Shown here piece after piece: positions 1 to 39,905 of a DNA stretch of 39,905 nt. Source of the DNA: a virus. The position numbers were made by a program, and so were the translations under genes. Location of the stretch: IMG/VR virus record IMGVR_UViG_3300046516_000635, positions 1-39,905 of that record. One strand, written 5' to 3'. Below the pieces are notes generated by a model, which made no database searches, was not told the origin of the DNA, and was given only the letters and a program-made list of their open reading frames with translations. Position 1 is the stretch's first letter. Each line of letters starts with the position of its first letter.

Positions 1-8
1 GTGAGTTA

Positions 9-662
9 AATACTGCCGCTGGACTCGACAGTGTGGTAGGCGGCGGAGCATCCAATAGCATAACATCAGGAGGGACCTCTTCTACCATTGCAGGAGGCAC
101 AAGCAATACCATATCAGGAATCACGGCCACTATTGGGGGAGGGCAAACCAATACGGCCTCTGGCAACAAATCGACTATTCCTGGAGGCGCATACGCAACA
201 ACGCGCGGCATTACAGGGCTCTTAGCATATTCAAGTGGGAAAATTGCTTCAAATGGCGATGCGCAGTTTGGTAAGTATGTTCTGAAAATACAAACGACCA
301 ACGCCACCACCGCTACTCTTACAACAGACCTTGGCGCAGCTTCGGCTTCGAACGGAATAATTCTCCCGGACAACGCATCTTATTCGTTTAGAGGGCGCCT
401 CATTGCGCGCAATACATCAACGGGAGATACATCAGATTGGGACGTTCGCGGAACGATAAAACGGGGTGTAGGCGCCTCCACTGCAGCGTTAGTCGGAACA
501 ACCACAGTGACGATGGTTAATCAAGATTCCGCTGCTTCTTCATGGGCGCTTGCAGTGAGCGCCGACACTACACTCGGTGGATTGAAAATTGCAGTCACCG
601 GCGTGGCATCTACTACGATAAGTTGGGTCGCCAGTATTGAAACAGTAGAAGTCACAAATTAA
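9..662 (+). CDS. Tail fibre protein, C-terminal part (continues from 38418-39905)
   Basis: This is the C-terminal 217 codons of the fibre gene whose start lies at the other end of the window. Read literally from base 1 the frame hits a stop at once (gtg agt taa). If the 8-base duplicate of the window end is collapsed, the frame continues from 39905 into base 9 without a break. The first part carries short Gly/Ser/Asn-rich repeats of the pattern GG-x-x-N-x-A/I-x-G, about 14 residues each, like the YadA-type head repeats of trimeric adhesins. About 140 non-repetitive residues follow and probably form the receptor-binding tip. A terminator follows at 682. The role in host recognition is inferred from position and repeat type. 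Confidence 0.85.
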   Translation, partial: NTAAGLDSVVGGGASNSITSGGTSSTIAGGTSNTISGITATIGGGQTNTASGNKSTIPGGAYATTRGITGLLAYSSGKIASNGDAQFGKYVLKIQTTNATTATLTTDLGAASASNGIILPDNASYSFRGRLIARNTSTGDTSDWDVRGTIKRGVGASTAALVGTTTVTMVNQDSAASSWALAVSADTTLGGLKIAVTGVASTTISWVASIETVEVTN

Positions 663-681
663 TCGGAATTCTTGAAACGCC

Positions 682-704
682 AACCGCCTTCGGGTGGTTT
701 TTTT
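682..704 (+). terminator. Intrinsic terminator after the tail fibre gene
   Basis: The stem ACCGCC/GGTGGT (one G-U pair) has a TTCG loop and is followed by a run of seven T. It separates the fibre gene from the lysis cassette. Confidence 0.8.
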
Positions 705-726
705 ATGCCAAAAAATAAGGATGGCC

Positions 727-897
727 ATGCCAGAAATCGACAAAGACGTGCAAAAAGAAGCGGTTAAGGAAGCGTTGAAAGAGTGGATGAACGAGCAGTT
801 CGCTTCGTTTGGGAAGTGGACATTTATAGGGTTACTTTCGGCGGCATTCGTCGGGATGGTATATCTGGCATTAACTGGGGCGGGGTGGCACAAATGA
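727..897 (+). CDS. Small one-TM membrane protein, candidate holin
   Basis: A 56-residue protein with a charged, probably helical N-terminus (residues 1-28, many Lys/Glu) and one hydrophobic segment at about residues 31-50, ending GWHK. The start at 727 has AAGG six bases upstream. An in-frame ATG at 721 is too close to that site. It opens the lysis cassette, and its stop overlaps the next start (ATGA at 894-897). The position before a second small membrane protein and an endolysin suggests a holin or antiholin. No catalytic or family-diagnostic motif is visible, so the role is inferred. Confidence 0.7.
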   Translation: MPEIDKDVQKEAVKEALKEWMNEQFASFGKWTFIGLLSAAFVGMVYLALTGAGWHK

Positions 898-1112
898 AAT
901 TAGTTGATGACGCGCGCGAGTGTTGGAAATGGATCTCGATGTGGTGCATGACGCTAGCTGGCGCCATCCAAGGGTCTTGGATGTTTATTCCTGACGATAT
1001 GAAGGCAAGCATTCCGGCTGGAGTTGTCCAGGCCGGGACTGTTGCATTGCTGGCGTTGGGTATGGCCGGGCGCCTATTGAAACAAACGGGAAAGGATTCG
1101 GATAATGGATAA
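894..1112 (+). CDS. Putative phage holin (DUF7940-like)
   Basis: A 72-residue protein that begins with a short amphipathic stretch rich in Asp and Trp. It has two hydrophobic segments, at about residues 16-33 and 39-60, and a charged tail (KQTGKDSDNG). This layout is common in small holins encoded directly before GH24 endolysins in proteobacterial phages. The start ATG overlaps the stop of the upstream gene, and its 3' end overlaps the endolysin start at 1105 by eight bases, so the three are probably translationally coupled. The holin role is inferred from context. The upstream protein could be its partner or antiholin. Confidence 0.7.
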   Translation: MKLVDDARECWKWISMWCMTLAGAIQGSWMFIPDDMKASIPAGVVQAGTVALLALGMAGRLLKQTGKDSDNG

Positions 1113-1617
1113 GCAATCTACTGCGGCCAGCAAGAAAACGATTGTGGGTGTCGTCGGTGCCGGCGCGGCGGCGATCCTGCTGGTGATCGTTCCGAATTTT
1201 GAAGGTACGATTTTCAAAGGCTACCGCGATCCGATCGGCATTGCGACCAGGTGCAGTGGTGATACCAAGAATGTCGTTGTCGGCCAAGTCTACACAAAAG
1301 CCGAGTGCCAAGAGTCGCTTGAAACCGGGCTGATCGCACATGCCGAGCCGGTACTCCGCTGCACGCCGGCACTGAAAGGGCGCACGTACCAACTGGCCGC
1401 CGCCGTGTCCTGGGCTTACAACATCGGCGCCCACGCGTATTGCGACAGCACCACAGCACGGCGCTTCAATGCCGGCGACTTCCGCGGTGCTTGCAAAGCG
1501 ATGAACGAGAGCGATAGCGGACGACCGCAATGGGTTTCTGCCGCCGGCAAGATCTTGCCGGGATTGGTCAAGCGCCGCGTCGCCGAGCGCGCATTATGCG
1601 AGAAGGATTTGCCATGA
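1105..1617 (+). CDS. SAR endolysin, GH24 lysozyme
   Basis: A 170-residue muramidase that cleaves the glycan strands of peptidoglycan at lysis. Residues about 12-30 form a weakly hydrophobic, Gly/Ala-rich segment typical of a signal-arrest-release anchor. The enzyme would be exported by Sec, tethered inactive to the inner membrane and released when the membrane is depolarised. The T4/P21-type catalytic triad is visible with its usual spacing: Glu33, Asp42 and Thr48, in the block around YRDPIGIATRCSGDT. Several cysteines (for example C50) could take part in disulfide control, as in P1 Lyz. The gene sits between holin candidates and Rz. Confidence 0.93.
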   Translation: MDKQSTAASKKTIVGVVGAGAAAILLVIVPNFEGTIFKGYRDPIGIATRCSGDTKNVVVGQVYTKAECQESLETGLIAHAEPVLRCTPALKGRTYQLAAAVSWAYNIGAHAYCDSTTARRFNAGDFRGACKAMNESDSGRPQWVSAAGKILPGLVKRRVAERALCEKDLP

Positions 1618-2120
1618 TAGCTATTCTCGACATGTTCAAAATCGTTCCATCGTGGTGCTTGTGGATATTGGCACTCGTCGCGCTATGTCTTGGCTGCGAA
1701 TTGCACGGGCGCCATGCCGTGAAGGTCGAGTGGGCCGCTGCGACCCAAGAGGCTAATCGCAAGTCTGAAGAGAAGCTCGCTGCCGCTACCAAGCGGGCGA
1801 CGACCGCTGAATCAACCATGAAAGCTAAAATTAAAGAGGCAAATGATGAACGGGATAAGAAAATCGCTATTGTTAACCGCAAGCTCGCTACTGCTCTTGA
1901 CGAGTTGCGCACACGACCTGCGCGTCGTGCAGACGCCGATTCCGAAGGTGCCGGAACAACCGGCCAATGTGCGGGAGCCAGCGGCGCCGAACTTTCTAAG
2001 CCGGATGCAGGGTTTCTTGAGCGGGAAGCTGCCCGAGCCGATCGATATGTCATCGAACTGAACGCCTGCAATGCGCGTTCGATTGGCGTAGCGACAGCGA
2101 TCAACAGCCTGGCGCCGTAG
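1614..2120 (+). CDS. Rz-like inner-membrane spanin subunit
   Basis: A 168-residue protein with an N-terminal membrane anchor (about residues 7-28) followed by a long Ala/Lys/Glu-rich coiled coil (about 35-105). The rest is a periplasmic C-terminal part. This is the i-spanin layout. With the outer-membrane lipoprotein Rz1 it would fuse the two membranes after peptidoglycan is cut. The start at 1614 overlaps the endolysin stop (ATGA) and has AGAAGGA upstream. The Rz1 gene lies wholly inside it in another frame, as in many phages, which supports both calls. Confidence 0.88.
   Translation: MIAILDMFKIVPSWCLWILALVALCLGCELHGRHAVKVEWAAATQEANRKSEEKLAAATKRATTAESTMKAKIKEANDERDKKIAIVNRKLATALDELRTRPARRADADSEGAGTTGQCAGASGAELSKPDAGFLEREAARADRYVIELNACNARSIGVATAINSLAP
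1843..2061 (+). CDS. Rz1-like outer-membrane lipoprotein spanin, nested in Rz
   Basis: A 72-residue lipoprotein in the +1 frame inside Rz. It has a signal peptide (MMNGIRKSLLLTASS...) with lipobox LLTSC, giving a lipidated Cys22 (Cys21 if the second ATG at 1846 is used). The mature part is short and proline-rich (TPIPKVPEQPA), as is usual for o-spanins. It is the outer-membrane partner of Rz. The family is defined by lipobox, size and nested position more than by sequence. Confidence 0.88.
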   Translation: MMNGIRKSLLLTASSLLLLTSCAHDLRVVQTPIPKVPEQPANVREPAAPNFLSRMQGFLSGKLPEPIDMSSN

Positions 2121-2176
2121 CTTTACTTTTGGGGAGTTTCAGACAACTGTCTGATATTCGGCGTTTTTACAAAGAA

Positions 2177-2208
2177 AAGCCGGTGTGCAATTGCTTGCAC
2201 ACCGGCTT
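2177..2208 (-). terminator. Strong terminator hairpin beside attP, probably derived from host tRNA
   Basis: A perfect 14-bp stem (AAGCCGGTGTGCAA and its complement) with a TTGC loop. On the minus strand it is followed by CTTTTCTTT. It lies six bases beyond the tRNA-Asn 3' end, where a bacterial tRNA terminator belongs. In the phage it could also end leftward transcription from the integrase operon. On the plus strand the trailing sequence is only weakly T-rich, so rightward termination of the lysis operon is less certain. Confidence 0.8.
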
Positions 2209-2262
2209 GTATTCTGGCTCCCCGACCTGGACTCGAACCAGGGACCTGCGGATTAACAGTCC
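2177..2262 (-). other. attP: Candidate attP core: 3' part of tRNA-Asn(GUU) plus its terminator
   Basis: Read on the minus strand, 2262-2215 spells the anticodon stem-loop (GGACTGTTAATCC, anticodon GUU), variable region, TPsiC arm (GGTTCGAGTCC), acceptor 3' strand and CCA of tRNA-Asn. Identity to a tRNA stops at the 5' side of the anticodon stem. It is therefore a fragment, not a gene. It lies about 120 bases beyond the 3' end of the integrase gene, the classic place for a tRNA-targeting phage attP. Integration would restore the host tRNA. Including the hairpin at 2177-2208 in the core is an inference. Confidence 0.85.
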
Positions 2263-2381
2263 CACCCCTGAGTATGGCATTAAGCCACGCCAGTTATGGG
2301 TTTACGGCTGATTGGCGTCTGATATTATTTTCAAAAGACGCTATCGATATGCCCCGCATTTGTTCGTTTATGGGTCTGGTA

Positions 2382-3461
2382 TCAGACAGCCATAACCACC
2401 TTATTCGGAGACACAATACCGCGCCAGCGGGATTTTACATACCGTTCAGTAGTTGTCACAGAGTCATGTCCGCAGAGGATTTGTATCTGCTCAAGCGGGA
2501 CGCCAGAAAGCCACATGTCGGTTGCGCCCTTTCCCTTCATGTCGTAGTAGCCCCAGCTGCGCATCGTGGCCAGCGGCCCATTATTTTCCAAATGTTCCTT
2601 GCGCACGTTGACCTGGCGCCGCTTCAGCATCGCGCACAGCCCATCGTAGGAATATGCTTTGAAGTCGCGGCGATGAATCAGTGTCATGCCGACCACTTTG
2701 TCCGACTTTATCTTGGCCAGTATTGTGTCAATCTCAGGCGTGATCTCAATGTCAACGGCCGCGCCTGTCTTACCTTGTTTTGTACGAATGATCCTGGTTG
2801 CACGACCGTCTGCGTCGCGCCGCTCGATCAGGTTACGCTGCGTCCATCCGATGATATCTTCAGGGCGCTGCAGGGTACGGTAGACGAGCTCGGCCAGTGC
2901 TTGCACCTGGACCGGGGCATGGGCCAGTGTTGCTCGCATCTCATCATGCTCGACATAGCGGTCCCGTTTCGTTTCCTTGTTGCGCCGCACGCCGATGCAC
3001 GCATTCGTTTTGATGCCGCCTTGGCCGGTCCGAATGAGCCAGGTAAAACAGGCGGATAAGCAGGCCTTTTCTCGGTTGGCACGCACAGCACGACCAAGCT
3101 CGAGCCCGGTATCCAGATATTCCGCTACCTGGGGCGCTTCCACGCCGACTGGATACAGCTTCCCGAAGAACGCTTTCAAGGGGATGACGTCGCGCGTATA
3201 GTCATCCAGCGTGCGTTGTGCAAGATCATTCAGGGCAACGCGTTTCTTGCAGGCGGTTAGGAATTGATCAAGGTAATAGGCAACGGTGCCGAATTCATCC
3301 TGCTGGCCAAGGGTAATCTCGCCGGCGCGGCGCTTCGCCTTCTCGACGTCGTGGCCAAGATGCTCCCAAGTCCCCGCAGGGTGATGATAATAGAACGCAC
3401 CATGCTTGGCGTACACCCGGGAGGGGAGGTTAAGCGGGTTGTGCTTTCGGGGCCGAGCCAT
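2382..3461 (-). CDS. int: Tyrosine-recombinase integrase
   Basis: A 359-residue site-specific recombinase for integration at attB in tRNA-Asn. The start at 3461 (MARPRKHN) is preceded by AAGGAAAAC. The N-terminus has the arm/core-binding region seen in phage integrases (SRVYAKHGAFYYH). The catalytic domain shows box I Arg in YRTLQRPED, a Lys in KQGKTG, GHDSVTTTERY with the late His and the nucleophilic Tyr, and GATDM before it. The usual HxLR box appears as YDMK (about residues 295-305), so the second catalytic Arg and its His are not in standard form. It lies next to attP, and its start overlaps the DUF4224 gene by 32 bases. Confidence 0.93.
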   Translation of the reverse strand: MARPRKHNPLNLPSRVYAKHGAFYYHHPAGTWEHLGHDVEKAKRRAGEITLGQQDEFGTVAYYLDQFLTACKKRVALNDLAQRTLDDYTRDVIPLKAFFGKLYPVGVEAPQVAEYLDTGLELGRAVRANREKACLSACFTWLIRTGQGGIKTNACIGVRRNKETKRDRYVEHDEMRATLAHAPVQVQALAELVYRTLQRPEDIIGWTQRNLIERRDADGRATRIIRTKQGKTGAAVDIEITPEIDTILAKIKSDKVVGMTLIHRRDFKAYSYDGLCAMLKRRQVNVRKEHLENNGPLATMRSWGYYDMKGKGATDMWLSGVPLEQIQILCGHDSVTTTERYVKSRWRGIVSPNKVVMAV

Positions 3462-3714
3462 GTTTTCCTTTGAATAACTCCAATAATGCGCCACGATCGG
3501 TACTGCGGCCGCCGGTGGATATTGTTTTGTCCGCCTCTGCCGATGCCAAGCGGGTACCCGACAGCACTGCCTCAGCATGTGATCTTACTACGACAGGTCG
3601 GCCATTTGGCTTCGTGGTCACCTGCAGCTTGAGAGAGCGGAGGTAACGCACCTGCGCCGCGGGCTGGACGAGTGGTTTGCAGAGTTCCGCTATTTCGTTG
3701 TCAGTTAGAAACAT
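3430..3714 (-). CDS. DUF4224 domain protein (integrase partner, possible excisionase role)
   Basis: A 94-residue protein starting MFLTDNEIAELCKP at 3714, with GAGGTGCCCC upstream. The N-terminal 50 residues match the DUF4224 pattern (FLTD-x-E-I-x-E-L...Q-x-x-x-L, then a short beta stretch with GRPVVVR). DUF4224 proteins are usually encoded directly upstream of phage tyrosine integrases and are suspected to help directionality. The gene overlaps the integrase start and the end of the upstream ASCH-like gene. The excisionase role is inferred from position only. Confidence 0.8.
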   Translation of the reverse strand: MFLTDNEIAELCKPLVQPAAQVRYLRSLKLQVTTKPNGRPVVVRSHAEAVLSGTRLASAEADKTISTGGRSTDRGALLELFKGKHGSAPKAQPA

Positions 3715-4288
3715 GGGGCACCTCATTGGTAATACGTCGAAACTCAATTACCCACACCCAGGGATTAAGTGCCCAGCTGCCGGCGCCGTTGATATCTTCC
3801 CATAGCGGCCGATAACCATCATGGGCCGCGTACCGCATATCCAACGGCGTGCCGATACCTTCGGCGACTGCATCTTCATTTGAGATGTCTTGCAGCCGTT
3901 CAACGCGCACGTCGATGATTTCCAGCGAAATACGACTAGCAACGCGAGGCATATGTATGGAGGGTGCCCATTTTCCGGCCATACCGATCAGGTCGCCGAG
4001 GCGGTCACCATGCTGATACGTAGCACGGAAATCGGTTTCGATCCATCCAGCAGTCTGTCCCATCACCTTACGAAATGTTTCGCGTACCCATAGTTCATCA
4101 CCTGGTTGACCGTAGGGGCATGAGCGATGGATGACGTGTTGTGCTTCGCGCACCAGTTCACTAGCCGCCATGTCGCATCCCGCATCTGGATGCTTCCGAT
4201 TTTTATAGATCCGGCGTGTCTGCGTCTTACTGCCATTTAGCAGGGCGCGCACCATGGCGCCGGTAAATAAGATTGGGCGTTCTTTCAT
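3701..4288 (-). CDS. ASCH-like phage protein of unknown role
   Basis: A 195-residue protein of a family common in lambdoid and related phages. Recognisable blocks are MKERPILFTGAMVRALLNG and KTQTRR near the N-terminus, PGDELWVRE, and WAPSIHMPRVASR with DVRVERLQDIS in the middle. The family is thought to have an ASCH/PUA-like RNA- or nucleotide-binding fold. No activity can be assigned. Its start overlaps the stop of the upstream gene (ATGA at 4288-4285) and its 3' end overlaps the DUF4224 start, so it belongs to the coupled leftward operon. Confidence 0.8.
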   Translation of the reverse strand: MKERPILFTGAMVRALLNGSKTQTRRIYKNRKHPDAGCDMAASELVREAQHVIHRSCPYGQPGDELWVRETFRKVMGQTAGWIETDFRATYQHGDRLGDLIGMAGKWAPSIHMPRVASRISLEIIDVRVERLQDISNEDAVAEGIGTPLDMRYAAHDGYRPLWEDINGAGSWALNPWVWVIEFRRITNEVPHVSN

Positions 4289-4743
4289 GGCTGCGCCTTG
4301 GAGAGTAGGGCGCGTCCAATTGCAATAATTTCTTCCTCACTTTCAGCCCATGCTGTAGAAAACTGGGGCGTTGCTCTATACCATTTTAGGATTTCCTTAT
4401 CGCTCAGCACCGGAGCTGCTGGCGGTGGCGGTGCAGCGGATAGGCGGCCGCCGCAGAACTTCGCACATGAGCCTTTCAGTGCGTCATGACTTTCGTGCCG
4501 GCAGAAGAGCATCATCGCGAAGTTCGCGACGTCGACTGGATCACCCTTGGCCACAGCAGCTAGGAGTAGGTCTGCCAATCGCGCGCTGGAGGTCTGGCGG
4601 ATGTCATGCCATCCGCCGAAGCCCTGCTGGCGCTTGAGGCTCAGCTTGTCTTTCATCGCTTTAGCGAATAGGTCGACAGCATGGTCATCCAGGAGAGCAG
4701 CTTCATCGGTGGTGTTGAGAATGGTAGTTTCTGGCTTATTCAT
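4285..4743 (-). CDS. Phage accessory protein with GGW/GDPVDVANFAMML motif
   Basis: A 152-residue soluble protein. The middle contains GFGGWHDIRQTS and GDPVDVANFAMMLFCR (about residues 42-85). This signature recurs in many phage early proteins, where it often ends up fused to different N- and C-termini. A proline-rich linker (APPPPAAP) joins it to a short helical tail. Function is unknown. Start and stop overlap the neighbours by four bases on each side. Confidence 0.7.
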   Translation of the reverse strand: MNKPETTILNTTDEAALLDDHAVDLFAKAMKDKLSLKRQQGFGGWHDIRQTSSARLADLLLAAVAKGDPVDVANFAMMLFCRHESHDALKGSCAKFCGGRLSAAPPPPAAPVLSDKEILKWYRATPQFSTAWAESEEEIIAIGRALLSKAQP

Positions 4744-5123
4744 GCTGTCGCTTTCTGACTGAGGTTGTTGATCCAGCGGTTTTTATTTTGGCATCGCATA
4801 GCGCGTTTGTGAGACTTAGGATCGAACTCCGGCGGAAGAACGCGCCACCGATCCATCTTGTTGCCTGGGTAGGTCGTGCCCTTTGGGCTTGGCCGCAGAT
4901 CATCATCGGCAAGGCACCAGCGCGACCCATCCCAATAGCATGGAGACATGAAGCTGTTGTACCCATCTGAGCATTTCCATTCATCAGGACCGTTGGTATA
5001 AAGTGTTTGCACCTCGTACCAATCTGGCATGATCGGCTCTCCATAGGCGCATACGTGCCATGGCCTCGATATCGGGGTAATGGGCGCATCTGGAGCATCA
5101 AATAGTGCTAGCTGAGTAGTCAT
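4740..5123 (-). CDS. Hypothetical phage protein
   Basis: A 127-residue protein beginning MTTQLALFDAPDAP and rich in Trp, Tyr and Cys (DWYEVQTLY, SPCYWDGSRWCLADDDL). The WDG-x-x-W core resembles small phage proteins encoded with nucleotide or DNA-modification genes, but I do not recognise a family with confidence. The ATG overlaps the methyltransferase stop (ATGA at 5123-5120), and the 3' end overlaps the next start in the same way. It is a firm member of the operon but has no assigned role. Confidence 0.7.
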   Translation of the reverse strand: MTTQLALFDAPDAPITPISRPWHVCAYGEPIMPDWYEVQTLYTNGPDEWKCSDGYNSFMSPCYWDGSRWCLADDDLRPSPKGTTYPGNKMDRWRVLPPEFDPKSHKRAMRCQNKNRWINNLSQKATA

Positions 5124-7015
5124 GCGACCCTCGCAATCTCGCGTTCATGGGCGAAGTTAGCTTCGATCAGCGCGCGGGCCAATGGTGGACATACAGAATT
5201 GCCACACATACGGACTTGTGCAGACTTGGTGAGCGTCAGGCCTTGCGCCGGGTCGTCGCCGATGATGTAGCTATCGGGGAACCCCTGTGCACGGTACAGT
5301 TCGCGTGGCGCTAGCATGCGCAGGCCGATGTCGACAATCTGGTAGTCCTGGCCGTGGATTGTGACCAGGCCGAAGCGGTCGCGACTGGTGATTGTAGCTA
5401 GAGGCCCGTCGATCTTCGGATCCTGATCGGTGCCGTAGTAGCTCAGCAGGAATGCGCGCACCTCGGCATGGTGCATGCCGCCGGCGCTGACCGTCCCTAG
5501 TGGCTCGTCTGTGCCGGCCGCCGTACTGGTGCCGCGCAGCTTGACAAGATTGCTGGTGACGATGCCCATGGCATTGCCGGTGCCTGGTCGGGCTTGCTTG
5601 CCGCCGGCGGTAACCGTATGGAGCGGCTCATCGAGAGCGCTGCCGACGGCGCCGCTCCTGAACTTGGTAACATGGGCGGACACCATGCTGAAATGGCCGC
5701 CTTTGACTTGGGCGCAGATGGTGCGCAATGGCTCATCTGCTGGCATCACACGTTGGCCAGTAGCGTTTGCATGTTCAGTCAGGAATGCAGTTACCAAGCT
5801 ATGGTGATCACAAGCCGTCACTGTGCCGAGTGGATCTTCCAGATCGGAGCCAACGACGCCGGTATAGTGTTTTGCAAGGAAGGCGGTAGCCAGCGCCTTT
5901 TCACCGCGGTTGGCGCCAGTGACTGTGCGGAATGGTTCGCCAATCGATTCGATGCGATCGCCTCCCTGATGAGTGACTGGTACGATCATCGGCGAGACCA
6001 CAGCCCTGTGATTCTCGGTAGTCAGTGTGCCAAACGGCTGATTGACGGATACTGGCTTGCCGGAATAGATTGGTCCGCCCTGGCCGATGATGAACGGATC
6101 GGCCGCATCGACTACATAGCGCATGATGCCTTTGGCAATCCGGCGAAGCGTGGCAGGTGCCAGCGGTCGCTTCCGCTCGAAAATCGACGGGCAGGGAATC
6201 GACCAGTCAATACACTCCGCAGCCGTACGATACGGCTTCAGTTTGCCAGCGCGCACGCCGATACTGTCGGGCGCGCCATTTGTCGCCACGGGCCAGCGAA
6301 TCATGATCCCATCGCGCCGCCCGATCATGAAGAAGCGTTTGCGAATCGTCGGCGTGTCATAGTCGTTCGCGCGAAGTTCCTGGCATTCAAAGTCATACTT
6401 TAAGCCGTTCATCGCCTCTTCAAATTCGCACTCGCTGAAAGCCAGAGGCCCTGTGCAGAGCACTTCGCGGATCTCGTCGATGATGTCGCTGTTACGTTGG
6501 TCGACTGGGATCCCGGTACCCACTATCTGCTTGAATACCAGGAACGTTTCGCCCTTACGCGCTGGGTCTGGCCATGACATGCCGTCGAGCGCCGCGAGAA
6601 GGGGCCCCCAGGTGCGAAATTCTTCGACGTTCTCAATCACGAACACGCGAGGTTTTGTTCGCACCAACCAACGGATTGCTACCCATGCCAGGCCGCGAAT
6701 GTTCTTCTCTACAGGCTTGCCACCTTTGGCCTTGCTGAAGTGCTTGCAGTCGGGCGACAGCCAGACGAGGCCGACAGGCTGGTTGTTGGTCACCTTGATC
6801 GGGTCTACATCCCATACGCTCTCACACAAGTGCTTTGTGAAAGGGTGGTTCGCTGCATGCATTGCCAGCGCTTCAGGGTCGTGGTTTATTGCGATATCAA
6901 CAGGGCGCCCGAAAGCCTGTTCCAATCCCTCCGAAGTCCCGCCACCACCAGCGAAGTTATCGATGATCAGCTCGTTGCCGAGGTCCAGACCCAAAGTGAA
7001 CAAGTCGCGCTTCAT
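5120..7015 (-). CDS. DNA (cytosine-5) methyltransferase
   Basis: A 631-residue C5 methylase that probably protects phage DNA from host restriction. Motif I is FAGGGGTSEGL (about 21-31). Motif IV has the catalytic Cys90 in SPDCKHFS. Motif VI is ENVEEF (128-133). Motif VIII is RKRFFMIGRRD (225-235). Motif X is GNSVCPPLARALI near 605-617. Between VIII and X the target-recognition region (about 325-555) consists of seven divergent repeats of about 35 residues with the core PL-x-TVTA. The PDC form of motif IV is usual for this phage subfamily. It overlaps the reverse transcriptase stop by four bases. Confidence 0.93.
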   Translation of the reverse strand: MKRDLFTLGLDLGNELIIDNFAGGGGTSEGLEQAFGRPVDIAINHDPEALAMHAANHPFTKHLCESVWDVDPIKVTNNQPVGLVWLSPDCKHFSKAKGGKPVEKNIRGLAWVAIRWLVRTKPRVFVIENVEEFRTWGPLLAALDGMSWPDPARKGETFLVFKQIVGTGIPVDQRNSDIIDEIREVLCTGPLAFSECEFEEAMNGLKYDFECQELRANDYDTPTIRKRFFMIGRRDGIMIRWPVATNGAPDSIGVRAGKLKPYRTAAECIDWSIPCPSIFERKRPLAPATLRRIAKGIMRYVVDAADPFIIGQGGPIYSGKPVSVNQPFGTLTTENHRAVVSPMIVPVTHQGGDRIESIGEPFRTVTGANRGEKALATAFLAKHYTGVVGSDLEDPLGTVTACDHHSLVTAFLTEHANATGQRVMPADEPLRTICAQVKGGHFSMVSAHVTKFRSGAVGSALDEPLHTVTAGGKQARPGTGNAMGIVTSNLVKLRGTSTAAGTDEPLGTVSAGGMHHAEVRAFLLSYYGTDQDPKIDGPLATITSRDRFGLVTIHGQDYQIVDIGLRMLAPRELYRAQGFPDSYIIGDDPAQGLTLTKSAQVRMCGNSVCPPLARALIEANFAHEREIARVA

Positions 7016-8160
7016 GCAGATTTCCTATAGGTTTTGGTGAACTGAGTATTGACCGTATGCCCGCGCCGTAACACAGCCTGGGCGAGCTTGGCCCGGTCTC
7101 TGTGACTGGATCCAGCTTGGCGTAACAGACCGAAATAGCTGTTCGCGGACGTGAATACGTCGCTAGCATCCATGTTGCTGATCCGGTTGATAGCCTGGCG
7201 CACCGTGCGCGGCCGCGTTCTGCTGAACCATGGCTTGATGACTTGGCCAACGAAATCGACGCCACGATCTACCGGCTGCAGGATTGTCTTGGTTGGATTC
7301 AGGTTGGCATGCAACACGTCCGGCAGAAATGTGCTGATGTCGGCCAGCGCTGCATTGAGCCACTGTGGCGATTCATGCAGCAGGATGAAGTCATCGACAT
7401 AGCGAATGTAATGCCGGGCGCGTACCTGGTGCTTGACGTGCTGATCGAGCGCATCAAGGTAAATGTTGGCAAAAAATTGCGATGATAAGTTACCGATCGG
7501 CAGCCCTAAATGTGCTGGCTGATTGCCTAGTCGCTTGTGTGGTGGCACCAGATCGATCAGGGCAGACGCGCCGCGCAGCTGGTAGTTCTGGCGTGGATCG
7601 TGAAACAGGATCGTTTCAGCCAGTCGCATCCACCATGGTTCCGTCACCCGGGCGGCGATCTGTTTGTGCAACACGTTTTTATCGATGCTGACGAAAAAAT
7701 TGGCGAGATCGCATTTCAGGTACCAGACAGGCTTCGCCCAGTTCTCGGTGGCGCTGCGGATCTTCGCTTCCAGGCGCTGGGCCGCGTACATGGTGCCGCG
7801 TCCCGGAATACAGGCGCAGGTGTCTTTGATGAATGAGGCATAGAACCGTGGGGAAATGCGGTTATACAGCAGGTGGTGCACCACGCGGTCACGGAAGTCG
7901 GCCGCCCAGACTTCCCGCGGCTTCGGGCGTGTGACGACGAAGCAAATGGACTGCCCAGGCTTGTATGAGCCGTCGACCAGCTCAGCGTAGAGCCGGGTCA
8001 GATTGCGTTCCAGATCCTGCTCAAATATGAGTGCGTTAGGGGTATTGCGCTTGCTCTGACGACAGTCAAAGTACGCTTGCACCAATTCTGCAAAAGAAAA
8101 GTCAGCATGACTCTCGGTAGTACCGTTCTGATCTGCGGACTGCACGGGCTCTGTACTCAT
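7012..8160 (-). CDS. DGR reverse transcriptase
   Basis: A reverse transcriptase of about 382 residues that copies the template-repeat RNA, with errors at adenines, into cDNA used to replace the variable repeats. Visible motifs are KCDLANFF with the first catalytic Asp (about 151), GLPIGNLSSQFFANIYL (219-235), whose IGxxxSQ block is typical of DGR enzymes, and RYVDD (253-257) with the two remaining Asp. The start is uncertain. ATG 8160 lies inside the template repeat and has no clear ribosome site. A TTG or GTG near 8100 is possible. The frame is open further upstream but runs through the template repeat. The product overlaps the methyltransferase start (ATGA). Confidence 0.93.
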   Translation of the reverse strand: MSTEPVQSADQNGTTESHADFSFAELVQAYFDCRQSKRNTPNALIFEQDLERNLTRLYAELVDGSYKPGQSICFVVTRPKPREVWAADFRDRVVHHLLYNRISPRFYASFIKDTCACIPGRGTMYAAQRLEAKIRSATENWAKPVWYLKCDLANFFVSIDKNVLHKQIAARVTEPWWMRLAETILFHDPRQNYQLRGASALIDLVPPHKRLGNQPAHLGLPIGNLSSQFFANIYLDALDQHVKHQVRARHYIRYVDDFILLHESPQWLNAALADISTFLPDVLHANLNPTKTILQPVDRGVDFVGQVIKPWFSRTRPRTVRQAINRISNMDASDVFTSANSYFGLLRQAGSSHRDRAKLAQAVLRRGHTVNTQFTKTYRKSA

Positions 8161-8237
8161 TCGACTTGTGGTTGTTGTTCTGGTTGCCATTGCTGAAGTT
8201 CTGCATCCATGCATAGTCGGGGTTGGCGGCGTTCTGC
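8132..8237 (-). repeat. DGR template repeat (TR)
   Basis: This 106-bp copy lies between the Avd-like gene and the reverse transcriptase and matches the 3' ends of three upstream genes. On the minus strand it is dense in AAC/AAT codons if read in the frame of the variable repeats (Asn at about nine positions). The block 8132-8159 is identical in all copies. From 8160 to 8237 the variable repeats differ from it 16, 15 and 10 times, always where the template has adenine on the coding strand. No hairpin like those beyond the variable repeats follows it. Confidence 0.95.
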
Positions 8238-8381
8238 GGTTGTTCATGCTATCTACGTCGCTCTGCCGAAGGCGTGAGCCGATCAGCAAAGAAACTGCGC
8301 CAGACCTGCCGGCGTGTCCCGGTGGTATCTGTGATGCGCATAGCGGTGGGCGGTGATTAGCCACCCAGCGGCATGACCAGA

Positions 8382-8780
8382 TTAGAAAATTTCGCTCTGA
8401 CATGACTGCCTTGGCGGTGATGTAACGGGCGCTGGTACTACTGCGGACTTGGTACGCCATCCATTGGCCTGCCTACCGATCACATCCGTCAGACTGATGG
8501 CGGTCGCATATTGGCCGATCGAGATGAATCGCATGTCTTGCGACAGGCGAAGCAGAATCTCGGCGGCGTGGATATGCTCCAGCAACGTCGTCAAGTGTGG
8601 GACCTTGTCCTGCGCCGCATTTGCTCGCGCGATCAGGATCACGCTTTGGACGCACAAGCTGCGAATCTCACCACCAATCGATGCCTTGAAATCCTTTGGC
8701 ATATTTTTGGTGATGGTCGTCATCAGCTTGAGAAGCCCATAGGCCGCTTTATAAATCGGTAATTGGTGATGGATAGCCAT
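8382..8780 (-). CDS. avd: DGR accessory variability determinant (Avd-like four-helix protein)
   Basis: A 132-residue, mostly helical, basic protein (LPIYKAAYGLLKLMTTITKN, NMPKDF, IRSLCVQSVILIARANAA, HIHAAEILLRLSQDM). The pattern matches the bAvd / four-helix-bundle family related to the 23S rRNA intervening-sequence protein. In Bordetella phage BPP-1 Avd forms a pentamer, binds the reverse transcriptase and the RNA and is needed for retrohoming. Its place between the last target gene and the template repeat is canonical. No strong ribosome site precedes the ATG. About 145 bases separate its stop from the TR and may carry the 5' part of the TR RNA. Confidence 0.9.
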   Translation of the reverse strand: MAIHHQLPIYKAAYGLLKLMTTITKNMPKDFKASIGGEIRSLCVQSVILIARANAAQDKVPHLTTLLEHIHAAEILLRLSQDMRFISIGQYATAISLTDVIGRQANGWRTKSAVVPAPVTSPPRQSCQSEIF

Positions 8781-8797
8781 GCTGAAAAAAATCGATC

Positions 8798-8810
8798 CGG
8801 GCTACGCCCG
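8798..8810 (-). other. Hairpin 38 nt after VR1
   Basis: Stem CGGGC/GCCCG with a three-base loop, followed on the minus strand by ATCGATTTTTTT. The same element with the same spacing follows the other two variable repeats. It could be a retrohoming hairpin/cruciform like the one downstream of the BPP-1 variable repeat, a weak terminator, or both. Confidence 0.7.
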
Positions 8811-8830
8811 TGAGTTGTTAAATTACTGAA

Positions 8831-9208
8831 TTATTCAATGATTAATAATCTGCGGACTGCACGGGCTCTGTACTCATACGACTTGCGGAGGTCGTACTGG
8901 CCGCCATAGCCGAAGTCCTGCACCCATGCATAGCCGGGGCCGGCGGCGTCCTGCTCACCCGACCAATACCAGGCCGCATCAAACTGGTGCTTGAGGTTGG
9001 CGAAGAGAAGAGACTGCTCATTGCGTGTCGGCAGCTCGCCGCCGATGGTGCTGGCCCATTGTTTGGCCTTGCTCCAATTCAAGCCGCTACCTGGTACTGC
9101 ACTCAGCAAAATCAGGTGATGGTCGGGCTGGCCGTCCTTGCCAAGAATGATGCCGGCGTATTGCTCGCCATCCTTGAGGTTTTCTTTGATCCACTGTGCT
9201 TTGCTCAT
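8831..9208 (-). CDS. DGR target protein 1 (DUF1566-like, C-terminal variable region)
   Basis: A 125-residue protein with the DUF1566/Lcl-type pattern: YAGIILGKDGQPDHHLILL, then W-x-x-A, GGELPTRNEQSLLFANL, WYWSGEQ and a C-terminal EYRARAVRR. The last 35 codons before RLLIIE are the variable repeat VR1. The fold is probably C-type-lectin-like, so the diversified residues would form a binding surface. No signal peptide or membrane segment is visible. The start has AAGGATCACC upstream. It is the shortest and most proximal of three tandem targets and lies 50 bases before the Avd-like gene. Confidence 0.9.
   Translation of the reverse strand: MSKAQWIKENLKDGEQYAGIILGKDGQPDHHLILLSAVPGSGLNWSKAKQWASTIGGELPTRNEQSLLFANLKHQFDAAWYWSGEQDAAGPGYAWVQDFGYGGQYDLRKSYEYRARAVRRLLIIE
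8849..8954 (-). repeat. DGR variable repeat VR1
   Basis: A 106-bp copy of the template with 16 substitutions, all at template adenines (coding strand), and no indels. The first 28 bases (8849-8876) are identical to the template and act as the likely IMH end. Residues changed relative to the template-encoded peptide include N to D, G, Y and L, H to R, and M to V. Confidence 0.95.
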
Positions 9209-9231
9209 GGTGATCCTTAAAAAAATTCGAT

Positions 9232-9246
9232 CCGGGCTGCGCCCGG
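9232..9246 (-). other. Hairpin 38 nt after VR2
   Basis: Perfect six-bp stem CCGGGC/GCCCGG with a three-base loop, then ATCGAATTTTTTT on the minus strand. It is the same element at the same distance as after VR1 and VR3. Confidence 0.7.
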
Positions 9247-9266
9247 CAGGTCGTTAAATTACTGAA

Positions 9267-9785
9267 TTACTCAATGATTAAGATTCTGCGGACTGCACGG
9301 GCTCTGTACTCACCCGACTTGCGGTCGTCGCCCTGGTAGCCAAAGCTGAAGTCCTGCACCCACGCATAGTCGGGGTCGGCGGCGTGCTGCGTTGATGTCC
9401 AATACCAGCCGTCGGTATCGAAACTATCTGGCGAGTTGATATAGAGCAGGCGTACTTCACGCCGATCCGGCAGGGACCAGTCAATGAATCCCTCGATCCG
9501 GGCAGATGCCTTATCAGTAGCCTGGCGCCAGTTCACGCTGGTCAGTTCATGTTCATCGGTAGCATGGATCAGGTGATAATCGGGGGCGCCGTCTTGGCCG
9601 CGTACGATGCCGGCGTACACGCCGCCTTCGCCAACCCAAATTGTGCCGAGGCGCGGTGGGGTGGCAGGGGATTGTTGCAGCACACTGGGTGGAAGCCCTG
9701 CTTTGTCCAGCCAGTGGCTAATCAGATTGGCGGCTGGGATCGATACCTTGGCGCCATGAAGTTCAAATTCGACTACGTTGGACAT
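9267..9785 (-). CDS. DGR target protein 2 (DUF1566-like, C-terminal variable region)
   Basis: A 172-residue protein. The N-terminal part (MSNVVEFELHGAKVSIPAAN) differs from target 1. The middle keeps YAGIVRGQDGAPDYHLI and IDWSLPDRREVRLLY, followed by WYWTSTQ and the variable repeat, ending RILIIE. A good ribosome site (TGGAGGTAATTC) precedes ATG 9785. The WSLPDRREV block is the DUF1566 equivalent of the WRLPT motif. No export signal is seen. It shares the conserved 3' cassette (VR plus hairpin) with its two neighbours, but its 5' half is unrelated in detail, which suggests shuffling of heads on a common tail. Confidence 0.9.
   Translation of the reverse strand: MSNVVEFELHGAKVSIPAANLISHWLDKAGLPPSVLQQSPATPPRLGTIWVGEGGVYAGIVRGQDGAPDYHLIHATDEHELTSVNWRQATDKASARIEGFIDWSLPDRREVRLLYINSPDSFDTDGWYWTSTQHAADPDYAWVQDFSFGYQGDDRKSGEYRARAVRRILIIE
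9285..9390 (-). repeat. DGR variable repeat VR2
   Basis: A 106-bp copy of the template with 15 substitutions, all at template adenines of the coding strand, and no indels. Pairs of adjacent adenines are changed together at several AAC codons (for example to GGC, GAC or TTT-type codons). Confidence 0.95.
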
Positions 9786-9811
9786 GAATTACCTCCAAAA
9801 ATCAAAACGAT

Positions 9812-9826
9812 CCGGGCTGCGCCCGG
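9812..9826 (-). other. Hairpin 38 nt after VR3
   Basis: Perfect six-bp stem CCGGGC/GCCCGG with a three-base loop, then ATCGTTTTGATTTTT on the minus strand and the ribosome site of target 2. Third copy of the element. Confidence 0.7.
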
Positions 9827-9846
9827 CAGATGGTTAAATTACTGAA

Positions 9847-10458
9847 TTACTCAATGACTAATAATCTGCGGACTGCACGGGCTCTGTACTCACTCGACTT
9901 GTGGTGGTTGTACTGGCCGCCATTGCTGAAGTACTGCACCCATGCATAGGCGGGGTAGGCGGCGTCCTGCGTTGAAGACCAGTACCATTCAGGATCGAAT
10001 GCCTCCGCGCCTCCGGCTTGGAATGCATCAGCCTGCGTTTGCGCAGGGAATTCCGGTGTGTAGGGATAGCCCGGCTCGAACGACGAGAGATTGATGCCGG
10101 AGCGGGCGTAGCAATAGTTTTTTCGCGTGGTCGGCTTCATGGTGCGATAGGCGATTTCCAACTGATCCTGCGCCGGCAGGTGCCAATCATCGAAGCCACC
10201 GATCCGTAACGAGCGTGCTGCAATCGCCAGTTTGCTGCCAGCGGCAACCATGGCTTCGGTGTTGGACAGACCGTCACTGTAGCTGCGGGCGTCATCTACT
10301 GCCTTCAGTGACTTGTTCCAGGCGCCGGTGAGCTCGCCTTCCTTGCCGGCGACTATGCTGGCGTACAGCTTGCCATCGATGCGGAGCAGGCCGCCGAAAT
10401 AGCCGCCTGCCAGCGCGGCGCAAAGGGCTGGCAGTTCTTGGATGTGGATCTGGTGCAT
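9847..10458 (-). CDS. DGR target protein 3 (full-length DUF1566 protein, C-terminal variable region)
   Basis: A 203-residue protein and the most complete of the three targets. The start at 10458 (MHQIHIQELPALCAAL) follows AAGGAGTCTAC. An in-frame ATG nine codons upstream lacks this site. The DUF1566 core is clear: GGFDDWHLPAQDQLEIAYR (about residues 97-115), FDPEWYWSSTQ (about 154-164), then the variable repeat and RLLVIE. DUF1566 domains adopt a formylglycine-generating/C-lectin-type fold, which DGRs often diversify. No signal peptide is seen. It is first in the direction of transcription, and its VR is closest to the template (10 changes), so it was perhaps the most recently or least often rewritten. 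Confidence 0.9.
   Translation of the reverse strand: MHQIHIQELPALCAALAGGYFGGLLRIDGKLYASIVAGKEGELTGAWNKSLKAVDDARSYSDGLSNTEAMVAAGSKLAIAARSLRIGGFDDWHLPAQDQLEIAYRTMKPTTRKNYCYARSGINLSSFEPGYPYTPEFPAQTQADAFQAGGAEAFDPEWYWSSTQDAAYPAYAWVQYFSNGGQYNHHKSSEYRARAVRRLLVIE
9865..9970 (-). repeat. DGR variable repeat VR3
   Basis: A 106-bp copy of the template with ten substitutions, all at template adenines of the coding strand, and no indels. The 28-base end 9865-9892 is identical to the template. Confidence 0.95.
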
Positions 10459-10481
10459 GTAGACTCCTTGGGTTGTGGCGC

Positions 10482-10886
10482 TCATGCGCCGATAGACATG
10501 CAGAACGCGGACACGTCTGCAACGGATTGCTTAAATTTGTTCACCGCCACGGTGCCGATCTGGCTGTCGATACCGCCGGCGGCCTGGCGCAGGATTGCAG
10601 CTTCGGATTCAGCGACGCCGACCTTACCGACCCGGTCAAAGCGATCGCAGATGGAAAGCATGGCGTCGCTGGCTTGATCGATACATGCATGCATGGCGCC
10701 AGCGCGGCGCAACGAGGCCAGCATCATCGACAGTTGGTTGTATGTCTCCGGCGACGGCACGGCGATCAGCGCCTCGGTAGCCAGGTGCAATTCCAGAGCC
10801 AAGCTGTTACGCGTCTCGGCCATCATCGGAATACGAACCGAGCGAGGCTTGTATGCCTTGTTGCGCTTGGTCTTACGGATGGCCAT
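10482..10886 (-). CDS. Hypothetical early phage protein
   Basis: A 134-residue protein starting at ATG 10886 (MAIRKTKRNKAYKPRSVRIP), with AGGTGCGCC upstream. The N-terminus is very basic. The rest is predicted helical (LALELHLATEALIAV, YNQLSMMLASLRRAG) without membrane segments. Proteins of this type recur in Burkholderia-like phages near DUF3310, but no function is known. Its start overlaps the DUF3310 gene end. It lies 23 bases upstream of target 3 and may share its mRNA. Confidence 0.75.
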   Translation of the reverse strand: MAIRKTKRNKAYKPRSVRIPMMAETRNSLALELHLATEALIAVPSPETYNQLSMMLASLRRAGAMHACIDQASDAMLSICDRFDRVGKVGVAESEAAILRQAAGGIDSQIGTVAVNKFKQSVADVSAFCMSIGA

Positions 10887-11172
10887 GGCGCACCTGTTTA
10901 ATCGCGATTGATAACTGGAAAGCTGCGCGGGATTGCTCCAGCTTGCCGGCACGATCAGCCAGCAGATCGCCGTAGAACTTAGCTTTCCCGGCATCCTGCG
11001 CGATGGCTGATTTTTCCATCAGACGCCAGTTATATTTGATGACCTGGCCGCGCAGAAAATGCACAAAGCCTTCCAGTCCAAGCGCGGCTTCAATTGCAAC
11101 GATGCATTCCACGCCGCCCTTGGTATAGTGGGCTGGGTGGTTGACAGAGTCGTGTTGGACCGCGCTCTTCAT
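10873..11172 (-). CDS. DUF3310 domain protein
   Basis: A 99-residue protein. The family signature NHPAHYTKGGVECI and GLEGF...GQVIKYNWR, then K...DAGKAKFYGDLL, is clear. DUF3310 includes the T7 gp1.7 nucleotide-kinase-like region and is widespread in phages. A role in nucleotide metabolism is suspected but not shown for this protein. The start at 11172 overlaps the stop of the upstream gene (ATGA). Confidence 0.85.
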   Translation of the reverse strand: MKSAVQHDSVNHPAHYTKGGVECIVAIEAALGLEGFVHFLRGQVIKYNWRLMEKSAIAQDAGKAKFYGDLLADRAGKLEQSRAAFQLSIAIKQVRHGHP

Positions 11173-11360
11173 GCTGCAGCTTTCAGCGTATCGTCAATGC
11201 TCAATTCGGCCAGAGGAATATGTTCCAGATCTTTCGTTGCGTAACCGTGCAGCTGGACGATGCCGATTTTCTGGCCGTTTGCGAGGTTATGGCGAATCGC
11301 TGTCACGATGCCAATCGGGTAGTTCTGGTGCTTCACCGCGTCGCCTACTTTTATCTGCAT
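11169..11360 (-). CDS. Small SH3/KOW-like hypothetical protein
   Basis: A 63-residue, beta-rich protein (MQIKVGDAVKHQNYPIGIVT...GQKIGIVQLHGYATKDLEHIPLAEL). The opening looks like a small SH3-barrel found in phage and transcription-related proteins. The start at 11360 has ATGGAG five to six bases upstream. A longer version from 11465 would have only one base between GGAG and ATG and an unlikely N-terminus. Function is unknown. Confidence 0.65.
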   Translation of the reverse strand: MQIKVGDAVKHQNYPIGIVTAIRHNLANGQKIGIVQLHGYATKDLEHIPLAELSIDDTLKAAA

Positions 11361-11515
11361 GATTACTCCATGATGAAAGGGGTATATGTGGTGCTGGTAC
11401 GTTTCCCGACCGCCAGCTCCGGTAGTGCTGATACTTTGAAACCAACACGTAGCCGCTTTATCCATGCTCCAAAACAGCTATGTGTTGGTGCCGGTGTTAC
11501 CCGGCGCCATCCTGA

Positions 11516-12340
11516 TTAAGGTTTGCCGATCAGCACGGCGTAGCCGCTTTCGCTGGCCTTGGCGGTGTAGGCAGTGAAGGCATCCTCGATTGCGTTTTCG
11601 GGGCGGTCGAGCTCGTACCAGAACTTGACCTTCCCAGCACCCAGCCGATATTTGAGGCGCGCGCGAACCTTGTAGCCGTCGCCGTTCTTGAAGAGGCGCA
11701 AACCAATATGGAATTCGCGAGGGATTTCGATTGAACCGGAGCCGGCGCGCGCGTCGATGTTTTCGGTATAGGCAAGTTGCACCTGGCCGTTGTCCAGGCG
11801 CCGGGAGCTGCTGAAGTTCACTTCCGTCTTCGCCTGCAAGGTAAGGGCGATGGTAAGCAATGTGTCACCGGAAGGCTCGACTACGTCGGCGATGTTGTCT
11901 TCGAGGAAAACGGCAAATTCCTCTTGCTCCATCGGCTTTTTGTTGCTGGCGATCCAGGTGCTGAATTCGCGGCTCAGCTCAGCCGTGTAGACGGCACGGA
12001 AGTCGCGCCAGCCGGGGTAATCGATGTGGCGTTGATCGTTGAGTACCGCTGTCAGCGTGCGGGACTCTGGGTCGGCATAGATATAGCCGTGATCAATCAT
12101 TCCCTGTTCTTGGGCGTATCGGACAAAGCTGCTGATGTCGCGCAGCTGTACGGTGCCGCGTTTGCGGTTAGGATAATCCTGAGCTTTTTCGACGGCGTCG
12201 GTAATGTCGATATGCTTGTAGCCTTCCGGCACTACCAGGTGCACTGTGTCGCCGTGCTTCTGGATGCTTTGTGCGGAAATCGCCATGGCGCTGAGGCGCT
12301 TAATGGCGGAATCGTCAATTTCGATGGTTTCTGGTGGCAT
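11516..12340 (-). CDS. DUF2303 family protein
   Basis: A 274-residue protein with the family blocks VHLVVPEGYKHIDITD, RKRGTVQLRDISSFVRY, YADPESRTLTAVLND, GWRDFRAVY and FAVFLEDN. DUF2303 proteins are common in early regions of proteobacterial phages. Their biochemical role is unknown, though a link to recombination or DNA metabolism has been suggested from gene neighbourhoods. The start overlaps the stop of the upstream gene (TAATG) behind a strong AAGGAGG site. Confidence 0.88.
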   Translation of the reverse strand: MPPETIEIDDSAIKRLSAMAISAQSIQKHGDTVHLVVPEGYKHIDITDAVEKAQDYPNRKRGTVQLRDISSFVRYAQEQGMIDHGYIYADPESRTLTAVLNDQRHIDYPGWRDFRAVYTAELSREFSTWIASNKKPMEQEEFAVFLEDNIADVVEPSGDTLLTIALTLQAKTEVNFSSSRRLDNGQVQLAYTENIDARAGSGSIEIPREFHIGLRLFKNGDGYKVRARLKYRLGAGKVKFWYELDRPENAIEDAFTAYTAKASESGYAVLIGKP

Positions 12341-12687
12341 TACGCCTCCTTAAATTTAGCGGGTTGAGTGGCCGACGCGTCGCGCAATTCCAAATTTGCT
12401 TGGCGTGGGTGATTGCGAGACAGGTCGTTGTCATCTGTCAGCCAGAAGAAATCTTCGCCGCGCTCTGGCTTCGGCAGTTCGATGGTGATGGCGTCGGAGA
12501 TTGTGACCTTGTCCACGTCGCCGCCGCGGGAGGCAGGTTTGATCTTGATCTTCAAGCTGAGGGCGCCCCCTTTGCCGGTTTCCTTCACCTTGGCCAGCAA
12601 CTCTGCCAGCTGGCTTGAAAGTTCGGCATGTGCGCGGCCGTCGCGCAGATCCTGTAGAAAAACTGAAAATGCTTTACTCACGTACAT
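12340..12687 (-). CDS. Hypothetical protein encoded with DUF2303
   Basis: A 115-residue, probably alpha/beta protein. It has a helical N-terminus (AELSSQLAELLAKVKETGKG), a beta-rich middle (ALSLKIKIKPASRGGDVDKV, ITIELPKP) and a polar tail. It is regularly found just upstream of DUF2303 in related phages and is translationally coupled to it here. No function is known. Confidence 0.75.
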   Translation of the reverse strand: MYVSKAFSVFLQDLRDGRAHAELSSQLAELLAKVKETGKGGALSLKIKIKPASRGGDVDKVTISDAITIELPKPERGEDFFWLTDDNDLSRNHPRQANLELRDASATQPAKFKEA

Positions 12688-12711
12688 CTCCTTCTGGTTA
12701 AAGTGGTGCGG

Positions 12712-12903
12712 TTAATCGCGGTCGTTCGCCTGCAGCTTCTTCACGTCCAATCGTTCGCGGCGCTGCATGTGCCGACGTGCGACCGTTTCAACTATCAATT
12801 TGTGCGCCGGATGCATCAGCATCTCTTCCAGCGACAGGGTGGAAAGCAGCATGCGATGCGCTATTTCCAGTGCGGCTCGATCAGGTTGGATGCGGGCTGG
12901 CAT
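12712..12903 (-). CDS. Small helical hypothetical protein
   Basis: A 63-residue, basic, helical protein (RAALEIAHRMLLSTLSLEEML, VARRHMQRRERL). It resembles small early proteins of Burkholderia-type phages, but I cannot assign a family. The ribosome site is weak (CGAGCATGCGCC), so expression by coupling is possible. Function is unknown. Confidence 0.6.
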   Translation of the reverse strand: MPARIQPDRAALEIAHRMLLSTLSLEEMLMHPAHKLIVETVARRHMQRRERLDVKKLQANDRD

Positions 12904-12922
12904 GGCGCATGCTCGGTGGTGA

Positions 12923-13024
12923 CTAGAACCCGCTATGCCAAACGCGGGACGCGCGCTTGATCGCCGGAATAACCGGGGAGCCGCCGCGACGGTAGAATTT
13001 GTACAGGTGGTAGAAAGTTCGCAT
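12923..13024 (-). CDS. 33-residue basic micro-protein
   Basis: A short reading frame, MRTFYHLYKFYRRGG... to HSGF, basic and aromatic, with no membrane segment. Its ATG overlaps the stop of the upstream gene (TAATG at 13026-13022), which supports translation by coupling. Similar tiny proteins starting MRT-x-YHL are seen at the same place in related phages. Function is unknown. Confidence 0.6.
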   Translation of the reverse strand: MRTFYHLYKFYRRGGSPVIPAIKRASRVWHSGF

Positions 13025-13158
13025 TACGTTCTCGCAATCACGGAAACGCCCAGGACGCCAGGCTGGTTGTATGCGGCGTCCATCAATGCATTGCGGTCGC
13101 CGATGGCTGTATAGGTGGTGCGACCGGTGGCGGTCACGCTGGTGATGATGTAGATCAT
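13024..13158 (-). CDS. 44-residue hypothetical protein
   Basis: The start at 13158 (MIYIITSVTATGRTTYTAIG) overlaps the stop of the upstream gene (ATGA) and has AGGTGACCGC before it. The sequence suggests a small beta-alpha fold (YIITSVTATG, DRNALMDAAYNQPGVLGVSV). A longer version from 13239 would lie inside the upstream gene and has no ribosome site. Function is unknown. Confidence 0.65.
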   Translation of the reverse strand: MIYIITSVTATGRTTYTAIGDRNALMDAAYNQPGVLGVSVIART

Positions 13159-13559
13159 GCGGTCACCTGTGTAGCCGTTTGCATGGTGGTGATGCCGTGG
13201 CCGGAAGGCGTCCACAGGGAGATCGTGTAGCGCCCGCATTTCAGATAAACTAAATCGGAGCTAGAGCAGCCAGTACGCCGGATTTCTTTGCATCCGTATG
13301 CAATCGCGGAGTCGTAAATCTCGCCTGTTTCAAATGCTCTGCCTGAACTAAGTGAAATTATCCGATCGACGCCGACATATGTATTGTCAAGCGACAGGGT
13401 GACGCCGCGGGCCTCGAGCACGCGCACCAGCGGTTCGATAGCCAGTAGCGCTTTTTCCGCGCGCTGGAGTTCGCACACCCGGCGGGTGTGGTTGGAATGC
13501 TCCCGATCTAACAGCCGTTGATGGAATGTTTTCTCACGAATAGTGATTGGCGTGTTCAT
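13155..13559 (-). CDS. Hypothetical early phage protein
   Basis: A 134-residue protein starting MNTPITIREKTFHQRL at 13559, overlapping the stop of the upstream gene (ATGA). A helical, charged first half (QRAEKALLAIEPLVRVLEARG) is followed by a beta-rich part with two nearby cysteines (YGCKEIRRTGCSSSD). I do not recognise a family. It belongs to the coupled leftward early operon. Confidence 0.65.
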   Translation of the reverse strand: MNTPITIREKTFHQRLLDREHSNHTRRVCELQRAEKALLAIEPLVRVLEARGVTLSLDNTYVGVDRIISLSSGRAFETGEIYDSAIAYGCKEIRRTGCSSSDLVYLKCGRYTISLWTPSGHGITTMQTATQVTA

Positions 13560-14005
13560 GCTGCCGCCTCGATCATCTTGTCGAGTTGTGCTTCGAGCTT
13601 TTCTTGAGTCGGCGTGCTGCCGTCCCAGCACAACTCTTGCAGGAAATCTCTGGCATGTTTGCCGGTGACAAGCTGGAGCAGCGCTCGGTAGCGATTTGCG
13701 ATCAGCTCAGCAGAGGGGTGATTGATCGACGCCGACGCGACGCAGAACTGTTCTTGATCGTCAATGCGACTTGCCGGCGTAATGCGCGCCATCGCCTTAT
13801 CAATGACCTTGCGGACACCACGCGCACTGTCAGCTACACCAACGTGATCGCAGATGACGGCGCGGTTGCCGATCCATCCCAAATGATTGAGGTTCGCCTC
13901 GCACCAGTCCATGCGCGCGGTGTCCAGGCTGCCCTTGGATACCTGGTCATGCAGATACGCTTCAAGCGGTGCTAGTTCGCGTGCTTCGGCTTCTGGCTGG
14001 TTCAT
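13556..14005 (-). CDS. Hypothetical protein, first gene of the leftward operon
   Basis: A 149-residue protein starting MNQPEAEARELAPLEAYLHD at 14005 behind a clear GGAG site. It is mostly helical with several Trp and Cys (MDWCEANLNHLGWIGNRAVIC). No family is recognised. It is the first gene after the candidate leftward promoter at 14040-14067. In many phages this slot holds antirepressor, anti-restriction or host take-over genes, but nothing in the sequence shows such a role. Confidence 0.65.
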   Translation of the reverse strand: MNQPEAEARELAPLEAYLHDQVSKGSLDTARMDWCEANLNHLGWIGNRAVICDHVGVADSARGVRKVIDKAMARITPASRIDDQEQFCVASASINHPSAELIANRYRALLQLVTGKHARDFLQELCWDGSTPTQEKLEAQLDKMIEAAA

Positions 14006-14039
14006 TGCTGCTCCGTGTGTTCGTTGATTCGGAGACTTG

Positions 14040-14067
14040 ATAATACACTGTTTGTGTACTACATCAA
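14040..14067 (-). promoter_or_regulatory. Candidate leftward early promoter (PL-like)
   Basis: On the minus strand, TTGATG (14067-14062) and TATTAT (14045-14040) are 16 bases apart, 35 bases before the first leftward gene. An operator-like half-site lies between the two boxes. Confidence 0.65.
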
Positions 14068-14102
14068 ACATTTTGTGTATTTATTTTAAAAATATTTGTG
14101 TA
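14051..14102. promoter_or_regulatory. Three TTTGTGTA operator half-sites
   Basis: TTTGTGTA occurs at 14051-14058, 14072-14079 and 14095-14102, about two helical turns apart. The same octamer (as TACACAAA) occurs at 15383-15390 between the repressor and cro-like genes. This is consistent with one regulator binding both control regions. Confidence 0.55.
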
Positions 14103-14119
14103 CTTCGATTGGATGGGCG

Positions 14120-14140
14120 AAAAAAAACCGCCGAAGCGGT
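14120..14140 (-). terminator. Intrinsic terminator of the repressor operon
   Basis: On the minus strand, ACCGC/GCGGT with a TTCG loop is followed by eight T. It ends the transcript carrying the repressor and the secreted protein before it reaches the leftward early promoter. Confidence 0.85.
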
Positions 14141-14235
14141 AATGTGAGGGTAGACAACTATCTCTCTAGGTCAAAGAGATAGAGTGTTATCTAGCAGCAA
14201 AAAACTAAACCGAAATGTTGATGGCGTTCTTAAGA

Positions 14236-14685
14236 CTAGCATTTGTTTTCTTTTATATAGTCCACGGAGTCTTTGAATCCAGTTAGATCGATATCTTCTG
14301 TGATCGAAGTATCAAGAATCGTAAGTATTCGTACGCGTAATTGCTTGGCGTAATATATTCGGTAGAACTGAGATTCAAGAATGGCTGCTCCAACATCTCG
14401 CTCCATTCGAGTAGCAATAATCATTGAATCTGGAGGGAAGTCGTCAACTCGAACGGTGTATGCCTTGACACCACCTCGTCCTCGCAAAGAAATAAAAAAT
14501 TTATCGGCGGTTCCTTGAATGATCCACGAATCTTTATAGATGGCGGTGCATGACGCCTTGTCGGTCATAGCATCTTTTGACTGATAAACCGTCCAGTCCG
14601 AGGATTTAAAAACGGCCTTATCATTTTGGCCCGCATAGGCGCTGCTGCAGAGAGTAAGAAATAGCGTAATAATTAATTTTTTCAT
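14236..14685 (-). CDS. Secreted protein of unknown function, possible lysogenic-conversion gene
   Basis: A 149-residue protein with a Sec signal peptide (MKKLIITLFLTLCSSAYA, cleavage probably after AYA). The mature part is beta-rich (SSDWTVYQSKDAMTDKASC, FFISLRGRGGVKAYTVRVDD) with a Cys near each end, C46 and the final C149, that could pair in the periplasm. It starts three bases after the repressor stop and before a terminator, so it should be made in lysogens. That layout suggests a gene benefiting the lysogen or blocking superinfection. No family is recognised with confidence. Confidence 0.8.
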   Translation of the reverse strand: MKKLIITLFLTLCSSAYAGQNDKAVFKSSDWTVYQSKDAMTDKASCTAIYKDSWIIQGTADKFFISLRGRGGVKAYTVRVDDFPPDSMIIATRMERDVGAAILESQFYRIYYAKQLRVRILTILDTSITEDIDLTGFKDSVDYIKENKC

Positions 14686-14688
14686 ATT

Positions 14689-15348
14689 TTATGTCATATG
14701 TTTTATTTTACGGGCAGGGACTGGATGGGCTACGTAATACATCCAAATGATAGTTTCCGGTGGTGCGGAGATGATTTCCAAGGTGTTGTAGCTGCCTAGA
14801 CGAGTTGCTCCGCGTTGGGATAGGAGGCGCTTAATAACGACCCGCCCATCCCCGAGTTTTACCAGCACATCATCTTCTAACTCTGGAGCAGTGTTTGGCT
14901 CTACCAGTGCATATTCCCCTGGATTGAAGCGCGGAGACATAGAATCCCCCTCTACTGGGACTATGAAGGCGTTGGGGTCCTGGGATGATATTTCCGCATA
15001 TTCATCAGAATAGCCGGTAGGAAGGCTAGCATCATCCCACTCGCGACCAGCGAAGCCGCCCATCGACTTGCCAAGCACAGGTATTTCTTTGAATTTGTTG
15101 TGGCTGATCTCTATCGCGCCAGCAGGTAGGTCTTGGAAGTCAGTAGATCTCGAACCCAAGAGAAAGTCCGTTGAAAGCTGTAGTACCGACGCTAGCTGAG
15201 ATGCTCTCGCTACCGGTGCGCCTCGGCTTTTCCAGTTAGTGAGAACATTTTTCTCAATACCCATATTGTCCTCGAACCAACTCCTGTCTTTTTTCAAGGC
15301 ATCTAGTCGAGCTTGGATTACGTTCCAAGGAATAGTCTTTTTGTTCAT
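14689..15348 (-). CDS. CI-type repressor with S24 self-cleavage domain
   Basis: A 219-residue lysogeny repressor. It has an N-terminal helix-turn-helix (about 8-60: IEKNVLTNWKSRGAPVARAS), a linker with an Ala-Gly cleavage site (FAGREWD, A100-G101) and a LexA/CI-type peptidase with Ser136 in EGDSMSP and Lys173 in VIKRLL. It is therefore probably inactivated through RecA during the SOS response. It is divergent from the cro-like gene across the operator region. The start is uncertain: ATG 15348 has no ribosome site and may be nearly leaderless, and ATG 15369 (seven codons longer) has a weak GGA. Confidence 0.92.
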   Translation of the reverse strand: MNKKTIPWNVIQARLDALKKDRSWFEDNMGIEKNVLTNWKSRGAPVARASQLASVLQLSTDFLLGSRSTDFQDLPAGAIEISHNKFKEIPVLGKSMGGFAGREWDDASLPTGYSDEYAEISSQDPNAFIVPVEGDSMSPRFNPGEYALVEPNTAPELEDDVLVKLGDGRVVIKRLLSQRGATRLGSYNTLEIISAPPETIIWMYYVAHPVPARKIKHMT

Positions 15349-15394
15349 GGACGAAGCGTAAATCAGCATACACATTCCGTGTTACACAAATTGT

Positions 15395-15423
15395 TTGACC
15401 AGAGTACACACTCGGTGTACTCT
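15395..15423 (+). promoter_or_regulatory. Rightward early promoter (PR-like) with embedded operator
   Basis: TTGACC (15395-15400) and TACTCT (15418-15423) are 17 bases apart, upstream of the cro-like gene. A perfect nine-bp inverted repeat (AGAGTACAC at 15401 and GTGTACTCT at 15415, five bases apart) fills the spacer and the -10 box. A bound repressor or Cro would block polymerase. Initiation is expected at or next to 15430, the ATG of the gene. Confidence 0.7.
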
Positions 15424-15429
15424 GGGGGT

Positions 15430-15759
15430 ATGAATCCACTAGATAAAGCAATTCAACTTGGCGGCGGCCTATCAGAGTTTTCGAAAAAGATCGGAGCTAA
15501 GCCAAACCAAGTTAACAACTGGCGCAAACGCGGTGTGCCCACAGATTTTTGCGCTCGTGTCGAAACTGCTGTCGGTGGCGAAGTAACCCGCAAAGAACTG
15601 CGGCCCGACGATTGGCAAGAAATTTGGCCGGAGTTGGATGCGCAATCAGAAAAGAAAACTGCGGCCACCGGGGCTGCCGAAGAATCCAATGAGGAACTCC
15701 GACGCGAAGTTGATCTGGGCTGCCGCCAGCCAGCCGACCCGAAGAAGGTGAGCCAATGA
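15430..15759 (+). CDS. Cro-like regulator, YdaS family
   Basis: A 109-residue DNA-binding protein. The first 70 residues match the YdaS/Cro-type helix-turn-helix: AIQLGGGLSEFSKKIGAKPN, QVNNWRKRGVPTDFC, VTRKELRPDDWQEIWPEL. The remaining 40 residues are charged and probably disordered. It would compete with the repressor to favour lytic growth. The start at 15430 lies at the expected transcription start, with only GGGGG nearby, so the mRNA may be leaderless. The stop overlaps the next small gene. Confidence 0.88.
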   Translation: MNPLDKAIQLGGGLSEFSKKIGAKPNQVNNWRKRGVPTDFCARVETAVGGEVTRKELRPDDWQEIWPELDAQSEKKTAATGAAEESNEELRREVDLGCRQPADPKKVSQ

Positions 15760-15827
15760 CTCTTGATAAAGCCACCATCTTGATTCTGTTTGTCGTCGCA
15801 ATTATTTGCATCGTAGTCGCTCGCTAA
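15756..15827 (+). CDS. 23-residue single-TM micro-protein
   Basis: The reading frame MTLDKATILILFVVAIICIV ending VAR consists of a short polar start and one hydrophobic helix. It overlaps the cro-like stop (ATGA) and has a good ribosome site (GAAGGTGAG). Such tiny membrane peptides occur at this place in related phages. A regulatory or membrane-signalling role is possible but not shown. Confidence 0.6.
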   Translation: MTLDKATILILFVVAIICIVVAR

Positions 15828-15834
15828 ATGTTCT

Positions 15835-15862
15835 AGGCATCAGATTTGATGCCTATTATTTT
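15835..15862 (+). terminator. Candidate tR1-like terminator
   Basis: Eight-bp stem AGGCATCA/TGATGCCT with loop GATT, followed by ATTATTTT, between the cro-like region and the CII-like gene. The T-tract is interrupted, so termination may be partial. Confidence 0.6.
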
Positions 15863-15897
15863 GCCGAAATCTCTACCGGAAATTACAGGAAAGTCTC

Positions 15898-16281
15898 ATG
15901 TCGATACCCGCCGCTACCCAAATGACTCTCGATTTTCAGCCAGGCTTAACTGAGCGCTTCGCCGGCTTGCTGGATTGCGTCAGGCAGGGCGCTTATACGC
16001 ACCGCAACCCGCTCAAGACCATCGCGGCAGATATGGACCTGAGTCAGTCGGAGTTATCGCGAAAGCTGTCTGGGAACCCTGACGATCCGCGCCGTCTGTC
16101 TGTTGAGGACTTGGAAAAATATATCAGCGCAACGGGTGACATGACGCCAATCTATTACTTGGTCGAGAAATTTCTATCTGACGACGAAGCGAAGCAACGC
16201 CGTGCGATGAGTGAGTTGACCAAGCAACTGCCGGCAATTCTGGCTTTGATCAAAACAGCATCTTCACAGGTAACCGCATGA
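15898..16281 (+). CDS. CII-like phage transcriptional regulator
   Basis: A 127-residue protein with the conserved block HRNPLKTIAADMDLSQSELS (helix-turn-helix, about 36-60), then NPDDPRRLSVEDLEKYI and TPIYYLVEKFL. This family takes the CII position in many betaproteobacterial phages and is thought to steer the lysis-lysogeny decision or activate replication genes. The start has AGGAAAGTCTC upstream. Its stop overlaps the next gene (ATGA). Confidence 0.85.
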   Translation: MSIPAATQMTLDFQPGLTERFAGLLDCVRQGAYTHRNPLKTIAADMDLSQSELSRKLSGNPDDPRRLSVEDLEKYISATGDMTPIYYLVEKFLSDDEAKQRRAMSELTKQLPAILALIKTASSQVTA

Positions 16282-16739
16282 AATCCCAAGCATCTAAACC
16301 CGCACCTATGTGCATAGTTGGACCAAAGCGCCGTACTTTAGCTTATCGTGCGCTTGCGTTGCTGCGAACGCTGGGTGGATCTGCCTCTCCTGAGCAGCTA
16401 TCGCAGGTGTTTCCTCAAGAATATAGGTCGGCCAAAAAAGTCATCGGCTTGATAGGTCTCATACAAGATTGGCGACTGGTGACGTTGATCGGTAGCGAAC
16501 AGGTAAAAATCACCGAGCTCGGTCTAGAATTTTTGCAAGAGCGTGGCGAGGAACCTGCAGTGTGCAAATATGTCGGCGAGATTGTTCCAGTACGTGAAAT
16601 ACCGGCATTCAAGCCTATGGGTATGGCGGCATTTTCCAAACTGATGGCAGGTGGCCCGCAGCGACCTGGTATGGATGATTTTCGGTGTGTGCCTTCGTTG
16701 ATGGGAGATGTGCGGGTTGTCCCAGGTGCCGCTAAATGA
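16278..16739 (+). CDS. Winged-helix-like protein before the replication gene
   Basis: A 153-residue protein. Residues about 20-90 look like a winged helix (YRALALLRTLGGSASPEQLS, VITELGLEFL-type wing: QVKITELGLEFLQERG). The C-terminal half has the recurring phage block RPGMDDFRCVPSLMGDVRV. It lies between the CII-like gene and the primase/helicase, with four-base overlaps on both sides. A role in replication initiation or regulation is inferred from position. Confidence 0.7.
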   Translation: MKSQASKPAPMCIVGPKRRTLAYRALALLRTLGGSASPEQLSQVFPQEYRSAKKVIGLIGLIQDWRLVTLIGSEQVKITELGLEFLQERGEEPAVCKYVGEIVPVREIPAFKPMGMAAFSKLMAGGPQRPGMDDFRCVPSLMGDVRVVPGAAK

Positions 16740-19054
16740 GTCGTGAGGATTTTGAACGCGTCGGTTCTGTTGCATTGCAATCCGTGGAGTCCTTGGTAGC
16801 AGAGTGGCTGCCCATGGGCAAGCGCGAGGGGATCGAATGGTGCGTCGGGTCGCGCGATGGGGAGCCTGGCCGCTCGATGAAGATTTGCATCTCCGGTGCA
16901 AAAGCCGGGGTCTGGTCGGATTTTGCAGATGACAAGGCTGGCGGTGATTTGATTTCACTTTACGCCTATATCAGCCGGATGGAACAGGTCGACGCGATGA
17001 AGGCTATTGCGTCACAGCTTGGCATCAATGTTGGTCAGTCGTTCTCCGCGCGCGGCAGAACCGCGCCCGCGCAAGCAGTGCGTAGGGTAGAAGTGCCTGC
17101 AGTTACTCCCAAGAAGCCACGCACAGCGTGGGTGCCAATGTTGCCGGTACCAGATGATGCGCCGGTGCATCCGGCTGCACACTTGATGCGGGGGAAGCCT
17201 GCAATGTCGTGGAAATATATGGACCAGCAGGGTCGCTTGTTGGGCGTCGTGTATCGATTTGTGACGTCGGACGGAGGCAAGGAAGTGTTGCCATGCGTGT
17301 TTGCTGAGCATCCTGTCACGGGAGCGCGGGAGTGGCGTTGGATGGGTTTTCCTGAACTGCGTCCGTTGTACCTGACTGCTCCGCTTCGTGATGATGTATT
17401 GGTAGTGGTGGTGGAGGGGGAAAAGTGTGCCGATGCTGGCTATGCAGCCTTGGCCTGCAAGCTGGACGTAGTGAGCTGGCCGGGCGGCTCAAAGGCGGTT
17501 GCGAAGATTGATTGGTCGCCACTGGCAGGACGCAAGGTGTTGCTGTGGGCAGATGCCGATGCACCCGGTGCGAAGGCGATGGACCAGTTGGCCGAGATCC
17601 TGCTGGCACAGGGTTGTGCTGTTAAAACAGTGGTCAATCCGGAGGGAGTAGCTGCAGGTTGGGATGTGGCTGATGCGGTGGCCGAAGGCATCGATATCCG
17701 CGAGTTGCTGGCAGCTGCGATACCGGCGGGTGCGGAAAGCATTTCCACCCCTTCCATGGCTGGCGCGCCGCCATTGGTGTTGCCCGGCGATGACGAGATT
17801 GACACAGCTTGGCAGCAGTCGTTGATCCGGAAGCCATCAAACAACCGCCTGGAGGATTGCCGTGAGAATGTTTTGATCATCATGATGCACGATCCGGATC
17901 TGAAAGGCGTTGTCGCGCAGAATGAATTTTCCATGATGCAGGTGAAACGCCGAATTCCACCCTGGGGCGGTGATCTGGGGGAGTGGACGGAAGCGGACGA
18001 CTTCCAACTTGGAATGTTCCTAGCGCAGCGGCATGGCTTGGTGATCAAGTCGGATGGCGCCATCGAGAAGGCCGTGGCTCAAGCTGCACGGGAATCCAAA
18101 TACAACCCGGTAACAGGATATCTGCGCGGCCTGGAGTGGGATGGAGAGCAGCGCTTGCATACCTGGCTGACGGATGCGATGGGTGTGGAACCGTCGAAGT
18201 ACTCGGCGTTGATCGGGACGCTATTCATTATGTCGCTGGTGGCACGGGCGTTTCGTCCAGGTTGCCAGATGGATTACGCGCCAGTATTCGAGGGTGGTCA
18301 AGGCGCCGGCAAGTCATCCGCGATGCGTGTCTTGGGCGGCGATTGGTATTCAGAAACGCCATTCAAGATGGGTGACAAGGACGGCTACATGGCGATACAG
18401 GGGGTGTGGCTGTATGAGATCGCTGAGCTGGATTCCTTCAATCGGTCCGAGACTACGGCAGTCAAGGCGTTCATCACCAACATGGTCGACCGCTTCCGCG
18501 CGCCATATGGCCGGCGCATGCTTAATGTAGAGCGTCGAACCTGCTTCTGCGCCACTACCAATCAAGATGAGTATTTCAAAGATACGACGGGCAACCGGCG
18601 ATTTTGGCCGCTGCGTTGTGGCTATATCAATTTGGCCTTGCTTGCAGAGATGCGCGACCAGTTGTTTGCCGAAGCGGTGAATATGGTTGATGGCGGGGCA
18701 AAGTGGTACCCGACACGCGAAGAGCAGCGTGAGTTGATCGAGCCGCAGCAAGAGATGCGCGAGCTGGAGGACGTATGGACACCGCGTATTTATCGGTTTG
18801 TGGAGGGCGTAGCAGAGACGGAGGATCGCACTCCACTACAGCGTCTCAATGAGGTGACGGCAGAGACCTTGCTGACTAAGGCGCTCCATATCGAGATTGG
18901 CAAGATCAGTTCGGCCAAGCAGGAAACAATGCGCATATCAGTGTGCATGAAACGCATGGGCTGGGAAAAGAAGCGCCGACCAAGTGGCGCGCGCGAATGG
19001 TACTACGCACGACCGGTTGACGTGGATGAGGTCGATGAAGAATTGCCTCTTTGA
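16736..19054 (+). CDS. Primase/helicase: Toprim plus VapE-type ATPase
   Basis: A 772-residue replication protein. The N-terminal 100 residues resemble the primase zinc-binding region without an obvious zinc-cysteine set. A Toprim domain follows (about 220-310: VVVVEGEKCADAGYAAL with the metal-binding Glu, LLWADADAPG with the Asp pair). After a linker comes the VirE/VapE-family P-loop domain (PF05272): YLRGLEWDGEQRL, Walker A EGGQGAGKSS (about 518-527), Walker B WLYEIAELD, and NVERRTCFCATTNQDEY. Such fusions supply primer synthesis and unwinding for phage DNA replication. An inverted-repeat cluster that may be the origin follows directly. Confidence 0.9.
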   Translation: MSREDFERVGSVALQSVESLVAEWLPMGKREGIEWCVGSRDGEPGRSMKICISGAKAGVWSDFADDKAGGDLISLYAYISRMEQVDAMKAIASQLGINVGQSFSARGRTAPAQAVRRVEVPAVTPKKPRTAWVPMLPVPDDAPVHPAAHLMRGKPAMSWKYMDQQGRLLGVVYRFVTSDGGKEVLPCVFAEHPVTGAREWRWMGFPELRPLYLTAPLRDDVLVVVVEGEKCADAGYAALACKLDVVSWPGGSKAVAKIDWSPLAGRKVLLWADADAPGAKAMDQLAEILLAQGCAVKTVVNPEGVAAGWDVADAVAEGIDIRELLAAAIPAGAESISTPSMAGAPPLVLPGDDEIDTAWQQSLIRKPSNNRLEDCRENVLIIMMHDPDLKGVVAQNEFSMMQVKRRIPPWGGDLGEWTEADDFQLGMFLAQRHGLVIKSDGAIEKAVAQAARESKYNPVTGYLRGLEWDGEQRLHTWLTDAMGVEPSKYSALIGTLFIMSLVARAFRPGCQMDYAPVFEGGQGAGKSSAMRVLGGDWYSETPFKMGDKDGYMAIQGVWLYEIAELDSFNRSETTAVKAFITNMVDRFRAPYGRRMLNVERRTCFCATTNQDEYFKDTTGNRRFWPLRCGYINLALLAEMRDQLFAEAVNMVDGGAKWYPTREEQRELIEPQQEMRELEDVWTPRIYRFVEGVAETEDRTPLQRLNEVTAETLLTKALHIEIGKISSAKQETMRISVCMKRMGWEKKRRPSGAREWYYARPVDVDEVDEELPL

Positions 19055-19061
19055 GCTAAAT

Positions 19062-19321
19062 CCGTCTAACCAGCCTAACCTAATAAAAAAGGTTGGACGG
19101 TTGAAACCCGCATGGATAAAGGATTCGTCTAACCTCCTAACCTGCCTAACCTGTTTTACATGCATATATGTGCGCGTGCGTATGGCGTGAGTGTTGATTA
19201 TCAATTTTCATTATTTATACAAATCAAATATAGGTTAGGTAGGTTAGGAGGTTAGACGAAGCCAGTAAATATAAGGGTTTTGGTCGCCTAACCTACGACA
19301 CTCTAGGTTAGGAGGTTGGAC
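19062..19321. repeat. Cluster of GGTTAGG/CCTAACC inverted repeats, candidate replication origin
   Basis: The gene-free 270 bases after the primase hold several copies, in both orientations, of an element around AGGTTAGG-N-GGTTAGACG. Arms at 19124-19152 and 19232-19260 are inverted 29-base copies with a single mismatch, 79 bases apart. Arms at 19062-19071 and 19091-19100 are a second inverted pair. CCTAACCT and AGGTTAGG at about 19288-19313 form a third. The loop between the long arms is AT-rich. An iteron-like origin beside the replication gene is the favoured reading. A regulatory RNA structure is the alternative. Confidence 0.65.
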
Positions 19322-19324
19322 GGA

Positions 19325-19564
19325 ATGAAAAAGAAATCGATGCGTGAAGATATGCCACAGACATCGGCCTTCATAGACGCCCTCAGAACAGCTTTCGGCA
19401 AGGAAATGATTGATGGGCAGATACGCAAGGGGATAAGCGGTCAGGCGACGTTCTATGCATGTGAGAACGGCCATGTAGTGGGGACACCGGTATTGAAATC
19501 TACCAAGGCACCAGGCATAAGCGGGAAATCGAATACGAGCGAAGTTAACGGGAGCGGTGAATGA
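19325..19564 (+). CDS. Small hypothetical phage protein
   Basis: A 79-residue protein (TSAFIDALRTAFGKEMIDGQ, then FYACENGHVVGT) of a type often found near the late regulator in proteobacterial phages. The start is ATG 19325, nine bases after a perfect AGGAGG that is itself part of the upstream repeat. Its stop overlaps the next start (ATGA at 19561). Function is unknown. Confidence 0.75.
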   Translation: MKKKSMREDMPQTSAFIDALRTAFGKEMIDGQIRKGISGQATFYACENGHVVGTPVLKSTKAPGISGKSNTSEVNGSGE

Positions 19565-19986
19565 TCGAATACATCAACAAGCGGATGATTGACTGGGCAG
19601 CATGGGCAAAGCGGCGTGACGATGGCGGCCTGGGTTATCCCGGCTCCGTGAGCTATTGCCAGTTGGTGCAGACACATGGGGAGTATTCATCTGGTCCGAT
19701 CATCGAGGATGCTGCGGCCATGGAGATCGAGCGCATAGTGATGGCTCTTAGATCGGAGCGACAACATTTGCACGCGGTGGCGCATTGGGTATACCTAGCC
19801 GGAAATTTCACAATGGATCGTGTGGCTCGTGAGTTGGGATGCCATCGCGACACGGTGTACACGCGATTGCACCAGCTGCATGTAGTAGTGATGGATGAGC
19901 TGCATGAGATCACGCTGGCGGCGCATGATCGAGCAATTTCAAATGATTTAAAAAAGAACTGTATGGGACGTCACCGGACTGCTTGA
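19561..19986 (+). CDS. Q-like late gene regulator / antiterminator
   Basis: A 141-residue protein with a helix-turn-helix of sigma-region-4 type near the C-terminus (FTMDRVARELGCHRDTVYTR), preceded by INKRMIDWAAWAKRRDDGGL and EDAAAMEIERIVMAL. Proteins of this pattern sit at the end of the early rightward operon in many phages and are taken to switch on late transcription. Several intrinsic terminators inside the downstream structural genes would fit a need for antitermination. The exact mechanism is not visible from sequence. Confidence 0.75.
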   Translation: MIEYINKRMIDWAAWAKRRDDGGLGYPGSVSYCQLVQTHGEYSSGPIIEDAAAMEIERIVMALRSERQHLHAVAHWVYLAGNFTMDRVARELGCHRDTVYTRLHQLHVVVMDELHEITLAAHDRAISNDLKKNCMGRHRTA

Positions 19987-20047
19987 TACTTTCCGACACT
20001 TCATATAAGATTCAGCTACTGTGTGATTTTTGCGCAAGAAACTAACT

Positions 20048-20072
20048 GCCCGCCAATATGCGGGCTTTTTTT
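20048..20072 (+). terminator. Intrinsic terminator after the late regulator gene
   Basis: GCCCGC/GCGGGC with a six-base loop followed by seven T. Confidence 0.88.
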
Positions 20073-20232
20073 CGTCTGACGTTTTAGCATCCGTAACACC
20101 AGATTAATTGGATTTCAACTGTCGAGAGGAGGTGATCATCTCCACGATAACAGTATCTCCTGCGTCGCCACTGCGGCGTTTCGCCCACGACTCTTGACTG
20201 AGGATGTGGGCTTTTATATTTGAGGTCGCGCT

Positions 20233-20358
20233 ATGTCGATGATGGCAATCATGCAGATATGGTTCGGCATGTTCATGTTGCCGCCGACCTATCGGCAGCC
20301 CGTAGCAAGCACCGATATTCACGATATGCCAGCAACCGATCAAGCCAGTGGCGACTAG
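20233..20358 (+). CDS. 41-residue small protein before HNH
   Basis: MSMMAIMQIWFGMFMLPPTY starts a short frame with a Met-rich hydrophobic N-terminus and a polar tail (TDIHDMPATDQASGD). AGGTC lies upstream. It overlaps the HNH start at 20348, so coupling is possible. Function is unknown, and it could be only a leader peptide. Confidence 0.5.
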   Translation: MSMMAIMQIWFGMFMLPPTYRQPVASTDIHDMPATDQASGD

Positions 20359-20710
20359 GGCCAAGAGCACATGCCGTCATGCTGGATGCGGCAAGCTGAT
20401 AGATCTGGCTGGCTACTGCGATGCTCATGCCAAGCAGTTGCGACATGAGTCGGATGCGCGGCGTGGCACGGCAAACGAACGCGGCTACAACAGTCGATGG
20501 CAGAAGGCGAGGGCAACATTCCTGCGCCGCCATCCACTATGCCGACATTGTGAGCAGCGTGCCCTGGTGGTGCCAGCTACCGAGGTTGACCATATCGTTC
20601 CGCACAAGGGCGATCAGGATCTGTTCTGGGATAGCGGTAACTGGCAGCCCTTGTGCAAGCCGTGCCACTCCCGCAAGACGGCACGCGAGGATGGGGGCTA
20701 TGGCAGGTAG
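20348..20710 (+). CDS. HNH endonuclease
   Basis: A 120-residue nuclease starting at GTG 20348. The HNH core is plain: EVDHIVPHKGD (Asp81, His82), GNWQPLCKPCHSRK (Asn98, His107), with zinc-binding CRHC and CKPC pairs. An extra Cys/His set lies at the N-terminus (C9, C14, C24). HNH proteins next to P27-type small terminases are typical of cos-packaging phages and are needed with the terminase for specific cleavage in HK97-like systems. That role is inferred here from neighbourhood. Confidence 0.9.
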   Translation: MATRAKSTCRHAGCGKLIDLAGYCDAHAKQLRHESDARRGTANERGYNSRWQKARATFLRRHPLCRHCEQRALVVPATEVDHIVPHKGDQDLFWDSGNWQPLCKPCHSRKTAREDGGYGR

Positions 20711-20857
20711 GGTAGGGGGGTATCGAAAGTCTGCCGCCCCGCGCGCCAGACCGTGTGTTTCCCTTATTTTTGCGTGAGCCCGAATTTAAGGATGGGGGGG
20801 TGTCAATTTCAGCCCTTCAATTTCGTAGGGTGTTCCACCCATTAGGATGTATCTGAA

Positions 20858-21376
20858 ATGAGCGCAGCAAACCAATTTGCCGGTGTGCCGAGCGTGAATA
20901 GCGCTGCGGCAGATTCTGGTAAAGGGATTGCTGCGTCCATCATTTCCGAAATCCCGGACATGCCGACTAAGATGTCGGCCAAGGAAAAAAAGATCTGGGA
21001 GCATGTCACTCTGGCGCTGCTCGAGTATGGGCTGATCCATCGTACCGACGGCCTGACGCTCTCGATCATCTGCCGCACCTACGTTGACTGGGTTGAATCT
21101 ACCGACGAGCTGAGTCGTTACAAGGCGGCCAACAATGGCAGCTACATTACCGAGAGCGCGAACGGCTACCGCCAGCCGCACCCTTTGTACTACGTGGTGC
21201 GTGACCATAAGAAATCGCTACTCGACTGGCTGCCGGAAGCTGCGCTGACAATTCCGAGTTTTCATAAGATCAAGGGCGACCAGGTCGAATCACCGCAGGG
21301 GGATCTATTCGCAGATCCTGTTGAAGCGCACAAGCAAAGGAAAGTCGCCGCCGGCATGCGGCTTGTTAAGGACTAG
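20858..21376 (+). CDS. terS: Terminase small subunit, P27 family
   Basis: A 172-residue DNA-recognition subunit of the packaging motor. After a disordered N-terminus the P27 pattern is clear: MSAKEKKIWEHVTLALLEYG, TDGLTLSIICRTYVDWVE, then NGYRQPHPLYYVVRDH. The gene stops one base before the large subunit start, with AAGGACTAGG as the shared ribosome site. It probably recognises the cos region upstream. Confidence 0.92.
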   Translation: MSAANQFAGVPSVNSAAADSGKGIAASIISEIPDMPTKMSAKEKKIWEHVTLALLEYGLIHRTDGLTLSIICRTYVDWVESTDELSRYKAANNGSYITESANGYRQPHPLYYVVRDHKKSLLDWLPEAALTIPSFHKIKGDQVESPQGDLFADPVEAHKQRKVAAGMRLVKD

Positions 21377-21377
21377 G

Positions 21378-23045
21378 ATGCCGGTGCCAGTAGCACATGA
21401 TGCCCCTTCATTCGATTGGGATGCTTACGGCCGCGCCGTGATGGCGGGTGAAATCCCAGTATGCAAGTGGACCAGGCTGGCAGTTGAGCGCCACTACACC
21501 GACATCGATACCGGTCATGAACGCGGTCTGTGGTTCAGCGACGCACACGCGCAGCATGCGCTGGAATCATTCCTTTTCCTGCGCCATTCAAAAGGCGAAT
21601 GGGCGGGCAAAACGCTGGAACTATCGCCCTGGCAGCAGTTCTGGGTTGCACTGGCATTCGGCTGGATGCGCGCCGACGGCACCCGGCGCTTTCGCGAGGT
21701 GTGGGAAGAAGTGCCACGCAAGAACGGCAAGAGCACCAAACTATCCGGCATCGGACTCTACCTGTTTTTTTTCGATGGCGAGGGCGGCGCCGAAGTCTAC
21801 ACCGCCGCCACCAAGATGGAGCAGGCGCGGATTACGCACGATGAGGCGATCCGCATGGTGCAGGCCAGTCCGCACCTGCGCCGCCATATCAGTGAACGGC
21901 GCAGCGAGCTGTTCGTGCGTGGCAAGGCCGACAAGTTCGTGCCGCTCGGGCGTGACAGCAAGTCGATGGATGGTCTCAACCCGCATGGCGCAATCCTGGA
22001 TGAAGTGCACGCCCATCCGGATCGTACGATCTATGACGTGATCAAGTCTGGGCAGGGTGCGCGTCGTCAGCCGATGTTATGGGAAATCACCACCGCCGGC
22101 TTCGACCTCAGCAGCTTCGGTTACGAGCAGCACTGCTATGCCAAGAAGGTGCTGGAAGGCACGGTTCACGATGACGAATTTTTGCCGATCATCTATACGG
22201 TTGATGATCGCGAAAAATGGGACGACCCGATCGAATGGGCCAAGGCCAATCCGAATCTCGGCGTGTCGGTGTATGAAGCAGGGCTGATCAACGACTGCGA
22301 GCGCGCCAAGAAGCAACCGAGTGAACAGCCAAACTTTAAGACCAAACGCCTGAACATCTGGCTGACTGGTGGCGAGGCGTGGATCCCAGTGCAGAACTGG
22401 CGCGATTGCGGCAATACCGATCTGAAGTTGGAAGATTTCGCAGGTGAGGAATGCTGGATCGGCATTGACCTGGCAGAGAAGAGTGATATCGCGGCGTTAT
22501 GCCTGATCTTTAAGCGCGGTCGAAAATGCTACTTGTTTTTCCGACTGTATTTGAACGAATACGAAGTCAATAAGCCTGAAAACCAGCATTACCGCCGTTA
22601 CCAGCAACGTGGCGAACTGATCGTTACCGATGGCAATGCGACCGATTTCGATGTGATCCGCAATGACATCAAACAGTTCGCGCAACAATTTGATGTGAAA
22701 GAAGTGCCATACGACCCGAAATTCGCTGCCTATTTCTCTACCAAGCTGATCGAAGACGGATTGCCGATGGTCGAAATAGCGCAGACATCTGCGCATTTCA
22801 CGATGCCTATCATCGAAGTTGAAAACATGGTTCTCACGGGCGAGCTACAGCACGATGCCAATAGCGCCGTCGAATGGATGATCGGTAACGTTGTCATGCG
22901 CGAATCGAAGTTCAGCGGACTGAAACACCCCACCAAAGAAAAGCCCAACGAAAAAATTGACGCACCCGTAGCGATGTTGATCGCCGCTGGCCGTGCCTTG
23001 ATGTTCGCTGACGATAGTATCGGACAAGGATTCGTGGAACTCTAA
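21378..23045 (+). CDS. terL: Terminase large subunit
   Basis: A 555-residue packaging ATPase and nuclease of the Terminase_1/HK97 type. The start at 21378 follows the small-subunit stop directly. The ATPase domain has Walker A PRKNGKST (113-120) and Walker B AILDEVHAH (Asp208-Glu209). The nuclease domain begins near GIDLAEKSDIAAL (about 355-367), which carries the first metal-binding Asp. It cuts concatemeric DNA and pumps it into the prohead through the portal encoded next. Confidence 0.95.
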   Translation: MPVPVAHDAPSFDWDAYGRAVMAGEIPVCKWTRLAVERHYTDIDTGHERGLWFSDAHAQHALESFLFLRHSKGEWAGKTLELSPWQQFWVALAFGWMRADGTRRFREVWEEVPRKNGKSTKLSGIGLYLFFFDGEGGAEVYTAATKMEQARITHDEAIRMVQASPHLRRHISERRSELFVRGKADKFVPLGRDSKSMDGLNPHGAILDEVHAHPDRTIYDVIKSGQGARRQPMLWEITTAGFDLSSFGYEQHCYAKKVLEGTVHDDEFLPIIYTVDDREKWDDPIEWAKANPNLGVSVYEAGLINDCERAKKQPSEQPNFKTKRLNIWLTGGEAWIPVQNWRDCGNTDLKLEDFAGEECWIGIDLAEKSDIAALCLIFKRGRKCYLFFRLYLNEYEVNKPENQHYRRYQQRGELIVTDGNATDFDVIRNDIKQFAQQFDVKEVPYDPKFAAYFSTKLIEDGLPMVEIAQTSAHFTMPIIEVENMVLTGELQHDANSAVEWMIGNVVMRESKFSGLKHPTKEKPNEKIDAPVAMLIAAGRALMFADDSIGQGFVEL

Positions 23046-24298
23046 TGCTAAAAGATATCAGGCAGTGGGCTGCGAGTTTAATTGCGCCCACCATCAATAA
23101 CAGCGGCAACGGTGCCACCTTCTTCAGTAGTTCAGATCCGCGTGTGGTCGAGTTGCTTGGGCAGTCTCCATCATCGGCCGGTGTGTACGTCACGCCAGAA
23201 TCTGCCCAGCGCGTCTCCGCAGTGTTCGCCTGCGTCGATCGCATCGCTGGCGGCATCAGCACGCTGCCGTGCCAAGTCTACCGGCGCAGTGGTGAAACGC
23301 GGCGTCGGATCGAAGATGCGCCACTGTGGTGGCTGCTGAATGAACAGCCCTGCGCGGCCTGGACTTCGGCTTCGCACTGGTCGCGCGCAATCCAGTACGT
23401 GCTCATGCGCGGCGATGCCTTCACGCTTATCAAGCGCAACGCAGCGGGTCAGCCGAAAGAGCTTGTCCCATTGCCATGGGAGTCGGTAGTGGCAATGCGG
23501 CAAAGCCTGGAAGTCGATTCGCGCAACACCTATGCCGTCAACGACGGCCTGCGCGTGATCGGGTACGACCAGGATGACATCCTCCATTTCCCAGGCTACG
23601 GCTACAACGGACTGCACAGCATGTCGGTGCTTTCCTGGGGCGCGCGTCAGGCCTCGGGCAACGCAATCGCCATGGATGAATATAGCGGTCGCTTCTTTGC
23701 CGACGGCGCCCATCCCAGCATTGTGCTCAGCACTGACAAGAAGATGGATGCCGAGCAGATAAAAACGATGCAAGACATGTTTGCCAGCAAATACAGCGGC
23801 ATCAGCAATGCCCATAAGCGCCCACTGGTGCTAACCGAAGGTCTGGACGCCAAGGAAATCAGCATCAGTGCGCAGGATTCGCAGTTGCTGGAGGCGAGAA
23901 AATTCCAGGTGATAGACATTGCCCGCGCCTTCGGCGTGCCACCGCACATGATCGGCGAAACCTCGGCAAGCACCAGCTGGGGTACTGGGATTGAAAGTAT
24001 GGGGCGTGCCTTCGTCACCTTCACCTTGCAGCCACATTTGGTACGTATCGAACAGGAACTCAATCGCAAACTATTCCGCAACGCCGGGATGTTTGTCGAA
24101 TTTGACCGCTCTGCGTTGCTGGAAGGCGATTTGGCGGCGCAATCAGAATTCTTCCGCGCTGCTCTAGGCGGCCCTGGCACCGGCGAAGGCTGGATGACAG
24201 TCAACGAAGTCCGAGCCAGAAAAAACCTGCCGCCAATTGAGGGCGGCGATCAGATTTTCAAACCTATGCCTGCCACGCAGGCAGGAGCAAAAGCATGA
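23045..24298 (+). CDS. Portal protein, HK97 family
   Basis: A 417-residue protein forming the dodecameric portal ring at one capsid vertex. Family features include SAVFACVDRIAGGISTLPCQ, WLLNEQP, FTLIKRN, ILHFPGYGYNGLHSMSVLSW and PPHMIGET with the LVRIEQELNRKLF block. The start overlaps the terminase stop (TAATG), and the 3' end overlaps the protease start by four bases. Confidence 0.95.
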   Translation: MLKDIRQWAASLIAPTINNSGNGATFFSSSDPRVVELLGQSPSSAGVYVTPESAQRVSAVFACVDRIAGGISTLPCQVYRRSGETRRRIEDAPLWWLLNEQPCAAWTSASHWSRAIQYVLMRGDAFTLIKRNAAGQPKELVPLPWESVVAMRQSLEVDSRNTYAVNDGLRVIGYDQDDILHFPGYGYNGLHSMSVLSWGARQASGNAIAMDEYSGRFFADGAHPSIVLSTDKKMDAEQIKTMQDMFASKYSGISNAHKRPLVLTEGLDAKEISISAQDSQLLEARKFQVIDIARAFGVPPHMIGETSASTSWGTGIESMGRAFVTFTLQPHLVRIEQELNRKLFRNAGMFVEFDRSALLEGDLAAQSEFFRAALGGPGTGEGWMTVNEVRARKNLPPIEGGDQIFKPMPATQAGAKA

Positions 24299-25026
24299 AG
24301 AATAAATTAATGCAACTGCTGCGTGACAACGCCAGCGCCGACCGCAAGCCGCTCAATCTGATCAGAAATGATGCAGCACAGGAAGCTACGCTGTATCTGT
24401 ACGATGTGATCGACTCCTATTGGGGCGTTACCGCATCGGACGTTGCTTCCCAGCTACAGGCGCTGGAAGCCAACACAACGCTCCATCTGCGCATCAATTC
24501 GCCGGGTGGCGACGTATTCGAAGCGCGTGCGATCGCCACTTTGCTGCAGGAATTTTCAGGGAAAGTCGTTGCCCATATCGATGCGCTGGCTGCTTCTGCC
24601 GCCACCACAGTTGCGCTGGCTGCCGATGAAGTCATTATGGCTGACGGCGCCTACTTCATGATCCACAATGCCTGGAGCGTCGCAATAGGCAACAAGTCCG
24701 ACATGCTTGACATGGCAGCTTTGCTGCAAAAAATGGACGGCACCATCGCCGCCGACTATGCACGCCAGACCGGTAAGGACATCGACGAGATCGCGGCCCT
24801 AATGGATGCGGAGACTTGGTTCACGGCGCAAGAGGCGCTCGATATCGGCATGATCAACAGTATTGCCGTACCGCCTGACAAGGCCAGCAATAGCAGCCGT
24901 AAGCAATTCAACCTCAGCGCCTACCAGCGTACTCCCAAGGCATTGACCGAACCACCCGCGCCGGCCGACCTATCGGCTGTGCACGCCAACAATTGCCGGC
25001 GCTTGCGCCTGCTGACCATCGCCTGA
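24295..25026 (+). CDS. ClpP-like head maturation protease
   Basis: A 243-residue S14-family prohead protease. It shows RINSPGGDVFEARAI (substrate strand), the nucleophile region DALAASAATTVAL with Ser101, His124 in YFMIHNAW and Asp171 in LMDAETW, giving a ClpP-type triad. It probably removes the N-terminal scaffold (delta) domain of the capsid protein encoded next. The last 45 residues are a divergent tail. A terminator lies between it and the capsid gene. Confidence 0.92.
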   Translation: MKNKLMQLLRDNASADRKPLNLIRNDAAQEATLYLYDVIDSYWGVTASDVASQLQALEANTTLHLRINSPGGDVFEARAIATLLQEFSGKVVAHIDALAASAATTVALAADEVIMADGAYFMIHNAWSVAIGNKSDMLDMAALLQKMDGTIAADYARQTGKDIDEIAALMDAETWFTAQEALDIGMINSIAVPPDKASNSSRKQFNLSAYQRTPKALTEPPAPADLSAVHANNCRRLRLLTIA

Positions 25027-25051
25027 CGCGCTCACTGCGCAGCGATTCCCA

Positions 25052-25076
25052 AGCCGCCATATTTGGCGGCTTTTTT
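25052..25076 (+). terminator. Intrinsic terminator before the capsid gene
   Basis: AGCCGCC/GGCGGCT with an ATATTT loop and six T, 25 bases before the capsid start. Confidence 0.85.
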
Positions 25077-25101
25077 ATTTGCTCTCTCTGAAAGGACCAC
25101 C

Positions 25102-26307
25102 ATGAGCATCCAAGCACTGCGCGAGCGCAAGAACGAACTCGCACGCCAAGCCAACCAGTTGCTAGCCGAAAAAGGCGAGCAGACCTGGAGCAAGGAAGAT
25201 CAAACCAAGTTCGACAATCTGGTAGACGACGCCGAGCGCACCGACAAGCAGATTGAGGCGCATCAACGCGTGCTCAATTTGCAAGCAGAAAAGGCATTTA
25301 ACGATGTCGACAAGATCGATCCGTCTAAGCAAAAGAACGAACGCGAGAAAGGTCTCGAACTCTTCCTGCGCAAGTCGTTCAAGGATCTGGCGCCGGAAGA
25401 AATGGCCGCGGTGCGTAATACCATGAGCACCTCAACCGGCTCGCAGGGTGGTTACACTGTGCAAACCGAAGTCGCCAGCCAGTTCGTTGACGTGCTCAAG
25501 GATTATGCCGGCATGCGTCGCATTTCTGAGCGCATCGCGACTGCGATGGGTAACGACATGAGCTTTCCGTCCACCGACGGGACCGCAGAGATCGGCGAGA
25601 TAGTCACGCAGAACAGCGCTGCCTCTGCGGCGGATGCGGTATTCGGCACAGTGCCGGTCAACACCGTCAAGTTCAGCTCCAAGATCATCACCATCCCAAT
25701 CGAATTGCTGCAAGACTCGCAGATCGATGTCGTCACGCTGGTACAAAAGCGCATGCGTGACCGTATCGGCCGCATCCAGAACCTGAAGTTCAGCCAGGGT
25801 TCCGGTACTGGTGAGCCTTGGGGTCTGTCGGTTGCCGCAGCAGTCGGCAAGACCGGTACCACTGGCCAGACGCTGACTGTCATCTATGACGATCTGGTGG
25901 ACCTGGTCGACAGCATTGATATTGCCTACCTGGCCGAAGGACCGCTGACCTGGAATTTCAGCCAGGCACTCCGTAAGGTAGTACGCAAGATCAAGGACAC
26001 CCAGGGCCGTCCGATCTGGACTCCGAGCTACCAGGCAGGTATCGCCGGCGAGTTTTCGGACCAGTTGCTAGGCTACCCGGTAAACATCAACAACGACATG
26101 CCTGTACCGGCCGCAAGCGCTAAATCGATGAGCTTCGGCCAGCACAGCAAGTACCTGATCCGCGACGCCATGGACGTAACGCTGTTCCGTTTCGACGACA
26201 GCGCCTATATGAGCAAGGGTCAAGTGGGCTTCCTGGCATGGGCGCGCGCCGGCGGCAACCTGCTCGATACCGCTGCCGTCAAGACCTACCAGCATTCCGC
26301 AACCTAA
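25102..26307 (+). CDS. Major capsid protein, HK97 fold
   Basis: A 401-residue capsid protein. The first about 65 residues are a charged coiled coil (LRERKNELARQANQLLAEKG), the scaffold-like delta domain. The mature part has typical HK97 blocks: STSTGSQGGYTVQTEVASQF, MRRISERIATAMG, SSKIITIPIELLQDSQID and LGYPVNINNDMP. AAAGGACCACC precedes the start at 25102. Protease next door and the N-terminal coil together fit processing during prohead maturation. Confidence 0.95.
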   Translation: MSIQALRERKNELARQANQLLAEKGEQTWSKEDQTKFDNLVDDAERTDKQIEAHQRVLNLQAEKAFNDVDKIDPSKQKNEREKGLELFLRKSFKDLAPEEMAAVRNTMSTSTGSQGGYTVQTEVASQFVDVLKDYAGMRRISERIATAMGNDMSFPSTDGTAEIGEIVTQNSAASAADAVFGTVPVNTVKFSSKIITIPIELLQDSQIDVVTLVQKRMRDRIGRIQNLKFSQGSGTGEPWGLSVAAAVGKTGTTGQTLTVIYDDLVDLVDSIDIAYLAEGPLTWNFSQALRKVVRKIKDTQGRPIWTPSYQAGIAGEFSDQLLGYPVNINNDMPVPAASAKSMSFGQHSKYLIRDAMDVTLFRFDDSAYMSKGQVGFLAWARAGGNLLDTAAVKTYQHSAT

Positions 26308-26381
26308 ACAGGGTTTCCGGCTCGGCCCCTCGCCGCGTTCATACGTGGTGGGGGTTTTCCCAGATAAAACAAGGAAATATC

Positions 26382-26660
26382 ATGGCAAAAACCCCTTCTT
26401 TGCAAGCGCGGGCACTTTCTGATAATGGCGCGCTTGGTATCAAGTGTGGCCAGATTCTTGAAGGCCCTGAAAAGGTCGTGCGAGCATTGGCGGAATCAGG
26501 TGCAGTTGATGACCATCCTGATGCAGTCGCTTACGCAAAAGACAATCGGGCTGAAGTTATTGTGTTGCAAGATCCTGACGCCGCTGCAGAACTTGCCGCG
26601 GCGACCGTCATCGAACCAACCGTTGACGCAGACGCGCCGCAAGATCCTGCTGCGCAATGA
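26382..26660 (+). CDS. Small protein between capsid and connector genes
   Basis: A 92-residue acidic protein. The middle (HPDAVAYAKDNRAEVIVLQD) is alpha/beta, and the tail is Ala/Asp/Pro-rich and probably disordered. AAGGAAATATC precedes ATG 26382. The stop overlaps the connector start (ATGA). Position suggests a minor head or decoration component, but no family is recognised. Confidence 0.7.
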   Translation: MAKTPSLQARALSDNGALGIKCGQILEGPEKVVRALAESGAVDDHPDAVAYAKDNRAEVIVLQDPDAAAELAAATVIEPTVDADAPQDPAAQ

Positions 26661-27304
26661 GACTCACGCTGATCACGCCGCCGGCCAGCGAGCCGGTGCT
26701 GCTGGCCGACGCCAAGAACCACTTGCGCGTCGATACCGACCAAACGGCGGATGACAGCCTAATAACGATGTTGATCGCTGCCGCTCGGCGCTATGCCGAA
26801 AGCTATACTGGCCGCGCATTCATCACCCAGACCTGGCGCGCCACGCGTGACGGATTCCCGGGTTTCCCGATATCCGGCCTACCATACGCGGGCATCGCTG
26901 CCTACACGCCAGATCAGCCGCCCAGCGTCGAGATTACGTTGGCGTATGGTCCGGTGCAAAGCATTACCAGCGTCAGCTATCAGGATATGACTGGCGCATG
27001 GATCACGATGCCCGTCACTGACTACGTATTCGATGCGTCAGGCCTACGCCCACGGCTAGCACCAGCGTATGGCAAGTCCTGGCCGGTAACGCTGCCGCAA
27101 ATCGGTAGCGTGCGCATCGATTATGTAGCCGGCTATGGCACCGCCGCGGCTACTGTTCCGGAAGGAATTCGCCAGTGGATCCTCCTACGCATTAATACGA
27201 TGTATGAGAACCGTGAAGAAGTCGCGATTCTTGGGCGAGGCAAAGTAGAAGCATTGCCATTCGTGGACGGTTTGCTCGATCCGTACCGGGTGCCAGTGTT
27301 ATGA
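26657..27304 (+). CDS. Head-tail connector protein (phiE125 gp8 / gp6-like)
   Basis: A 215-residue adaptor. The opening LTLITPPASEPVLLADAKNH and DDSLITMLIAAARRYAESYT match the phage conserved hypothetical phiE125 gp8 family, whose N-terminal helical part resembles HK97 gp6, the ring below the portal. The C-terminus ends in PEGIRQWILLRINTMYENRE. It starts inside the previous stop codon and overlaps the next gene likewise. Confidence 0.88.
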   Translation: MRLTLITPPASEPVLLADAKNHLRVDTDQTADDSLITMLIAAARRYAESYTGRAFITQTWRATRDGFPGFPISGLPYAGIAAYTPDQPPSVEITLAYGPVQSITSVSYQDMTGAWITMPVTDYVFDASGLRPRLAPAYGKSWPVTLPQIGSVRIDYVAGYGTAAATVPEGIRQWILLRINTMYENREEVAILGRGKVEALPFVDGLLDPYRVPVL

Positions 27305-27642
27305 GGGCCGGCGACCTGAGAAAGCGCATTACGTTCCAGCAGCGCAGCGCATCCGTGGACGGTTACGGCCAACAGGTGACTACTTGGACAGATATGTTCA
27401 CTGTCTGGGCGGAGATCGAGGCACTGACAGCGCGTGAATTGTTCGCGGCGCAATCGGTACAGTCAGAGGCGACACACATGATCACGGTTCGATATCGGAC
27501 TGAGTTTGCGAATCCTTCCGTGACCAATGGATACCGCATCGCTTACGGCGGACGGATATTCAACATCAGCGGTGCGACCGATCCTGATGAGCGTAAGCGC
27601 ACGATAAAGATTACGGCTGCTGAAGGCCTGAATAATGGCTAA
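27301..27642 (+). CDS. Head closure / head-tail joining protein
   Basis: A 113-residue beta-barrel protein of the SPP1 gp16-like head-tail joining family: GDLRKRITFQQRS, VWAEIEALTARELFAAQSVQ, HMITVRYR, and RIFNISGATDPDERKR. It would plug the connector channel after packaging. Its start overlaps the upstream stop (ATGA). Confidence 0.9.
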   Translation: MRAGDLRKRITFQQRSASVDGYGQQVTTWTDMFTVWAEIEALTARELFAAQSVQSEATHMITVRYRTEFANPSVTNGYRIAYGGRIFNISGATDPDERKRTIKITAAEGLNNG

Positions 27643-28036
27643 TTTTCAGAACATCCAAGGCCTGAGTGAGCTGCAGGCCAACATTGAAAAGCTCAATGCT
27701 CGGTTGCGTGATCAATTGCCGGACATCGTCACGGATGCAGCAATCATTGTCGAGACAGAGATTCGGCGACGAGCGCCAGTTAGAACAGGTGCTCTGGTCG
27801 CCAATCTTGATACCGTCGTGGGGGAGCATAGTGCCAATCATGCGAGCGTTACCGTGCAGATCGAAAAATCGGATAAAGATGGTGTCGAGCATTACGCCAT
27901 ATTTGACGAATATGGCACCAGCAAAGAACCTGCAAAACCATTTTTCCGACCTGGCGTGGAAGCAGCAAAGCAGCAGGTCGAATCGCGGCTAAAGAAAAAA
28001 ATTCTTGACAGTATCAATAAGGCTGATGGCGCATGA
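27635..28036 (+). CDS. HK97 gp10-like neck/tail completion protein
   Basis: A 133-residue protein. The HK97 gp10 pattern is seen as LRDQLPDIVTDAAIIVETEI, RRRAPVRTGALVANL, then YAIFDEYGTSKEPAKPFFRP. It overlaps the head closure gene by eight bases and the next gene by four, within a tightly packed connector operon. Confidence 0.9.
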   Translation: MANFQNIQGLSELQANIEKLNARLRDQLPDIVTDAAIIVETEIRRRAPVRTGALVANLDTVVGEHSANHASVTVQIEKSDKDGVEHYAIFDEYGTSKEPAKPFFRPGVEAAKQQVESRLKKKILDSINKADGA

Positions 28037-28383
28037 GTATCAAAAGCCAACTTTACACGCTGCTTTCTACGGGCGGGACGCTCGCCGCAGGTCGAGTTTA
28101 TCCGCGGGTAGCACCCGATCAGGCCATCAAGCCTTACATCGTCTATCTGCGCATTTTTGGCAACTCGGAAAACGTCTTGTCGGGCAATTCTGGCCTGACC
28201 AATACGCGCATGCAGATCGATCTGTATGCATTGAATGAGGCTGATGTCACCACGCTGGAGGCGCAGGTAGCAACGCTGATGGCGACCTGGTCGGTGCAAA
28301 ACGTGTCGCTACCAGCCCAGGATTTTTACGAAGCAGATACAAAACTTTTCCGCATCGCTGCAGATTATTCGCTCTGGCATTAA
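28033..28383 (+). CDS. Tail completion/terminator protein (DUF3168)
   Basis: A 116-residue protein with the DUF3168 layout: YTLLSTGGTLAAGRVYP, KPYIVYLRIFG, TNTRMQIDLYALNEADVTTL and a C-terminal beta strand. In HK97 and lambda relatives this position is the tail terminator that joins tail to head. A terminator follows. Confidence 0.85.
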   Translation: MSIKSQLYTLLSTGGTLAAGRVYPRVAPDQAIKPYIVYLRIFGNSENVLSGNSGLTNTRMQIDLYALNEADVTTLEAQVATLMATWSVQNVSLPAQDFYEADTKLFRIAADYSLWH

Positions 28384-28404
28384 CCCTATTCATTTTTCAT
28401 CAAC

Positions 28405-28429
28405 AGCCCGCCATGTGCGGGCTTTTTTT
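28405..28429 (+). terminator. Intrinsic terminator before the tail tube gene
   Basis: AGCCCGC/GCGGGCT with loop CATGT and seven T, just before the tail tube gene. Confidence 0.88.
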
Positions 28430-28446
28430 ATTTAAGAGGCTCGCAC

Positions 28447-29085
28447 ATGACAAGTTCTGCAATCTCGGCTCAGGGCACCACGCTGAGCATCGGCACCGGT
28501 ACCGGTGCAGCTAAGACCATTACTGGTATCACGGTCGGTAATCCGACCATCATCACCTCGACCGCGCATGCACTCAATAACGGCGACGTGGTGACACTAG
28601 CCGGCCTGACAGGTGCCGACGCCGGTTTGTTGAATGGTAATACCTACAGCGTTCGCAACATCACAATTAACACCTTCGCGGTGTATGTAGACACCACTGG
28701 CAAGACGATCACCGCTGCTGGTACCGCGACGCCCGTCACATTAACCGCAGTTGCCAATATCAAGGATTTCACCGGTTTCGATGGCTCCGCATCGGAAATT
28801 GATGTCACCAACTTATCGAGCACCGCCAAGGAATATCGCCTCGGCATTACCGATCCAGGCCAGTTCAGTTTCAACATCGATTATGACAACACCAACGCCG
28901 GCCATGTCGCGTTGCGCTCGAAGCAGCTCTCTGGCGTCTTATCGAATTTCTCGATGACGCTGCCCAATACCAATGTCATCACTTTCAGCGCCTACGTCAA
29001 GAAATTCAGCCTGGCTGGCGGCGTTGATGCAGTGGCAAAAACCGCCGTTGATCTGCGCATCTCTGGCGCAGTGACCGGTTTGTAA
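28447..29085 (+). CDS. Major tail (tube) protein with inserted FCCH-like domain
   Basis: A 212-residue tube protein. Residues 1-18 and about 100-212 form the tail tube fold (DFTGFDGSASEIDVTNLSST, KEYRLGITDPGQFSFNIDYD, TFSAYVKKFS). Between them (about 22-95) sits a beta-rich insert of the pattern PTIITSTAHALNNGDVVTLA, LNGNTYSV and NTFAVYVD, like the FCCH-type domain (named from ubiquitin-activating enzyme) seen in many phage structural proteins. The insert probably decorates the outer tail surface. Confidence 0.88.
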   Translation: MTSSAISAQGTTLSIGTGTGAAKTITGITVGNPTIITSTAHALNNGDVVTLAGLTGADAGLLNGNTYSVRNITINTFAVYVDTTGKTITAAGTATPVTLTAVANIKDFTGFDGSASEIDVTNLSSTAKEYRLGITDPGQFSFNIDYDNTNAGHVALRSKQLSGVLSNFSMTLPNTNVITFSAYVKKFSLAGGVDAVAKTAVDLRISGAVTGL

Positions 29086-29137
29086 TTTTTAAGGTTCAGC
29101 AGACTGTAATTTTTGATTTCAACAATAGGAAAACACT

Positions 29138-29467
29138 ATGAGTTTTGATAAAAGCGCACTCTTTGCGGCGATCAAGCCAAAAACAAAGGCTGTCGAAATT
29201 GACGGCTTTGGCTCGATTACAGCAAAGCAATTGTCTGTAGGCGAGGTCAACGGCATCCGCTCCAAGCTGAAACAGACTGGAGACAATGATGATGCCTTCG
29301 GCCTGAATCTTGTGGCGATGTCATTCGTTGATGATGAAGGCGCACTAATTTTCACAGAAAGCGATATTGATGCGCTGTCGGCATCGAGTAACGCCGAAGT
29401 TGAGCGCTTGGTGAATGTTGCGCTTGAATTGAGCGGATTCCGCAAGCCGGCAGAACAAAAAAACTAA
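29138..29467 (+). CDS. Tail assembly chaperone, G-like form
   Basis: A 109-residue acidic chaperone (KPKTKAVEIDGFGSITAKQL, EVNGIRSKLKQ, LVNVALELSGF). It lies between the tube and tape measure genes, where lambda G and GT are encoded. Its last sense codons contain the slippery heptamer A AAA AAC at 29458-29464, just before the stop. It is thus the short product, and a -1 slip yields the long form. Confidence 0.85.
   Translation: MSFDKSALFAAIKPKTKAVEIDGFGSITAKQLSVGEVNGIRSKLKQTGDNDDAFGLNLVAMSFVDDEGALIFTESDIDALSASSNAEVERLVNVALELSGFRKPAEQKN
29458..29464 (+). promoter_or_regulatory. Programmed -1 frameshift site
   Basis: A AAA AAC in the correct phase (codons AAA, AAC, then stop TAA). After a -1 slip translation continues with CTA at 29464 into an open frame to 29811. 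Confidence 0.85.
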
Positions 29468-29811
29468 GGGATGACCCCGAGCGCCTATTCCGGTTCCGCC
29501 TGGCGCTCGCCCTTGGCATGACGTTGGGTCAGATAGATCGGTTACCGTTCGATGAATATATTGGCTGGCAAGAATATTTTGCCATTGAGCCAGTAGGCGC
29601 TATGGTTCATGACTATGCCCAAGCGCATATTGCATCAATAATGGCAAACGTAAATCGAGACTCCAAAAAACGACCAAATCCTTATGTGATAGACGAGTTT
29701 TTGTTATTTTCTCGACAGGTCAAGCCCGAGGAACCCATCATCTTAGATGATCCAGAGGCGCAATCAAATCTTATCAAACAGATGCTTTTTGGAAAGAAAG
29801 ATGGCCCGTAG
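29464..29811 (+). CDS. Tail assembly chaperone, T-like extension made by -1 frameshift
   Basis: A 115-residue extension (LRDDPERLFRFRLALALGMT, LPFDEYIGWQEYFAIEP) that has no ribosome site of its own at its true 5' end. The frame is open from the slip site onward, so the product is a fusion of about 224 residues with the upstream chaperone. In lambda, GT binds the tape measure and recruits tube subunits. An internal ATG at 29518 would drop the conserved N-terminal part of this domain. Confidence 0.85.
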   Translation, partial: LRDDPERLFRFRLALALGMTLGQIDRLPFDEYIGWQEYFAIEPVGAMVHDYAQAHIASIMANVNRDSKKRPNPYVIDEFLLFSRQVKPEEPIILDDPEAQSNLIKQMLFGKKDGP

Positions 29812-29863
29812 CCAACGCTTTTCCCTTTTATTGCGATATAGTCAGCAAATTCAAGGGGGAATT

Positions 29864-30199
29864 ATGAAAACGAGGACGAAGTGGTTTTTGGGAGTTTTGA
29901 CGGCGTCGATCATCATTGCCGTGGCGTCAGGTACCAATAAGGGCGCCAACAATGGCGCTGGTTTAATCAAGTTGATGATGTTGTTTTTCGTTGTATGGGT
30001 CGTATGGCGGGGCTTCGTTTTCTTATGGACGCTCCTCACCCCAGTTCGTAGGGCCGTCCAGCCTGTCACTGATCATGTGGACGACGCGCTGCGGCGGTCT
30101 GGATTAGGTTTTGTTGCGGATACCTCGAACAAACTGCAGGCCGCTATAGATGGCGCTGTAAATGCGAGCCAAAAAGGCATAGACGAACGAAGCAAGTAA
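29864..30199 (+). CDS. Two-TM membrane protein inserted before the tape measure gene
   Basis: A 111-residue protein with two membrane helices (about 7-24 and 34-56: LIKLMMLFFVVWVVWRGFVF) and a soluble C-terminal half (DHVDDALRRSGLGFVADTSN) that may be amphipathic. The start at 29864 follows AAGGGGGAATT. It lies between the tail chaperones and the tape measure, an unusual place for a membrane protein, and has its own terminator downstream. A superinfection-exclusion or conversion gene is possible. No family is recognised. Confidence 0.75.
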   Translation: MKTRTKWFLGVLTASIIIAVASGTNKGANNGAGLIKLMMLFFVVWVVWRGFVFLWTLLTPVRRAVQPVTDHVDDALRRSGLGFVADTSNKLQAAIDGAVNASQKGIDERSK

Positions 30200-30216
30200 A
30201 AAATTAATATTCAACA

Positions 30217-30243
30217 AGCCGCCACATTCTGGCGGCTTTTTTT
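30217..30243 (+). terminator. Intrinsic terminator before the tape measure gene
   Basis: AGCCGCC/GGCGGCT with a seven-base loop and seven T. Confidence 0.88.
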
Positions 30244-30254
30244 ATGGGCGCTCA

Positions 30255-32939
30255 ATGTCATTCGGTAATCTTTCCGTAAAAGTTAGTGGTGACGTGGGCG
30301 GTCTCACGTCCTCAATGGACACTGTGGCAAAGTCGACGCAGTCCAGCATGGGAGCGTCCTCTAACTCGGTAGATGAATTCCGCCGCAGCTTGCTCCAATC
30401 GTCGATAGAAATGCAGAAGGCTGCACTAGCAATGGGCAGTGACATGCAGGCAGCGAATGAAGCCATCATGGCGAGTTGTGCGCAGTCAGAAGAGGCAATT
30501 AAACAATTGTCTGAGGCGCCCGGCAAAGCTGACTTCAAATCCACCGGTGAAAAGATATCGACAGCGATAGGCGCCGGAATCGGTGTGGGCATCGTGGGCG
30601 CCCAGACGGCATGGGACAAATTCATGGAATGGACCAAGGCAAAGGCGATTGTCACCGGCTTGGTGATTGGCGCTGTATTTGCTGCGGTCGGTTTAGGCGC
30701 GATCTACACCGCCTACAAGATCATTACCGGATCGCTTGGTTTTATTGTGGGGCTGCTGACCGGGGAGAGCTACAAGAGCGAGAGCATCGATGCGCTGATC
30801 GAAGCAAATGACCAGGTTAAAGAGATTCAGAATTCTCTATATGTGACGGCGCAGCAGGCGTCTGCGACCAATGCAGCAATCGCCGCCATCGGTATTGATA
30901 AAGGCGATTACATCACCGTTTTCAAAAATGCAGAGACCTCGGTGCGGGCGAATACGGATGCGTTGGATCGCCTTGGCATCAAATATAAAGATGCAAAGGG
31001 TAATCTGCTCCCATTGTATGAGGTAGTGAAAAATGTCAATGAGGAACTAAATAAGTACACCGTCGGATGGGACCGGAACAGTGCGGCAACTGAGATCGGC
31101 ATCGGCACGGCTGAGCAAGTAGCAGCAGCGGCAACCCTCACTAAAGAAAAAATTGCAGAGGCTGCTGCTCGACTTAATGATTACAACCTCGGAATAGGGG
31201 ATGAATCCCAGGCTGCCGTTAAGCGTTATGAGGATGCCATGCGTGACTTTAATCGGGAAACCGACTTAACAAGTCAGGGATTCAAACGCGCCTGGGCAGA
31301 TCAGATCATGCCAATTCTGACTGATTTCGCAGAGTTCTTCAAAACGGGTTTCCCATTTGCAGTTAATGTGTTCCGCTATTCGATGGCGACCATCACGTCT
31401 CTGTTTTATGGGTTAAAGACCGTTGTCTATATGGTGTCTGAATCCATTGTCGGTAGTATATCTGCCATCGGATTGGGCCTGGAGGGCGTCGCCATCGCCG
31501 GCGTAAGAGTTCTTAAGGGTGATTTTTCCGGGGCTACAGATGCTCTTGTTAGCGGTTGGACAGATGCTAAGGCACGCTTAGGTCTAATCGGCGATAACAT
31601 CGTTGCGCAGGCTCGGCATAATGCCGATGCGATGCGGACGGCTTGGGCATTGGATGATCGCGCAGCTTCTGCTGCGGACACGGTTCGACAAAAAGGCAAG
31701 ACATACGTTCCACCTCCTAAAGATCCAAAAAAAGAGGCCGTTGGCCCGAAGGATCCATTTACAACGGCAATGGATGGGCTAAATGCCACCCAGGCCGGTA
31801 TCGACTACGTTATAAAGCACTTTAACGAGTTCGAAGGCAAGGTCAGGGAATCTAAATCTGCAATGGCAGAATTCGATGTGACGATGGGAAAATTTTCAGA
31901 TCGTCAGCGCGAGTCGGAAGGATTTAGTCCGCTGACTAGCACGCAAAAGGCCGATTACATCGCGAAGAATAAGATGATCGAGGATGGTCTGGAGTTGGAG
32001 CGCCAGATGCAGGTGCTTCGTAAATTCGATAAGTCGACCGATCAATTTGCATTCAAAGAACAGCAGCAACTTGATATTCGTAGGCAAGACATTGAATGGA
32101 TGGGCAAAGGGCAAGTCGAACTCGCTAAACTTACCGAAGCACGCCGGATCGATGGCGAGGTTGCGGCCCTGATCTTTGCAACTAATGCGGAGCTTGGAAA
32201 AAAAGGCTTGAAGATCACGGACGACGAGATTGCATCGATCTACGCGAAAGCTGACGCCGCTAAGCTGGCAGCTCAAGACCTAATCCAGAAACAGTTCGAT
32301 AAATCTCAAGACCCTTGGTTCAATGTCACCGAATCGATCCGCAAGTATGGTGAGGAAGCTGCAAATGTCGGCGGCCAAATCGGCAATGCTATGTCCAGCG
32401 CATTCAAGTCGGCAGAGGATGCGATGGTTACATTCCTCACGACAGGAAAGATTGATTTCAAGAGCTTTGCAACGAGCATCCTTGCAGACCTGGACCGGAT
32501 CATCGTTAAGGAACAGCTTGCGAAAGCATATACATCATTGACTTCCGGTGGTGCAGGTGGGAGCGGCTGGCTTGGTACTGCGATGAGTTTTCTTGGGATG
32601 GCGTCGGGCGGCGGTGGCGCAGCCCTGGGCGTAGCAGATGGGGCACAAGCTGCAAGCGGTTTCACATTGGCGGCGGGATTCGCGGGCGGCGGTGAACCAC
32701 CGTTGAACGTGCCGTCGATGGTTGGCGAGAAAGGTCCGGAGTTATTCATTCCGCGCGGCGCCGGCACGATCATCCCGAACGACATGCTGCACTCAGGAAA
32801 ATCCAGTCAATCGGATCAACCGATCAATATCAACGTGCATGTCAACGGCAATAGCAATGCGCCAGACGTTCGTCGTGCTGCCGGCCAGGGTGCGCGTGAG
32901 GCATTGGCGGCGTTCTCTGGAGCCCAGCGTTACGCGTAG
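30255..32939 (+). CDS. Tape measure protein
   Basis: An 894-residue protein that sets tail length and forms the channel used for DNA ejection. It starts at ATG 30255. The N-terminal 100 residues are helical (VDEFRRSLLQSSIEMQKAAL). A hydrophobic region with two or three possible membrane segments follows (about 130-170: GLVIGAVFAAVGLGAIYTAY). Another hydrophobic stretch is at about 375-420. The C-terminal quarter is Gly/Ala-rich with the typical MVGEKGPELFIPRGAGTIIP block and NINVHVNG. It is the longest gene after the tip protein. Confidence 0.93.
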   Translation: MSFGNLSVKVSGDVGGLTSSMDTVAKSTQSSMGASSNSVDEFRRSLLQSSIEMQKAALAMGSDMQAANEAIMASCAQSEEAIKQLSEAPGKADFKSTGEKISTAIGAGIGVGIVGAQTAWDKFMEWTKAKAIVTGLVIGAVFAAVGLGAIYTAYKIITGSLGFIVGLLTGESYKSESIDALIEANDQVKEIQNSLYVTAQQASATNAAIAAIGIDKGDYITVFKNAETSVRANTDALDRLGIKYKDAKGNLLPLYEVVKNVNEELNKYTVGWDRNSAATEIGIGTAEQVAAAATLTKEKIAEAAARLNDYNLGIGDESQAAVKRYEDAMRDFNRETDLTSQGFKRAWADQIMPILTDFAEFFKTGFPFAVNVFRYSMATITSLFYGLKTVVYMVSESIVGSISAIGLGLEGVAIAGVRVLKGDFSGATDALVSGWTDAKARLGLIGDNIVAQARHNADAMRTAWALDDRAASAADTVRQKGKTYVPPPKDPKKEAVGPKDPFTTAMDGLNATQAGIDYVIKHFNEFEGKVRESKSAMAEFDVTMGKFSDRQRESEGFSPLTSTQKADYIAKNKMIEDGLELERQMQVLRKFDKSTDQFAFKEQQQLDIRRQDIEWMGKGQVELAKLTEARRIDGEVAALIFATNAELGKKGLKITDDEIASIYAKADAAKLAAQDLIQKQFDKSQDPWFNVTESIRKYGEEAANVGGQIGNAMSSAFKSAEDAMVTFLTTGKIDFKSFATSILADLDRIIVKEQLAKAYTSLTSGGAGGSGWLGTAMSFLGMASGGGGAALGVADGAQAASGFTLAAGFAGGGEPPLNVPSMVGEKGPELFIPRGAGTIIPNDMLHSGKSSQSDQPININVHVNGNSNAPDVRRAAGQGAREALAAFSGAQRYA

Positions 32940-32951
32940 CCAAACACCTTA

Positions 32952-32976
32952 AACCAGCCTAACCGCTGGTTTTTTT
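32952..32976 (+). terminator. First of two tandem terminators after the tape measure gene
   Basis: ACCAGC/GCTGGT with a six-base loop and seven T. Confidence 0.8.
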
Positions 32977-32984
32977 CATTTTCG

Positions 32985-33017
32985 AGCCGTTCCTCTTCTG
33001 AGGCGCGGCTTTTTTTA
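32985..33017 (+). terminator. Second tandem terminator after the tape measure gene
   Basis: Two-part stem AGCCG/CGGCT and CCTC/GAGG with a small internal loop and seven T. It lies immediately before the next start. Confidence 0.75.
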
Positions 33018-33027
33018 TGGGTAATCG

Positions 33028-33894
33028 ATGGCCGCATTTCTTGAAGAACGTCTGCCTGGCGATGCGTTGATCGGCGCTGTGTATGCGGATGAATACAACG
33101 TCGAGATCACCGCGACGAGTGGCGGCCAGGAATATCGCCGGGTTGTGCATCCATTCCCAGCTCGACATTTCACCGTTACATACCGATTGGAGCAATCCGA
33201 TCTTTGGACGCGGGTGCTGGGCTTGTATCACCGCGCTTATGGCATGTTCGGCGGTTTTCGTGTCAAAACGATTGACGATTTTTCGACCAATGGCAACACC
33301 GGCACGCCGACGGCATCCGACCAGGTCATGTTGCTTGTCTCGGCCGGCGTGTACCAGTTGCAGAAGCAATACGGTACCGGCGGCACGCCATTGTCTATCG
33401 GGCTGCCAGTGCGCACGATCTTCAAGCCCGTGGCCAGCACAACTGTCATCGGGTTAAGCGGCGTGGCCACACCGAACGGCTGGACGGTCGACACGACGAC
33501 CGGGCTGGTGACGTTCGCCGCGAACAAGGCCGGCGTCGTCACTGGCATATCTCGGGCATCGTCAGCTATTGCCACTATTGGCGCGCATGCCTTCGTTGTC
33601 GGCGATTCGGCCTATTTCAGCGGCGTCGCCGGCATGACGCAGATCAATAGTTTGCGCGGCCTGGTAACCGCCATATCTGGCACCAGCATCACGGTGGCGA
33701 TCGATTCAACCTTGTTCAGTGCCTACGCCAGCGGCGGCAGTGTCAACAGCCGCCCTCAGGCCGGCGAGCCCGTCACCGCCGGCTGCCAGTTCGATATTCC
33801 TTGCCGTTTCAACAGCCGCATCGATGTCAATTATTTATCGCCAGCCATGCGCGACACCTCGACCGTGGACATTATGGAGCTGCTCGTACCATGA
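33028..33894 (+). CDS. Distal tail protein, DUF2460 family, with FCCH-like insert
   Basis: A 288-residue minor tail protein. The start shows FLEERLPGDALIGAVYADEY and RRVVHPFPARHFTVTYRLEQ. The end shows PVTAGCQFDIPCRFNSRIDV and the DIMELLV tail, all typical of DUF2460 (gene-transfer-agent gp12-like). Between about residues 175 and 240 lies an insert with AFVVGDSAYFSGVAGMTQIN, like the one in the tube protein. The gene precedes DUF2163 and NlpC genes in the conserved order of such tails. Confidence 0.88.
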   Translation: MAAFLEERLPGDALIGAVYADEYNVEITATSGGQEYRRVVHPFPARHFTVTYRLEQSDLWTRVLGLYHRAYGMFGGFRVKTIDDFSTNGNTGTPTASDQVMLLVSAGVYQLQKQYGTGGTPLSIGLPVRTIFKPVASTTVIGLSGVATPNGWTVDTTTGLVTFAANKAGVVTGISRASSAIATIGAHAFVVGDSAYFSGVAGMTQINSLRGLVTAISGTSITVAIDSTLFSAYASGGSVNSRPQAGEPVTAGCQFDIPCRFNSRIDVNYLSPAMRDTSTVDIMELLVP

Positions 33895-34727
33895 AAACCC
33901 AAGTAGCCAATTACGCCACCCGGGTGCTGTGCCTGCGCATCGTGCCGGTGGTCGGTGCGAGCGTGCAACTGACGCATTACCCGCGCGACATCAAAATGAG
34001 CAACGGCGCGGTCTACCTGACCAATTCCGGCTACGAGTTCACTGGCTACACGGCAGCGTCCAGCACGTCGCCAGCCATGATCGACCTGCAGGGCATCGCC
34101 GGCGTCGCTGGGATCAGCAAAGCTGCGATCTCGTCTGGCGTGTTCGACGGCGCCCGTTGCTACCTGTTTGCCACCAACTGGGATAACCCAGTGGAAGACT
34201 ACGAGCCGATCGTAGCCTCCATCTTCGGTAAAACCACGCTCACCGACAACAAGTACCAGATCCAAGAGATGGCGCTCATCGATGCGCTGAATCAGTCGGT
34301 CGGGCGGTCTTACACGGTGACCTGCCAGAAGAAGTTCGGCGGCCAGGAATATGCCGGCTGCAAGGTGGCGCTAGGCCCGCTGACGGTCACTGGCACCATC
34401 ACGGCCGTCACCGGTAATTCCCAGTTTTCCGATGCAACGCGCGGAGAGGTGGCCGATTATTTCGGCGCTGGCACCATCCGGTTCACCAGTGGCCAGAACG
34501 CCGGACTGAAGGCGCAGGAGGTGAAATCGTTCGGCGCCGGCGGTACGATCGTCACCTACGAGCCGTTTTACTACGCGCCGGCCGTGGGCGACACCTACAC
34601 GATGATCCCTGGTTGCCGCAAGCGCCTGTCCGATTGCCGCGACAAGTGGAATAACGTGCCCAATCACGGCGGCTTTACCAATATTCCGACCGGATCCCAG
34701 TACGCGCAGATCGGGCAAGCAGGATGA
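33891..34727 (+). CDS. Minor tail protein, DUF2163 plus BR0599-type C-terminus
   Basis: A 278-residue protein starting at ATG 33891, which overlaps the previous stop (ATGA). It has an N-terminal DUF2163 domain (LCLRIVPVVGASVQLTHYPR, YEFTGYTAASSTSPAMIDLQ, YLFATNWDNPVEDYEPIVAS) and a C-terminal phage BR0599-like domain with IPGCRKRLSDCRDKWNN and NHGGFTNIP. Paired with DUF2460 and NlpC/P60, it forms the distal tail complex. Confidence 0.9.
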   Translation: MKTQVANYATRVLCLRIVPVVGASVQLTHYPRDIKMSNGAVYLTNSGYEFTGYTAASSTSPAMIDLQGIAGVAGISKAAISSGVFDGARCYLFATNWDNPVEDYEPIVASIFGKTTLTDNKYQIQEMALIDALNQSVGRSYTVTCQKKFGGQEYAGCKVALGPLTVTGTITAVTGNSQFSDATRGEVADYFGAGTIRFTSGQNAGLKAQEVKSFGAGGTIVTYEPFYYAPAVGDTYTMIPGCRKRLSDCRDKWNNVPNHGGFTNIPTGSQYAQIGQAG

Positions 34728-35131
34728 CCGCCGACGACATCATCACCGCCGCACGCGGCGCGCTGGATACACCTTTTGCTCACCAGGGCCGTATCGCTGG
34801 TCTGGCACTCGATTGCGCGGGCCTGATTGTGCATGTGGTGCGTTCATTGGGTATCCCGTATACCGACGTAGCCGCCTATGGCCGTTCGCCGCACCAAGGG
34901 CTGCTACAGGCAACGCTGGACAGCAACGACTGTATTGAGCACGTAACGGATCGCCAGGCTGGCGACATTCTGTTGATGCGCTTCGCCAGTGAGCCGCAAC
35001 ATCTGGCGATCTGTGCCGGCGAAACCATGATTCATAGCTATCTCGCCGTCGGCAAAGTATGCGAACACCGTCTGTCATCTATGTGGGCGGCGCGCATCGT
35101 CGCGGTGTACCGCTTTAAGGAAATCGCATGA
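34724..35131 (+). CDS. NlpC/P60 tail peptidase
   Basis: A 135-residue cell-wall peptidase that probably opens peptidoglycan during DNA entry. The catalytic Cys31 lies in LALDCAGLIV, His93 in PQHLAIC and His104 in MIHSY as the likely third polar residue. It overlaps its neighbours by four bases at each end. The order DUF2460, DUF2163, NlpC/P60, tip protein is conserved in many siphophages and gene transfer agents. Confidence 0.92.
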   Translation: MTADDIITAARGALDTPFAHQGRIAGLALDCAGLIVHVVRSLGIPYTDVAAYGRSPHQGLLQATLDSNDCIEHVTDRQAGDILLMRFASEPQHLAICAGETMIHSYLAVGKVCEHRLSSMWAARIVAVYRFKEIA

Positions 35132-38100
35132 GCAGCGCCGGGCAAGTAGTTGGCGGCATTGTTGGCGCGGTAGCAGGCTTTTTCATTGGCGCCGGTCCGC
35201 AAGGTGCGTTGATAGGTGCTCAGATTGGTATGGGCATCGGTAGTATGATCGACCCGCCAAAAGGCCCGAAGATCATGGGGCCGCGGCTGTCCGATCTCAC
35301 CACGCAGACCAGCACCTATGGCATTGTCATTCCGCGCGCGTACGGTACCGTGCCAATTGTTGGTAATGTTTTCTGGTTGGAAAACAACCAACTCAAGGAA
35401 ACTCCGCATACCCAAAGTCAGGGTAAGGGCGGCGGTGGAGCAGAGACTACGACGTTCACTTACAGCGCGACCTTTGCTGTCGGTCTGCTTGATTGCTCGG
35501 ATGGCAATCCGATTGCAGGCGCGCGTCGTATTTGGATTGGCGCAAATCTGATTTATGATGCCGGTGCAACCGACGTCAGTAGCATCATCGCTAGCGGAGA
35601 GGCAACGCCGCTGTTCAAAATATACAACGGCGACGACATGCAACTGCCGGATCCGCGCATGCAATCGACATTGGGTGTGGCGAACACGCCGGCCTATCGC
35701 GGCCTCGCCTATATCGTGTTTTACGATCTTCCGCTCGAAAAATATCAGAATTCGCTGGTTGGCGCCCAGGTTAAAGTGGAAGTGATAAAAAATGCGGTCA
35801 ATACACCCGCATTGGTAGATACATTAATTCTTCCCGCTAGTTCGATTGGCCGACATTATTTCTCTGTGTCGGATACCAACTCTCTTCCAGAGTACCTGGT
35901 GACGACCACTCCGTATCTCACCACGGGGACAACATACGTTCACAATACGTGCGACTTTTCTCTGGCTTCCCCTAAACCGCATACCCTGACCGTAGATAAT
36001 GCCGGCGCATCTGCCCCATACACAAATTCTGGGCATTTGCTCGACGGCATATTTTACGCAATCACTGCCGATGATAATTCCGGCTATTGTCGGTTGCTGG
36101 CGAGCGGGGCATATGTTGCGGACCTGCGCCCAACTTTGAACGCGCCAGCCTATTGGTTTTATGGGGAAAACACGTCGAATCCAGCCTATGGTGGCGCGCA
36201 ATGGTATGCAAAACGAAATATTTACATTGGCGTAGATAAGCGCAATGGTGGGGTTATATGGAATAGTATTTTCAGATGGCCACTGTCAGCAAGTGGGATA
36301 ACTGCAGCCGAAAAAACCGCCGCCGGCGTAGATGAAACGCCGGGCAGTCATTTTTTGATGAATGTATCCAATGACGGATATGTTTACGCGTTGACCTCTG
36401 CCCCCACGCTTAAAAAATATGACCTCGATCTAAATCTCATCAGTGCGACCAGTCTGAGTTATCTAGGGACCGCTGTATTAGGTTTTGCGGTATCGGGCGA
36501 TAGAATATTTGTTGCTTATGCGGCTGGCATTAGTCTCTACATCCTGTCAACGGGCGTTTTGCAACGGACATACACGATGTCGGTGGCGGCATACCCGTTG
36601 AGATTGATGCCGATTGGCGGCGTGTTATATGTGCAAAATGGGACAACGGCGCTCTGTATCAATTTTGATGCCATCGCATCCCAGACTATCGCGCTGTCCT
36701 CTATCGTCAGTGCTGAATGTCTCAAGAGCAACCTGATCGGATCGTCCGACATCGATGTCACGGCCCTATCAAGCCTGGTGCGTGGTTATACCATTAGTTC
36801 CATCGCGGCCATTCGCGGCGGTTTCGATCCGCTGATTGGGGCATGGCCGTTCGACGTCATCCAGTCCGGCTATAAAATTGTATTCAAACCACGGGGCGGC
36901 TCTTCCGTCGTCACGATTCCTGTCGCAAAACTGGATGCACGTTCGATCAGTGGCCAGCCTGGCGTCCAGATCACCAATTCGCGGGAGATGGATAGCGTCT
37001 TGCCAAGCAAGGTGGCGCTGAAATATTTTGACAGCGACCGCGAATACAACCCTGGTGAGCAGTACGCGGAACGACTGAACACGCAATCCGTCAATGTCAG
37101 CGCAATGGACTTGGCCATAGTCCTGACCGCCGACGAGGCGGCACAGAAGGCTGAAATTCTGTTGTATCTGTATTGGCTCGAGCGCTACGACGTGTCGTTC
37201 AAGCTGCCACCGGAATTCGACTACCTGGAGCCGTCTGATGTTATTACCATTACGACCGCTGATGCCTCGTACCAGCTACGCCTGACACAAATTAATTACA
37301 CGTCAGATGGACGATTGGAATGCCAGGCTAAATACAACAACGCCACCGTCTACACGTCAACGGCGTCGGGTGGAGTAGGGGCATCGACAGGACAGACGCT
37401 GACACTATCCGGCCCGACGCAATATGAACTGCTCGACATCCCGCTATTGAAGGACGTTTTCGATACAGCGGGATTCCCGGTGGCGATGTCAGGCTACCTA
37501 TCCGGATGGCCGGGGGGCATTCTGATGCGGTCGGACGACGTTGGGCAGACATGGGCGCAGATACAAGGGTTCTCCAAGCCTGGGTCCATCATGGGCTATG
37601 CCTCCAACAGCTTGAGTGTGCATAACGGTCTCCTGATTGATAAAGCGGGCATCTTGCAAGTGCTGGTCAATCAAGCGCTGTCGAGCGTTACCGAGTTACA
37701 AATGCTGAATGGCGCAAATCATTTTGCATATGGCGTGGACGGGCGTTGGGAAATTATCGCGGCGCAAAACTGCGTGCTGCAATCCGATGGCTCCTATATT
37801 CTGACGGACCTTTTGCGCGGTCGTTTCGGTAGCGAATGGGCGACCGGTCTACACGCGACCAACGACCACCTTGTTTTTCTCGATACTTCTAGCTTGCAAT
37901 TTGTCGCCAGCAATCTCAATACCATTGGCATGGCGCGTACCTATCGCGGGATCACAACTGGAAAAACGATTGACACGGATAGTAACCGTACGATGACCTA
38001 TAACGGTGTCAATTTGAAATGTTTGTCGCCAGTGTATTTGAACGGCAATCGTAACCCATCGACCAGCGATTGGACGTTGACCTGGTTGCGCCGTACGCGC

Positions 38101-38358
38101 AAGGGTGGCGAGTTGCGTGATCTGGTGGACGTGCCATTGAGTGAAACCAGCGAGTCGTATTCGATGGATATTTTCTCGGACGGCACGTACACAACGGTCA
38201 AGCGCACGTTGGCGGCGGCAACGCCAACTGCTGTGTATTCCAGCGCAAATCAGGTTTCCGATTTCGGCAGCAACCAAACAACGCTCTTTGTAAAGGTTTA
38301 TCAACTTTCCTCTACGACCGGGCGCGGCTATCCGCTGACCACCAGCATCACACGATAA
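35128..38358 (+). CDS. J-like tail tip / host specificity protein with a large insert
   Basis: A 1076-residue baseplate-hub protein. It opens with a Gly/Ala-rich hydrophobic stretch (VVGGIVGAVAGFFIGAGPQG), then GPRLSDLTTQTSTYGIVIPR and GTVPIVGNVFWL, standard for this family. Residues about 225-550 are a beta-rich, repeat-like section with alternating Tyr/Gly/Asp blades (DGIFYAITADDNSGY, VSNDGYVYALTSAPTLKKYD) resembling a propeller. This part is not usual in the family. The conserved hub resumes near PGVQITNSREMDSVLP and continues to LLRGRFGSEWATG. A terminator and the fibre gene follow. Confidence 0.9.
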   Translation: MSSAGQVVGGIVGAVAGFFIGAGPQGALIGAQIGMGIGSMIDPPKGPKIMGPRLSDLTTQTSTYGIVIPRAYGTVPIVGNVFWLENNQLKETPHTQSQGKGGGGAETTTFTYSATFAVGLLDCSDGNPIAGARRIWIGANLIYDAGATDVSSIIASGEATPLFKIYNGDDMQLPDPRMQSTLGVANTPAYRGLAYIVFYDLPLEKYQNSLVGAQVKVEVIKNAVNTPALVDTLILPASSIGRHYFSVSDTNSLPEYLVTTTPYLTTGTTYVHNTCDFSLASPKPHTLTVDNAGASAPYTNSGHLLDGIFYAITADDNSGYCRLLASGAYVADLRPTLNAPAYWFYGENTSNPAYGGAQWYAKRNIYIGVDKRNGGVIWNSIFRWPLSASGITAAEKTAAGVDETPGSHFLMNVSNDGYVYALTSAPTLKKYDLDLNLISATSLSYLGTAVLGFAVSGDRIFVAYAAGISLYILSTGVLQRTYTMSVAAYPLRLMPIGGVLYVQNGTTALCINFDAIASQTIALSSIVSAECLKSNLIGSSDIDVTALSSLVRGYTISSIAAIRGGFDPLIGAWPFDVIQSGYKIVFKPRGGSSVVTIPVAKLDARSISGQPGVQITNSREMDSVLPSKVALKYFDSDREYNPGEQYAERLNTQSVNVSAMDLAIVLTADEAAQKAEILLYLYWLERYDVSFKLPPEFDYLEPSDVITITTADASYQLRLTQINYTSDGRLECQAKYNNATVYTSTASGGVGASTGQTLTLSGPTQYELLDIPLLKDVFDTAGFPVAMSGYLSGWPGGILMRSDDVGQTWAQIQGFSKPGSIMGYASNSLSVHNGLLIDKAGILQVLVNQALSSVTELQMLNGANHFAYGVDGRWEIIAAQNCVLQSDGSYILTDLLRGRFGSEWATGLHATNDHLVFLDTSSLQFVASNLNTIGMARTYRGITTGKTIDTDSNRTMTYNGVNLKCLSPVYLNGNRNPSTSDWTLTWLRRTRKGGELRDLVDVPLSETSESYSMDIFSDGTYTTVKRTLAAATPTAVYSSANQVSDFGSNQTTLFVKVYQLSSTTGRGYPLTTSITR

Positions 38359-38377
38359 GAACATTCAACTAAATCAA

Positions 38378-38397
38378 ACGCCCTGCGGGGCGCTTTT
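38378..38397 (+). terminator. Intrinsic terminator before the fibre gene
   Basis: CGCCC/GGGCG-type stem with a four-base loop and five T. Confidence 0.75.
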
Positions 38398-38417
38398 TGC
38401 GTTTACAGGAGTGCATC

Positions 38418-39905
38418 TTGGCATCCAGCACCAGCAATATCGATCAAGTCAGTCAGTCACAATCGTCGAAAGAAATCACGATCAATGCACTATTGGATGC
38501 CGCTAGTCCGGCGACTTTGTACGGTCGCAGGCAATCAACAACAAGCGGCCTTACCTGGGGTTATTACGGCGGCACGATCCTGCTGGGCAGCACGGCGACA
38601 CAGATAGCCAACGGCACGCTGACGCTTTCAGTCAGTTCCACCAGCTACATCCAGGCAAATCCAAGCAGTGGTGCGGTTACAAGCAATACCAGCGGATTCA
38701 CCGCCGGCTATTGGCAATTATATGTTGTCGTGACTGGCACATCGACCGTCACCAGTTATACCGACAATCGGGTGCTTGGTCAGAGTTTGACGGGGGGATT
38801 CGTCAATCCCATGACAGCGGCCGGCGATCTTATTATCGGCGGGACATCGGGGGCAGCGGCGCGGCTCGGTATCGGCTCGACCGGCTTTGTGCTGACCGTA
38901 GTTGGCGGCGTTCCTGTATGGGCTGCGGTTCCGGCGCCGATCATCGGTAGTTCTGCGCTGACCGACTTCGCCAATGTAGCAGGAACTACGACGGGGCTAA
39001 CTTACGGGTATAACGCAGGTACCATCCGCAGTGACAACGCGACTGCTGCCGTGGCGGCTGGCACGCTGACACTAGCGGCCAGCACGACCAACTATGTCGA
39101 AGTGACTGGCGCTGGTGCTGTGTCATCGAATACGACTGGCTTTACATCGGGGCGCTTCCCGATCTGCACAGTGGCGACCGGCGCTTCCACGATTACGACG
39201 ATCACTGATAAGCGAGGGTTCGCTAGTGTGGGAGGTGCAGGCGGTACATTTACCGGCGGCACGCTGACCAGCGCCTTGAATGAAGCGCCCACTGTCACCA
39301 TCGCGTCGGCGGCGACCGTTGCTATTGGTGCCGCAGCCGCCAACAGCGTCACCATTTCTGGCACGACCACGATCACCGCGTTTGATTCCATTGCGGCAGG
39401 CGCATTTCGCCGGGTTGTGTTCAGCGGAGCACTGCTACTGACGCATAACGCAGCGTCATTGATTTTGCCAGGTTCGGCAAACATCACGACGGTTGCAAGT
39501 GACGTTGCTGAATTTTTGTCGCTCGGATCGGGAAACTGGCGCTGTACGAGCTATACGCGCGCAAGTGGTGCTGCGCTTGTTTCTTCAGGCGGTGGACTGA
39601 CTAACTTCACTGAGGCAGTGAATACAGCCGCGCCAAATGCAACGGTGCCTGTAGTTTCGTTAACCGCTGCCAATGCCGCTACCAATGTTGATTTTGCAAT
39701 ACGACCTAAAGGCACTGGCGCGATTACCGGACATGTTGCTGACAGTACGGCGACCGGAGGAAATAAACGGGGTTCTTCGGCAACAGATTTGCAAACAAAT
39801 CGCACTGCCGCTGCTCAAGTAGCAAGCGGTCTTTATGCAACCATTGCAGGGGGGAGCACTAACACAGCCAGCGGACAGGGTTCTACAGTACCAGGTGGTG
39901 AGTTA
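38418..39905 (+). CDS. Tail fibre protein, N-terminal part (continues at 9-662)
   Basis: 496 codons from a TTG start at 38418 behind an AGGAG site to the window end. No in-frame ATG gives a better start, and the SSTSNIDQVSQSQSSKEITI opening is like phage fibre N-termini (DUF2793-type). Two similar modules follow, each with TLAASTTNYVEV or a variant, SNTTGF and a TDKR or DNR end, typical of virion-attachment parts. Repeats of YadA-head type begin near the end (STNTASGQGSTVPGG). Joining to base 9 gives about 713 residues. The fibre probably binds the host receptor. Confidence 0.85.
   Translation, partial: MASSTSNIDQVSQSQSSKEITINALLDAASPATLYGRRQSTTSGLTWGYYGGTILLGSTATQIANGTLTLSVSSTSYIQANPSSGAVTSNTSGFTAGYWQLYVVVTGTSTVTSYTDNRVLGQSLTGGFVNPMTAAGDLIIGGTSGAAARLGIGSTGFVLTVVGGVPVWAAVPAPIIGSSALTDFANVAGTTTGLTYGYNAGTIRSDNATAAVAAGTLTLAASTTNYVEVTGAGAVSSNTTGFTSGRFPICTVATGASTITTITDKRGFASVGGAGGTFTGGTLTSALNEAPTVTIASAATVAIGAAAANSVTISGTTTITAFDSIAAGAFRRVVFSGALLLTHNAASLILPGSANITTVASDVAEFLSLGSGNWRCTSYTRASGAALVSSGGGLTNFTEAVNTAAPNATVPVVSLTAANAATNVDFAIRPKGTGAITGHVADSTATGGNKRGSSATDLQTNRTAAAQVASGLYATIAGGSTNTASGQGSTVPGGEL

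Follow-up and report, generated by a model that had tools for sequence, protein, structure and literature searches.

A phage diversity-generating retroelement with three targets, a structured RNA 5' of its template repeat and a reverse transcriptase frame that runs unbroken into the template

Organization of the cassette

The window, a viral sequence of 39,905 nucleotides (IMG/VR record IMGVR_UViG_3300046516_000635), carries what is with certainty a diversity-generating retroelement (DGR) of a temperate siphophage, consisting of a reverse transcriptase (RT), the accessory protein Avd, one template repeat (TR) and three C-type-lectin (Lcl_C) targets. The span of 8132–9970 given by the first-pass annotation proved too small, and the cassette extends on the minus strand from about 7012 (RT) to 10485 (third target gene).

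The RT (7012–8160, minus strand, counted from an ATG at 8160 inside the TR) belongs to the RVT_1 family and shows in its translation the motifs IGNLSSQ and YVDD, of the (I/V/L)GxxxSQ and YxDD types. It matches PHROG 1423 (6.7e-119) and its nearest solved relative is the RT of PDB 8ub7. A defence function was considered and rejected, the RT fitting the PADLOC RT models merely as a general RT. The avd gene (8382–8780, minus strand) matches bAvd (PF22296) and PHROG 3206 ('Avd protein of DGR'), with a further match to NCBIfam DivGenRetAVD that lies below the cut-off.

The three target proteins, all encoded on the minus strand, comprise 125 (8831–9208), 172 (9267–9785) and 212 residues (9847–10485). 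Lcl_C was recognized in each of them, below the Pfam cut-off in target 1, and the variable repeats sit at the 3' ends of all three genes. The AF2 model of target 2 (pLDDT 91.6) has as its best PDB match the C-terminal domain of Legionella Lcl (8q4e), followed by C-type lectins.

Template and variable repeats

The TR (8132–8237) is 106 nt long; its translation is QNAANPDYAWMQNFSNGNQNNNHKSNEYRARAVRR in the frame of the targets and ...MATRTTTTSRMSTEPVQSAD in that of the RT. It is matched on the same minus strand by VR1 (8849–8954), VR2 (9285–9390) and VR3 (9865–9970). A base-by-base recount reproduced the 16, 15 and 10 differing sites reported earlier, and all 41 of the 41 changes fall on a printed T, that is, on an adenine of the template in the minus coding strand, with none at template C, G or T and no indels between the TR and the three VRs. 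The substitutions are A>G (27), A>T (10) and A>C (4). With 36 A among the 106 nt of the TR, the probability of all differences landing on A is 2e-9 for VR1, 9e-9 for VR2 and 8e-6 for VR3. The changes had been placed in about 13 codons, mostly Asn; the count is 14, and the predominance of Asn holds (9/14). Across the three VRs 20 distinct TR adenines are hit. The last 27 nt of the TR contain 7 adenines, none of which is altered in any VR, and this unaltered segment is an IMH-like 3' end. Likeness between TR and VRs breaks off sharply beyond the 106 nt, and no copies besides these four turned up when all 39,905 bases of the record were searched.

The three targets are homologous (40–51% amino acid identity) and have common 3' flanks, as would be expected if the repeats were simply the paralogous 3' ends of genes that had been duplicated and then set apart by point mutations or by gene conversion. 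Such an origin has a negligible probability and is refuted by the base spectrum; moreover, the gene bodies are far more diverged than the repeats and show no likeness to the TR outside the repeat in direct comparison, and genes for an RT and Avd adjoin. The A-only signature itself is that of a textbook DGR, and the adenine-specific mutagenesis proposed from the letters alone is backed by the RT, the Avd and the lectin-fold targets.

The earlier description of the element as of the active type, with independent rewriting events, finds indirect support in the different patterns of the three VRs and in the A-only change of an ortholog and of sister phages. The cassette of an orthologous prophage has its own A-only patterns (35/35 relative to its own TR), and two sister contigs that have the same TR, and whose target bodies show 100% identity across 200 nt, carry 14 differences in their VRs, 14/14 at TR adenines, although TR detection in the relatives demanded A-only mismatches, so that these tallies are not independent evidence. 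Among near-identical target genes of sister phages, VR variation is likewise confined to TR-adenine sites. These patterns show recent rewriting of VRs in the relatives and suggest, for the phage studied here, an element of the working type. An M-to-V change common to the three VRs of the window was rejected as a fixed feature, as it is not fixed in the ortholog. From established DGR biology, the RT and Avd would copy the TR RNA and misread adenines, and the resulting cDNA would replace the VRs; one template would diversify three small C-type-lectin-like proteins.

Each VR is followed, 37–38 nt downstream, by a small hairpin with a 3-nt GYA loop: a 5-bp stem and loop GTA after VR1 (8798–8810), and 6-bp stems with loop GCA after VR2 (9232–9246) and VR3 (9812–9826), all on the minus strand. 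The BPP-1-type element at this place is a GC-rich inverted repeat with a 7–10 bp stem and a 4-nt GRNA loop, 4–34 nt after the VR (PMC3240598). As a feature of the clade the hairpin was rejected, being strong in just 33 of its 166 VRs.

A structured RNA 5' of the TR and a helix to its 3' boundary

A full-length match to the RT-15 RNA (RF03018; 8237–8434, minus strand) scores 164.8 bits in the covariance model, against a gathering cut-off of 82, and ends at the first base of the TR. RT-15 abuts the 5' side of the TR not only in the window but also in the relatives scanned, with a single exception (L041) in which no RT-15 match was found.

A strand within RT-15, UCUAAUCUG (8378–8386, minus strand), is complementary to CAGAUCAGA (8127–8135, minus strand), which spans the 3' boundary of the TR. 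In the alignment 84.7% of the cells of this helix are paired, compared with 74.1 (sd 1.0) in shuffled controls, six of the nine pairs are changed on both sides, and slides reach at most 42%. When each 72% identity cluster is represented by a single RT, the value is 67/88 as against 42.0 (sd 3.6). If the window is folded without constraints, the minimum-energy structure also contains the helix; as a whole this fold is no stabler than shuffles (z -0.39). On this comparative sequence evidence, a covarying long-range helix links RT-15 to the 3' boundary of the TR. The template RNA would then comprise, in order, the RT-15 RNA, the TR and a short spacer; RT-15 NNNNAUCUG would pair with the TR 3' boundary CAGAUNNNN and clamp the TR end, which by analogy with BPP-1 is where cDNA synthesis would start. 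No report of the helix was found in the literature searched, a search that was incomplete, and an earlier description is possible.

Two further structures were not retained. In the spacer and 5' end of the RT, 3' of the TR, RNAalifold did no better for a conserved structure than with shuffled columns (z -0.53). A possible second helix, in which the segment upstream of RT-15 would pair with the spacer (GUAGUACC/GGUACUAC in the window), scores above shuffles overall (16.56 vs 15.16, sd 0.31), but its position is inconsistent and it is suggestive at most.

Overlap of the TR with the RT frame

The RT frame is open upstream as far as 8472. The spacer between the TR end and the codon for A of AYFDC in the RT core (8077–8130, minus strand, 54 nt) is open in this frame, contains no in-frame ATG and includes a nucleotide-conserved motif, CATGCTGAYTTTTC. 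RT starts were surveyed in 90 non-redundant RTs with a TR, the window included and BPP-1 added as outgroup. In 81 of the 90 there is no ATG between TR and RT core and the RT frame continues unbroken into the TR; all 81 have an in-frame ATG within or 5' of the TR. Their spacers have ten different lengths (27–57 nt), the length having changed at least 22 times across the tree, and all keep the phase. Stops in the spacer are found in 0/79 loci in the RT frame and in 20 and 53 in the other frames, with pN/pS of 0.46 compared with 1.18 and 1.36, respectively; over the last 66 nt of the TR, stops are found in 0/79 loci in the RT frame and in 28/79 in the third frame. The phase is lost in a clade that has gained an ATG after the TR (L030, L032, L034, L036 and L037) and also in L040, and in L026/L027 other DNA parts the TR from an RT that has its own ATG.

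Since no ATG follows the TR, the frame is unbroken and the spacers are all in phase, the start of RT translation most likely lies within the TR or on its 5' side, the candidate starts being the ATG at 8160 or 8190 in the TR or one further 5'. The 3' part of the TR and the spacer would therefore also encode the RT N-terminus in a second frame, and one RNA stretch would be both template and RT message.

Two other starts were weighed. A GTG or TTG 3' of the TR, which would make the overlap of the frames incidental, is present in 36 of the 81 loci, window included (the TTG/GTG pair in ELVQ, 8080–8085), and brt of BPP-1 begins 144 nt past its TR. Such a start is nevertheless quite unlikely: 12 of the 81 loci are without any start-like (NTG/ATN) codon there and 33 have CTG/ATN only, strong selection at the protein level acts on the preceding residues DFSFxEL (pN/pS 0.28), and the phase, which could drift freely, is kept in 81/81.

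The other possibility, a start at the conserved ATG of CATGCTGAYTTTTC, one frame off, followed by a -1 shift into the RT frame, is very unlikely. About 52 of 79 loci have this ATG at -32 nt relative to the AYFDC codon, the position at which the sister RTs of L026/L027 begin in frame. His codons before G are CAT:CAC 47:2, and the ratio within the RT core is 151:265 (p 5e-17). Against it, 18 of the 79 loci are without such an ATG, a classic slippery heptamer is absent, and selection on the RT frame sets in at the GAT immediately after the ATG, which leaves no space for a slip. The motif is retained in L026/L027 although the RT has moved away, so that an RNA role fits it better, and the conserved phase of TR and RT would be left unexplained.

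As regards the favoured start, inspection by eye shows no conspicuous Shine-Dalgarno sequence before the TR ATGs, and selection for these codons, judged by AAT-before-G usage, was set aside as weak (odds ratio 2.2 vs 1.6 in the RT core control). A fusion of RT with Avd, or a frameshift from avd, was rejected, as the frames vary and in several loci a stop falls at the 5' edge of the TR or within it. The TR-proximal half of the spacer is under little protein-level selection (pN/pS 0.86, 0.70–1.06); much of its nucleotide conservation may stem from the helix.

Comparison with known systems

The window shares with BPP-1 (mtd-avd-TR-brt) the gene order target-avd-TR-RT, the adenine-only TR/VR differences, a lectin-fold target, the RT family and a TR 3' end complementary to a strand of structured RNA that is followed by a UGGUC-like motif. 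It differs in having three targets instead of one and in the place of the structured RNA: in BPP-1 this (Rfam Phage_DGR) lies 3' of the TR, 144 nt before brt, whereas in the window it is RT-15, 5' of the TR, and the TR is within the RT frame. No match to RF03022 was found in the window at E<=1, and the BPP-1-type layout, RF03022 RNA 3' of the TR and then a separate RT start, is absent from it.

The agreement with RF03018 covers its full length and its position. The Rfam model, which extends no further than the 5' end of the TR, gives the AAUCUG strand no pairing partner, whereas here this strand is predicted to pair with the TR 3' boundary. Overlap of TR and RT was recorded at the annotation level in 2012 as DiGReF group 3, a descriptive class whose spatial arrangement was deemed irrelevant to mechanism (PMC3521204); here, in contrast, frame conservation, missing alternative starts and covariation indicate selection. 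The same RT-15/TR/RT architecture is present in Burkholderia phage Magia, Pseudomonas phage Cruim01 and Shewanella phage QDWS, with 65–69% nucleotide identity in the RT region, and their annotated RT starts conflict (5' of the TR, inside the TR and inside the RT core).

The C-type-lectin fold of the targets and the action of the best studied phage DGR, BPP-1, are in line with tail proteins that, like Mtd, bind receptors and alter the host range. This role is possible if somewhat doubtful, because the targets are small, lie in a leftward operon between a CI-like repressor and the integrase, together with Avd, RT and a methylase, and are far from the rightward tail genes; the targets of Magia, Cruim01 and QDWS likewise lie outside a tail module. 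The proteins could equally well act early, in lysogeny or at a surface.

Implications

The locus is very probably a three-target phage DGR with a template RNA made of RT-15, TR and spacer, a helix that clamps the TR, and a TR whose 3' part encodes the RT N-terminus. The structured RNA 5' of the TR, the overlap of reading frames and the clamp helix go beyond the first-pass annotation, and the architecture is a variant within DGRs. The family comprises at least 585 RT relatives in IMG/VR, in (pro)phages of Janthinobacterium, Massilia, Comamonas, Burkholderia, Pseudomonas and Shewanella.

What is new in this family would be a dual-use mutagenesis template inside the RT frame, and a TR end clamped by a covarying helix to RNA on the side opposite to that in BPP-1. 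The architecture explains the inconsistent annotation of RT starts in these genomes, is relevant to making DGR mutagenesis tools from other phages and lends itself to point-mutation tests. It also raises the question of how cDNA is primed without the BPP-1 spacer. A tentative and rather unlikely answer is that RT-15 DGRs have a permuted template RNA, in which the 3' element of BPP-1 (the anti-TR strand and UGGUC, by the priming adenine) lies 5' of the TR. With this element upstream, priming would take place from the upstream RNA, the 3' side of the TR would be free to encode the RT N-terminus, and translation of the RT and use of the template would compete on one RNA as a built-in switch.

Organization of the DGR cassette

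The cassette occupies the minus strand in the order target 3 (9847-10485), target 2 (9267-9785), target 1 (8831-9208), avd (8382-8780; PF22296, PHROG 3206), the structured RNA RT-15 (8237-8434), the template repeat (TR, 8132-8237, placed by repeat comparison) and the reverse transcriptase gene (RT, to 7012; RVT_1, PHROG 1423). The RT carries the motifs IGNLSSQ and YVDD and its nearest solved structure is 8ub7. The targets match Lcl_C, target 1 below the Pfam cut-off, and the AF2 model of target 2 (pLDDT 91.6, built with 40 sequences) is closest to the C-terminal domain of Legionella Lcl (E 5e-7), with C-type lectins next. Each target gene is followed by a hairpin with a 3-nt GYA loop (8798-8810, 9232-9246 and 9812-9826); such hairpins are strong in just 33 of the 166 variable repeats (VRs) of the wider family.

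The source phage is a temperate siphovirus, with an integrase (2382-3578, minus strand), a CI-like repressor (14689-15375, minus strand), a CII-like gene (15898, plus strand) and terminase, portal, capsid and tail genes all on the plus strand. These positions place the cassette between repressor and integrase, outside the tail module. The three diversified lectin-like genes (8831-10485) belong to a leftward operon in this interval, apart from the tail genes. A large C5-cytosine DNA methyltransferase gene (5120-7015, minus strand, 631 aa) adjoins the RT gene, and a methylase is also found near the RT in the relatives Cruim01, QDWS and Haboob.

Adenine-directed variation and VR turnover

A script comparison of the TR with VR1 (8849-8954), VR2 (9285-9390) and VR3 (9865-9970) reproduced the 16, 15 and 10 differences of the first-pass annotation, all 41 at a printed T, that is, a template A on the coding (minus) strand, with no indels. 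Given 36 A among the 106 nt of the TR, differences confined to A have hypergeometric probabilities of 2e-9, 9e-9 and 8e-6, respectively. The spectrum is A>G 27, A>T 10 and A>C 4. The 20 altered adenines lie in 14 codons, against the roughly 13 first proposed, and 9 of these encode Asn. None of the seven adenines in the 3'-terminal 27 nt of the TR is changed in any copy, as expected for an IMH-like end. The full record of 39,905 bases contains these four repeat copies and no others. The identification as a DGR was right, and by membership the element is an ordinary one.

Related loci showed signs of turnover. The VR finder used on them extends across A mismatches only, so that bulk A-only tallies are biased by construction, whereas the contrast between gene body and VR is free of this bias. 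L127 and L128 share identical TRs and 200 nt of target-gene body at 100% identity, yet their VRs differ at 14 positions, all 14 at TR adenines. The corresponding counts are 15/15 and 16/16 for L012/L013 (97% body identity) and 12/12 and 13/13 for L059/L060. A bacterial genome carries an orthologous three-target cassette (L162; 84.6% across 3.9 kb) whose VRs show 35 differences from its own TR, 35/35 at A.

Start of RT translation relative to the template

No in-frame ATG exists between TR and RT core in the window. Of the 96 RTs compared, all below 95% identity and with BPP-1 as the outgroup, 90 possess a TR, and in 9 of these an ATG lies 3' of it. Among the remaining 81, the sequence after the TR offers GTG/TTG in 36, CTG/ATN only in 33 and no NTG/ATN in 12. 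All 81 have an in-frame ATG further upstream with no intervening stop, inside the TR in 69 and solely 5' of it in 12. The TR end is in phase with the RT core in 81/81 (checked by script in 79 and by eye in L041 and L091), at spacer lengths, from TR end to RT core, of 27, 33, 36, 39, 42, 45, 48, 51, 54 or 57 nt, which changed at least 22 times on a FastTree tree of mixed branch support.

In none of 79 loci does the RT frame of the spacer contain a stop, whereas the other frames do so in 20 and 53 loci; pN/pS is 0.46, compared with 1.18 and 1.36 in those frames. The 27 nt on the RT-core side are clearly coding (0.28); the half adjoining the TR evolves almost neutrally (0.86, 0.70-1.06), as an unconstrained linker would. 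Over the last 66 nt of the TR, stops occur in 0/79 loci in the RT frame and 28/79 in the third frame. L030, L032, L034, L036, L037 and L040 gained an ATG after the TR and lost phase; L056 and L059 gained one and nevertheless kept phase. In L026 (TR 4749-4861) and L027 (4836-4946) the TR still follows RT-15, roughly 1.1 kb of other, ORF-containing sequence lies between it and the RT, and the RT has its own ATG.

Taken together, the missing ATG, the phase, the selection on the spacer and the L026/L027 arrangement indicate that RT translation would start in the TR or 5' of it. The start codons are candidates only; the nearest in-frame ATG lies 60 nt (35 loci), 84 nt (21) or 30 nt (6, including the window) before the TR end. 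Published RT CDS starts disagree, lying 5' of the TR in Magia, inside it in Cruim01 and inside the RT core in QDWS. The overlap in itself had been noted before: group 3 of DiGReF (PMC3521204) lists DGRs in which the TR and an annotated RT ORF overlap.

The spacer also contains a motif, CATGCTGAYTTTTC (8096-8110), whose nucleotide sequence is conserved in many loci. For its His codon before G the CAT:CAC ratio is 47:2, compared with 151:265 across the RT core. The motif includes an ATG one frame off the RT, where sister RTs start, and L026/L027 retain a similar motif at a place that no longer encodes RT. An RNA role would fit these features best.

Long-range pairing between RT-15 and the TR boundary

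The RT-15 match in the window (164.8 bits) ends at the first TR base, and relatives have RT-15 at the equivalent position, with a weak match in L040 and none in L041. The Rfam model leaves the AAUCUG strand unpaired. In 87 loci this strand (NNNNAUCUG) shows complementarity to the 3' boundary of the TR (CAGAUNNNN), which lies 218-265 nt further downstream in the loci listed. Over 59 distinct strand combinations, 84.7% of cells are paired, a value that 0/500 shuffles reached (74.1, sd 1.0), and 56 cells are altered on both sides, where shuffles give 16.6 (sd 3.2). Sliding the strands by 1-3 nt gives 42% pairing at most. When a single RT is kept from each 72%-identity cluster (22 loci), 67/88 of the outer pairs, four per locus, still form, versus 42.0 (sd 3.6).

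In the window this clamp helix joins UCUAAUCUG (8378-8386) to CAGAUCAGA (8127-8135) with one mismatch, and the minimum-energy fold contains it unprompted; the whole window fold is no more stable than shuffles. A possible second long-range helix, GUAGUACC/GGUACUAC (about 8412-8420 with 8118-8125), flanks it; several relatives also have complementary segments, though at shifting positions.

Comparison with BPP-1

In BPP-1 the cDNA is primed by an internal spacer adenine (PMC12875486). There, the structured RNA RF03022 lies 3' of the TR, and 144 nt separate the TR from the start of brt. The TR 3' end segment AUCACCU (repeat as annotated) can pair with AGGUGGU at nt 48-54 of the spacer, after which come C and an A that corresponds to the priming adenine, A56. 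Following the anti-TR strand, BPP-1 has the motif UGGUCAGCC and the window has CUGGUCAUGCC. This likeness suggests that RT-15 may fulfil the role of the BPP-1 spacer from the opposite side of the TR; against this, the common motif is short and RF03022 does not match the window at E<=1.

As far as comparison of sequences tells, the cassette is a variant architecture common to a large phage family, and the two comparative findings are both directly testable.
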